Below are positions 1-41,297 of a stretch of DNA of 41,297 nucleotides, piece by piece (position 1 is the stretch's first letter; each line of letters begins with the position of its first letter). The stretch spans positions 1-41,297 of the forward strand of contig JADLDY010000006.1 of the NCBI GenBank assembly GCA_020846435.1, read 5' to 3'. A program made the position numbers and the translations under genes. The notes under the pieces were generated by a model. That model saw nothing but the letters and a program-made list of their open reading frames with translations. It searched no databases and had not been told where the DNA came from. This DNA comes from Deltaproteobacteria bacterium (GTDB lineage Bacteria > Desulfobacterota > GWC2-55-46).

Positions 1-996
1 GAAGCAAAGGTCGTAACCAAAATAGCTGAAGGCAAGTGGTTTGAGAAGCCTGTCACAGCAGATAAGACCTTAGGTGACTTATTGGATAAATATATTAAAG
101 AGCATTCTGCTCCCAATAAGGCACCCGGTACCGCTAATAACGATATCTGCATGGTGAAGGATATGAAGGAGTTTTTTGGGGACACGCGTTTGAAGGATGT
201 TACCCCAAGCCTCATATCGGCCTATAGGGCCAAATGCAGGGAAAAGGGTCTTGCTGCAGCTTCTTTAAACCATAGGCGCACTCTATTGCATCAGGCCTTC
301 AAGCTGGCTGTAAGGGAGTGGGAGTGGTGCCAGACAAATCCTGTTGAAAAGGTCTCAAGGGAAAAGGTCAGGAACGAAAGGGACAGATGGCTGACTGTGA
401 ATGAGGAGAAGAAGTTGATAGAGAAATGTGTCCTTCATCCCACGCTAAAGGAAAACAAGACAGAGCCGCGCTATTGGCTGCAAGAGATAGTTGTCTTTGC
501 CCTTAGCACAGGGATGCGTCAGGATGAAATCCTTTCTCTTGAGTGGCCCGATGTTGACCTTTTCAGAAAGACCGTCACCGTTGTGAGGTCCAAGAACGGT
601 GAAAAGAGAACCATTCCCTTGAACCAGAAAGCCTTCGAGCTTCTGAAGGAGAAGGCAAAGGTAAGGCATATCAGAAGCAGCCATGTCTTTGCAAGCGAGG
701 CTGGCTCGAAGATTTTAAGAAGGAATCTCCTTAGGGCGTTTTACAACGTTGTGGACCGCGCCAAGATAGAGGATTTCAGATTCCATGACCTCAGACATAC
801 CTTTGCCACAAGGCTTGCCCAGGCAGGAGTAGACCTCTACAAGATAGCGAAGCTTTTGGGACATAAGGATATCAAAATGACGCAGAGGTATTCGCATCAT
901 TGCCCTGAGAGCTTAAGGGATGGGGTAGAGGTGCTGGATAAAGTTGCAACAGTTTTGCAACAGTCCAAAGAAAAAGGGGCTACGCTTAACGCGTAA
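1..996 (+). CDS. Tyrosine recombinase/phage-type integrase, 5' end cut by window
   Basis: Site-specific recombinase that would integrate or excise a mobile element through a covalent 3'-phosphotyrosine intermediate. The reading frame is open back to base 1, so the true start lies outside; the first in-window start-like codon (TTG at 82) is internal. An N-terminal SAM-like DNA-binding domain spans roughly bases 70-330. The catalytic domain follows: Arg in STGMRQDE (codon near 517), Lys in the RSKNGEKR hairpin, HDLRH (His 784, Arg 793), LLGH, and the nucleophilic Tyr in RYSHH (codon 889-891). All expected active-site residues are present, so the visible part looks intact. Its last codons overlap the tRNA terminator hairpin, and its codon use is more AT-rich than that of neighbouring genes. 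Together with the adjacent tRNA this points to an integrated element to the left. Confidence 0.93.
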   Translation, partial: EAKVVTKIAEGKWFEKPVTADKTLGDLLDKYIKEHSAPNKAPGTANNDICMVKDMKEFFGDTRLKDVTPSLISAYRAKCREKGLAAASLNHRRTLLHQAFKLAVREWEWCQTNPVEKVSREKVRNERDRWLTVNEEKKLIEKCVLHPTLKENKTEPRYWLQEIVVFALSTGMRQDEILSLEWPDVDLFRKTVTVVRSKNGEKRTIPLNQKAFELLKEKAKVRHIRSSHVFASEAGSKILRRNLLRAFYNVVDRAKIEDFRFHDLRHTFATRLAQAGVDLYKIAKLLGHKDIKMTQRYSHHCPESLRDGVEVLDKVATVLQQSKEKGATLNA

Positions 997-1007
997 CCCC
1001 TTGTATT
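976..1007 (-). terminator. Intrinsic terminator of the tRNA-Ala transcript
   Basis: A hairpin with GGGG/CCCC and ACGC/GCGT arms lies just beyond the tRNA 3' end. On the minus strand it is followed by TTTTT (AAAAA at 971-975 on the plus strand). It overlaps the last codons of the integrase. Confidence 0.6.
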
Positions 1008-1010
1008 TAC

Positions 1011-1086
1011 TGGTGGAGCAGAGGGGGATCGAACCCCTGACCTCAAGACTGCCAGCCTTGCGCTCTCCCAGCTGAGCTACTGCCCC
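1011..1086 (-). tRNA. tRNA-Ala (anticodon GGC)
   Basis: The minus strand folds into a complete 76-nt cloverleaf with encoded CCA. The acceptor stem is GGGGCAG/CTGCTCC and contains the G3:U70 wobble that is the identity element for alanine. The anticodon loop is CTGGCAG with anticodon GGC, and the T arm is AGGGG-TTCGATC-CCCCT. The 3' end faces the integrase gene, which is the usual attachment-site arrangement. Confidence 0.97.
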
Positions 1087-1102
1087 GTAAATTGGAAAGA
1101 TA

Positions 1103-1131
1103 TTATTATCATTGTGAGCGGACTCTGTCAA
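1103..1131 (-). promoter_or_regulatory. Sigma70-type promoter of tRNA-Ala
   Basis: On the minus strand, TTGACA (1131-1126), a 17-nt spacer and TAATAA (1108-1103) lie about 17-20 nt upstream of the tRNA 5' end. A 9-bp inverted repeat (1116-1124 with 1176-1184) overlaps the spacer. Confidence 0.65.
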
Positions 1132-1280
1132 TCTAAAATTTGTTTCATGCGCGTTAAAAGTGCCGACCGCTATCAAGTCCGCTCCTGGTGCGGAAATTCT
1201 GCGTTATGGGCGTTTTTTTAGCTTGCATTGAGGTAAAAAAAATTGTATTAATGACTAAACCACAAATGAGATATATCAGG

Positions 1281-1294
1281 TTTGAGCGCTCAAA
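1281..1294. promoter_or_regulatory. 14-bp perfect palindrome upstream of the HU gene
   Basis: TTTGAGCGCTCAAA lies 40 bp upstream of the HU start codon, flanked by CCACA (1260-1264) and TGTGG (1295-1299). It could be an operator or a hairpin in the HU leader. No regulator can be assigned from sequence. Confidence 0.35.
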
Positions 1295-1334
1295 TGTGGC
1301 TTATTTTGATTCCAAAAATCAGAGGAGGGTTCAG

Positions 1335-1622
1335 ATGGGAAAGCCGTTGACCAAGTCTCAGATCGCCGATTCAATCGCAAAGAAAGCCGGTTTGACCAAG
1401 AAGGCCGCAGCTGAGATCATCAATCACATTGCGCAGCTTTCATATAAGGAGGCCAAGAACTCTTTCACGATCCCCGGCATAGGCAAGCTCGTCCTCGTCA
1501 AGAGGAAGGCGAGGACCGGCAGGAACCCCCAGACCGGCGCGGCCATAAAGATACCCGCGAAGAAGGTCGTGAAGTTCCGCGTCGCGAAGGCCTGCAAGGA
1601 CGCGGTACTCGGCACCAAGTAA
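1335..1622 (+). CDS. HU/IHF-family DNA-binding protein
   Basis: Small basic nucleoid protein (95 aa) that binds and bends DNA as a dimer. The start was set at ATG 1335, giving MGKPLTKSQIADSIAKKAG, because AGGAGGG at 1323-1329 precedes it and this gives the family's usual 90-95 residues; the upstream open frame has no family homology. The N-terminal helices (1-45) are followed by the beta-arm region GKLVLVKRKARTGRNPQTG with the Arg/Pro intercalation motif, then a helical tail ending DAVLGTK. The tail is Lys- and Ala-rich. It is a single-gene unit followed by a strong terminator. HU versus IHF subunit cannot be settled by eye, but HU-like is favoured. Confidence 0.93.
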   Translation: MGKPLTKSQIADSIAKKAGLTKKAAAEIINHIAQLSYKEAKNSFTIPGIGKLVLVKRKARTGRNPQTGAAIKIPAKKVVKFRVAKACKDAVLGTK

Positions 1623-1644
1623 TCAGTTCAATAAGACGCTTTCA

Positions 1645-1676
1645 AGCCCCCGCCACTTCTGGCGGGGGCTTTTTTA
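1645..1676 (+). terminator. Intrinsic terminator after the HU gene
   Basis: AGCCCCCGCC / GGCGGGGGCT form a perfect 10-bp stem with a 6-nt loop, followed by TTTTTT. Confidence 0.93.
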
Positions 1677-1711
1677 TTGCCGCCGCATCTTCTTCCAGCC
1701 GCAATTATCTC

Positions 1712-1740
1712 TTGTTTTTTCAAAACCCATAATGTATGAT
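1712..1740 (+). promoter_or_regulatory. Sigma70-type promoter of nrdR, giving a nearly leaderless mRNA
   Basis: TTGTTT (1712-1717), 17-nt spacer, TATGAT (1735-1740). A start point about 7 nt downstream would fall at about 1747, two bases before the nrdR ATG at 1749. There is no Shine-Dalgarno sequence in TTTCGCTT. Confidence 0.5.
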
Positions 1741-1748
1741 TTTCGCTT

Positions 1749-2213
1749 ATGAAATGCCCATTTTGCGCTTATCTTGAAGACAAAGTCATAGACTCTCGCC
1801 TCTCGCAGGACGGCTCGACCACGAGACGAAGGAGAGAGTGCCTGAGCTGCTCCAAGAGGTTCACTACTTATGAGAGGGTGGAAGAAGCCCTCCCGCTCGT
1901 CGTAAAAAAGGACGGCACGAGAGAGCCTTTTGACCGCACCAAGATATTGAACGGCATGATGAAGGCCTGCGAGAAAAGGCCGGTGAGCCTTGACGCCATT
2001 GAAAAGGCGGTCTCATCGTTAGAGACCCGCTTCATAGACTCCGGCGAAAGGGAGATACAGAGCACCTCGATAGGCGAGGCCGTGATGGAGGAATTGAAAA
2101 GCCTCGATGAGGTAGCCTACGTGAGGTTCGCTTCCGTGTACAGGGAGTTCCGTGACATAAACGAGTTCATGTGCGAGCTCAAGGACCTGCTTGAGGTCAA
2201 GAAGAGGTCTTAA
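1749..2213 (+). CDS. nrdR: Transcriptional repressor NrdR
   Basis: Nucleotide-sensing repressor of ribonucleotide reductase genes. The 154-aa length is typical. The N-terminal zinc ribbon has Cys3/Cys6 (CPFC) and Cys31/Cys34 (CLSC), with the family signature RRRREC. An ATP-cone domain follows from about residue 47 ([16 protein letters not shown]). The C-terminal part ends [11 protein letters not shown], as in other NrdR proteins. NrdR ahead of ribD and the riboflavin genes is a conserved arrangement in deltaproteobacteria and relatives. Its promoter lies so close to ATG 1749 that the message may lack a leader. No NrdR box was seen in the window. Confidence 0.97.
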
Positions 2214-2216
2214 GTC

Positions 2217-2509
2217 AGGCTGCTCAAAACCCATAGCGAGCGTAAAGCGAGCGAATAGAAAAACGATACTTCCTCAGGTTTCGAAGCTCCCATAGGCTTG
2301 CCGAGGGGAGCTTCAAAAAGGCCCATCTGCTGTGTTGTCAGCGTCGTTCGTAACTGCGGCGTACAAGAAAAGTACGCCTCGCTCCTCGACGCCTTGCATC
2401 TGGACCTTTTTGAGCAGCCTGAAAAAAGTTTGTTGAAAAAGGCCCCTCTGCTTTGTCGTCATCGTCGCTTATCAAAAGCGGCGTACAGGAAAGTACGCCT
2501 CTGGATCTT
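2217..2509. repeat. Cluster of palindromic intergenic repeat elements between nrdR and ribD
   Basis: Three pieces of one repeat family sit together: an end fragment (CAGGCTGCTCAAAA, about 2217-2240), a nearly complete element (2309-2421) and a shorter one (about 2427-2500). The complete element is an imperfect palindrome. Its outer arms are CAAAAAGGCCCATCTG and its complement near CTTTTTGAGCAGCCTG, and its centre is GGCGTAC/GTACGCC (2358-2378). A separate 9-bp hairpin occupies 2283-2314. The rest of this 296-bp gap shows no gene. Related copies occur near 8708, 18074 and 29117. It resembles REP/MITE-type non-autonomous elements. Confidence 0.75.
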
Positions 2510-3601
2510 ATGCCCTACGAAAAGTTCATGAGACAGGCTTTTGTCCTCGCTAAAAAAGGGGTCGGCAGGACAAGCCCCAACCCGGTTGTCGGCTCGGTCA
2601 TGGTCAAAGGGGGCAGGGTCATTGCCAAAGGCTGGCATAAGAAGGCAGGGGGCCCGCACGCCGAGATAGAGGCTTTGAAGGCCGCTGGCAGTCGAGCAAA
2701 AGGCTCGACGCTCTTTGTCACGCTCGAGCCGTGCTGTCATTTCGGAAAGACCCCGCCGTGCACCGATGCCATAATCGCGGCAGGCATAAAGAAAGTCGTT
2801 GTCGGCGCGTTTGACCCCAACCCGAAGGTCTCTGGCAAGGGGGTTGCCGCTTTGAGGGCCGCCGGGATAGAAGTCACCGAAGGCGTGCTCTCCTCAGAGT
2901 GCTCGGCTTTGAACGAGGCCTGGAACAAGTACATCACAACGGGGCTCCCCTTTGTCACTTTGAAGCTCGCCGCCTCCCTCGACGGCAGGATAGCCACTTC
3001 AAGCGGCGATTCAAAGTGGATAACCGGAATAGAGTCCAGAAGGCTTGTCCACAGGATGAGGGCTCTATCCGATGCCGTAATGATAGGCGCCGAGACCGCC
3101 TTGAAAGACGACCCTGAACTTACCGTCAGGCTTGCCTCAGGCAGAGACCCTGTAAGGGTTGTGTTAGACAGCTCTCTTCGCGTTCCTGTCTCTTCTAAGG
3201 TCTTCAGCGGATTAAAGGAAGGGCAGGGGCGTCTCATTATATTCGCTTCAAACGACGCCGATGAAAAGCGCGTGAAAAAGGCGGTCGAGGCAGGGGCCGA
3301 GGTCGTAAGGCTCGCTCCTGGCGCGAGAGGCCTGCCGCTTAAAAAGGTCCTGATCTCGCTCGCGAATCGCGGCGTGACGAGCGTGCTTGTCGAAGGCGGC
3401 GGTAAACTTGCGGCCTCTCTTTTGAAAGAAAAGCTCATCGACGCGTTGACTGTCTTCTACGGCCCGATGATAATAGGCTCCGAAGGGCTTCCCATGATAG
3501 CCTGTTTAGGGCTGAAAGGGCTCAAGGGCGCTCCGAGATTTAAAAGTATAGTAGTGAAAAAGGCCGGCGACGATATCATCATAGAGGCCCGCCCAAATTG
3601 A
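2510..3601 (+). CDS. ribD: Bifunctional pyrimidine deaminase/reductase RibD
   Basis: Carries out the second and third steps of riboflavin synthesis from GTP: deamination of the pyrimidine intermediate, then side-chain reduction with NADPH (363 aa). The deaminase domain (about 1-145) has the zinc motifs GPHAEIEAL and PCCHFGKTPPC. The reductase domain (about 150-360) has LKLAASLDGRIATSSGDSKWI and a VEGGGKLAASLL segment. The start was placed at ATG 2510 (MPYEKFMRQAFVLAKKG), which matches the family N-terminus. The frame is open back to 2453, but that stretch is the intergenic palindromic repeat. No good Shine-Dalgarno precedes 2510. Its TGA (3599-3601) is followed closely by ribE. Confidence 0.95.
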   Translation: MPYEKFMRQAFVLAKKGVGRTSPNPVVGSVMVKGGRVIAKGWHKKAGGPHAEIEALKAAGSRAKGSTLFVTLEPCCHFGKTPPCTDAIIAAGIKKVVVGAFDPNPKVSGKGVAALRAAGIEVTEGVLSSECSALNEAWNKYITTGLPFVTLKLAASLDGRIATSSGDSKWITGIESRRLVHRMRALSDAVMIGAETALKDDPELTVRLASGRDPVRVVLDSSLRVPVSSKVFSGLKEGQGRLIIFASNDADEKRVKKAVEAGAEVVRLAPGARGLPLKKVLISLANRGVTSVLVEGGGKLAASLLKEKLIDALTVFYGPMIIGSEGLPMIACLGLKGLKGAPRFKSIVVKKAGDDIIIEARPN

Positions 3602-3609
3602 GGGGACGG

Positions 3610-4257
3610 ATGTTCACTGGCATAATAGAGGACATAGGCAGGGTTAAATCTGTTGAAAAAAGAGGGTCTTTTGGTAGAATAACCGTTGAGACGGCCCTGA
3701 TCACCAAAGACGTCAAAACAGGCGATTCCATCGCGGTCAACGGGGCCTGCCTTACCGCGACGTCCCTTGCCGGCAAGTCGTTTTGCGCTGACGTGAGCGC
3801 CGAGACCCTGAATGTAACGACTCTCGGCGGCTTGAAGTCTGGAGACCGGGTCAACCTCGAGCTCGCGCTTACGCTTTCCAAGCCCCTGGGCGGCCACATG
3901 GTCACAGGACACGTCGACGGAGTCGGCGTCATGAGGAGAAAGACCTCGAGCGGCGAGAACCTCGTCATAGAGGTCGAGGCGCCTGAAAGCGTACTTGCGC
4001 AGATCGTGAAAAAAGGCTCTGTGGCGGTAGACGGCATAAGCCTCACGGTGGCCGAACTTCTCTCCGACGCTTTCACGGTCGCGATCATCCCGCACACGCT
4101 TTCGATGACGAACCTTCTTTCAAAAGGCGAGGGCTCGAAGGTCAACCTCGAGACAGACCTCATCGGCAAGTATGTTGAGAAGTTCTTATTAACAAGAGGA
4201 GCGAGCCGCGTAACCGAGGACTTTCTCGCTGAGAACGGCTTTTTCAGGAAGAGGTAG
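3610..4257 (+). CDS. ribE: Riboflavin synthase (alpha chain type)
   Basis: Dismutates two molecules of 6,7-dimethyl-8-ribityllumazine to riboflavin. The 215-aa protein starts with the signature MFTGIIEDIGRV at ATG 3610, after GAGGGGACGG. The two internally similar lumazine-binding barrels are both visible: the first has GDSIAVNGACLTAT and the second GSVAVDGISLTV, and the trimerising C-terminal tail is present. GGHMVTGHVDGVG is the conserved linker region. It is co-directional with ribD (8-nt gap) and ribBA (3-nt gap), so translation of the three is probably coupled. Confidence 0.96.
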   Translation: MFTGIIEDIGRVKSVEKRGSFGRITVETALITKDVKTGDSIAVNGACLTATSLAGKSFCADVSAETLNVTTLGGLKSGDRVNLELALTLSKPLGGHMVTGHVDGVGVMRRKTSSGENLVIEVEAPESVLAQIVKKGSVAVDGISLTVAELLSDAFTVAIIPHTLSMTNLLSKGEGSKVNLETDLIGKYVEKFLLTRGASRVTEDFLAENGFFRKR

Positions 4258-4260
4258 CGT

Positions 4261-5496
4261 ATGTCCGTAAAGAGAATAGAAGAGGCCCTCAGGCAGATAA
4301 GAGAGGGCAGGATAGTAATACTCGTTGACGACGAGGACAGGGAGAACGAAGGCGATCTTTGCATGGCCGCCGAGCTCGCGACCCCTGAGACCATAAATTT
4401 CATGGCCAAGTACGGCCGCGGCCTCATCTGCGTGACGCTTACGGAAAAGAGGGCGGATGAGCTCAATTTGCCGCCCATGGTCGACGACAATACTTCGCTT
4501 TACAGGACGGCCTTCACCATCTCGATAGACGCGAGGGACGGGGTCACGACCGGCATATCGGCCTCTGACAGGGCAAAGACCATCCTCATGTGCGTCGACG
4601 AGAACGCGAGGCCCGACGACCTCGTCAGGCCCGGCCACATATTCCCCTTGAGAGCCAGAGACGGCGGCGTGCTTGTGCGCACAGGGCAGACCGAAGGCTC
4701 TGTCGACCTTTCAAGGCTCGCCGGCTTGAAACCGGCCGGGATAATCTGCGAGATAATGAACGATGACGGCTCGATGGCGAGGATGCCTGACCTCGAGGTC
4801 TTCGCGAAGGAGCACGGCCTCCTCATAGTCACCATAGCCGACATCATCGAGTACCGCCTGAAAAAGGACAAGCTCGTCAACAGGGCGGCCGAGGCTGTCG
4901 TGCCGTCGAGGTTCGGCGGAGAGTTCCGGGCCGTCGCCTATACCAACGAGATAGACCATCATGAGCATCTCGCAATGGTCAAGGGCGAGATCAACCCCGA
5001 AGAGCCTGTGCTCGTCAGGGTGCACTCGGAGTGTTTGACCGGCGACGTCTTCGGCTCAGAGAGGTGCGATTGCGGCGAACAGCTCAAGGGCGCGATGAAG
5101 CTCATAGAAAAAGAGGGTAAGGGCATACTCCTTTACATGCATCAGGAGGGCCGCGGCATAGGGCTCGTCAATAAGATAAAGGCATACGCCCTGCAGGACA
5201 AGGGGCTCGATACTGTCGAGGCCAACGAGAAGCTCGGTTTCAAGGCTGACCTGCGCGATTACGGCATCGGCGCGCAGATACTCGTCGACCTGGGCGTGAA
5301 GAAAATGAGGATAATAACGAACAACCCGAGGAAGATAAAGGGGCTCGAAGGCTTTGGCCTCGAGATAGTAGGCAGGGTGCCTATCGAGTCGACTCCTCAC
5401 AGCAGGAATGTGCAGTACCTTAGAGTCAAGAAAGAGAAGATGGGACACCTCATAACCAACCTTGACGAATTCAAGGAGCCTGGCGTTAAAGATTGA
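4261..5496 (+). CDS. ribBA: Bifunctional 3,4-dihydroxy-2-butanone-4-phosphate synthase/GTP cyclohydrolase II
   Basis: Supplies both precursor branches of riboflavin: RibB makes the four-carbon unit from ribulose 5-phosphate and RibA opens GTP. It is a 411-aa fusion. The RibB domain (about 1-205) has [20 protein letters not shown] and the [11 protein letters not shown] segment. The RibA domain (about 210-405) has the zinc cysteines in [19 protein letters not shown] and the catalytic region [20 protein letters not shown], then [10 protein letters not shown] and TNNPRKI. Both halves look complete and active. It starts with ATG 4261, three bases after ribE. Confidence 0.97.
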
Positions 5497-5613
5497 GAAA
5501 TACGCTCCAGGCTTGCTAAAATGCGTTGATTAGCTGGCCGGTTTCAGTTTATTCTGAATCTCTGTTTTTAATGGCGGGACTGTTCAAAGAAATCTTTCCA
5601 AAGGAGTAAAAGC

Positions 5614-6090
5614 ATGCCGAGGATAATCGAAGGCAACTTAAGCGCGAAAGGCCTCAAGGTCGCAATCGTAGTCGGAAGGTTCAACGACTTCATAAGCGAG
5701 AGGCTACTTGAAGGGGCTCTTGATACGCTTCTTCGGAGCGGGGCCGCTGACTCTGACATAGACGTCGTGAAGGTGCCGGGCGCTTTCGAGATACCGGTCG
5801 CGGCAAAGAGCCTCGCGAAGGGCGGGGCTTACGACGCCATACTCTGCCTCGGGTGTGTAATACGGGGCGCGACCCCTCATTTCGAATACGTTGCGGGGGA
5901 GGCGGCCAAAGGGGTCGCCAGGGTCTCCCTCGATTTTGATACGCCGGTTTCCTTCGGCATAATAACTGCCGAGAACCTCGAGCAGGCTATAGAGCGCGCA
6001 GGCACCAAGTCCGGCAACAAGGGCAGGGACGCGGCTTTGACAGCCATTGAGATGGCCAGCCTCCTCAAGACCCTCGGAAAGAAGAAGTAG
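5614..6090 (+). CDS. ribH: 6,7-dimethyl-8-ribityllumazine synthase
   Basis: Condenses the RibA/RibD pyrimidine product with the RibB butanone phosphate to form lumazine, the substrate of RibE. The 158-aa protein has the family landmarks: the [17 protein letters not shown] substrate loop near the N-terminus, [17 protein letters not shown], the [16 protein letters not shown] segment with the catalytic His, and [33 protein letters not shown] lies 8-9 nt before ATG 5614. A 117-bp gap separates it from ribBA and contains a small palindrome (TTCAG-TTTATT-CTGAA) but no obvious terminator. It probably belongs to the same operon. Confidence 0.97.
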
Positions 6091-6101
6091 GCAACCCATA
6101 G

Positions 6102-6515
6102 ATGAACGTAAGGCGAAAGGCCAGGGAAACGGCGCTTCAGGCGCTGTACAAAATAGACATATCGGACGCCGCTGGAGACGACGACCTCGAATTAGAGGAG
6201 CTCGCGCCTGGGACCGAATCGAGGCGTTACTGCGAGATGCTCGTGCGCGGAGTGAAGGCGCGCCTCGCGGAGCTTGACGCGGAGATAGAAAAGCACTCTG
6301 AGAACTGGACGATTGGGCGAATGTCGGTCGTCGACAGGAACATATTGAGGATCGCGGCCTATGAGCTCTTCTACTGCTCTGACGTCCCGTACAAGGTGAT
6401 CATCGACGAGGCCGTCGAGCTCGCCAAGACCTTCGGCACGGACGAGTCTGGCCCGTTCATAAATGGCATAATCGACAGGATAAGAAAAGAGTCTGCGGCA
6501 AGGCTCTCTTCCTGA
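6102..6515 (+). CDS. nusB: Transcription antitermination factor NusB
   Basis: All-helical factor (137 aa) that with NusE/S10 binds boxA RNA in rRNA antitermination complexes. It has the characteristic N-terminus RRKARETALQALYKID, the RNA-binding Arg-rich first helix, and the C-terminal signature DVPYKVIIDEAVELAKTFG followed by FINGIIDRI. It starts at ATG 6102, 11 nt after ribH. The ribH-nusB pairing is common across bacteria, so its presence here reflects operon history rather than a riboflavin role. Confidence 0.97.
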   Translation: MNVRRKARETALQALYKIDISDAAGDDDLELEELAPGTESRRYCEMLVRGVKARLAELDAEIEKHSENWTIGRMSVVDRNILRIAAYELFYCSDVPYKVIIDEAVELAKTFGTDESGPFINGIIDRIRKESAARLSS

Positions 6516-6538
6516 GCCTCTGGCATTTAAACCGCAAG

Positions 6539-6566
6539 TTGACATATCAGGAAAGCGAAGTATAAT
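6539..6566 (+). promoter_or_regulatory. Strong sigma70-type promoter of the sugar-nucleotide genes
   Basis: Perfect TTGACA (6539-6544), 16-nt spacer, perfect TATAAT (6561-6566). The predicted start near 6573 leaves a leader of about 17 nt containing AGGAGA (6577-6582) before the GTG start at 6590. Confidence 0.85.
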
Positions 6567-6589
6567 CACATAGAACAGGAGACGAGCTT

Positions 6590-7717
6590 GTGAAAGTTCA
6601 GCTTTTGGACCTGGCCTCACAGTACAAGAAGATAAGAAAAGAGGCGCTCGAAGAGATAAGGAAAGTCTGCGATTCCCAGCATTACATCCTTGGTAAGAAC
6701 GTCGCGGCCCTCGAATCCGAGATAGCCGCGTACTCCGGCGCAAAGTACGCCATCGGAGTAGCCTCCGGCACTGACGCCATACTGATTGCGCTCATGGCCG
6801 CCGGAGTCAAGGCGGGAGACAAGGTAGTCACCACCCCGTTCACATTCTTCGCGACAGCCGGCTCTATCTCAAGGATCGGCGCCATCCCTGTTTTTGTCGA
6901 CATCGACCCGGAAACCTACAACATCGACCCTGCCGCTCTCGAAGCTCTCCTCAAGAAGAGCTCGAAGGGCGTGAAAGCAATAATACCGGTCCACCTGTAC
7001 GGCCAGTGCGCGGACATGGACCGCTTGATGAAGATAGCGAAAAAATATAAGCTCTCAGTCATCGAGGACGCCGCGCAGTCGATAGGGGCCGGCTACAAGG
7101 GCAAGAGGGCCGGTTCAATAGGCCACATGGGCTGCCTGTCGTTCTACCCGACCAAGAATCTCGGCTGTTTCGGCGACGGCGGCATGATAACTACAAACGA
7201 CGCGAAGCTTGCGGAGCGCTCGAAGATGCTACGCGTGCACGGCAGCCGCGTCAGGTACTACCACGACGAGGTCGGCGCCAACAGCAGGCTCGATGAGATA
7301 CAGGCCGCGGTTTTGCGCGTAAAATTGAAGCGCCTTGACTCGTGGGCAACGGGTCGCGAGAAGAACGCGAAGCGCTACGACAGCCTTTTCGCCAGGGCCG
7401 CCATAAAAGGCGTGCTTTCGACGCCCAGGATAAGCGATGGCTGCACTTCCGTCTACAACCAGTACGTCATAAGGGTCAAGAAGAGGGACGAGCTAAGGGC
7501 ATTCCTTGCCGCCGCTGGAATAGGGAGCGAGGTCTACTACCCGCTGCCTCTGCACATGCAGAAATGTTTCAAGGGGCTCGGCTACAAAAAGGGCGCTTTC
7601 CCCGTCTCTGAAAAGGCGGCAAAAGAGGTGCTCGCGCTCCCCATATACCCGGAGTTGAAGCCCGCAGAGATAAAACACGTTGTCGAAACTATCGCCAGCT
7701 TCTTTGAGAAGGCCTGA
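6590..7717 (+). CDS. DegT/DnrJ/EryC1/StrS-family PLP-dependent sugar aminotransferase
   Basis: Transfers an amino group to a keto-sugar nucleotide for surface polysaccharide or glycan synthesis. The 375-aa fold-type I protein starts at GTG 6590 after AGGAGA. Key features: LASQYKKIRKE at the N-terminus, SGTDAILIAL for phosphate binding, IPVHLYGQCADMD, EDAAQSIGA with the Asp that contacts the PLP ring nitrogen, and SFYPTKNLG with the Schiff-base Lys189. NSRLDEIQAA and the LPLHMQ segment complete the family pattern. All catalytic residues are present. The donor and product cannot be told from sequence; WbpE-like 3-amino sugars are one option. It heads a co-directional sugar-nucleotide set. Confidence 0.92.
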   Translation: MKVQLLDLASQYKKIRKEALEEIRKVCDSQHYILGKNVAALESEIAAYSGAKYAIGVASGTDAILIALMAAGVKAGDKVVTTPFTFFATAGSISRIGAIPVFVDIDPETYNIDPAALEALLKKSSKGVKAIIPVHLYGQCADMDRLMKIAKKYKLSVIEDAAQSIGAGYKGKRAGSIGHMGCLSFYPTKNLGCFGDGGMITTNDAKLAERSKMLRVHGSRVRYYHDEVGANSRLDEIQAAVLRVKLKRLDSWATGREKNAKRYDSLFARAAIKGVLSTPRISDGCTSVYNQYVIRVKKRDELRAFLAAAGIGSEVYYPLPLHMQKCFKGLGYKKGAFPVSEKAAKEVLALPIYPELKPAEIKHVVETIASFFEKA

Positions 7718-7765
7718 TAGAGGGGCAGGCGTTGTGAAGTCTTTTGAGTTAACCGGAGGAAGGCG

Positions 7766-8707
7766 TTGAACAGGATACTTGTTACAGGCGGGGCTGGCTT
7801 CATCGGCTCCCATCTATGTGAAAAGCTTCTCAAGGACGGCAACGAGGTCATCTGCCTCGATAACTTTTTCACCGGCAGGAAAGAGAATATCGCCCACCTT
7901 GTCGGCAACCCTTCCTTCGAGGTAGTGCGCCACGACGTAATAGAGCCCGCGCTCCTTGAGGTCGACCAGATATACAACCTCGCGTGCCCGGCCTCTCCTG
8001 TACATTACCAGTTCAACCCGGTCAAGACGATAAAGACCAACATAATGGGAACTCTCAACATGCTCGGGCTTGCCAAGAGAGTGAGGGCGCGCATATTGCA
8101 GGCCTCGACCTCAGAGGTCTACGGCGACCCGAAGGAACACCCGCAGACTGAGAGTTACTGGGGCAACGCGAACCCCATTGGCACGAGGGCCTGTTACGAC
8201 GAGGGCAAGAGGTGCGCCGAAGCCCTGATGTTCGCCTACCACAGGCAGAACGGGGTCGACATCCGCGTCGTGCGGATATTCAACACCTACGGGCCGAGGA
8301 TGCTCGAGAACGACGGCAGGGTAGTCTCCAACTTCATAGTGCAGGCTTTAAGAGGCCAGGACCTGACAGTCTACGGCGAAGGGTCGCAGACAAGGTCTTT
8401 CTGCTACGTAGACGACCTTGTCGACGGACTGGTCAGGATGATGAACAACGAAAACCTCGTCGGACCTGTGAACCTCGGCAACCCCGGCGAGTTCACGGTG
8501 CTCGAGCTCGCTAACATGGTGAAAAAACTTACAGGCAGCTCCTCGAAGATAGTCTACAACCCGCTTCCGCCGGACGACCCGGTACAGAGGAGGCCTGACA
8601 TAACCCTTGCCAAAGAGTCCCTCGGCTGGAAGCCGTATGTGGGCCTCGAGGACGGGCTTCTGCGCTCGATCGAGTACTTCAGCTCGAGGATAAGCGCTTC
8701 TGTTTAG
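7766..8707 (+). CDS. NAD-dependent UDP-glucuronate decarboxylase (UDP-xylose synthase-like)
   Basis: Extended short-chain dehydrogenase (313 aa) predicted to convert UDP-glucuronate to UDP-xylose. It starts at TTG 7766 behind GGAGGAAGG. The Rossmann motif is [10 protein letters not shown] (residues 7-16). [22 protein letters not shown] and the YDEGKR catalytic pair (Tyr144, Lys148) are typical of the UXS branch, as is [11 protein letters not shown] and the [10 protein letters not shown] region. UXS is favoured over a 4-epimerase because of the ACPASP and [10 protein letters not shown]-type segments (here [10 protein letters not shown]). It follows the aminotransferase with a 48-nt gap. Confidence 0.9.
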
Positions 8708-9098
8708 CCGGCATGTACTGAAGCCCATCTGCTTTGTGGGCCTCAAAGTGAGTCATTGAGGCCTGCATAAAGAGTACGCCTTGTTCCACGCTCTCTTCGC
8801 AGTTTCGCATCTGTTTTTTTTTAGCAGCCTTAAAGCAGAGTTTTTTTTGCAACCAGCCTAATGTCGCTGTCCATCCCGGAAACTCTCATCAAGAAGTTCC
8901 TGCTTTTTTAATCATCCTGAACCTCATCTCGCGATCCCGCATAGTTTCGTGTCGTTTTTATTGGGCATGATTCGCTCTCTTCCATGCCCGGCTATTTGAC
9001 GAACAAACGGCCGGCGGCTCCATTCAGGCAACTCACCTTTGATTGTGCACCTTCGTTCTGCCAGGGGCTCTGCCGGACCCCAATCAGAGGTGAAGAAT
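8708..9098. repeat. 391-bp gene-free gap with a decayed palindromic repeat
   Basis: Bases 8708-8830 hold a degenerate copy of the intergenic palindrome: the outer arm GAAGCCCATCTGC, a central AGTACGCC remnant and an end TTAGCAGCC. A hairpin-like GGAAAC/GTTCC followed by TTTTTT (about 8878-8911) may terminate the upstream gene. GGGCATG/CATGCCC forms a 7-bp hairpin near 8962-8989. No coding region was recognised, and no convincing promoter was seen. Confidence 0.6.
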
Positions 9099-10046
9099 AT
9101 GGTCAGAGATGGCGAGATAACAGGAGTAGTCCTTTCAGCCGGGCTTGGCACGAGGATCAAACCCTTGAGCTTCGATACCCCGAAGCCTCTCCTTCCGGTC
9201 TGCAACAAACCCATCATGCATTATCAGCTCGAAGCCATGGCTTCTGCGGGCATCAGGGACTTCATTATAGTCGTCGGCTATCTGAAAGAGAAGATTATGG
9301 ACTACTTCGGCGACGGCTCTTCCTGGGGGCTCAGGATAAGGTATATAGAGCAGGAAAAAGCCCTCGGGATTGCCCACGCAGTGGGCCAGCTCGAGAGGCA
9401 TGTTACGGGCCCGTTCCTCCTCTTCCTCGGCGACATCTTCACGATACACCGCGACCTCGGAGAGGTCGTCGACACCTTCCACAGGAAAAAGGCCTCTGTC
9501 GTGCTTGTAGTGAAAAAAGAGGAGAACCCCGAGTACATAAAGCGGAACTTCGCCATCCAGCTAGGCAGGGGAGGGCTCGTCAAAAAGGTCATCGAGAAGC
9601 CCCGCTACGCCATCAACAACCTCAAGGGCTGCGGCATATACCTTTTTGACCTGCCCATATTCGACGCCATAAGGAGGACTCCCAGGACGGCTCTTCGCGA
9701 CGAGTACGAGATAACCAACTCGATTCAAATTCTTATCGAGGATGGCTTGCGCGTCTATACCTCCGAGATAGTCGAGTGGGACATGAATGTCACGGTCCCT
9801 GAAGACCTCCTCGAGTGCAACATGAAGGCTTTAAAGCACCTGTACATGAAGAACATGATAGGCGAGAACGTCTCTTTGCCCTCAGGGACCGAGGTCGTCA
9901 ACTCGGTCATCGGCAATGATGTCATGGTGTCGGCGCCTATTCGGATAAGCGACTCTGTCATACTGCCGGGCGCGAGGATCGAGGCCCCCGGGGACATCTC
10001 AGGGAGCATAGTCTCGTCAAGGGCCGCTGACTGGAGGTGCGCGTGA
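9099..10046 (+). CDS. Sugar-nucleotide (hexose-1-phosphate) nucleotidyltransferase
   Basis: Activates a sugar 1-phosphate with NTP, in the glucose-1-phosphate thymidylyl/uridylyltransferase superfamily. The start was set at ATG 9099 (315 aa), following AGAGGTGA at 9086-9093; the frame extends upstream without homology. The signature is LSAGLGTRIKPLSFDTPKPLLPV, then YQLEAM, LGDIF with the metal-binding Asp, and FDAIRRTP. The C-terminal 60 residues resemble left-handed beta-helix hexapeptide repeats (VSLPSGTEVVNSVIGNDVMV). That tail is seen in archaeal-type and RfbA-related transferases. Its stop overlaps the next start (TGATG), so the two are translationally coupled. Confidence 0.9.
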   Translation: MVRDGEITGVVLSAGLGTRIKPLSFDTPKPLLPVCNKPIMHYQLEAMASAGIRDFIIVVGYLKEKIMDYFGDGSSWGLRIRYIEQEKALGIAHAVGQLERHVTGPFLLFLGDIFTIHRDLGEVVDTFHRKKASVVLVVKKEENPEYIKRNFAIQLGRGGLVKKVIEKPRYAINNLKGCGIYLFDLPIFDAIRRTPRTALRDEYEITNSIQILIEDGLRVYTSEIVEWDMNVTVPEDLLECNMKALKHLYMKNMIGENVSLPSGTEVVNSVIGNDVMVSAPIRISDSVILPGARIEAPGDISGSIVSSRAADWRCA

Positions 10047-10999
10047 TGGGAAGGCGATATGAAAAGGCGCTCGTGACAGGCGGGGCTGGCTTCATAGGCT
10101 CGCACATAGCAGGCAGGCTCAAGGCCCTCGGCATGGAAGTCGCTGTCATCGACGACCTTTCGATGGGCTCTCTTGAAAACCTTCCTTCCTGCGTCGAATT
10201 CCATCACGGCTCGATACTGGATCAGGCTCTGATGAAAAAGGCGCTTGCCGGAGTCGACATCGTCTTCCACAACGCCGCCAAGGTCAGTATAAGGAACTCA
10301 TTTGACGACATATACGGCGACACCGAAACGAATGTGCTCGGCACCGTAAACGTCCTGCGCGAGGCCGGAAAGGCCAAGATAAAAAAGTTCATATTCGCCT
10401 CCTCGATGGCCGTCTATGGCGACAGGGCGCGCCTTCCGGTCGCTGAAGACGGAATACTCGAGCCCATATCGCCGTACGGCGCTGGAAAGCTCGCGGCAGA
10501 GGCGTATGTAAGGCAGCTCGCCAGGTATTATGGCTTCGAGAGCGTTGTCCTGAGGTACTTCAATACCTATGGGCCAGGGCAGACCTTGACGCCTTACGTC
10601 GGCGTCATAACGATATTCATAAACAGCCTCCTTCAGGGGCGTCCGCCGATGGTCTTTGGATCAGGCGCCCAGGTGAGGGACTTTGTTTACGTCGGGGATG
10701 TTGCCGAGGCCAATATCCTCGCCATGAAAAGCTCTGTCAACGGCATGGCCGTGAACGTCGGCACAGGCAAAGGCACGAGTGTGAACGATATAGCAAGTCT
10801 CCTCATAAGCAGGCTCGGCCCTGGGCTCGAGCCTGTGAGGGCGCCTCTGCCTCTGGGCGAGCCGAAAGACTCGGTCGCCGATATCACGAGGGCAAGAAAC
10901 CTCCTCGGCTTTGACCCTCGAACAAGGGTCGAGCACGCCATATCAGAGGTCATAGAGAGCGTGAAAGCGAATTTTCAGGCGGGTCTTGCCGGGGCGTGA
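10046..10999 (+). CDS. NAD-dependent sugar-nucleotide epimerase/dehydratase
   Basis: Extended SDR enzyme (317 aa) acting on a nucleotide sugar, most like UDP-glucose/UDP-GlcNAc 4-epimerases of the GalE/WbpP branch. It has [10 protein letters not shown] near the N-terminus, DDLSMG, ASSMAVYGD and the catalytic pair in SPYGAGKLAAE, then LRYFNTYGPGQ and QVRDFVYVGDVA. ATG 10046 was chosen because GGAGG at 10033-10037 is well spaced for it; an in-frame GTG 9 nt earlier is less well placed. Substrate specificity is not readable by eye. With the three preceding genes it suggests a branch of capsule, LPS or exopolysaccharide precursor synthesis, although no glycosyltransferase or export gene is in view. 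Confidence 0.9.
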   Translation: MGRRYEKALVTGGAGFIGSHIAGRLKALGMEVAVIDDLSMGSLENLPSCVEFHHGSILDQALMKKALAGVDIVFHNAAKVSIRNSFDDIYGDTETNVLGTVNVLREAGKAKIKKFIFASSMAVYGDRARLPVAEDGILEPISPYGAGKLAAEAYVRQLARYYGFESVVLRYFNTYGPGQTLTPYVGVITIFINSLLQGRPPMVFGSGAQVRDFVYVGDVAEANILAMKSSVNGMAVNVGTGKGTSVNDIASLLISRLGPGLEPVRAPLPLGEPKDSVADITRARNLLGFDPRTRVEHAISEVIESVKANFQAGLAGA

Positions 11000-11010
11000 G
11001 CCTGGGGGAC

Positions 11011-11044
11011 AGCAGGCTTCGCCTGCGAAGGAGTCCTGCTTTTT
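11011..11044 (+). terminator. Intrinsic terminator after the epimerase gene
   Basis: AGCAGG (11011-11016) pairs with CCTGCT (11035-11040), followed by TTTT. An alternative inner stem GCAGGC-TTC-GCCTGC is also present. Confidence 0.65.
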
Positions 11045-11168
11045 CCACTTGAGGCGTGACCTGATTATTTCAGTATAACTATTTATTTTGACTGAGAAAA
11101 AACCATTTTATCAGCTCAGGCGGCTTCTCCTCTTTTCATTAGAGCCTCGGCCGTCTTTTTTCTTCAGG

Positions 11169-11197
11169 TTGACAACGGGCGCACAGAGTGCAAGAAT
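11169..11197 (+). promoter_or_regulatory. Possible sigma70-type promoter of the DUF488 gene
   Basis: TTGACA (11169-11174), 17-nt spacer, AAGAAT (11192-11197). The -35 is perfect and the -10 is weak. Confidence 0.45.
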
Positions 11198-11235
11198 TTT
11201 TTATCATCCGGAACGGACAGTGCAGGGGGTTTGTC

Positions 11236-11592
11236 ATGGTCAAAACAGGTTCTGTCTACTCGCCAAAGAGCGAAGACGACGGCCTCAGGATACTTGTGAC
11301 AAGGTATTGGCCGCGGGGCGTAGTGAAGTCGCGGGTCGACCTGTGGGTGAAGGGGCTCGGGCCTTCCGTTGAGCTGATAAAAGAGTGGAAGGCAGGCTCC
11401 ATAGGCTGGGACGAGTTCAAGAGGCGCTATCTGCTGGAGTTCAAAGAGGCTGAGAAGAAAAGGCTGTTTGAGGAATTGAAGAAGACTGTCCAGTCTGCCG
11501 GAGGGGATGTGACCCTTTTGTGCGCGTGCAAGGCTGGAGAGGAGAAGTGCCACAGGACCATTCTCAGCGCAAAGCTGCTGGCCGGCTCTTGA
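11236..11592 (+). CDS. DUF488 family protein
   Basis: Small cytoplasmic protein (118 aa) of the DUF488/YeaO family, whose biochemical role is not established. The start was set at ATG 11236 (MVKTGSVYSPKSEDDG), after a GGGGG stretch. Conserved features are the VTRYWPRGV segment, the LWVKGLGPS loop, WDEFKRRY, and the Cys/His-rich end LLCACKAGEEKCHR, which is diagnostic for the family. It is a single gene behind its own candidate promoter. Its 3' end overlaps the 3' end of the convergent gene on the minus strand by 29 bp, so no separate terminator fits between them. Confidence 0.88.
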   Translation: MVKTGSVYSPKSEDDGLRILVTRYWPRGVVKSRVDLWVKGLGPSVELIKEWKAGSIGWDEFKRRYLLEFKEAEKKRLFEELKKTVQSAGGDVTLLCACKAGEEKCHRTILSAKLLAGS

Positions 11593-12904
11593 GTATGCTT
11601 TCCTTGCTTATGAGGTCGGAGAGCTTGAAGGTGCGCTCGCTCGTGAGGGTCTTTTTCGTGTTCTGGTGCTCGTAGGTCACTGAGAGCGATACTCCGATAG
11701 GGGTCTTCTCCGCCTCCTTGAGCGTCATGTTGGGGAAGGTAGCCGCCTTTTCGATCTCAGGCGTGATGAGCTTGTAGAAGACCGTAGCGTCTATCCTCGA
11801 AGAGGGCGCTACCTCGGCAGGCCTGAACGACCGGGCTGAAGAGCCCCTGTAACTTAAGGAAGCGCCTGTCACGCTGAGCTTCTCGCCGGTCCTGTTCTCG
11901 ATGAAGAGCTTGTCTTTCTGCCAGAGGACCTTCATGGAAGAATCCTCCGCCTCGAAGAACTCCGGCAGCGCCCCTGTTATGTCCTTCGCGATTATTATGG
12001 CCTTCGCGACAGAGTCCTGCCCGCCGGCGACCCTTGACGGGCAGTCGTACTTGATGTGATAAGGCTGGAGATGCTCCGGCCCGCAAAAGACCGGGTAGTC
12101 ACGGGTTGCGTTCCTGAGGGCGTCCTCGAGGCTCGTTTTTTCGTCGTGCAATGACGCTTCCATGAAGGCGAGCTTCTCCTCGAACTCGGCGGCGCTCCCG
12201 CTTATCGAGAGAGCGGGCATGGCAGGCGGCCTCAGCTCGGAGAGGGCGTTCCTGTTGACCCTTATCATTATGTCAGGGTACAGGTCGTCTGTATAAAGGC
12301 CTGACTCGTCCTCTATGAGCTTTTCTACCCTTGCCTGCGCCGTGGTGTTGTAGTACTCGTCCTTGTACTTGCCGAAGAGATCGAGGAGTTCTTTGTTCCT
12401 TGAGCTTGCGAGCTCGGCGAGGGCAAGGAACCTCTTGACGAGCTCTTCCCTTTTTCCTTCCAGTCCTGAGTTCCGTATTGCCTCGGCCACGGCGATGTCA
12501 TAGGCTTTCTGGTCAAAGACGCTCTCTTCCACGATGAGCCCTGTGATAATGGAGGCGCCGAAGGTCGTCGCGCCGAGGAGCAGGGTCGGAAGCGGCCTCC
12601 TGGCCGATTTCCTGAATTCGCTCCCGGCAGGAACGCAGTCCCTGTGGTCGCTGAAGGTGAAAAAGCCGAAGAGCATCTTCGAGCAGTCCCACTCGTTCTG
12701 GTCAAAGCCCAGGGGCTTTAGCGTTATGAAGTCGATGCGGCTTTTTTCCGTTGTTATCCGGGTGATCTGGTAGCGGCCGTCCGCGTCTTTGCCTATGTCG
12801 GCATAAAGGCGTGGTTTCTCGACGCTTTGGGAGGCAATTGAACTGGCCTGTACAGGCGGAAAGAGGCTTAGCGCGGTCAGAAGGATTGTAATGAGCCAGG
12901 GCAT
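11564..12904 (-). CDS. Exported protein of unknown function
   Basis: Not recognised. The start was placed at ATG 12904 (446 aa) because MPWLITILLTALSLFPPVQA then forms a clean signal peptide; an in-frame ATG at 12943 is possible but neither has a good ribosome site. After the signal comes a beta-rich segment, then a second hydrophobic stretch (LLLGATTFGASIITGLIV) near residues 110-127. A helical charged region (about 135-200) follows, then a C-terminal half (about 310-446) rich in beta strands, including NRTGEKLSVTGASLSY. A DYPVFCGPEHLQPYHIKYDC segment contains a spaced Cys pair. Probably envelope-located. Its end overlaps the convergent DUF488 gene by 29 bp. No family is claimed. Confidence 0.75.
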   Translation of the reverse strand: MPWLITILLTALSLFPPVQASSIASQSVEKPRLYADIGKDADGRYQITRITTEKSRIDFITLKPLGFDQNEWDCSKMLFGFFTFSDHRDCVPAGSEFRKSARRPLPTLLLGATTFGASIITGLIVEESVFDQKAYDIAVAEAIRNSGLEGKREELVKRFLALAELASSRNKELLDLFGKYKDEYYNTTAQARVEKLIEDESGLYTDDLYPDIMIRVNRNALSELRPPAMPALSISGSAAEFEEKLAFMEASLHDEKTSLEDALRNATRDYPVFCGPEHLQPYHIKYDCPSRVAGGQDSVAKAIIIAKDITGALPEFFEAEDSSMKVLWQKDKLFIENRTGEKLSVTGASLSYRGSSARSFRPAEVAPSSRIDATVFYKLITPEIEKAATFPNMTLKEAEKTPIGVSLSVTYEHQNTKKTLTSERTFKLSDLISKESILKSRPAALR

Positions 12905-13065
12905 ATCGTGGACCTGATGGTGAGCGAAACTGATAGGATACAATAAAGGATTCTTGATGATTTGTCAATACGCTATTTAATGGCTCCTTTGCCGCATATC
13001 CGTCGGAAATCCGCCTCCAGAGCGTTGTTAGAGCCGTTGATCTCCGTCTGTCCGAGAAAACGAAA

Positions 13066-13095
13066 ACGCCGTCAAATCAAGTATTTGGCGGCGTT
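13066..13095 (-). terminator. Intrinsic terminator of the Hsp20 gene
   Basis: AACGCCG(TC)AAAT / ATTT(GG)CGGCGTT form a long stem. On the minus strand it is followed by TTTTCGTTTTC; on the plus strand by TCTTT, so it may work both ways. Confidence 0.7.
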
Positions 13096-13133
13096 CTTTG
13101 ACGCAGAGAGGTAAGGAGTGGTTCTCAGGCTTG

Positions 13134-13613
13134 TCAGGCAGCTTTCTTGCCTTCCTCCAGCTCTACTTTGATCTTTCTCGGAAGGGCTTCTGCCTTGGCA
13201 GGCATCGTCACCTCAAGGACGCCCTTGTTGCAGGTGGCGTGTACCTTGGAGGTATCGACCCCCTCTGGCAGGGTCACTGTCCTCTCGAAACCGCCGAAGC
13301 TGGTCTCGTGATAGAGGTAGCCTTCCTTCTTCTCCTCGAAATCGGTCTTTCTCTCACCCCTGATGGTGAGCATGTTGCCCGTTATCGAGATCTCGACATC
13401 CTTTGGATCTACTCCGGGTATGTCGGCATGAACCACGAGCATGTTATCCTTCATGTAAAGGTCGAGGGTGGGGACCCACTCTCCCGTGAACTCCCTCTTG
13501 AAAAGGACAGCGGGGTTCAGGTTGCCGAAGACCCTCCTTACGAATTCGTCCATGTCCTTCTGGATGTTAGATAGCTCCCTGAAGGGCTCCCATTTCCTGA
13601 TGGATGTTGTCAT
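13134..13613 (-). CDS. Hsp20/alpha-crystallin family small heat-shock protein
   Basis: ATP-independent holdase chaperone (159 aa) that binds unfolding proteins as a large oligomer. The N-terminal arm is amphipathic (REL..IQKDMDEFVRRVFG). The alpha-crystallin domain runs from about residue 46 (WVPTLDLYMKDNMLVVHADIPGVD) through ISITGNMLTIRGERK, to the GVLEVTMPKA-like strand (here GVLEVTMPAKAE). A short C-terminal tail contains the IKV motif (RKIKVEL) that docks neighbouring subunits. ATG 13613 follows GGGAGG on the minus strand. It has its own sigma70-like promoter flanked by an inverted repeat, and its own terminator, so it is a stand-alone unit. Confidence 0.96.
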   Translation of the reverse strand: MTTSIRKWEPFRELSNIQKDMDEFVRRVFGNLNPAVLFKREFTGEWVPTLDLYMKDNMLVVHADIPGVDPKDVEISITGNMLTIRGERKTDFEEKKEGYLYHETSFGGFERTVTLPEGVDTSKVHATCNKGVLEVTMPAKAEALPRKIKVELEEGKKAA

Positions 13614-13651
13614 ACTGGCACCTCCCTTCGAAAAACTACACAGACAACCTT

Positions 13652-13698
13652 ACAACTCTCTCTAATTCAAATATAGTCCCATTCAGGAGAGTTGTCAA
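13652..13698 (-). promoter_or_regulatory. Hsp20 promoter with flanking 9-bp inverted repeat
   Basis: Minus strand: TTGACA (13698-13693), 17-nt spacer, TATATT (13675-13670). ACAACTCTC (13695-13687) and GAGAGTTGT (13660-13652) form a perfect inverted repeat with a 26-nt interval that brackets the spacer, -10 box and start point. This is not the CIRCE sequence, so if it is an operator the repressor is not HrcA. Confidence 0.7.
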
Positions 13699-13729
13699 GA
13701 GGGCTCGAATATGGAAAAAGTTTTGTAAA

Positions 13730-14899
13730 TCAGGTATTTATGTCAGATGTTTTAGAGGGGCGCGAAAGTTTCTTTTTTGGGGCGGCGCAGTACTCCGAGA
13801 CGGAGACGCAATTCTTTCCCTTGAGCTTGGCGGCGTACATGGCTGAGTCAGCCGCCTTGATGAGGGCCTCTCTTAGGTCGTCTTTTTCACACCCGGCCTC
13901 TATTACGATGGACGGGGCGAGGGTGGCGAGCCCGATGGAGCTCGTTATGATGCCCTTTATCCGCAGCGCTTTTTCTCCGCCGGGGTAGGGGCGTTTTATG
14001 AATATGAAGTCCTGTATCGTCTTCCTGAGGTTTTCTGCGTACTCGAGGGCCTTTTCAATCGTGGTCTCCGGCAGGATGACTATGAACTCGTCCCCGCCGT
14101 ACCTGGCCGCGGTAGCGAGCTTGCCCCTTATGCTCGTTGCCAGTATAGAGCCGAGCTCGGTCAGTACGCGGCTTCCGGCGAGGTGGCCGTAGGTGTCGTT
14201 CACCTCCTTGAACCTGTCGAGGTCGAGGAACAGGAGGGAGAGGTCTTTTTTGTCGGAGAGAGACTTCTTGATCTCTTTGGCGAGCCTGTCGTAAAAGAAC
14301 CTGTCGTTGTACAGGCCGGTGAGGTTGTCCTTGATGGACAGCTCGCCGAACCTCTTGGCGTCAAGGGAGTTCTGTATGAGGGTCGAGGTATATTCCGCGA
14401 ATATCTTCAGGAGCGTGAGGTCGTTCCTGTCGTAGTCAGTGCCGTTTTCCCTGTTTATGAGCTCGAGTACGCCTATGGTGACGCCCTTTATGTTGATCGG
14501 CGCGCAGATTATCGACTTCGTCTCGAACTTGGTCTTCTGGTCTATCTTCGAGTAGAAGTTGCGGTCGAGCTTCACCTTCTTGCTTATGTACGGCTTGCCG
14601 CTCGAGTAGGTGCTGCCGGCGATGCCGACATTGACAGGAAGGGTCGCGCCGGCAAGCGCGGCCGAGCCCTTGCCGAAGCAGGCCACGAAGTAGAGCACGC
14701 CGGCCTTTTTCCTGTGCTGGTTCAATACAGGGTCGTCGAGGAGGATTGAGCCCGACTCAGAGGGGACGAACTTGTTCGCCCACATGAGTATCTCCCTCAG
14801 CATGTCCTTGAGGTCGACGTCCTCCGGCCGATACGCATCCTTCTTTTTTCTTTCGAGTATCTTGTCGAGGACGGCCTTTTCAGCGATATTGATGCGCAT
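13730..14899 (-). CDS. GAF-GGDEF nucleotide cyclase, candidate Hypr-type cGAMP synthase
   Basis: Cyclic dinucleotide synthase (389 aa from ATG 14899; the frame extends upstream as a Cys-rich non-homologous stretch). A GAF-like sensor domain occupies about residues 20-180 (SGSILLDD, GVLELINREN). The GGDEF domain covers about 185-365 and has the active motif GGDEF (268-272), metal-binding LDLDRFK, and NDTYGH with the guanine-binding Asn234. The second guanine-specificity position, normally Asp in GHxxGD, is Ser243 (GHLAGS; codon 14171-14173). That substitution is the hallmark of Hypr enzymes, which make 3',3'-cGAMP. The RxxD inhibitory site is absent. Activity and product are inferred, not shown. 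Confidence 0.9.
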   Translation of the reverse strand: MRINIAEKAVLDKILERKKKDAYRPEDVDLKDMLREILMWANKFVPSESGSILLDDPVLNQHRKKAGVLYFVACFGKGSAALAGATLPVNVGIAGSTYSSGKPYISKKVKLDRNFYSKIDQKTKFETKSIICAPINIKGVTIGVLELINRENGTDYDRNDLTLLKIFAEYTSTLIQNSLDAKRFGELSIKDNLTGLYNDRFFYDRLAKEIKKSLSDKKDLSLLFLDLDRFKEVNDTYGHLAGSRVLTELGSILATSIRGKLATAARYGGDEFIVILPETTIEKALEYAENLRKTIQDFIFIKRPYPGGEKALRIKGIITSSIGLATLAPSIVIEAGCEKDDLREALIKAADSAMYAAKLKGKNCVSVSEYCAAPKKKLSRPSKTSDINT

Positions 14900-14948
14900 A
14901 CGTGAAAAGAGGTGCTCCGTGTGGAGGAATTGAGGACAACCTATGAAA

Positions 14949-14982
14949 AATATACAACAGCAACAAAGACTTGACAAGTCTT
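14949..14982 (-). promoter_or_regulatory. Promoter of the GGDEF gene with a 17-bp palindrome over the -35 box
   Basis: Minus strand: TTGTCA (14977-14972), 17-nt spacer, TATATT (14954-14949). The perfect palindrome AAGACTTG-A-CAAGTCTT (14966-14982) covers the -35 box. It is a likely operator. Confidence 0.65.
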
Positions 14983-15025
14983 ATATTTTTTTCGTTTGTG
15001 ACCGGCGTCACTGATTGCTGGCGCG

Positions 15026-15057
15026 AAAAAAGCCCTGCGCTCTCCCGCAAAAAGGCT
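15026..15057 (-). terminator. Intrinsic terminator of the hydrogenase genes
   Basis: Minus strand: AGCC...GGCT with an inner TGCG-GGAGAG-CGCA stem, followed by TTTTTT. It lies 10 bp beyond the large-subunit stop. Confidence 0.7.
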
Positions 15058-15066
15058 CAATTACGG

Positions 15067-16359
15067 TCACTCGGCGAACTTCACGTCCATGATGTGGGAT
15101 GAGCAGGATATGCACGGGTCGTACGCGCGGACGAGCGTCTCGACGGCTTTGGCTATCTCGGCTTTGGGCTTATCGAGTATCTTCGGGACCAGTGATCGCA
15201 GGTCGTCTTCGATGGAGCGCAGGTTCTGGCCGGTAGGTATTACGCACTCGGCGTTCTCGATGAAGCCGTCCCTGTTAATCTCGTACTCGTGGTAGAGAGT
15301 TCCCCTCGGAGCTTCGACAATGCCGACTCCGCGGCCGAATTTTGTCGGTTTGGCGAGCGGCTCTGCCTTTGGCCCCATGGAAAGGAGCTCTTCAATGGTC
15401 GCTATGGCGTCTTCCGTTGCGTGAAAGCATTCGATGAGCTGGGCCATGTTGTTCGCGAACGGGTTGTAGCACGGCATCTTCAAGCCTGAAGTTTTAAGCG
15501 CGGCTTTTGCCCTTGGGCTCAACTGGCGCGAGTTGTTGTTGAGCCTGGCGAGAGCGCCGACCATGTATGTGCCTCTGGATGTGGCGGCGTGCTTCGCGCT
15601 CGAGTGCTCGACAACATACTCTTTGACTTCGTCAGTGAAGGCATTCGCGTCGAGCGCGTCATTGAAGCTGGAGAAGGGCTCGCCGGAGTAGAACGCGTAC
15701 TCGCCTCTGGCCTTCAGGGAGATGAACTCCCTTTCAGGGGCGAAGTCCGGAAGCGGTATGCCTGAGAGGAACTCGAGCGTCTTCTCTAACCCGGCAAAAG
15801 TCGATTCAAGGTCTTTTTTGAGCCTCTTCAAATCCTGCGCCTTCGGCGTGAATACGACGCCACCCGGGAAGAGCGATATGGGGTGGATGTGGCGCCCTCC
15901 GATGGTCTCGCAGATCTCGTTGGCGAGCCTCTTCAACTCTAACCCTGTCTTTGCCATCTCAGGGTGCGAGCTCAAAAGCGGCACGATGGAGCCAGCGCCG
16001 ACGAGGTCCGGTAGAACGAGGAAGAAGATGTGCAGGATGTGGCTCTGGAGCATCTCGCCATGGAAGGCGAGCTTGCGCAGGAGCCTTGACTGCCTGGATA
16101 TCCGTATCCCCATCGCGTCTTCTATCGCCTTGAGGGAGGCGGAAGTGTGGCTCACGGCGCATATCCCGCAAATCCTGGCCATTATGTGCTGGGCCTCGTC
16201 AAACCTCCTGCCGCGGAGCATCATCTCGAAGAACCTGGGGGACTCTATTATCTCGAGCTTGAGCTCCCTGATGACCCCGCCCCTGACATCTATGACGATG
16301 TTGCCGTGTCCCTCCACGCGGGTTATCTCGTGGATCTTTATATTAAGGTTTTTTTTCAT
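15067..16359 (-). CDS. NiFe hydrogenase large (catalytic) subunit, group 3-like
   Basis: Holds the NiFe(CN)2CO active site that takes up or evolves H2. The 430-aa length and overall pattern fit cytoplasmic group 3 enzymes (MvhA/HoxH/HydA-like). The N-terminal L1 motif is RICGIC (62-67) after the EITRVEGHG segment. The C-terminal L2 motif is DPCISC (414-419), with SSH following, so all four nickel cysteines are present. Eight residues follow the His (IMDVKFAE), consistent with a short C-terminal extension normally removed by a maturation protease. It starts at ATG 16359, 27 nt after the small-subunit gene. No signal peptide, maturation protease or diaphorase gene is in view. Confidence 0.93.
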   Translation of the reverse strand: MKKNLNIKIHEITRVEGHGNIVIDVRGGVIRELKLEIIESPRFFEMMLRGRRFDEAQHIMARICGICAVSHTSASLKAIEDAMGIRISRQSRLLRKLAFHGEMLQSHILHIFFLVLPDLVGAGSIVPLLSSHPEMAKTGLELKRLANEICETIGGRHIHPISLFPGGVVFTPKAQDLKRLKKDLESTFAGLEKTLEFLSGIPLPDFAPEREFISLKARGEYAFYSGEPFSSFNDALDANAFTDEVKEYVVEHSSAKHAATSRGTYMVGALARLNNNSRQLSPRAKAALKTSGLKMPCYNPFANNMAQLIECFHATEDAIATIEELLSMGPKAEPLAKPTKFGRGVGIVEAPRGTLYHEYEINRDGFIENAECVIPTGQNLRSIEDDLRSLVPKILDKPKAEIAKAVETLVRAYDPCISCSSHIMDVKFAE

Positions 16360-16386
16360 CTTATTCCGTCAAGTCCATTGAATCGT

Positions 16387-17166
16387 TCATTTTTTTGGGG
16401 TCAGGCATTTGTTGGATGACTTGCAGTTGCCGTAGAGCGCGAACTTCTTGTCGACGGCTTCAGGGTCAAGGCCGTGCCTTTTCAGGGTCTGCTCGTGGGC
16501 GTTGATATTGGGGTCGTCGACGAGCCCCCTGCAGCCCCAGCACCATGTGCCGTAAGTGACGCAGATGGCGTCGCAGCCTGCCCTCGTGACAGGGCCCAGG
16601 CATGAGATGCCCTTTTCAAATACGCAGATGTTGCCGGCCATCTTGCAGTCGACGCAGACAGGGTGGTTGGTCATATCCGGCTTCTTGCCCATGAGGAGGG
16701 CCGTGAGGAACGAGAGGAACTCTTTTTTCGGGATGGGGCAGCCGTGGATGTAGTAGTCCACATGGATAACGGCGTCTATGGGCCTTGCCGGGATGGTCTG
16801 CACGTGCCTGTTGGATAGGGCCGCTTTTTTGCCGTAGACCCGCTCCTTGACCTCTTCCATGGAATAGCGGTTCTTCAGGCAATTGAGGCCGCCTGTCGAC
16901 GAGCACGCGCCAAGGGCCACGACGACCCGGGCGGTCTTCCGGATTTTATTGAGCTTCTTTATCTCTTCTTTCGTGCTTATCGAGCCTTCGACAAAGGCTA
17001 TATCATAGTCGTCGGACTTCTCGGTCATGGCTTCCCGGAAGTTTACGATATTTATATGGCTCAATATGTCGGGCAGCTCTTTTTCGCAGCTCAATACCAT
17101 CAACTGGCAGCCTTCGCAGCAGGTGAAGGAGAAGAACGCTACCCTGGGTTTTTCCTTTGCGTCCAT
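16387..17166 (-). CDS. NiFe hydrogenase small (FeS) subunit, group 3-like
   Basis: Carries the iron-sulfur relay that passes electrons to or from the catalytic subunit. The 259-aa protein has no Tat signal and no C-terminal membrane anchor, so it is cytoplasmic. The proximal-cluster cysteines start in FTCCEGCQ (Cys17, Cys20), with further conserved elements GACSSTGG (Cys) and IHGCPIPK. A second Cys set occurs in HPVCVDCKMAGNICVFEKGISCLGPVTRAGC and YGTWCWGCRG, as in MvhG/HydD-type subunits. ATG 17166 begins the operon behind a sigma70-like promoter. The missing HydB/HydG-like partners would normally be encoded beside it in group 3b enzymes. Confidence 0.93.
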   Translation of the reverse strand: MDAKEKPRVAFFSFTCCEGCQLMVLSCEKELPDILSHINIVNFREAMTEKSDDYDIAFVEGSISTKEEIKKLNKIRKTARVVVALGACSSTGGLNCLKNRYSMEEVKERVYGKKAALSNRHVQTIPARPIDAVIHVDYYIHGCPIPKKEFLSFLTALLMGKKPDMTNHPVCVDCKMAGNICVFEKGISCLGPVTRAGCDAICVTYGTWCWGCRGLVDDPNINAHEQTLKRHGLDPEAVDKKFALYGNCKSSNKCLTPKK

Positions 17167-17208
17167 GGCCGCCTTTTCTTATTGATAAGTCATTGAGTTA
17201 TAACTGAA

Positions 17209-17237
17209 ATCATAGCACACGGCTTTTGTTTTGTAAA
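17209..17237 (-). promoter_or_regulatory. Sigma70-type promoter of the hydrogenase genes
   Basis: Minus strand: TTTACA (17237-17232), 17-nt spacer, TATGAT (17214-17209), giving a leader of about 35 nt before ATG 17166. Confidence 0.65.
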
Positions 17238-17383
17238 CGCCGTACAGCCTGTCAGTCTGTAAGGCGTATTGCCGGGCTCTCTTTTTTCCATGGCGGGAAA
17301 GACTGGACAAAAGAGAGCGGACCGTATATTTTTACAGTATCTTATCGTCAAAAGCGCGGCTTGGCCAGCAAAGCAGGGGTTGT

Positions 17384-18070
17384 ATGTTTTTCCGGAAAGC
17401 CTTTAATAAGACTCTGAGGTGGTTCTGCTTCGCTTTCACGGCCGTCTCTTTCGCTGTCATGCTGACGCCGGTAGCCAACTGGCTCGCGTCTCCGCTGCTC
17501 GTGCATGATGGGCCGCCGGTCAAGACGGACATGATAGCCGTCCTTGGCGGCGGGGCCTATGCCAACGGAGTGCTTGGGAGCGCGTCCAACGAGAGGCTTA
17601 TCAAGGGGGTGACCCTTTACAGGGAGGGCAGGGCACCCAGGATGATTTTCGCCGGAGGGAGCGTGCTTGGGTTAAGCGGTAAGCTCGGCCACACGGTCCT
17701 TGGAATCGAGAGCGTAAGAGAAGGCCGTTTTGTCGAGGCTGTCCTCATGCAGGAGGCGGCCGCAGGCATGGGAGTGCCTGAGAAGGACTGTCTCGTCGAG
17801 GGGAACTCCCTCTCTACCTACGAGAACCTCAGGAACCTCAAGGCTTACATGGATAAGGAAGGCATGAAGACGGCGACGCTCGTCAGCTCGCCGCTACATA
17901 TGAAAAGAATAGAGCTCGCCGCCAGAAAGCTCGGCATGGACTTTCATGCTTCCCCAGCGCCAGACGCCACGATGCACAGGACTACGCCGATAGCGCGTAT
18001 TCATCTGATGCGGGATGTTTTGTGGGAGTATTCGGCGCTTGGCTTGTATTGGCTGAGAGGCCAGATTTGA
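17384..18070 (+). CDS. YdcF/SanA-like DUF218 membrane-anchored protein
   Basis: Member of the DUF218 family (228 aa), found in envelope proteins such as SanA and ElyC. Its chemistry is not established, although a role in cell-wall or undecaprenyl metabolism has been linked to relatives. A single N-terminal membrane segment (about 11-35, WFCFAFTAVSFAVMLTPVANWL) anchors it, with the domain outside. The domain has the family signatures MIAVLGGGAY, NERLIKGVTLYREGRAP, FAGGS, then EGNSLSTYENL and VSSPLHMKR. The frame starts at ATG 17384 after AGGGG. It stands alone, divergent from the hydrogenase genes and followed by a palindromic repeat. Confidence 0.88.
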   Translation: MFFRKAFNKTLRWFCFAFTAVSFAVMLTPVANWLASPLLVHDGPPVKTDMIAVLGGGAYANGVLGSASNERLIKGVTLYREGRAPRMIFAGGSVLGLSGKLGHTVLGIESVREGRFVEAVLMQEAAAGMGVPEKDCLVEGNSLSTYENLRNLKAYMDKEGMKTATLVSSPLHMKRIELAARKLGMDFHASPAPDATMHRTTPIARIHLMRDVLWEYSALGLYWLRGQI

Positions 18071-18073
18071 TAA

Positions 18074-18194
18074 CAGGCTGCACAAAAAGTCCATCTGCGT
18101 TGTTGTCAGCGTCGCTCATAGCTGAGGCGTACAAAAAAGTACGCCTCATTACTCGCTCCTCGACGCCTGGCGTATGGAGCTTTTTGAGCTGCCC
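18074..18194. repeat. Intergenic palindromic repeat, well-preserved copy
   Basis: An imperfect palindrome of about 120 bp. The outer arms are CAGGCTGCACAAAAAGTCCATCTGCG and its rough complement CGTATGGAGCTTTTTGAGCTGCC, and the centre is a perfect 9-bp hairpin GAGGCGTAC-AAAAAA-GTACGCCTC (18124-18147). It is the same family as the 2309-2421 element. It may also act as a transcription barrier after the DUF218 gene. The remaining sequence up to 18307 shows no gene. Confidence 0.8.
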
Positions 18195-18307
18195 GGAAAA
18201 GTACTTTTAAAGTTTCACTTCTTTTTTTTCCACCATTCCGCGGGCTCGGAAAAAATAGCTGATTTCAGAGCGCCATATATTCCTATGGGCATTGAATAAT
18301 GCCGCCC

Positions 18308-19255
18308 TTAACGCTTTGGCGCGTCCCTGAGCGGCAGGAACCTCAACTCGCCGGTTTCTAACTCTTTCTTTTTAGTCTCAAGGAACTCAATGAGCTTTTT
18401 TACTCCAAATGGTTCGTTCCCGTTGCCGTGGACGAGTATGATGGAGCCCTTTTGCGGCACCTCGCCCTTGGCGAGCCACGCGTCCGCACCGATCGGTATG
18501 AGCGAGAGGCGTTCAAGTCTCGCGAGGAGCGCTGTGTCGGAGACGAGCCCGGGGAAGCGGAAAAAGGGTGAGGGGATGAGCCCCCTTTTGAGCATAGTCT
18601 CTTCGTTATCGAGTATCTCTTTTTCAAAATCGACTTCCGGCATCAAGAGGAAGTTTTCTTCAATGGGCTTGTCCACGTCATAAGGGTGGGTCATCGTGTG
18701 GTTGACCCATGTGATCGATATGGCCCCTTTTCTTTCGAGCTCAAGTATTGAGGCAAGCTCGTCTTCGTGTCTCTGAATCCACATGCCGCTCACCGCGATA
18801 GCCACAGGCAGGGGCTTTTCTTTGAGATAGTCCAGCTCTGAGATAGCCTTGAAAAGCTGAGCGTCCATTTTCTTCGTAGACGGGCAGAGGTCGACTGTAA
18901 GATAAAGGCCGTCTCGTGCGCCGCGCGTCAAGCCCGCGTTCTGCGAGCCGGGGTAGGGCTTGTTGTATTTTTTAAGGGCTCTCGCGTATGGGGTGGCCTT
19001 CCACTCGGACTCCAAGGCGGCCTTTCCCATCTCTTTTTTCCCGATGACAGAGACTTTGAAGCTCCTCGCGTCGATTGCCAGATACTTCGTCTCCTTCCCT
19101 TCATCAATAGAGCGTATGGCAATAAGGAGAGAGCCGTCCCTGCCGTGAAAGGGCTTGAACACGGGGGTAGAGGCGGCTCGTGCCTCAAAGGGCGCCGCCA
19201 CGCACGCACATGCGATCAGAATGGCGAAGATAATCAGTGAGGCTTTCTTTCGCAT
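18308..19255 (-). CDS. Exported NodB-like polysaccharide deacetylase
   Basis: Predicted metal-dependent N-deacetylase acting on an extracellular glycan (315 aa). A signal peptide is clear (KKASLIIFAILIACACVAAP, cleavage near ARA). The NodB-like domain is divergent: motif 1 is YLTVDLCPS with a single Asp instead of the usual TFDDGP, motif 2 is NHTMTHPYD with the zinc His pair, motif 3 is FFRFPG, and motif 5 is IILVHGNG. Loss of one motif 1 Asp could reduce activity, so the exact reaction is unsure. Its ATG abuts the stop codon of the upstream AEC transporter gene, so the two are probably co-transcribed. Confidence 0.82.
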   Translation of the reverse strand: MRKKASLIIFAILIACACVAAPFEARAASTPVFKPFHGRDGSLLIAIRSIDEGKETKYLAIDARSFKVSVIGKKEMGKAALESEWKATPYARALKKYNKPYPGSQNAGLTRGARDGLYLTVDLCPSTKKMDAQLFKAISELDYLKEKPLPVAIAVSGMWIQRHEDELASILELERKGAISITWVNHTMTHPYDVDKPIEENFLLMPEVDFEKEILDNEETMLKRGLIPSPFFRFPGLVSDTALLARLERLSLIPIGADAWLAKGEVPQKGSIILVHGNGNEPFGVKKLIEFLETKKKELETGELRFLPLRDAPKR

Positions 19256-20134
19256 CTACATTATCCACATGAGGATGAGCGGGGTCGTGATGACGCTCGC
19301 CAGGGTCGAGAGGGCTACGGTCGAGGCGACGAGCTCGCTGTCGACCTTGTACTTCCTGCTTACGACAAAGTTGATGACAGCGGCAGGCATGCCTGAGGAC
19401 AGGAGTATTATCTTCTGGTTCAGGCCCTCTATGCCGAAGAGCGTGACTACGCCCCATGCTATCGCGACCCCTCCGCCGATCCTCAATACCGTTCCGGCGA
19501 TGGATATGCCTGGGTAAGCGAGGCGCACGGAGTGGAGTCCGTAGCCGAGGCTTATCTGCATGAGCGGTATCGTCGCTGCCCCGAGCATGTCGAATGTCGT
19601 AAGGACGGGCTCCGGGAGCGTCAGGTTGTTGAGGTTTAAAATTATGCCAGCTCCAGCCGCGTAGATGAGCGGCAGCCTGAGCATCTCGGTGAAGCCGCCG
19701 CGGCCCTTGGCTATGTATATGCCGAGCGAGTAGACCATTATCCCTACGGCCACATAATAGAGTACGGCGACTGCGAGCCCGTCAGGGCCGAAGGCCAAAA
19801 GCGCGAGCGGGAAAGACATGTTCCCCGAGTTCATGAACATGACAGGCAAATAAAAGCCCCGGAGCTCCTGTTTTTTTATGACACGGAGGTAGACGTAAGC
19901 GAGGAGGCCGGTGCCGAGTATGACGATGAGCGCAGAGAGGCTCACGACAGCGAGGTCGGTTACGACGAGCTTTTTTCTCAAAAGCGAGGAGATGACGAGG
20001 GCCGGGATGGTGAGGTAGAGGAGCACCTCGATTATAGGCTCAAGGCTGATCTTCTTGAACCTCGCGAACAGATACCCCAGGCCTATTATGCAGAAGACCG
20101 GGAATACTACTTCGATAGCCTTGAGTAGGAGCAT
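19256..20134 (-). CDS. AEC-family (auxin efflux carrier) membrane transporter
   Basis: Inner-membrane carrier (292 aa) with about ten hydrophobic segments, in the family that includes malonate and other organic-acid or amino-acid transporters. Landmarks are LLYLTIPALVISSLL after the first two helices, the MFMNSGNMSFPLALLAFG segment with the conserved Asn-Ser-Gly-Asn, and the C-terminal SSGMPAAVINFVVSRKY region. The substrate is not predictable. The start codon (20132-20134) lies only a few bases after the T-tract of the pycB terminator and has no visible Shine-Dalgarno, so expression may depend on read-through. The polysaccharide deacetylase gene follows without a gap. Confidence 0.88.
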   Translation of the reverse strand: MLLLKAIEVVFPVFCIIGLGYLFARFKKISLEPIIEVLLYLTIPALVISSLLRKKLVVTDLAVVSLSALIVILGTGLLAYVYLRVIKKQELRGFYLPVMFMNSGNMSFPLALLAFGPDGLAVAVLYYVAVGIMVYSLGIYIAKGRGGFTEMLRLPLIYAAGAGIILNLNNLTLPEPVLTTFDMLGAATIPLMQISLGYGLHSVRLAYPGISIAGTVLRIGGGVAIAWGVVTLFGIEGLNQKIILLSSGMPAAVINFVVSRKYKVDSELVASTVALSTLASVITTPLILMWIM

Positions 20135-20137
20135 GAT

Positions 20138-20173
20138 AAAAAAGAAGGGGCGGAAGAACTTTCTTTCCGCCCC
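20138..20173 (-). terminator. Intrinsic terminator after pycB
   Basis: GGGGCGGAA (20147-20155) pairs with TTTCCGCCCC (20164-20173). On the minus strand it is followed by TTCTTTTTTAT. It ends directly before the AEC start codon. Confidence 0.85.
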
Positions 20174-20224
20174 TTGTCTGAAGTTTACCGCATTGCCCGG
20201 TGGATCAGGGGCCGCCGCTTATGG

Positions 20225-22129
20225 TTATTCCTTTTCGACTTCTATCAGTGTCTCGTCCGGGTTGACGGAGTCGCCTATCTTGACGAGGATCTTTTTCACG
20301 ACTCCGTTTATGGGCGTGTGGACCTCGTTCTCCATCTTCATGGCCTCGACCGTGAGGAGAGTGTCGCCTTCCGAGACCTTGCCGCCGACAGCGACCTTTA
20401 TTGAGGTCACCTTGCCGGGGATCGGTGTCGTGACGTCGCCCTCTTTTTTGGCCTTCGGCCTTATGGACTGGGTTATGGAAGGCCTTTCTATCTCGCCTGC
20501 CGTGGTCGGTATGACCTCGGTCAAGGACTCTATCATGACCTCTTCGAGCCTGTTGTCTATGGAGATGAAGAACGGCCTCTTGCCTTCGACCTTGTGCCCG
20601 GCACCCGCGACCTTTATCTTGTAGGTCTCGCCGTGGACAGTGACGTTGAACTCGCTCGGTGCGAGGTGGGGCACAGTGTGCTCTGCCGGGGCCGCGAACT
20701 CAGGCTCGAGCTCGAGCGGCTCAGGCGCGAGCTTCCCGGCTTCCCTCTGCTCGAAGAACTCCATCGCCACTATCGGGAAGAGGGCGTAGGAGAGCACGTC
20801 CTCGATGGACTTCGCCTTGCCGTCGATGTCCCGAATCAGCTTGTCGAGCTCTGGCTCGAGAAGGTCCGCGGGTCTGCAGGTAATGGGTTTTTCGTCGCCT
20901 ATGGCGAGCTTCCTCGCTGTCTCGTCGATGGGACCGGGAGCCTTGCCGTAGAGCCCCTTGAAGTAGTTCCTCGTTTCGCTCGTTATGACCTTGTACCTCT
21001 CGCCCATGAGGACGTTAAGGGTGGCCTGCGTGCCCACGACCTGGCTCGTCGGCGTCACGAGCGGAGGGTAGCCCATGTCTTTCCTTACCTTGGGGATCTC
21101 CTCGAAGACCTCGTTCATCTTGTCGAGCGCGTTCTGCTCCTTCAACTGGTTGGCGAGGTTGGAAATCATCCCGCCCGGTATCTGGACGACAAGGGTCTTC
21201 GGGTTTATGGCCGTGTACTCGCTCTCGTACCTCTTGTACTTGCGCCTCGTGTCCCTGAACCTGTCGGCTATGTCAGAGAGGAGGCCGAGGTCGAGGCCGG
21301 TGTCATAGGGCGTGTCCTTCAGGGCGGCCACCATTGATTCGGTGGGCGGCTGGGAGGTGCCTGAGGCGAGCGAAGAGAGGGCGGTGTCGATTATGGCGGC
21401 CCCCGCTTCTATCGCTTTCAGATAGCTCATCGCGGCGAGCCCCGAGGAGTCGTGCGAATGTATGTGTATGGGAAGGGTTATCTTCTCGCTCATCTTCGAG
21501 ACGAGATCAAAGGCCGCGCCCGGCGTGAGAAGGCCGGCCATGTCCTTTATGCAGATGGTGTCCGCGCCCATGTTGACGAGCTTTTGCGCCTGCTCGACGA
21601 ACCCTTCGTGCGTGTGCACCGGGCTCGTGGTGTAGCAGATGGTCGCTTCGACCATGGCCTTGGCTTCCTTGGCCGCCTTTACCGCCACCTCTATGTTCCT
21701 CGTGTCGTTGAGGGCGTCGAATATCCTGAAGACGTCTACGCCGTTCTTGGCGGCACGCTCCACGAACTTCCTGACGACGTCGTCAGGGTAGTGCCTGTAT
21801 CCGACGAGGTTCTGGCCGCGCAGCAGCATCTGGAGCCTGGTGTTGGGTATGGCCTTCCTGAGCGTCTTGAGCCTCTCCCAGGGGTCTTCCTTCAAAAACC
21901 TCAGGCACGCGTCAAAGGTCGCTCCTCCCCAGACCTCGAGAGACCAGTAGCCCACCTTGTCGAGAAGGGGGGCGATCTCCAGCATGTCCTCGGTCCTCAT
22001 CCTCGTCGCCAGGAGCGACTGGTGCGAGTCCCTGAGGACGGTGTCGGTTATGAACGTCCTCCTGCTGGTCCCTTGTTTTTCCTTCTGGGACGCCTTCGGG
22101 GCCGTCGGGTTGCTGGTCTTGTTCGGCAT
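20225..22129 (-). CDS. pycB: Pyruvate carboxylase subunit B / oxaloacetate decarboxylase alpha-type
   Basis: Carboxyltransferase plus biotin-carrier subunit (634 aa) that moves CO2 between carboxybiotin and pyruvate/oxaloacetate. The N-terminal TIM-barrel domain starts ITDTVLRDSHQSLLATR with the catalytic and metal-binding Asp/His set, LEVWGGATFDACLRF, LRGQNLVGYRHYPDD, and the CIKDMAG and HSHDSSG metal motifs. A conserved carboxylase domain follows at about 300-460. The biotinyl domain at the C-terminus has EAMKMEN with the acceptor Lys598. The subunit beside it is a biotin carboxylase and no membrane OadB is nearby. An ATP-driven two-subunit pyruvate carboxylase is therefore favoured over a sodium-pumping decarboxylase. 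Confidence 0.92.
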   Translation of the reverse strand: MPNKTSNPTAPKASQKEKQGTSRRTFITDTVLRDSHQSLLATRMRTEDMLEIAPLLDKVGYWSLEVWGGATFDACLRFLKEDPWERLKTLRKAIPNTRLQMLLRGQNLVGYRHYPDDVVRKFVERAAKNGVDVFRIFDALNDTRNIEVAVKAAKEAKAMVEATICYTTSPVHTHEGFVEQAQKLVNMGADTICIKDMAGLLTPGAAFDLVSKMSEKITLPIHIHSHDSSGLAAMSYLKAIEAGAAIIDTALSSLASGTSQPPTESMVAALKDTPYDTGLDLGLLSDIADRFRDTRRKYKRYESEYTAINPKTLVVQIPGGMISNLANQLKEQNALDKMNEVFEEIPKVRKDMGYPPLVTPTSQVVGTQATLNVLMGERYKVITSETRNYFKGLYGKAPGPIDETARKLAIGDEKPITCRPADLLEPELDKLIRDIDGKAKSIEDVLSYALFPIVAMEFFEQREAGKLAPEPLELEPEFAAPAEHTVPHLAPSEFNVTVHGETYKIKVAGAGHKVEGKRPFFISIDNRLEEVMIESLTEVIPTTAGEIERPSITQSIRPKAKKEGDVTTPIPGKVTSIKVAVGGKVSEGDTLLTVEAMKMENEVHTPINGVVKKILVKIGDSVNPDETLIEVEKE

Positions 22130-22148
22130 TGGAATCTCTCTCCGTCTT

Positions 22149-23576
22149 TTATAAACCGTGATGTGCCGCTATGGCCGCGGCAATCGCCGCGACAAGGTCG
22201 GTCGGCTCGCCGTATTCGTCGTAGTCCATGAGGTCCGGCTTCCTGTCAATGAAGCCGGTGTCAAAGTTGCCCTTCTGAAAGTCCGGGTCTTCCATTATCT
22301 TCTTGAGGAACGGTATCGTCGTCTTCACGCCCCTTATGACGAACTCGTCAAGGCAGCGGTGCATGCGGCTGACTGTCTCGTTCCAGGTGGTGCCGCGCAC
22401 GACGAGCTTGGCGACGAGCGAATCGTAGCAGCTCGGTATTATGAAGTCCTTGTATATCGCGCCGTCTATGCGCACGCCAATGCCGCCCGGCGAATAATAG
22501 GCGGTGACCCTGCCGAAGGAGGGGAAGAAGTTGTTCTTCGGGTCCTCGGCGCAGATCCTGCACTCCATGGCGAACCCGTTGACCTTTACATCCTCCTGCG
22601 TGAATCCCAGGGGCTTTCCAGCGGCTACCTCTATCTGCTTTTTGACGAGGTCTATGCCCGTGACCTCTTCGGTTATCGGGTGCTCGACCTGTATCCTCGT
22701 GTTCATCTCGAGGAAGTAGAAGTTTCTCTCTTCGTCAACGAGGAACTCGACCGTTCCCGCGTTGGTGTAGTTGGCGGCCTTCGCCGCCTTGACAGCGGCC
22801 TCTCCCATCCTCTTTCTCAGGTCAGGGGTGAGTATGAGCGAAGGGGTTATCTCGATGAGCTTCTGGTGGCGTCTCTGTATGGAGCAGTCCCTCTCGCCCA
22901 GGTGCACGGTGTTGCCGAACTTGTCCGCGAAGACCTGGAACTCGATGTGGTGCGGCTTGTCGAGGTACTTCTCCAGGAAGACCTCGGATACTCCGAATGC
23001 GGCCCCGGCTTCCTTTCGCGCGGTGGTTATGGCATCTATCAGCTCTTTTTCTGTCCTCGCGACCCTGAGGCCTCTGCCGCCGCCGCCGCCGGAAGCCTTG
23101 ACCATTATCGGGTAGCCGATCTTCCTGGCGAACTCAACTGCCTCGTCTACGTCCTTTATGGCGTCCTGTGTGCCGGGGAGTATGGGCACTCCTGCTTTAA
23201 CCATCATCTTTCTGGCCATGACCTTGTCGCCCATGTCGGTTATGGTCTGGCTCGAAGGGCCGATGAAGGTTATGCCTTTTTTCTCGCAGAGATGGGGGAA
23301 CTTGGGGTTCTCCGAGAGGAAGCCGTAGCCCGGGTGTATGGCGTCGACGCCGACCTTGGTCGCGAGGTCTACGAGCCTGTGTATGTTCAGATAGCCCTGT
23401 ATCGGGCCGGGGCCGACCATGTACGACTCGTCCGCCTTCTTGACGTAAAGGCTTGTCGCGTCCTCTTCGGAGTAGATGGCGACCGTAGGTATGCCGAGCT
23501 CCTTGCAGGCCCTTATCACCCTGGTGGCTATCTCGCCCCTGTTGGCTATCAGTACTTTTTTGAAAAGCTGTGGCAT
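22149..23576 (-). CDS. pycA: Pyruvate carboxylase subunit A (biotin carboxylase)
   Basis: ATP-grasp enzyme that carboxylates the biotin of the carrier subunit using bicarbonate. The start was set at ATG 23576 (475 aa), which gives the family N-terminus FKKVLIANRGEIATRVIRAC and is preceded by CGGAG; the frame extends 11 codons upstream. It has the glycine-rich ATP loop GGGGRGLR, the HIEFQVFAD and RDCSIQRRHQKLIE segments, FLEMNTRIQVEHPITEEVTGIDLV, and a C-terminal region with FIIPSCYDSLVAKL. AccC of acetyl-CoA carboxylase is closely similar. The pycB gene only 19 nt downstream makes the pyruvate carboxylase assignment likely. Confidence 0.92.
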   Translation of the reverse strand: MPQLFKKVLIANRGEIATRVIRACKELGIPTVAIYSEEDATSLYVKKADESYMVGPGPIQGYLNIHRLVDLATKVGVDAIHPGYGFLSENPKFPHLCEKKGITFIGPSSQTITDMGDKVMARKMMVKAGVPILPGTQDAIKDVDEAVEFARKIGYPIMVKASGGGGGRGLRVARTEKELIDAITTARKEAGAAFGVSEVFLEKYLDKPHHIEFQVFADKFGNTVHLGERDCSIQRRHQKLIEITPSLILTPDLRKRMGEAAVKAAKAANYTNAGTVEFLVDEERNFYFLEMNTRIQVEHPITEEVTGIDLVKKQIEVAAGKPLGFTQEDVKVNGFAMECRICAEDPKNNFFPSFGRVTAYYSPGGIGVRIDGAIYKDFIIPSCYDSLVAKLVVRGTTWNETVSRMHRCLDEFVIRGVKTTIPFLKKIMEDPDFQKGNFDTGFIDRKPDLMDYDEYGEPTDLVAAIAAAIAAHHGL

Positions 23577-23670
23577 ATGCCGCTCCGGTCGTCTGTGCGC
23601 TTGGCGCAAACGAATATTTACCCAATAAATGCCAGATAAGTCAAGGAAATAAAGCCTCTGGCCGTCCTTC

Positions 23671-25065
23671 TCAGGCCCCCTGCATCCTTGCGAGCGCCGC
23701 GTCGAGCCTCTTTATCGCCAGCTCTTTTCCCATTGCGGCTATTGTTTCGAATATGCCCGGGCTCACCGTGCCGCCGGTGAGGGCGACCCTTACCGGTTGG
23801 GCGAGCTTGCCGAGTTTAATCTCTTTTTCCTCGAGCAGGGCGTTAAAGGCCGCGGCTATTTCGTCATGTCCGAATGAGGCAAGGGTGCTGAGCCTTGTTT
23901 TGAGCCCTTCGAAAAGCTGGGCGTTCTCGGCCACGAGGAACTTCTCCGCCGCCTTGGGGTCGTACTCTACTTCTTCCTTGAAGTAAAAAAGAGAAGCGTC
24001 GGCCATCTCTTTTATCGTCCGGGCCCTTTCCTGGAGGGTTTTGACTATCTCCGGGAGCCGCGTGTCGGTCGAGGCATCAATGCCATACTCTTTGAGGAAC
24101 GGCAGCACGAGCTTTGAGATCTCTTCGGGCTTCGAGGACTTTATGTAGTGCTGGTTGAGCCAGAGGAGCTTTTCAGGGTTGAAGACGCCGGAAGAAGTGC
24201 CGACGCTATCGAGCGAGAACTTCTCGATGAGCTCTTCTATCGAGAATATCTCCTGGTCGCCGTGCGACCAGCCGAGCCTCGCAAGGTAGTTGATGAGGGC
24301 GTGCGGCAGATAGCCCATCTCTTTATAGGCCATGACGGAGGTCGCGCCGTGGCGCTTGGAGAGCCTCGTCTTGTCAGAGCCGAGTATCATGGGCAGATGG
24401 GCGAATACAGGCAGCTCGTGTCCGAGGGCCTTGTAAAGGAGCATCTGCTTTGGCGTGTTGTTTATGTGGTCATCTCCCCTTATGACATGGGTTATGTCCA
24501 TGGTCGCGTCATCCACTACCACGCAGAAGTTGTAAGTGGGTGTGCCGTCGCTGCGCAGGATTATGAGGTCTTCAATCTCCGAGTTCTCGAATGATATGAC
24601 GCCCTTTATCTCGTCCTTGAAAGAGGTGACGCCGGAGGGCACTTTGAACCTCAGGGCATAGGGGGCGTCAGGGTTGTCTTTCCTGTCCCTGCACCTGCCG
24701 TCGTAACGGGGCGGACGGCCTTCCTTCATGGCCGCTTCCCTTCTGGCCTCAAGCTCGGCCGGAGTGCACCAGCATTTGTAGACGAGCCCCTTTTCAAGGA
24801 GCTCTGCCGCGAACTTTCTGTACTCGTCGAACCTCTGGCTCTGGAAGAACGGGCCCTCGTCCCAGGTGAGGCCGAGCCATTCCATGCCGTCGAGTATGGC
24901 CTGAATGGATTCTGTCGTGCTCCGGGCGACGTCCGTGTCCTCGACCCTGAGGATGAATTTTCCGCCGTGCTTTCTGGCGTATAGCCAGCTGAAAAGGGCA
25001 GTTCTGGCCCCGCCTATGTGCAGATACCCTGTCGGGCTCGGGGCAAACCTTGTGCGGACCTTCAA
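23671..25065 (-). CDS. gltX: Glutamate-tRNA ligase
   Basis: Class I aminoacyl-tRNA synthetase (464 aa) that charges tRNA-Glu, or a non-discriminating form that also charges tRNA-Gln. It starts at TTG 25065 ([12 protein letters not shown]), 8 nt after a perfect AGGAGG. The HIGH signature is GYLHIGG and the KMSKS equivalent is TRLSKRHG. The tRNA-specificity region [14 protein letters not shown] and a Cys-x-Cys plus Cys zinc-like segment (CWCTPAELE... RCRD) are present. The C-terminal anticodon-binding domain runs from about 330. It precedes pycA by 94 nt on the same strand. Co-transcription is possible but no functional link is implied. Confidence 0.96.
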
Positions 25066-25270
25066 TTCAAAAGACCTCCTGAAAATTATATGGGGAAAAC
25101 TCGCTATTCGCAGTCAGCAGTGCGGGATGTCCCCCAAGCCTTTGATTTTTGAGGGATTAAAAGAGACGCCATATTAGCAGAAGAGGGCCGGAATGTAAAG
25201 GAATTGGAGCGGTTTTGCGGCAGGTATAAAGCTCAGTCAGGCGCTTTCGCGCAAAAGGGCGGCTCGGCTT

Positions 25271-26086
25271 TTAACTGATGACTATGCCGGCGTAGCCGAC
25301 GACATCTTCCATCTCAGCGCTCGCATCCCCTGAGGTGGTGTGGCTTATGAGGCGGCCTTTACTGCCCCCGAGGGCTACTGCCGCGAATATTGCGATCGTC
25401 GCCGGAAGGACGCCGCACATGGTTATGTCTTTTCTGGCCGTGACTTCGAGGAGCCCTCTGGCGTCGAGCGCGGTTATCTTTTCAATCGCCAGAGAGTCTT
25501 TTGCCCTTGTCACTTCGACAGGTTCATAGTGGTTCATGTCGGAGCTGACCAGTAAAAGGGTCTGCCCCTTTGTTTTTGAGATAACTCTCGCGAGGGCCTT
25601 GCCCATCTCCTCGCACTCAGAGCGGTCGGCGCGCATGACGGTAATAGGCACGATTTTGGCAGAGGGGTTGATGGCGCGGATAAACGGGAGCTGGACTTCA
25701 AGGGAGTGCTCATTTTCGTGGGCTTCGCTGTCTCTCTGGAACAGAGGGGAAGAGGCGAGCACCTCTGATGCGAGCTCCTCGTCCACTTCGACCTGGCCGG
25801 TCGGTATCTCCCATGCGCCAAAGGCCATGACAGAGACATATGGGCCCATCCCGGTGTGGTTGGGGCCGATGAGGATCACTCTGTCCGGGATATTGACCGA
25901 CGAGAAGGCCATTCCTGCCGTCTTGCCCGAGTACATGTATCCTGCGTGCGGGCAGATGAGTACCAGCGCGTCCTCCCTTGGAGTATCGACCAGATAAGAA
26001 GCTACGCTCTTTTCGAGTCCGGCCTTTGAGCCAGGATAAAAACGGCCCGCCACGCACGGCTTTCTTATGAATTCTTTTTTCCTCAC
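25271..26086 (-). CDS. amrB: AmmeMemoRadiSam system protein B (Memo-like)
   Basis: Member of the Memo family (271 aa), related in fold to extradiol dioxygenases. In many prokaryotes it is encoded with an AMMECR1 protein and a radical SAM protein in the so-called AmmeMemoRadiSam system, whose biochemical role is not settled. Visible signatures are RKPCVAGRFYPG, ICPHAGYMYSGKTAG, LIGPNHTG with the metal-site His, NEHSLEVQLPF and SSDMNHYEP, then the Cys of MCGVLPATI. The annotated start is GTG 26086 with weak ribosome-site support. Neither partner gene is in this window, so it appears here as an isolated member. Confidence 0.93.
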   Translation of the reverse strand: MRKKEFIRKPCVAGRFYPGSKAGLEKSVASYLVDTPREDALVLICPHAGYMYSGKTAGMAFSSVNIPDRVILIGPNHTGMGPYVSVMAFGAWEIPTGQVEVDEELASEVLASSPLFQRDSEAHENEHSLEVQLPFIRAINPSAKIVPITVMRADRSECEEMGKALARVISKTKGQTLLLVSSDMNHYEPVEVTRAKDSLAIEKITALDARGLLEVTARKDITMCGVLPATIAIFAAVALGGSKGRLISHTTSGDASAEMEDVVGYAGIVIS

Positions 26087-26214
26087 ACTTGAAATGTATC
26101 AAAGCGAGCAGGGGTTGTAAAGGCGCACTCCGTTAAAAACGCCTCCATTCGGCTGGAGAAATAAGGGACGGCTGTGTTACAATTATTTTTTAAGATCAGA
26201 TCTGGAAGGTGGAG

Positions 26215-26871
26215 ATGAACGGCATTTCAGCAGACCTCGTAATATTCGACCTCGACGGAACGCTCATAGATTCGAGCCAGGACATAGCCTGGTGTGCCAA
26301 CAAGACCCTCGCGGCGTTTGGCTACAAGGAGATGGCTCCGTCCGAGATAGTCGGCCACATCGGCTGGGGCGTAAAGCCGCTTCTGGAAAAGCTCATGCCT
26401 TCTGAGTCAGCCGAGAGGATAACCGCGGCCCGCTTGAAATTCCTCGAAGTCTACGGAGGCCATCTCGTCGTCGAGACGACCCTTTATCCGGGGGTGCTCC
26501 CTGTCCTTGACCTTCTCACAAGTCACGGCAAGAAAATGGCCGTAGTGACGAACAAGCCTGAAGGTCTGGCTGTCGGCATACTCGAAGTCATGAAGCTTAA
26601 CGCTTATTTCAAGCTGGTCCTCGGAGGAGACTCACTCCCGAACAGGAAGCCGCACCCAGAGCCCATAGAAAAGGCGATAAAGGAGATGTCGGTTTCCCCG
26701 GCCAGGACGGTTGTCGTCGGCGACAGCCCTGTTGACTGCGAAGCGGCAAAGGGGGCCGGAGCCTTTGCCATAGGCGCGGCGTACGGCTTTCGCGGCAGGG
26801 ATGAGCTGGTTGCCGCGGGGTGCGATATCATCGTGAACGACTTTCCTTCCCTCGCGTCAGTCATCCGCTGA
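26215..26871 (+). CDS. gph: HAD-family phosphoglycolate phosphatase-like hydrolase
   Basis: Haloacid dehalogenase superfamily phosphatase (218 aa), most similar in pattern to Gph, which removes 2-phosphoglycolate. Motif I is VIFDLDGTLIDSS with both catalytic Asp residues, motif II is AVVTNKP, the motif III Lys region is NRKPHPEP, and motif IV is VVGDSPVDCEAA. The helical cap domain fills residues 20-90. ATG 26215 was preferred over the in-frame GTG 26209 because GGAAGG is then 5 nt upstream. Substrate assignment within the HAD family is uncertain. It is followed immediately by a strong terminator, so it forms a single-gene unit. Confidence 0.85.
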   Translation: MNGISADLVIFDLDGTLIDSSQDIAWCANKTLAAFGYKEMAPSEIVGHIGWGVKPLLEKLMPSESAERITAARLKFLEVYGGHLVVETTLYPGVLPVLDLLTSHGKKMAVVTNKPEGLAVGILEVMKLNAYFKLVLGGDSLPNRKPHPEPIEKAIKEMSVSPARTVVVGDSPVDCEAAKGAGAFAIGAAYGFRGRDELVAAGCDIIVNDFPSLASVIR

Positions 26872-26896
26872 CTTTTCTAACATCTGCTATACTGAA

Positions 26897-26923
26897 GAGG
26901 CCGCTTAAGCGGCCTCTTTTTTT
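26897..26923 (+). terminator. Intrinsic terminator after the HAD phosphatase
   Basis: A perfect palindrome of 20 bp (GAGGCCGCTT/AAGCGGCCTC) followed by TTTTTTT. Confidence 0.95.
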
Positions 26924-26924
26924 G

Positions 26925-26998
26925 TCTGTCATCTCGAGCGTTGCGGCGCAATCCAGCGAATGAGAGATTGCTTCGTCGCTTCGCTCCTCGCAATGACC
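26925..26998. repeat. REP-like repeat upstream of the DUF362 gene
   Basis: GAGATTGCTTCGTCGCTTCG followed by CTCCTCGCAATGA (26963-26996) is a widely dispersed bacterial intergenic repeat, recalled from genomes of deltaproteobacteria and other groups. A degenerate partner arm (TCATCTCGAGCGTTGCGGCGCAATCC) precedes it. Read in frame it would give the spurious peptide DCFVASLLAMT at the head of the next gene. Confidence 0.6.
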
Positions 26999-27013
26999 AA
27001 CTGGGGCTACCAG

Positions 27014-28048
27014 ATGCTCTCACGCCGTTTACTTCTGCAGGCTCTCGCTTCTTCTATGGTATTTCTTGCCGTCCCTGACAGGCAATCTTTCTCGCAGTCT
27101 TTCTTCCGCACAAAAGAAGAACGAGAGCCCAGGCTGAGGGATAATATTTTCACTGGCGGCGGGAAGTCCCTCGTAGGCGTCTCTTCGGGTAAAAATCCTG
27201 AAGAGATGGTCGAGAGGGCAGTCTCTCTCATAGGCGGCTTCGAGAAGCTCAACCTCGAAGGCAAGACAGTGCTCGTAAAGCCCAATGTAGTCTCCGGCGA
27301 GAAGAGCCCGGCAACGACAAACCCTGAGGTCCTCTCAGCGGTAATAAAACTCCTTTACAAAAACGGCGCGAAAAAGGTCTTTGCCGGCGACATGTCGGCG
27401 CTCCGGACTATCTCCACCCGGCGCAACATGGAGAGAAACGGCCTGTTGAAGGCGGCGCAGAATGCCGGGGCCGAGGCCGTGATCTTCGAGGACTTCGAAT
27501 GGGTTAGCGTGCCGCTTCCCGGCGCGCAATACATAAAAGAAGCCTATGTCACCGAATGGATTTTCAGGCCGGACATCATCGTGAACCTCCCGGTAGTCAA
27601 GACGCACAGGTCTGCGAGCTATTCCATCACACTCAAGAACTTCATAGGATGCACGCACCTTCGCCAGCGGCCTTATCTCGTCAATCCGTCAAGGTGGGAA
27701 GAGCTGGTCGCCGAGTTCAACGTTGCCTATACGCCAGAGCTCAACATAGTCGACGCTACGACCTCCATGATAGAGGGCGGGCCCTGGCAAGGGACCCCTG
27801 AGCGGACGAACATGGTCATCGCGTCAGGCGACAGGGTCGCCGCCGACGCGGCGGGCCTCGGCCTTATAAAGTCGTTCGACAGGTGGGAGCCGGTCACATC
27901 GAAACCGGTCTGGGAGCAGACCCAGTTGAAGACCGCCATATCTCTCGGCATAGGAAAGCCCAGGGAGGGCATAAGGCTCCTGAAGGGGGCGGGGGATGAG
28001 AGATTCGATGAGTTATTCGCCGCGATACGAGAGCATACTGGGTTGTAG
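27014..28048 (+). CDS. DUF362 domain protein, probably exported
   Basis: Member of the DUF362 family (344 aa from ATG 27014), of uncertain function; many relatives carry FeS cluster domains, which this one lacks. The start was moved to 27014 because the 18 codons upstream (from 26960) come from an intergenic repeat. The new N-terminus LSRRLLLQALASSMVFLAVP looks like a signal peptide with an Arg pair. The body contains GKTVLVKPNVV, NPEVLSAVIKLLYKNGAKKV, FRPDIIVNLPVVKTH, the ITLKNFIGC segment, and a C-terminal ASGDRVAADAAGLGLI, all typical of the family. It follows the HAD gene after a terminator. Confidence 0.85.
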   Translation: MLSRRLLLQALASSMVFLAVPDRQSFSQSFFRTKEEREPRLRDNIFTGGGKSLVGVSSGKNPEEMVERAVSLIGGFEKLNLEGKTVLVKPNVVSGEKSPATTNPEVLSAVIKLLYKNGAKKVFAGDMSALRTISTRRNMERNGLLKAAQNAGAEAVIFEDFEWVSVPLPGAQYIKEAYVTEWIFRPDIIVNLPVVKTHRSASYSITLKNFIGCTHLRQRPYLVNPSRWEELVAEFNVAYTPELNIVDATTSMIEGGPWQGTPERTNMVIASGDRVAADAAGLGLIKSFDRWEPVTSKPVWEQTQLKTAISLGIGKPREGIRLLKGAGDERFDELFAAIREHTGL

Positions 28049-28057
28049 AGCCCCGTT

Positions 28058-28086
28058 TTGACACGCCGGAATTCTTCCGATATATT
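28058..28086 (+). promoter_or_regulatory. Sigma70-type promoter of the cytochrome c peroxidase gene
   Basis: Perfect TTGACA (28058-28063), 17-nt spacer, TATATT (28081-28086), with a leader of about 75 nt before ATG 28168. Confidence 0.75.
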
Positions 28087-28167
28087 TTTTACAATCGCTC
28101 TATTTACCGCTCCACGATACATCCGTTTATCAGCTTGAGGCGATATAAAATCAATAGGAGATGACCG

Positions 28168-29112
28168 ATGAAAAGAACGCTCTTGAAGGCGCTTGTGTTT
28201 GTGACTCTCTTCGCTGTCCCGGCTCTGGCCAACGAGCCTTTGCCTGCCGTGCCTCCGATACCGGCCTCCAATACCATGAACGCCCAGAAGGTCGAGCTTG
28301 GGAAGATGCTCTTTTTCGAGCCGAGGCTCTCTTCCAGCGGCATCGTGAGCTGCGCGACCTGTCATAACCCGTCTTTCGCCTTTACAGACAGGGTCGCCCG
28401 CGCCCTCGGCCACAACCACCAGGTCGGCCCCCGCAACACGCCGACGGTCCTGAACGCCGCTTTCCTTTCATCCCAGTTCTGGGACGGCAGGGCCGCTGAC
28501 CTTGAGACCCAGGCTCTCGGCCCGATTCAGGCGACAGTCGAGATGAACGAGAGCCTCGAGCGGGCGGTCTCCAAGCTCAACGAGATACCCGAGTACAAGA
28601 AGATGTTCACAGAGGTCTTCGGCGGCAAGGAAGCGGTCAGCTCAGGGAACATCGCCAAGGCCATAGCCGCTTTCGAGAGGACGCTGATTACGCCTAACTC
28701 GCCTTTTGACAGGTACCTCATGGGCGACAAGGAAGCGATAAGCGCGGACGCGCAAAAGGGATGGGAGCTCTTCCAGAAAAAGGGCTGTAACGGATGCCAC
28801 AGCGGCCCCAACTTCTCGAACGGCTATTTCTTCAGGATAGTCGTGCCGGGTTCGACCGACCTCGGCAGGTACGAGGTGACGAAAAAGGAAGAGGACAAAT
28901 ACAAGTTCAGGGTGCAGACATTGAGGAACATCGCGCTCACGTACCCGTACTTCAACAACGGCTCAGTGGCCAGGCTCAATGACGCTGTAAAGATAATGAG
29001 CAGGGAGATGCTCGGGGCCGAGGCCACGGATAGCGAGGCCGCCCTCATAGTCGAGTTCCTCAAAACACTTACAGGCACCATGCCGAAGGTCAGCTACCCT
29101 GTGCTGCCTTAA
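28168..29112 (+). CDS. Di-haem cytochrome c peroxidase (CcpA/MauG superfamily)
   Basis: Periplasmic enzyme (314 aa) that reduces hydrogen peroxide with electrons from a small cytochrome or quinol-linked donor. A signal peptide ends near ALANEP. Two c-type haem sites are visible: CATCH (62-66), normally the low-potential peroxidatic haem, and CNGCH (207-211), the high-potential haem. LGKMLFFEPRLSSSG and NTPTVLNAAFLSSQFWDGRA are classic for the family. AGGAG precedes ATG 28168, and the gene has its own promoter. The closing residues fit the usual C-terminal end (LIVEFLKTLTG). Together with the ferritins and hemerythrins it indicates exposure to oxygen or peroxide. Confidence 0.95.
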   Translation: MKRTLLKALVFVTLFAVPALANEPLPAVPPIPASNTMNAQKVELGKMLFFEPRLSSSGIVSCATCHNPSFAFTDRVARALGHNHQVGPRNTPTVLNAAFLSSQFWDGRAADLETQALGPIQATVEMNESLERAVSKLNEIPEYKKMFTEVFGGKEAVSSGNIAKAIAAFERTLITPNSPFDRYLMGDKEAISADAQKGWELFQKKGCNGCHSGPNFSNGYFFRIVVPGSTDLGRYEVTKKEEDKYKFRVQTLRNIALTYPYFNNGSVARLNDAVKIMSREMLGAEATDSEAALIVEFLKTLTGTMPKVSYPVLP

Positions 29113-29116
29113 CTGG

Positions 29117-29143
29117 GCGCGCAAAAAGTTCATCTCCGTCGTT
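29117..29143. repeat. Half copy of the intergenic palindromic repeat
   Basis: GCGCGCAAAAAGTTCATCTC and the following CGTCGTT match one outer arm of the element at 18074-18194; the other half is absent. Confidence 0.5.
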
Positions 29144-29148
29144 AATGT

Positions 29149-29184
29149 GAAACGCCCTCCCGGCTGCGGGAGGGCGTTTCTTTT
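29149..29184. terminator. Bidirectional intrinsic terminator between convergent genes
   Basis: GAAACGCCCTCCC / GGGAGGGCGTTTC form a 13-bp stem with a short loop, followed by TTTT on the plus strand. It separates the cytochrome c peroxidase and aconitase genes. Confidence 0.9.
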
Positions 29185-29199
29185 CCGGACACAAACAGG

Positions 29200-31140
29200 T
29201 CACTTTCCCGCCATGTTCTTCCTTACGCTGTTCAGCCGTCCGCCTTCGAGTATGTATTCTCTTTCCCTCTGGCTCAGGCTGAGTGTAAACCTTATCCCCC
29301 GTTCTTTGCCTCTGATGACTCCGGCTATTTCGCTGGATGAGGCGAGAGCCTCTCTCAGGCCCCTGAAGCTGACAGTGTCGTACTGTTCGATTCTCCCGTA
29401 ATCAGCCGGGTCAGCGAAGATGAGCGGCAGTATGCCGTAGTTGATGAGGTTTGCCCTGTGTATGCGGGCGAAGCTCTTGGCTATCTTGACCCTGACCCCT
29501 AAGTATCTCGGCGCAATGGCCGCGTGCTCGCGCGAGGAGCCCTGCCCGTAGTTCTCTCCGGCTATTATTATCCCGCCTTTATTTTGAACGCATCTTCTCA
29601 GGAAGTCCTTGTCGAGCCTTTCGAAGGCAAACTCGCTTATCTTCGGTATGTTCGATCTGAAGGGCAGCACCCTGTTTCCCGCCGGGAGTATGTCGTCGGT
29701 CGAGATATTGTCGCCGAGCTTGAGGAGAAGGCGGCCTTCGTATTCGTCAGGAAGGGCGTCGAACTTAGGGAACGGCGCTATGTTGGGCCCGCGCGATATC
29801 TCGACGCTTGAGCGCTCTCCGGCCGCCATTGGTTTTATTATGATCGAATCGTTGTACTTGTATTTTCTCGGCTCGGTTATCCTCGGGCAGCGTCCGAGTT
29901 TTCTCGGGTCTGTTATCTGTCCGTAAATGGCGGCGGCCACGGCTGTCTCAGGGCTTGAAAGGTATATGAAGTCGTCTTCTGTGCCGCTCCTTCCCTTGAA
30001 GTTCCTCGGGAATGTGCGTACTGAAGCGGCCTTTGTCGCCGGGGCCTGTCCCATGCCAACGCAGCCGAGACAGCCTGACTGGTGGACCCTTGCCCCCGCG
30101 TGGTTGAGGATGAGCGTGCCTCCGGCGGCCTCGACATTCTCAAGGACAGTCCTGCTGCCGGGGTTTACCTCGAAGCTTACGCCGGGGGAGATTGACCTTC
30201 CCCGCAGGGCCCTGCATACGGTCATGAGGTCGCGATAGGAAAAGTTGACTGAAGAGCCGACGATGACCTGCGCAACAGGTGTGCCCTCGACTTCAGTCAC
30301 CTTCCTGACGTTGTCAGGCGAGGAAGGGCAGGCTATCATCGGCTCCAGCTTCGAGAGGTCGATCTCGTCATCTTCGTCATAGACAGCATCGGGGTCTGCC
30401 TCAAGCGGCTTCCAGTCCTTTGCCCGGCCGTTGCGCTCTAAAAAGTCCCTTGTCATCCCGTCAGACGGGAAGACAGAAGCCGTCGCGCCAAGCTCCGCGC
30501 CCATGTTGGCGATCGTCGCCCTCTGTGTTGCCGTGAGGGACTTCACGCCCGGCCCCCAGTACTCGATGACCTTCCCTACGCCGCCCTTTACAGTGTGGCG
30601 CCGGAGCATCTCAAGGATTATGTCCTTGGCCGAGACCCAGGGAGAAAGCTTTTTCGTGAGGCGCACGCCCATGATTTTAGGCGTCGTGATAAAAAACGGC
30701 TCTCCGGCCATGGCGAGGGCGACGTCAAGTCCGCCTGTGCCTATGGCGAGCATGCCGAGGCTCCCGGCCGTGCAGGTGTGGGAGTCGGCTCCGAGAAGCG
30801 TCTTTCCCGGGCCGCCGAACCTTTCCATGTGCACCGGGTGGGAGACTCCGTTTCCCGGCGGCGAGTAATAGGCCCCGTACTTCATGGCCGCGGTCATCAA
30901 GAACCTGTGGTCGTCGGCGTTCCTGTAGTCTGTCTGGAGGATGTTGTGGTCGACATATACGGCCGAGAGCTCTGTCCTGACGCTCTCGAGGCCGAGGCTT
31001 TCGAACTCGAGGAAGACGAGGGTGCCGGTCGCGTCCTGGGTAAGCGTCTGGTCTATTTTTATCGCCAGTTCAGCGCCTGTCTCCCATTTTCCTGAGACAA
31101 GGTGGGATTCGAACAGCTTTCTGGCGAGCGGCAGGCCCAT
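29200..31140 (-). CDS. acn: Aconitate hydratase
   Basis: [4Fe-4S] dehydratase that interconverts citrate and isocitrate. At 646 aa it is the compact form of aconitase that lacks the long insertions of the 850-900-aa AcnA/AcnB types. DSHTCTAGSLG and HQSGCLGCVGMG supply the three cluster cysteines. The small swivelling domain at the C-terminus has LGDNISTDDILPAG and ENYGQGSSREHAAIAPRYLGV with the substrate-binding Arg. AKSFARIHRANLINYGILPL is also diagnostic. ATG 31140 follows CGGAG. It is transcribed convergently with the peroxidase gene, and no other TCA-cycle gene is adjacent. Confidence 0.94.
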   Translation of the reverse strand: MGLPLARKLFESHLVSGKWETGAELAIKIDQTLTQDATGTLVFLEFESLGLESVRTELSAVYVDHNILQTDYRNADDHRFLMTAAMKYGAYYSPPGNGVSHPVHMERFGGPGKTLLGADSHTCTAGSLGMLAIGTGGLDVALAMAGEPFFITTPKIMGVRLTKKLSPWVSAKDIILEMLRRHTVKGGVGKVIEYWGPGVKSLTATQRATIANMGAELGATASVFPSDGMTRDFLERNGRAKDWKPLEADPDAVYDEDDEIDLSKLEPMIACPSSPDNVRKVTEVEGTPVAQVIVGSSVNFSYRDLMTVCRALRGRSISPGVSFEVNPGSRTVLENVEAAGGTLILNHAGARVHQSGCLGCVGMGQAPATKAASVRTFPRNFKGRSGTEDDFIYLSSPETAVAAAIYGQITDPRKLGRCPRITEPRKYKYNDSIIIKPMAAGERSSVEISRGPNIAPFPKFDALPDEYEGRLLLKLGDNISTDDILPAGNRVLPFRSNIPKISEFAFERLDKDFLRRCVQNKGGIIIAGENYGQGSSREHAAIAPRYLGVRVKIAKSFARIHRANLINYGILPLIFADPADYGRIEQYDTVSFRGLREALASSSEIAGVIRGKERGIRFTLSLSQREREYILEGGRLNSVRKNMAGK

Positions 31141-31249
31141 TTTTTCTCCGTTGAAGGCCCTTTGCCGGGAATCAGGGCGCTTAATCCGAGTAAACCAGCT
31201 TTCACCTCAAAGTCAAGGAGACCCGAGTCATGGATAAGTTCGCGGCGCC

Positions 31250-31278
31250 CTGACAACGGAAAATGTTTAGGATATAAT
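31250..31278 (+). promoter_or_regulatory. Sigma70-type promoter of the ferritin-rubredoxin cluster
   Basis: CTGACA (31250-31255), 17-nt spacer, perfect TATAAT (31273-31278). The start near 31285 leaves a leader of about 118 nt. Confidence 0.75.
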
Positions 31279-31308
31279 CAGAGTCGGCGCACTGGACTTT
31301 TGGTGTTG

Positions 31309-31351
31309 AAAGGCGGGGTAAAAACGGGTTAAAATCGGTTTTTCCGCCTTT
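31309..31351 (+). other. Stem-loop in the ferritin gene leader
   Basis: AAAGGCGG (31309-31316) pairs with CCGCCTTT (31344-31351), and AAAAAC (31320-31325) with GTTTTT (31338-31343). This leaves a GGT bulge and a 12-nt loop. It lies 52 nt before the ferritin start and has no T-tract after it, so it is more like an mRNA-stability or regulatory element than a terminator. Confidence 0.5.
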
Positions 31352-31402
31352 GAAGTCAATGCTCGTGTCCCGAAAAAACAAATCATTCGGAGGTGGAGTA
31401 AG

Positions 31403-31846
31403 ATGGCTACAAAATTGAATGACGATGCGAGAAAGAAGATCATAGACGCGCTGAACGAGGCGCGCGCGGCTGAGCTTGCCGCGATAATCCAGTACATGGG
31501 ACACCATTACGAGGGTGAGGGGATTGAGAGCCCGCCCATCCTCGAGCTTTTCAAGAAGACCGCTGTCGACGAGATGAAGCACGCGGAATCCCTTGCCGAA
31601 AGGATCGTCTACCTCGGAGGAGTCCCGGTCTACAAGCCCGGGACCGTCAGCCGCGGCGGGGAATTGAAGGAGATGATAGCCCAGGACCTCGGCCTTGAGA
31701 ACGGCGCCATAGAGCGTTACAGGAAGTACATAAAGCTTTGCGACGAGGCAGGGGACTCGACCACGAGACTCCTCCTTGAGCAGATACTCATGCAGGAAGA
31801 AGGCCATGCCGACGCGTTCGAGACGGCGCTCGGCAGGGGAAAATAA
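31403..31846 (+). CDS. Ferritin-like/bacterioferritin-type di-iron protein
   Basis: Four-helix-bundle iron protein (147 aa). Di-iron ligands are visible as E near residue 20-24 ([14 protein letters not shown]), ExxH in DEMKH (about 52-55), and ExxH in EEGH (about 133-136). It is shorter than classical bacterioferritin (about 158 aa) but keeps the bacterioferritin-like pattern. No haem-binding Met can be assigned with confidence. GGAGG precedes ATG 31403. A rubredoxin gene starts 20 nt after its stop; rubredoxin is a likely electron donor. The role may be iron storage or peroxide reduction. Confidence 0.88.
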
Positions 31847-31866
31847 AAAAGGGGCATATAAAAAAG

Positions 31867-31980
31867 ATGGCGAAGAAATGGAAATGCGTCGAGTGCGGCT
31901 ACGTTCACGAGGGCGAGTACCCTCCGGACGCCTGTCCAGTGTGCTACGCGCCGAGCGACGCTTTCGTCGAGGTGGTGTAA
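31867..31980 (+). CDS. Rubredoxin-like protein (37 aa)
   Basis: Very small iron protein with two CxxC pairs: CVEC (residues 7-10) and CPVC (23-26), in the frame [13 protein letters not shown] and [15 protein letters not shown]. At 37 aa it is shorter than free rubredoxins (about 52 aa) and matches the rubredoxin domain found at the end of rubrerythrin. The Fe(SCys)4 site would transfer single electrons. The start is ATG 31867, with GGGG 12 nt upstream. It lies between a ferritin-like gene and the methyltransferase gene, which begins at the base after its stop codon, so all three are probably one transcript. The pair looks like a rubrerythrin split into two polypeptides. Confidence 0.92.
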
Positions 31981-33138
31981 ATGCCTGAAGGCCTTGTCGC
32001 GGGCTCTTGCAGAGGGAGCGCCGCGAAGGACCTTGTAATAAGGCTCATTGCTGAAAAAGGGCCGCTTCCGTTCTCCTCGTTCATGGAGGCGGCCCTGTAC
32101 TCGCCAGAGGGAGGCTATTACACCTCTGGAGGCGAAACATGGGGCCCCCGCGGCGATTACATAACCAGCCTCGACGTGAGCCCGGTTTTCGCGAGGACGC
32201 TCGCGAGGCAGGTAACAGAGTGCTGGGAACTCCTCGGCAGCCCTTCTTCTTTCGAATTGATCGAGGCCGGGGCCGGTAGGGGCCTGCTTTCTTCAGCCAT
32301 ACTCAGCCATGTGAAAGACGCTTGTCCGGCCTTGTACGACGCCATGACCGTGAGGCTCGTTGAGCGCGGCGCGCATCCTGAAGGGTCTGCAGGTGGCAAG
32401 GTCTTCTGGCACAGGGAACTCGGCGAGCTCGCTCCTGTCGAGGCGGCGCTCGTGCTTTCAAACGAGTTGATCGACAGTTTCCCGGTTCACAGGGTATGTT
32501 TTTCCGGCGGCAAGTTAAAAGAGCTCTTCGTCGATTTTGACGGGGAGTCTTTTTTCGAGGTCGAGGGGCCCTTGAGCGAAAGCGCGCTATCAGGCTATTT
32601 CGATAGGGCGGGTATAAGGCCTTTCGAGGGCATGAAGACAGAGGTCAACCTCGATGCCGGAAGATGGATAAGAAAAGCCTCGTCTCTCTTTTCGAGGGGC
32701 TTTGTAGTGACGATAGACTACGGCACGGCGGCAAGGGAGCTCTATTCAGTCGAGAGGGGCTCTAGCCTCCATTGCCACTTCCGCCACAAGTTGAACGACA
32801 ACCCGTTCGTCAATGTCGGGGAGCAGGACATCACGACGCATGTTGATTTCACGACCTTCGCGTTAGAGAGCCTCTCTGCCGGACTTTCATTGACCGGGTT
32901 TACGACGCAGAAGAACTTCCTTCTCGGCCTCGGCGTGCTCGACGAGCTCAAGACGCCATCATCTTTGGGCGCTGACGGCGTGGAAGAGGTCAACTTCAAC
33001 AGGGCTCTCGGGCAGCTCATCTCGCCGGGCGGCATGGGCGACATCTTCAAGGTCCTCGTCGGACATAAAGGCGTGGAAAGACCCCGTCTCAGGGGGGTTT
33101 CGTTCAAGGACATGGCAAGGAGCCTTTGCCTGCCGTAA
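31981..33138 (+). CDS. SAM-dependent methyltransferase of the MidA/NDUFAF7 family
   Basis: Class I SAM methyltransferase (385 aa) of the DUF185 family. The mitochondrial member NDUFAF7 dimethylates an Arg of complex I subunit NDUFS2; the bacterial targets are not established. Signatures are GPLPFSSFMEAALYSPEGGYYTSG, GDYITSLDVSPVFARTLARQ, the SAM loop IEAGAGRGLLSSAIL, and ALVLSNELIDSFPVHRV, then VTIDYG and DITTHVDFT. The start codon directly follows the rubredoxin stop. The context with iron and redox proteins is unusual but may be incidental. A further gene follows after an apparent new promoter region. Confidence 0.9.
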   Translation: MPEGLVAGSCRGSAAKDLVIRLIAEKGPLPFSSFMEAALYSPEGGYYTSGGETWGPRGDYITSLDVSPVFARTLARQVTECWELLGSPSSFELIEAGAGRGLLSSAILSHVKDACPALYDAMTVRLVERGAHPEGSAGGKVFWHRELGELAPVEAALVLSNELIDSFPVHRVCFSGGKLKELFVDFDGESFFEVEGPLSESALSGYFDRAGIRPFEGMKTEVNLDAGRWIRKASSLFSRGFVVTIDYGTAARELYSVERGSSLHCHFRHKLNDNPFVNVGEQDITTHVDFTTFALESLSAGLSLTGFTTQKNFLLGLGVLDELKTPSSLGADGVEEVNFNRALGQLISPGGMGDIFKVLVGHKGVERPRLRGVSFKDMARSLCLP

Positions 33139-33150
33139 AAGCGCGCCATG

Positions 33151-33179
33151 TTGTAATAATCTTTGTGATGTGTTAAAAA
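33151..33179 (+). promoter_or_regulatory. Possible sigma70-type promoter of the zinc-ribbon gene
   Basis: TTGTAA (33151-33156), 17-nt spacer, TAAAAA (33174-33179); both boxes are imperfect. Confidence 0.35.
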
Positions 33180-33217
33180 TAATTCATAGCGAAAAACTGT
33201 TTTGAGGGGGGAGTTAC

Positions 33218-33391
33218 ATGCCTGGCACCGACAATAAGGACAACAAGGAAAAAAAGCACGTCTGCTCCATTTGCGGCAAGCCTTCAGACCTTACCATCTG
33301 CCACGCCTGCGAGGACAAGGTCAGGGGTGAAGTGCTCGACAAGAAGCACGATGTAGACAAGGCCGGAAGGACCGACAGCGGCAGGAGATAA
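33218..33391 (+). CDS. Small zinc-ribbon-like protein (57 aa)
   Basis: Not assigned to a named family. A hydrophilic N-terminus (PGTDNKDNKEKK) precedes a compact Cys cluster: HVCSICGKPSDLTICHACEDK, with CSIC at 16-19 and CHAC at 28-31, as expected for a zinc ribbon or small metal site. The C-terminal 25 residues are charged and probably helical. GAGGGGGGAG at 33204-33213 is a strong ribosome site ahead of ATG 33218, which supports translation. It is followed 28 nt later by a ferritin-like gene with which it is likely co-transcribed. Possible roles include an RNA/DNA-binding helper or metal-handling adaptor; nothing in the sequence decides. Confidence 0.8.
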   Translation: MPGTDNKDNKEKKHVCSICGKPSDLTICHACEDKVRGEVLDKKHDVDKAGRTDSGRR

Positions 33392-33419
33392 GAGCACATA
33401 AAATTTTTCGGAGGGAACA

Positions 33420-33956
33420 ATGGCCCAGGACAAGTTGATCCAGGACCTGAACACGGCGTATAACACGGAGATAACCGGCTATCACTTCTACACGACGGCC
33501 GCCGCTCTCGTGGAAGACTCGAAGGGCAGGGCTGTATTTTCGAACCTCGCCAAGGACGAGCTCGCCCACATAGTCGTCATCGGAAAGATAGCCGAGTCTA
33601 TCAAGAACGGGCTCGGCTGGATAAGCTACGAGGAAGCCCTTGCGCAGGGCTTCGGCATAGCCTTGTCCGGCCAGATACCTTTCCCTGCCGAAAACGAGCT
33701 TTTGAAGAGGCTCTCGACAAACCAGTCCGACACCAACGCCGTGCAGATAGCGATAGAGACCGAGATGGCGGCGGTGGACTTCTATTCCAATCTTCTCAAG
33801 ACGGCCGACACTCCGGTAGAGAAGGTATGCGTGACCAAGCTCCTCGAGATGGAGAAGGGGCACCTGAAGGTTCTCAGATGGGAGTACGAGTCTCTCAACA
33901 AGACCGGCTTCTGGTGCGGCGAGATGGAATTCAGCGTGGAGAAGGAGAGCGAGTAG
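33420..33956 (+). CDS. Ferritin-like/rubrerythrin-type di-iron protein
   Basis: Second ferritin-like protein of the cluster (178 aa). Two ExxH motifs mark the four-helix bundle: DELAH near residue 48 and EKGH near residue 143, with further Glu residues in NTEITGYHFY and AIETEMAAVDFY. This matches rubrerythrin-type domains, but there is no rubredoxin tail. GGAGG lies 6 nt before ATG 33420. The geranylgeranyl-reductase-family gene starts one base after its stop codon, so the two are tightly coupled. A peroxidase or iron-storage role is likely, possibly protecting the flavoprotein's membrane substrates. Confidence 0.87.
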   Translation: MAQDKLIQDLNTAYNTEITGYHFYTTAAALVEDSKGRAVFSNLAKDELAHIVVIGKIAESIKNGLGWISYEEALAQGFGIALSGQIPFPAENELLKRLSTNQSDTNAVQIAIETEMAAVDFYSNLLKTADTPVEKVCVTKLLEMEKGHLKVLRWEYESLNKTGFWCGEMEFSVEKESE

Positions 33957-33957
33957 C

Positions 33958-35130
33958 ATGTACGACGCCATTGTCGTCGGCCTCGGTCCTGCCGGGTCGA
34001 CCGCAGCCAGGGGCCTTGCCATGGCCGGGCTCCGTGTGCTCGGAGTGGACAAGGAGACTTTCCCGAGGTACAAGTCCTGCGGCGGCTGCATATCCACGAA
34101 GATAGAGCGCATCCTCGACTTCGACATCTCCTCGGCCATAGAGGAGAGGGTAAAGGGCGCGACCTACACCTACAAGTCTGGCCGAACCATGGACATACTC
34201 TCGGACAGGCCGGTCGGCTACAATGTCATGAGGGACACCTTCGACGCTCTTCTTCTCGCCAGGGCAAAAGAGGCTGGCGCGGAGATAATAGAAGGGGTCA
34301 GGGTCGTAAAGGCCTCTGACAAGGGGCGCTCCGTCGAGGTCAATCTCGCGGACGGCAGGACGTTTGAGGCCAAGGTCCTGGTCGGTGCAGACGGCTCTTC
34401 CGGCTTCATCGGCAGGGAGCTTTTCGGCTTGAACCCCAAAGAGGCGGCTGTCTCCATTACGGCCGAGGTGCCGCTCCCGAAGACAGAGCGCTCTTATTCC
34501 GAAAAGCTCTTCATTGATTTTGGAAGCGTCCCCTACGGTTACGGCTGGATATTCCCTAAGGAGAACCACCTGTCGGTCGGCATCGCGGGCGACGCTCTGA
34601 AGGTGGGCGGCAGGATAAAGGATTACTGGAGCGAGTTCGTCAAGAGCCACGAGGCGTTAAAAGGGCTCGACCTCAGCCAGAGGATGGGCTGGACAGTTCC
34701 GATATACTATGACGGAGCGTCCCCATCGGTGAAGGGCAACGTGATACTCACCGGAGACACGGGCCACCTGGTCGACCCGTTTCTTGGAGAGGGCATATAT
34801 TACGCCATACGCACGGCGAAGGCCGCCGCGTCCGCAGTGATCGAGAATATCAAGGCGGGCAATGGGCTGGAGGCCTACCAGGCGTGGCTGGAGAGCGAGA
34901 TACACCCTGAGTTCAACGCGGCTGGAAAGCTTTCCGACCTCGTCTACAACCACCCGAGGCTCTGGTACAGCATACTTGAGAAGGACCCTGAGATAATGCT
35001 CAGGTTCTACGATGTTATACGGGGAGAAGAGGACTGCGCCGTCTTTTACAGCTGGGTTATGGGCAAGGTAAAGTCAAAGCCCTGGAAGATCCTTCGGAGG
35101 TGGGTGGAAAGCAGGCTGCTTCCCTCTTAG
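33958..35130 (+). CDS. Geranylgeranyl reductase family FAD-dependent oxidoreductase
   Basis: FAD flavoprotein (390 aa) of the family that includes geranylgeranyl reductases and related membrane-lipid or quinone-modifying enzymes. The dinucleotide-binding motif is VVGLGPAGSTAARGLAMAG (residues 5-23), followed by the family Cys segment FPRYKSCGGC. The second FAD motif is VILTGDTGHLVDPFLGEGIYYAIRTA (about residue 262 on), with the characteristic GEGI. VLVGADGSSG is the middle motif. It has no signal peptide, so it acts at the cytoplasmic face. Reduction of a prenyl chain is the usual role; the exact substrate is not known. Its start abuts the ferritin-like gene. Confidence 0.88.
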   Translation: MYDAIVVGLGPAGSTAARGLAMAGLRVLGVDKETFPRYKSCGGCISTKIERILDFDISSAIEERVKGATYTYKSGRTMDILSDRPVGYNVMRDTFDALLLARAKEAGAEIIEGVRVVKASDKGRSVEVNLADGRTFEAKVLVGADGSSGFIGRELFGLNPKEAAVSITAEVPLPKTERSYSEKLFIDFGSVPYGYGWIFPKENHLSVGIAGDALKVGGRIKDYWSEFVKSHEALKGLDLSQRMGWTVPIYYDGASPSVKGNVILTGDTGHLVDPFLGEGIYYAIRTAKAAASAVIENIKAGNGLEAYQAWLESEIHPEFNAAGKLSDLVYNHPRLWYSILEKDPEIMLRFYDVIRGEEDCAVFYSWVMGKVKSKPWKILRRWVESRLLPS

Positions 35131-35174
35131 TTTTTCATATCCCGCTATTAATCGCGTTCAGCAGGAGGTTTTCG

Positions 35175-36269
35175 ATGAAAGTTCCGAAAATGGCCTTTGC
35201 TACCCTCTTTTTTGTTCTCACCTGTTTCCTCTTCGCGCCTCTTTCTTTCGCAGGCGATGAGACCTCTCCGGCTCCGATGCTCGCGAGCCCGTCTTCCCAG
35301 CAGCAGACACAGCGCCCCTGGCTCGGCGTGAGCATACTTGAAGTCGACGAGAAGGTTGCCCGCCACATGGACATCAAGGCCACAAAGGGGCTTGTCGTCG
35401 TCGATGTGGTCCAGGGCGGGCCTGCTGACGACGCTGGATTGCGCCAGGGGGATGTCATCGTCAGGCTCAACGGCCGCGAGATGACCGATTTCAACGAATT
35501 CATAGAGAAGGTGCAGGAGGCCGGAATAGGCGCCTCCGTTCTGCTCGGCATTGACAGGGCAGGCAATCCTGACGAGGTCGAGGTGACGCTCGAGGCGATG
35601 CCTGCTCCAGCTCCAATGGTTAGCAAAGGCTACGGCCAGGGCATGGGCCAGGGATACATGGGAGAAGCGTGCCCGCAGCACGCGAAATCGCTTGATAAAA
35701 TGTGTCCCATGGGGCGCGAGTGCCCGATGGGCGATGATTGCCCTGTAAGGTCAGGCAAGCCGTGCGCCCAGTGCCAGGCCGGTATCAGAGGCCAGGGTTA
35801 TGGATACGGACACGCGTGCTTGGACAGATCCGGGCGCGGCCGCCATTACAGGGGCGCGGGCGACGGCATGATGAGGCATGGCGGGACTTACAGCCCGATG
35901 TATGGTAAAATAAAGATGGCTATAAAGGGCATGGACCTGACGTCCGACCAGAGGGCAAAGCTCTCGGCCATAAGCTCGGAATACAGGAAAAAGGCCATAA
36001 AAGCCATGGCTGACGCAAAGATAGCCCACATGGAGCTCCATGAGATGCTTGCCTCTGACCCGGTGAGCCTTGAGAAGGTCAGGTCAAAGGTCAACGATAT
36101 AGGCAAGAGAAAAGCTGATATGATGCTCTCCGGGATAAAGGCCCTTGAGGATATCAAGAAGGTCCTTACCCCGGCGCAGAGGAAGTCGTTGAGAGACACG
36201 CTGTCAATGGACTCTTCTGACACGGAAGAGGACATGGACGGCGGTGAAGCGGCCGAAGGGGCTGAATAG
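35175..36269 (+). CDS. Exported PDZ - Met/Cys-rich - Spy/CpxP-like fusion protein
   Basis: Predicted periplasmic protein (364 aa). ATG 35175 follows AGGAGG and begins a signal peptide (FATLFFVLTCFLFAPLSFA). A PDZ domain spans about 47-140 (RPWLGVSILEV, GPADDAGLRQGDVIVRLNGRE). A Gly/Met/Cys/His-rich linker (about 155-215) follows, with seven Cys residues in CPMG-type steps (MCPMGRECPMGDDCPV) that could bind metal. The C-terminal 120 residues are helical with two LTxxQ-like motifs (LTSDQRAKL, LTPAQRKSL) as in the Spy/CpxP/zinc-resistance family. An acidic tail closes it. A role in envelope or metal stress is inferred; this domain order is not one recalled from a characterised protein. Confidence 0.85.
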   Translation: MKVPKMAFATLFFVLTCFLFAPLSFAGDETSPAPMLASPSSQQQTQRPWLGVSILEVDEKVARHMDIKATKGLVVVDVVQGGPADDAGLRQGDVIVRLNGREMTDFNEFIEKVQEAGIGASVLLGIDRAGNPDEVEVTLEAMPAPAPMVSKGYGQGMGQGYMGEACPQHAKSLDKMCPMGRECPMGDDCPVRSGKPCAQCQAGIRGQGYGYGHACLDRSGRGRHYRGAGDGMMRHGGTYSPMYGKIKMAIKGMDLTSDQRAKLSAISSEYRKKAIKAMADAKIAHMELHEMLASDPVSLEKVRSKVNDIGKRKADMMLSGIKALEDIKKVLTPAQRKSLRDTLSMDSSDTEEDMDGGEAAEGAE

Positions 36270-36292
36270 ACCAAGCCGAAGGAGGAGGACAA

Positions 36293-36367
36293 ATGAAAAG
36301 ATACTCGATCCCCAGAATGGCACATTGCAGCGAGGGTTGTCGAACACGGTCCCGGGCACGACCTTAA
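36293..36367 (+). CDS. Possible 24-aa peptide or truncated gene start
   Basis: A perfect ribosome site (AAGGAGGAGGAC) ends 2-3 nt before ATG 36293, which opens 24 codons (KRYSIPRMAHCSEGCRTRSRARP) before TAA. The C-terminal half is Arg-rich with two Cys. No longer continuation is open in this frame. It may be a real small peptide, but a decayed gene whose 5' end survives is equally possible. Confidence 0.35.
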   Translation: MKRYSIPRMAHCSEGCRTRSRARP

Positions 36368-36444
36368 ACTGCCCATTTATTTTTTAACTATTCCCCTCTT
36401 ATTTTTCCTTTCCCCGCACTCTGTGTTTCTGTTAAAATAACCTC

Positions 36445-36876
36445 ATGGGAATCGAATGGACAGCAAACCTTTCGACAGGCGTGGACTGGCAGGACAGGCA
36501 CCATAAGGAGCTTTTCAAGCGTATCAACCGCCTGCTTGAAGCCATGAACCTCGGACAGGGCAAGGAAGAGGTGGCGTCCCTTTTTGACTTCCTTGACGAG
36601 TACATTGCCTATCACTTCGAGGCCGAAGAGCAGGCCATGAGCAGGCACGGCTACGAGCCGATCCTCACTCATACCGCGGAGCACACCCGCTTCATAGACG
36701 ATATCGGCTCTTTGCGCAGCGAGTTCAGGGAGGGCCCTACCACGGGCCTTGTCATAAAGGTGCAGAGGCAGGTCGTTGACTGGCTTCTGAACCATATCTG
36801 CGGCCCTGACAAGAAGCTCGGAGAGTTTCTCGTGACGGCCGCGGGCGGGCGGACAAGCCCGTCCGGCATGCGCTGA
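36445..36876 (+). CDS. Bacteriohemerythrin (first of a tandem pair)
   Basis: Oxygen-binding non-haem di-iron protein (143 aa). The ligand set of the family is complete: His20 in QDRHHKELF, His and Glu in AYHFEAEEQAM, His pair in HTAEHTRF, and His plus Asp in NHICGPDKKLG. The N-terminal W-x-Q-D segment is typical. The usual C-terminal KLG is followed here by a 15-residue Gly/Ser/Thr tail not shared with the second copy. No Shine-Dalgarno is visible. A TAAAAT hexamer at 36433-36438 puts a possible transcription start at the A of ATG, suggesting a leaderless message. O2 sensing, storage or delivery is the likely role. Confidence 0.94.
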   Translation: MGIEWTANLSTGVDWQDRHHKELFKRINRLLEAMNLGQGKEEVASLFDFLDEYIAYHFEAEEQAMSRHGYEPILTHTAEHTRFIDDIGSLRSEFREGPTTGLVIKVQRQVVDWLLNHICGPDKKLGEFLVTAAGGRTSPSGMR

Positions 36877-36953
36877 ATTCTCTTACAAGACCTTTCGGAA
36901 AAAAATCGGCACAGACTCAAACAAATCGCGCTACCACACGGATGAGGCGGCTT

Positions 36954-37376
36954 ATGGCGATAGAATGGAACAGGAACCTTTCCACAGGAGTGGAATGGCA
37001 GGACAGGCATCACAAGGAGCTGTTCAAGAGGGTCAGCTCTCTGCTTGACGCCATGAGCGTGGGCATGGGAAAAGACGAGCTCGACCGCATCTTCACTTTT
37101 CTTGACAGCTATTTTACCGTCCACTTCGACGCTGAAGAGCAGGCCATGAGCAAGTACGGCTACCCTGAGATGATGGACCACCTGCGCGAGCATACCTCGT
37201 TCATAGAGCAGGTGTCGGCCTTGAGGCGCGAGTTTGCCTCAGGGCCAACCTCGGTCCTTGTCGTCAAGGTGCAAAGGCTGGTCGTAGACTGGCTCATAAA
37301 CCACATAGGCGAGAGCGACAAGAGGCTCGGCACCTTTATCCTCAAGTTCGAGACCGACCAGCACCTCAGGGACTGA
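36954..37376 (+). CDS. Bacteriohemerythrin (second of a tandem pair)
   Basis: Paralogue of the preceding gene (140 aa). It shares the N-terminal pattern (IEWNRNLSTGVEWQDRHHKELFKR) and all iron ligands: HHKELF, TVHFDAEEQAM, HLREHTSF and NHIGESDKRLG. ATG 36954 was preferred over 36942 because GAGGCGG is then well placed. The two proteins differ mainly in the helix around residues 30-50 and in their C-termini, so duplication is not very recent. A 77-bp gap without terminator separates them; co-transcription is possible. Two copies could serve different oxygen ranges or partners. Confidence 0.94.
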   Translation: MAIEWNRNLSTGVEWQDRHHKELFKRVSSLLDAMSVGMGKDELDRIFTFLDSYFTVHFDAEEQAMSKYGYPEMMDHLREHTSFIEQVSALRREFASGPTSVLVVKVQRLVVDWLINHIGESDKRLGTFILKFETDQHLRD

Positions 37377-37396
37377 AGATCGTCCCGCCCTCCTTT

Positions 37397-38272
37397 TTAC
37401 GACTTCTTTTCGAAAGAGACAACAAAGACCCCGGCCATGACGAGGCACATCCCGGCGAGCTGTACAGGCTCGAGACTTTCTCCGAGGACTGCCCACGCGA
37501 GGACGGCCGTTGACACCGGGCCTATGAAGCTCGCTATCGCGGCCCTCGAAGCCCCTATCCTTTTGATCCCGAGGTTTATTGTAAGGACCGGCACGAAGGT
37601 CGATATCACCGCGAGGCACAAAAGGAGCGCCCAGGCCCCGGGCTCTCGCGGCATAGCCCCTTTTTGCGCGCCCCATGTGCCGAGGAACGCGAAGGCCGCG
37701 GCTGTCGTCGCGTAGGCCGAGAGCTTGACCCCGGAGACCCTCCTCGAGAAGACATCGGTGAAGATGTAGCTGAGAGAGTAGATGACGGCCGAGATGAGCA
37801 CGAGGCCGGCCCCGATGAGGTGGGTCTTTTCAACGCCCTGGAAAAGCTTCATCACGAGCGCGAGCCCAGCGTAGGTGAGGGCCAGTGAAAAAATTTTCCT
37901 GAGAGTCATCGGTTCCCTGAAAAACAGCCGCGTCCAGATGACGACGAAGGCCGGGTAGGCGTAGAGTATTACGCGCTCAAGGGAGGCGTCTATGTACAGG
38001 AGGCCGTAGAAGTCCGCGAGGGCGGCCAGATAGAGCCCGAGGAGGCCGCTCAGGGCGATGTAGAAGATGTCTTTCCAGGAGACTTTATCTGAAGGGAAGA
38101 ACCACACCGCGGCCCAGAAAAGTGGCATTGCAAGGGCAAACCTCAAGGCAAGGAGCGTAACAGGGTCTATTCCGTACCTGTACAGGAGCTTGGCGAAGAC
38201 GCCTTTGGCGGAGAATGTAATGGCCGAGGCCGCCACCAGTATGTAGCCTGTCAGGTTTTTCCCGCTTTCCAT
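37397..38272 (-). CDS. EamA/DMT-family inner-membrane transporter
   Basis: Ten-helix drug/metabolite transporter (291 aa) made of two EamA repeats, each of about 140 residues. The first repeat starts GYILVAASAITFSAKGVFAKLLYRYG, and the second near GAGLVLISAVIYSLSYIF. SLAGxxLV-like end motifs are visible (QLAGMCLVMAGVFVV). The C-terminal FIGPVSTAVLAWAVLGES segment is typical for the family. Relatives export amino acids, nucleosides and other metabolites; the substrate is unknown. A strong hairpin (GAGGC/GCCTC with inner TGACC/GGTCA, about 38291-38321) lies in the leader just upstream of ATG 38272. Confidence 0.9.
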   Translation of the reverse strand: MESGKNLTGYILVAASAITFSAKGVFAKLLYRYGIDPVTLLALRFALAMPLFWAAVWFFPSDKVSWKDIFYIALSGLLGLYLAALADFYGLLYIDASLERVILYAYPAFVVIWTRLFFREPMTLRKIFSLALTYAGLALVMKLFQGVEKTHLIGAGLVLISAVIYSLSYIFTDVFSRRVSGVKLSAYATTAAAFAFLGTWGAQKGAMPREPGAWALLLCLAVISTFVPVLTINLGIKRIGASRAAIASFIGPVSTAVLAWAVLGESLEPVQLAGMCLVMAGVFVVSFEKKS

Positions 38273-38452
38273 TGTTTTGAAAGAGAGGCCTTGACCTGGG
38301 TCACAGCCTCTTTCGCCTCCGCCGTTGTATATTGATTACGCTTCTCGAGTAAAGGTAAAGAATCATAATACTTCCTCCGATATCAGGTCAAGGCCCCTCG
38401 CTCGAGGAAGGGCTGGCAGGGCAGAAAAAACAGGCGAAAGGGGTAAAGCCGG

Positions 38453-39841
38453 ATGCAGTCAGTCGGAACGGAGACAAAGTACCTGAATCTCGACATACCT
38501 AAGAAGATACTGCTTGGCCTCCTGTTCCTGATGCTTTTTCTCATACCGGCCCTCTCTTACGCCGCGGCCCCCATAAACAGCCCGTCGTTCTGGATCAAGA
38601 AACTCAAGAACCCTGACACAGCGGTCCTGTCTCAGGATGAGATAGAGACGCTCAACGCCATGATACTCGACGACGTCGAGCACATGGCTGACCTGGAGTC
38701 GATGCCTGAAACCGTCTCCGGCGACAGGGTCTTTGAGTGGCTCTGGACAGGCTTTCTCCTCAAGCCCGGCGCCCGCTACGATTCCTCAGGGAAGAAGATA
38801 TCCGAAGAGTTCATAGACGATGTAGCCTACAACATGGGCCTTGACTCGATAGCCGAGGAGTACGAGATAAGGTTCGGCGTGGTAATCGAAAGGGGCGACA
38901 TAAGGGCTCTGCCGACCGACGCGCCGATGTACACGAGCCGCCGCGGAGGCTTTGACATGATGCAGTACACGAGCGCCCACCCGACCGAGCCTGTCGCGCT
39001 CCTTCACGAGAGCAGGGACGGCGAATGGGGCTTTTTCCAGACCTCGACCTTGAGGGGCTGGATGAGGCTCGACAAGGTGGCCTTTGGCGAGCGCGACGAA
39101 GTTATGGCTTCAACCGGAGATTTTCTCGTGGTGACCGGCTCTCATGTGAAGGTTTACCGTGATTTTGCCATGAAAGAGCCTTTGTCCGAAGTCAAGATGG
39201 GCGCGCTTTTGCGCGTCGACGGCTCCGGGAGAGAGCAGGGGGAGCCCTGGAAAGTCAACTTCCCTGACAAGGGGCCTTCAGGCGAGCTCGTCTGGGTCGA
39301 GGCTTATCTGAGCCCCGTGGCTGACGTGAACCTGGGCTATCTCCCATATACGAGGAAGAACATCATAAGGCAGGCCTTCAAGATGCTCGGCGAGGAGTAC
39401 GGCTGGGGCGGCAGGGAAGGCCTCCGTGACTGCTCTCTTTTCATAAAAGACCTGTTCGCGACAGTCGGGCTCAACCTTCCGAGGAACTCCAGGCTCCAGG
39501 GCTCGACAGGCGACGTAAAGGCGAAAGCCTCCGAGGCCCGCTCTTACAGGGAGATATCAAAGGCATTGAAGAGCGCTGACCCGGGCATAACCCTTCTCAC
39601 GTTGAACGGCCACGTGATGCTCCACATCGGCGACCTCAAGGGCAAGCCTTACGTCATACACCAGATATTCGGCTACAAGGACGGCAGGCGCATGAAGCTC
39701 ATTAAAAAGACGGCGGTCACCGGCCTTGACCTCGGGAAGCGTTCAAGGGCAGGGTCGTTCCAGAAGAGGCTCAAGAGCGTTACCAGGGTTACGATACCCG
39801 GTGAGAAAAGGGCGCAGGCTCTCTCTGACAAGAGCGCCTGA
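38453..39841 (+). CDS. Exported SH3-domain NlpC/P60 cell-wall peptidase
   Basis: Predicted cysteine peptidase (462 aa) that cuts peptidoglycan stem peptides. It has an N-terminal membrane/signal segment (KILLGLLFLMLFLIPALSYA, about residues 18-37). A middle region (about 150-300) holds two SH3-like modules, including ESRDGEWGFFQTSTLRGWM. The C-terminal NlpC/P60 domain (about 305-440) has the catalytic Cys in GWGGREGLRDCSLFIKD and the catalytic His in GHVMLHIG, followed by YVIHQ. The layout resembles the SH3-NlpC/P60 proteins of the YkfC/dipeptidyl-endopeptidase type. It is a single gene with a strong terminator. Confidence 0.9.
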   Translation: MQSVGTETKYLNLDIPKKILLGLLFLMLFLIPALSYAAAPINSPSFWIKKLKNPDTAVLSQDEIETLNAMILDDVEHMADLESMPETVSGDRVFEWLWTGFLLKPGARYDSSGKKISEEFIDDVAYNMGLDSIAEEYEIRFGVVIERGDIRALPTDAPMYTSRRGGFDMMQYTSAHPTEPVALLHESRDGEWGFFQTSTLRGWMRLDKVAFGERDEVMASTGDFLVVTGSHVKVYRDFAMKEPLSEVKMGALLRVDGSGREQGEPWKVNFPDKGPSGELVWVEAYLSPVADVNLGYLPYTRKNIIRQAFKMLGEEYGWGGREGLRDCSLFIKDLFATVGLNLPRNSRLQGSTGDVKAKASEARSYREISKALKSADPGITLLTLNGHVMLHIGDLKGKPYVIHQIFGYKDGRRMKLIKKTAVTGLDLGKRSRAGSFQKRLKSVTRVTIPGEKRAQALSDKSA

Positions 39842-39862
39842 GGTGAAGAGGACTTGAAAAGG

Positions 39863-39901
39863 AAAGCCCGGCTCCTTATTGGGAGACGGGCTTTTGTTTT
39901 T
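39863..39901 (+). terminator. Intrinsic terminator after the NlpC/P60 gene
   Basis: AAAGCCCG(GCTCC) / (GGGAGA)CGGGCTTT pair around a 5-nt loop, followed by TTTTGTTTTT. Confidence 0.92.
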
Positions 39902-39935
39902 AAAGCGCGCTTACAGTTGAAGCCGGTTGATGCGG

Positions 39936-40205
39936 TCAGCCGACTGTCTTGCCTGTGAGAACAAGCTCGGCGATCTTGACGAGCTTGAGCCTTGTCTTTC
40001 TGCTCGATTTCATCAGGAAGTCGTGGGCCTCTTCCTCGCTCATGTTCTTTTTGGCGACTATCGCCCACTTGGCCCTCTCGATAACGTCTCTTTCCGCGAG
40101 TTTCTGCTTGAGAGAGGCTACTTCAGAGTAAAGCTCGAAATACTGGCGGCAGACGTTTGAACATACGTCTGCCCTGGGCGTAAGGTCCTTTCCGCTGCTG
40201 CTCAT
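39936..40205 (-). CDS. Stand-alone ANTAR-domain RNA-binding regulator
   Basis: Small protein (89 aa) consisting almost only of an ANTAR domain. ANTAR proteins bind paired hairpins with AxxGxx hexaloops in nascent mRNA leaders and prevent terminators from forming. The start is ATG 40205, after TGGAGGTATCAAA. Residues 20-45 form a probable coiled coil (YSEVASLKQKLAERDVIERA), and 35-85 give the ANTAR pattern (ERDVIERAKWAIVAKKNMSEEEAHDFLMKSS, then KLVKIAELVLTG). Most ANTAR proteins carry an N-terminal receiver or sensor; here there are only about 30 residues with a CSNVC pair (Cys15, Cys19), a possible redox or metal switch. It faces away from the long cytochrome leader that begins 300 bp to the right. 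Confidence 0.82.
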   Translation of the reverse strand: MSSSGKDLTPRADVCSNVCRQYFELYSEVASLKQKLAERDVIERAKWAIVAKKNMSEEEAHDFLMKSSRKTRLKLVKIAELVLTGKTVG

Positions 40206-40278
40206 TTTGATACCTCCAGATGGTATAGGGTACACGGGATAAAATATAGCTCAGGTGCGTCGTTATTAGGTCCCTGTC

Positions 40279-40293
40279 CCTATGCCAGTGGCA
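40279..40293. promoter_or_regulatory. Small palindrome in the ANTAR-cytochrome divergent region
   Basis: TGCC-AGT-GGCA lies within an AT-rich stretch between the two divergent genes. On the minus strand a TATATT -10-like hexamer lies nearby (about 40243-40248). This is a candidate operator or ANTAR promoter region, with weak support. Confidence 0.3.
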
Positions 40294-40475
40294 ATAGTTA
40301 TATTTTGTATTGTAACTAAATAATGTCAGAGCTGATTTAAAAAGTCAAGGATGAAAATACACTCAACCAGACGGCGCAGGCCTCCTGGACGGCTCATTCT
40401 ATTTTATAACTATCCGATTTACATGCGTATTTTCCTCTTTAAGCAGGTAAAATTAAAAAATCCTAATTTTCCCTA

Positions 40476-40504
40476 TTGACATTTTTAATGGTTTGGACTA
40501 ATAT
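40476..40504 (+). promoter_or_regulatory. Sigma70-type promoter of the cytochrome operon
   Basis: Perfect TTGACA (40476-40481), 17-nt spacer, TAATAT (40499-40504). The start near 40511 gives an untranslated leader of about 445 nt. Confidence 0.88.
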
Positions 40505-40510
40505 GAGAAC

Positions 40511-40954
40511 TATCAGAACCATTAGATTCCGCGGTAACACTGCAAGGGCTCAAGCGGAAAGCAAGGTTGTTTGAAGTTCTGGTTCTGAAGTTTCTCTGAC
40601 ACGACATAATCCTTCGCTGGAAAGCTCATGATGGGCTTCCGGCCCCGGAACAAGCCCATGGATGCCTTGGTTACCGTCTAAGACGGCGATCAAGGCTTTT
40701 TGATTTTCTGGTCAACTGACTTAATACCGCGACGCAAGCTCATGGCGGGCTTCCCGGGCGGGAAATGCAGAAAGCTGTCAAGGTGGCAGCTGGAGCAAAA
40801 AAGCCAGGGCATCTGTTTCAAGGCGCCCTGGAACTTTCAGCCGACAGGCTGGAGGGCCGGAAGCGAGCCGATGGTGCGCTCGACAAGCCGGTAAGGCCAA
40901 GCTGCCTGGCGAAACTAAAAAAAGTTTTCTAACATGTGGAAAGGAGATTCACAA
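40511..40954 (+). ncRNA. Long structured 5' leader, candidate riboregulator/antitermination element
   Basis: The leader contains (i) an 8-bp stem TCAGAACC (40513-40520) / GGTTCTGA (40581-40588). It also has (ii) TTCCGC/GCGGAA (40527-40532, 40554-40559). Next is (iii) a duplicated module at 40622-40650 and 40736-40765, made of an AAGCTC/GGGCTT hairpin running directly into a TTCCSG/CSGGAA hairpin. There is also (iv) an intrinsic terminator at 40664-40707, and (v) a long-range 12-bp pairing of 40532-40547 with 40665-40676 that would block the terminator. Finally there are (vi) further hairpins at 40773-40791, 40805-40831, 40838-40851 and 40864-40882, several with AWGGYG-type loops. The GEMM consensus was not found by eye. 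Confidence 0.6.
40664..40707 (+). terminator. Leader-internal intrinsic terminator
   Basis: GCCTTG (40664-40669) pairs with CAAGGC (40691-40696) and CCGTC with GACGG around a TAA loop, with wobble pairs between. TTTTTGATTTT follows. It lies about 150-195 nt into the transcript and about 250 nt before the start codon, so it would stop transcription prematurely unless countered. Confidence 0.85.
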
Positions 40955-41297
40955 ATGAAAAGATTTCTTACACTCGCGCTCGCAGTAGCTTCAGTTGGCT
41001 TCATCGCGGTAGGCACCGCCTCCGCTGTTGACACCTATAACGACGGCGACGCCGCCAACGGCATCGGTAACTCGAGGCACAACCTCGGAGGGCTCGGCGA
41101 GCACATCACCACCGCCTCCACCACCGAAATCTGCATATTCTGTCACACGCCTCACCACACCAACACCACTAACAACCTGAAGCCGTTGTGGAACAGGGGC
41201 ACCCAGGCTCCCGCGTCCTTCACCGCCTATGGCTCTACCATAGCCGGCAACTCGGTAGCTTCTTCCGACATCGGTTCCACCTCGCTGGCCTGCTTGA
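40955..41297 (+). CDS. Exported multihaem c-type cytochrome, 3' end cut by window
   Basis: Start of a periplasmic or surface c-type cytochrome; 114 codons are visible. AAGGAGA (40941-40947) precedes ATG 40955. A signal peptide (KRFLTLALAVASVGFIAVG...ASA) is followed by DTYNDGDAANGIGNSRHNLGG. The first haem site is CIFCH (in EICIFCHTPHH), with a nearby HNL His and a TPHH His that could be the sixth ligand. The last visible residues SLACL are probably the start of a second CxxCH cut by the window edge. The pattern is common in deltaproteobacterial multihaem cytochromes that work in anaerobic or extracellular electron transfer. Haem number and role cannot be read here. Confidence 0.88.
   Translation, partial: MKRFLTLALAVASVGFIAVGTASAVDTYNDGDAANGIGNSRHNLGGLGEHITTASTTEICIFCHTPHHTNTTNNLKPLWNRGTQAPASFTAYGSTIAGNSVASSDIGSTSLACL

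Follow-up and report, generated by a model that had tools for sequence, protein, structure and literature searches.

A transcription attenuator composed of two small hairpins (P1 and P2), the second of which shares an arm with an intrinsic terminator, precedes the gene for an exported OmcE-like multihaem cytochrome at the end of the window (the whole 41,297-nt stretch of DNA analysed here). About 85 copies of this element occur in 35 of the 63 genomes of the class, that is, in over half of them, and in two genera the cytochrome loci additionally harbor genes encoding small ANTAR proteins without a receiver domain (ANTAR-only proteins). The function of the leader as an attenuator acting through its terminator is well supported and highly probable, while an ANTAR protein is the likelier candidate for the factor acting on it. 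The reading that best accommodates the data as a whole, an antitermination switch of the ANTAR type whose specificity is altered, is proposed with moderate confidence.

A conserved attenuator upstream of OmcE-like cytochrome genes

The features of the locus, in window coordinates, are:

39939-40205, minus strand: gene for an ANTAR-only protein of 89 aa (ATG at 40205), identified by the PF03861 profile and the AlphaFold fold
40149-40163, minus strand: codons for C15-x3-C19, a motif of the long helix preceding the coiled coil
40476-40504, plus strand: sigma70-type promoter, TTGACA-17-TAATAT, identified by motif scan; related leaders have TTGACA-16/17-TATAAT in the same place
40606-40704, plus strand: attenuator element (P1, P2 and terminator), matched by covariance model R1 (28.0 bits; E 2.4e-5)
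40619-40640, plus strand: P1 hairpin, GGAAAGCUC-AUGAU-GGGCUUCC, which covaries in relatives
40651-40669, plus strand: P2 hairpin, loop CAUGGAU, with a 3′ arm (GCCUUG) that is also the terminator 5′ arm, recognized from the sequence and the conserved core pairs
40664-40701, plus strand: intrinsic terminator (stem 40664-40696, then a U-run), recognized by folding, R1 alignment and a stem that covaries in 50 leaders
40736-40752, plus strand: second P1-type hairpin, AAGCUC-AUGGC-GGGCUU, 3′ of the terminator and within a weak R1 match (40720-40818; 10.7 bits)
40773-40791, plus strand: third P1-type hairpin, AGCUGUC-AAGGU-GGCAGCU, from the count of P1-type hairpins
40955-41297, plus strand: 5′ portion of the gene for an exported OmcE-like multihaem cytochrome, recognized by signal peptide, CIFCH motif and sequence homology

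The initial annotation had described a stand-alone ANTAR gene divergent from a promoter, a structured leader of about 445 nt with a strong intrinsic terminator, and an exported c-type cytochrome gene, and this layout is present at the locus. The promoter had been called perfect, which holds for the TTGACA hexamer, but the -10 hexamer is TAATAT (10/12 matches, with a 17-nt spacer). The leader extends over approximately 445 nt to the ATG at 40955 and is indeed structured (folding z = -3.3), with none of 100 shuffled sequences being equally stable. Its terminator is missed by a simple scan, yet is aligned by the covariance model derived from other leaders, and the stem folds alone at -16.5 kcal/mol. 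By comparison, P2 folded alone reaches only about -0.5 kcal/mol and is thus nearly unstable, suggesting that termination should be the default and that read-through needs a factor that holds P2, which is how EutV works as an ANTAR antiterminator (PMC3369931). A window-specific alternative hairpin (GGGCUU...AAGCCC; 40633-40658), formed by the P1 3′ arm and the P2 5′ arm, would block both P1 and P2 and possibly plays an anti-antiterminator role. A leader peptide was rejected by eye, since many leaders have ACG or AAG in place of the P1-loop AUG, and the indels are not in threes. Elsewhere in the window, two tandem bacteriohaemerythrin-like genes (PF01814; 36445-37376) and a gene for a PDZ and Metal_resist/LTXXQ protein with a Cys/Met/His-rich middle region (35100-36269) can be observed.

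The translated product of the downstream gene begins with a signal peptide followed by CIFCH, as the initial annotation had it, and the gene is cut at position 41297 since the window comprises the whole of contig C7. The orthologous cytochrome of the sister species G003 matches OmcE (7tfs; E 6.8e-17) and 9yuq (E 2.6e-13), with which the family shares homology in the N-terminal half, a tetrahaem composition and export. Four CxxCH motifs are present in the cytochromes of 4/5 relatives, with SLSCH at the second site in the remaining one, while the window copy is truncated. The proteins differ from OmcE in length (about 300 versus 232 aa), in that these homologues are known from sequence, and in being preceded by the attenuator leader rather than by a GEMM riboswitch. 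On the basis of this homology the cytochrome is a probable electricity-conducting filament (nanowire-type) protein. Four contig ends of the window genome (contigs C1, C7, C30 and C39 of G000) lie inside OmcE-like cytochrome genes; the similarity of the paralogues breaks the assembly, and such loci may therefore be under-represented in draft genomes.

Most OmcE-like paralogues in the family are preceded by a compact leader of approximately 100 nt, located directly after a TTGACA/TATAAT promoter. Alignment of 21 such leaders gives the consensus GGYUC-ANGRN-GGGCC for P1 and GGC-GAYGNNU-GCC for P2, with the P2 3′ arm constituting the terminator 5′ arm. Model R1 was built from these 21 leaders, with all ANTAR-only loci left out, and in a blind test it recognized the window element with the score given above, as well as those of G003 (45.9 bits), G029 (41.3 bits) and G026 (34.1 bits), while the G024 and G027 elements score weakly. 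Outside the class, R1 gave two marginal matches in 395 genomes, which is about chance level. A DNA search with the whole window leader matched only the sister species G003 over its length, and no Rfam covariance model matches the leader in the window or in 15 related loci. Among the 49 element loci examined, 40 precede a cytochrome gene and six a gene coding for a PocR-GAF-GGDEF protein, the rest being marginal or cut by contig ends. The latter gene lies downstream of secF in six genomes (L172:6056-7645 in G000:C69, L151, L159, L163, L164 and L169), and the shared leader suggests that nanowire-type cytochromes and cyclic-dinucleotide signalling are connected.

Alignment of the leaders for covariation, as the initial annotation had proposed, resolves the two hairpins and the overlap of P2 with the terminator. 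Across a set of 50 distinct leaders, 120 two-sided changes were counted in P1 and the terminator, as opposed to 47 +/- 7 in shuffled and at most 38 in slid alignments. In P2, the core pairs persist in 48-50 of these 50 leaders and are conserved rather than covarying, so that covariation support is weaker for this hairpin.

ANTAR-only genes at the cytochrome loci

The 89-aa protein had been annotated as a stand-alone ANTAR protein, and both parts of this description are borne out: it matches PF03861 (E 5e-16; 58.6 bits; cut-off 27.3) and a domain profile search detects no receiver domain in it. An AlphaFold model (pLDDT 87) places helices at residues 9-53, 57-71 and 75-84, predicting a coiled coil and the three-helix ANTAR fold, and its nearest PDB folds are EutV-RNA, EutV, Rv1626, AmiR and NasR. 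The CSNVC pair noted in the initial annotation is real and belongs to a conserved (C/H)-x3-C motif, with the second Cys present in all 13 ANTAR-only proteins and the first position occupied by C (9/13), H (3/13) or A (1/13). In the model both window cysteines are predicted to lie one turn apart on helix 9-53, which leads into the coiled coil. That Cys and His replace each other at the first position suggests a site for metal or haem more than a simple disulphide, and gating of the protein by redox, metal or haem through this motif may tentatively be entertained. Within the ANTAR gene, the CSNVC codons are covered by an inverted repeat of 12 nt (40148-40173; 92% complementary, 2-nt gap).

A search of the 63 class genomes and a 395-genome sample of the phylum identified ANTAR-only proteins in seven class genomes belonging to two genera (G000, G002 and G003; G024, G026, G027 and G029), with no further protein of this kind in the phylum sample. 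All 13 intact genes adjoin a gene for a secreted OmcE-like cytochrome, being located upstream and divergent, downstream, or both. The neighbourhood is thus kept in seven genomes and two genera, and the lack of synteny that the initial annotation had named as counter-evidence is not observed. In the sister genome G003, ANTAR gene, leader, cytochrome gene and a second ANTAR gene are contiguous. Contig C39 of the window genome opens with the final 84 codons of a cytochrome gene of this kind, a second ANTAR-only gene comes next, and from the synteny with G003 we infer that C39 continues contig C7. A decayed second cassette, consisting of a leader element, an OmcE-like cytochrome gene with stops and an ANTAR-only remnant with stops, is found in G027 (C23:41734-43188). 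A search of viral contigs with the G027 ANTAR protein gave no match, and a scan of genome contigs found a single relative, 88% identical.

Further P1-type hairpins accompany these genes. Three are observed in the window leader where 0.047 are expected, and none of 1000 shuffled sequences reaches three; two to three are present at four other ANTAR-only loci and one in G024, such that two to three hairpins stand against fewer than 0.05 expected in 5/6 of the ANTAR-only loci. The multiplication of the hairpins where local ANTAR genes have been gained provides circumstantial evidence that the ANTAR-only proteins bind them. A post-terminator tandem array of about 5.5 copies of a 26-nt unit occurs in another cytochrome leader (L190:1614-1771 in G019:C40), at a locus without an ANTAR-only gene; the unit contains GGCTCACGCAGG and resembles the P1 hairpin sequence.

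The initial annotation had proposed a local antitermination circuit. The synteny of ANTAR-only genes with a cytochrome leader and the overlap of hairpin and terminator agree with this proposal, but a strictly local circuit is too narrow, as the leader is present in 35/63 genomes and ANTAR-only genes in seven, with 28 genomes containing the element and no ANTAR-only gene.

Hairpin loops and ANTAR recognition residues

Known ANTAR targets are tandem hairpins with hexaloops carrying A1 and G4, in which P2 overlaps a terminator (PMC3369931). The leader shows the arrangement that defines canonical targets (Ramesh 2012), namely two small hairpins with P2 over an intrinsic terminator. EutV is impaired by a 14-base P1-P2 linker (PMC3369931), and in the cytochrome leaders this linker measures 8-17 nt, varying with P1 length. 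The leader does not have loops of the canonical ANTAR type: an A1/G4 hexaloop pair was found neither in the window leader nor in the other cytochrome leaders, while controls from the same genomes were positive. Read as 7-nt loops, both P1 and P2 carry A2 and G4 in 21/21 compact leaders, fitting a SANGRNK pattern with A and G one base apart, and neither the G of P1 nor the A of P2 varies in the larger leader set. Canonical A1/G4 hexaloop pairs with P2 overlapping a terminator are found in the same genomes upstream of porin and glnK genes (L171 and L177), and belong to an amt-glnK cluster that also encodes a type-M REC-ANTAR protein.

In the structure of EutV bound to RNA, Tyr164 receives the flipped-out G4 and A1 is uncontacted, Met172 is a plug proposed to set the loop size, and the RNA-contact residues are R142, K149, E160, Y164, R168, M172 and R175 (PMC8934654). 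The window ANTAR protein retains R142, K149, E160 and R175, differs in H164, M168 and R172, and as such lacks the full contact set. The ANTAR-only proteins in general are without M172 and mostly without R168, nearly all of them lacking the R168/M172 pair. Having lost several EutV contacts, these proteins might be weak binders, or might work solely in partnership with another ANTAR protein. Two types of REC-ANTAR protein are encoded in the class: type M has an aromatic residue at 164, R168 (Q in some families), M172 and R175, while type Q has Q168, Q172, K173 and N175. At the level of sequence, it is suggestive that canonical residues go with canonical loops, and altered residues with altered ones.

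Type-Q genes are also present in genomes where R1 finds no leader, and given the leaders in genomes without ANTAR-only genes, co-occurrence does not discriminate between the candidate factors. The attenuator could be real and be antiterminated by the type-Q REC-ANTAR protein alone, with the ANTAR-only proteins being modulators (through coiled-coil heterodimers) or dominant negatives. This is rather unlikely, although it would account for the leader being much more widespread than the ANTAR-only genes, and for proteins that have lost Y164/R168/M172 but retained the coiled-coil helix. The extra P1-type hairpins at ANTAR-only loci suggest direct binding there, and a type-Q gene was not found in three leader-bearing, incomplete genomes (G061, 90% complete; G001 and G015, 74-79%), with a fragment only in the leader-bearing G041.

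An element that instead acts as a riboswitch or is recognized by another RNA-binding protein, such as one linked to cyclic dinucleotides, with the ANTAR genes as neighbours having another role, appears decidedly unlikely. A diguanylate-cyclase-type gene is among the targets and the loops differ from the ANTAR consensus, but there is no match to an Rfam riboswitch, conservation is concentrated in the two hairpin loops, as in protein targets, and ANTAR-only genes are found at no other kind of locus in the class. Binding of CsrA to ANGGA-like loops is very improbable: some loops contain ANGGA, and CsrA is encoded in 37/63 genomes, including that of the window, but the loops do not consistently keep the GGA (G or A stands at alignment position 27, and any base occurs at position 28) and ten leader-bearing genomes, several of them nearly complete, lack CsrA, which excludes it as a general factor. 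A neighbourhood arisen by chance, with an unrelated ANTAR gene next to an ordinary terminator, is hardly credible, for although the synteny is confined to two genera and ANTAR-only genes are absent from the phylum at large, the 13/13 intact genes at one kind of locus, the covariation and the conservation of the element across 35 genomes stand against it.

A proposed antitermination switch and its relation to known systems

For the favoured ANTAR-type switch we infer the binding, direction of control and signal as follows. The terminator would form by default and halt RNA polymerase ahead of the cytochrome gene. A dimeric ANTAR protein would bind P1 and P2, with loop position 4 as the flipped-out G, and would stabilize the weak P2, whose 3′ arm is held in common with the terminator, thereby allowing read-through into the OmcE-like gene. 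For the majority of the class genomes, the acting factor is probably the conserved type-Q REC-ANTAR protein of altered specificity. In two genera the locus would have acquired ANTAR-only proteins of its own, as many as one on each side of the cytochrome gene or more, along with the extra P1-type hairpins, and local control by these would be independent of phosphorylation and perhaps gated by the C/H-x3-C motif.

The proposed system resembles EutV, NasR and NasT in the ANTAR protein, the two hairpins, the P2 3′ arm common with the terminator and a weak P2 that would need protein to stabilize it. It differs from them in that the local ANTAR proteins have no signal domain, the loops are ANGNN (or 7-nt SANGRNK) rather than A1/G4 hexaloops, the M172 and R168 of EutV are replaced, and the target is a nanowire-type cytochrome as opposed to nitrogen or ethanolamine genes. 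ANTAR control of a multihaem cytochrome operon had been put forward as undescribed. NasT controls nap (including napC) and nos in Bradyrhizobium diazoefficiens (PMC6759348), and ANTAR control of respiratory electron-transfer genes is therefore not new in itself. That regulator is released by NasS in response to nitrate, while an ANTAR-only protein and a nanowire cytochrome are involved here, and a search of the open-access literature found no report of ANTAR control for nanowire cytochromes, nor of ANTAR-only proteins.

The known RNA control of such cytochromes in Geobacter is by cyclic-dinucleotide riboswitches, with GEMM-I cGAMP/c-di-GMP riboswitches preceding the cytochrome genes. These are likewise structured leaders governing extracellular cytochromes, but the leader described here has no Rfam sequence or structure match and has the hairpin-loop architecture typical of protein targets. 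A conserved attenuator absent from Rfam and located before dozens of OmcE-like genes provides a concrete handle on the control of nanowire-type cytochromes outside Geobacter. It is conceivable, though this goes well beyond the attenuator itself, that a lineage-wide ANTAR regulon of nanowire cytochromes uses a new A2/G4 7-nt loop code, and that in two genera receiver-less ANTAR proteins sense metal, haem or redox directly via C/H-x3-C and feed back on electron-transfer cytochromes. If so, the ANTAR loop code would not be fixed, with A1/G4 serving nitrogen and the shifted pattern electron transfer within the same genomes, and antitermination would have a new mode of gating in receiver-less ANTAR proteins that carry a conserved ligand-like Cys/His motif.
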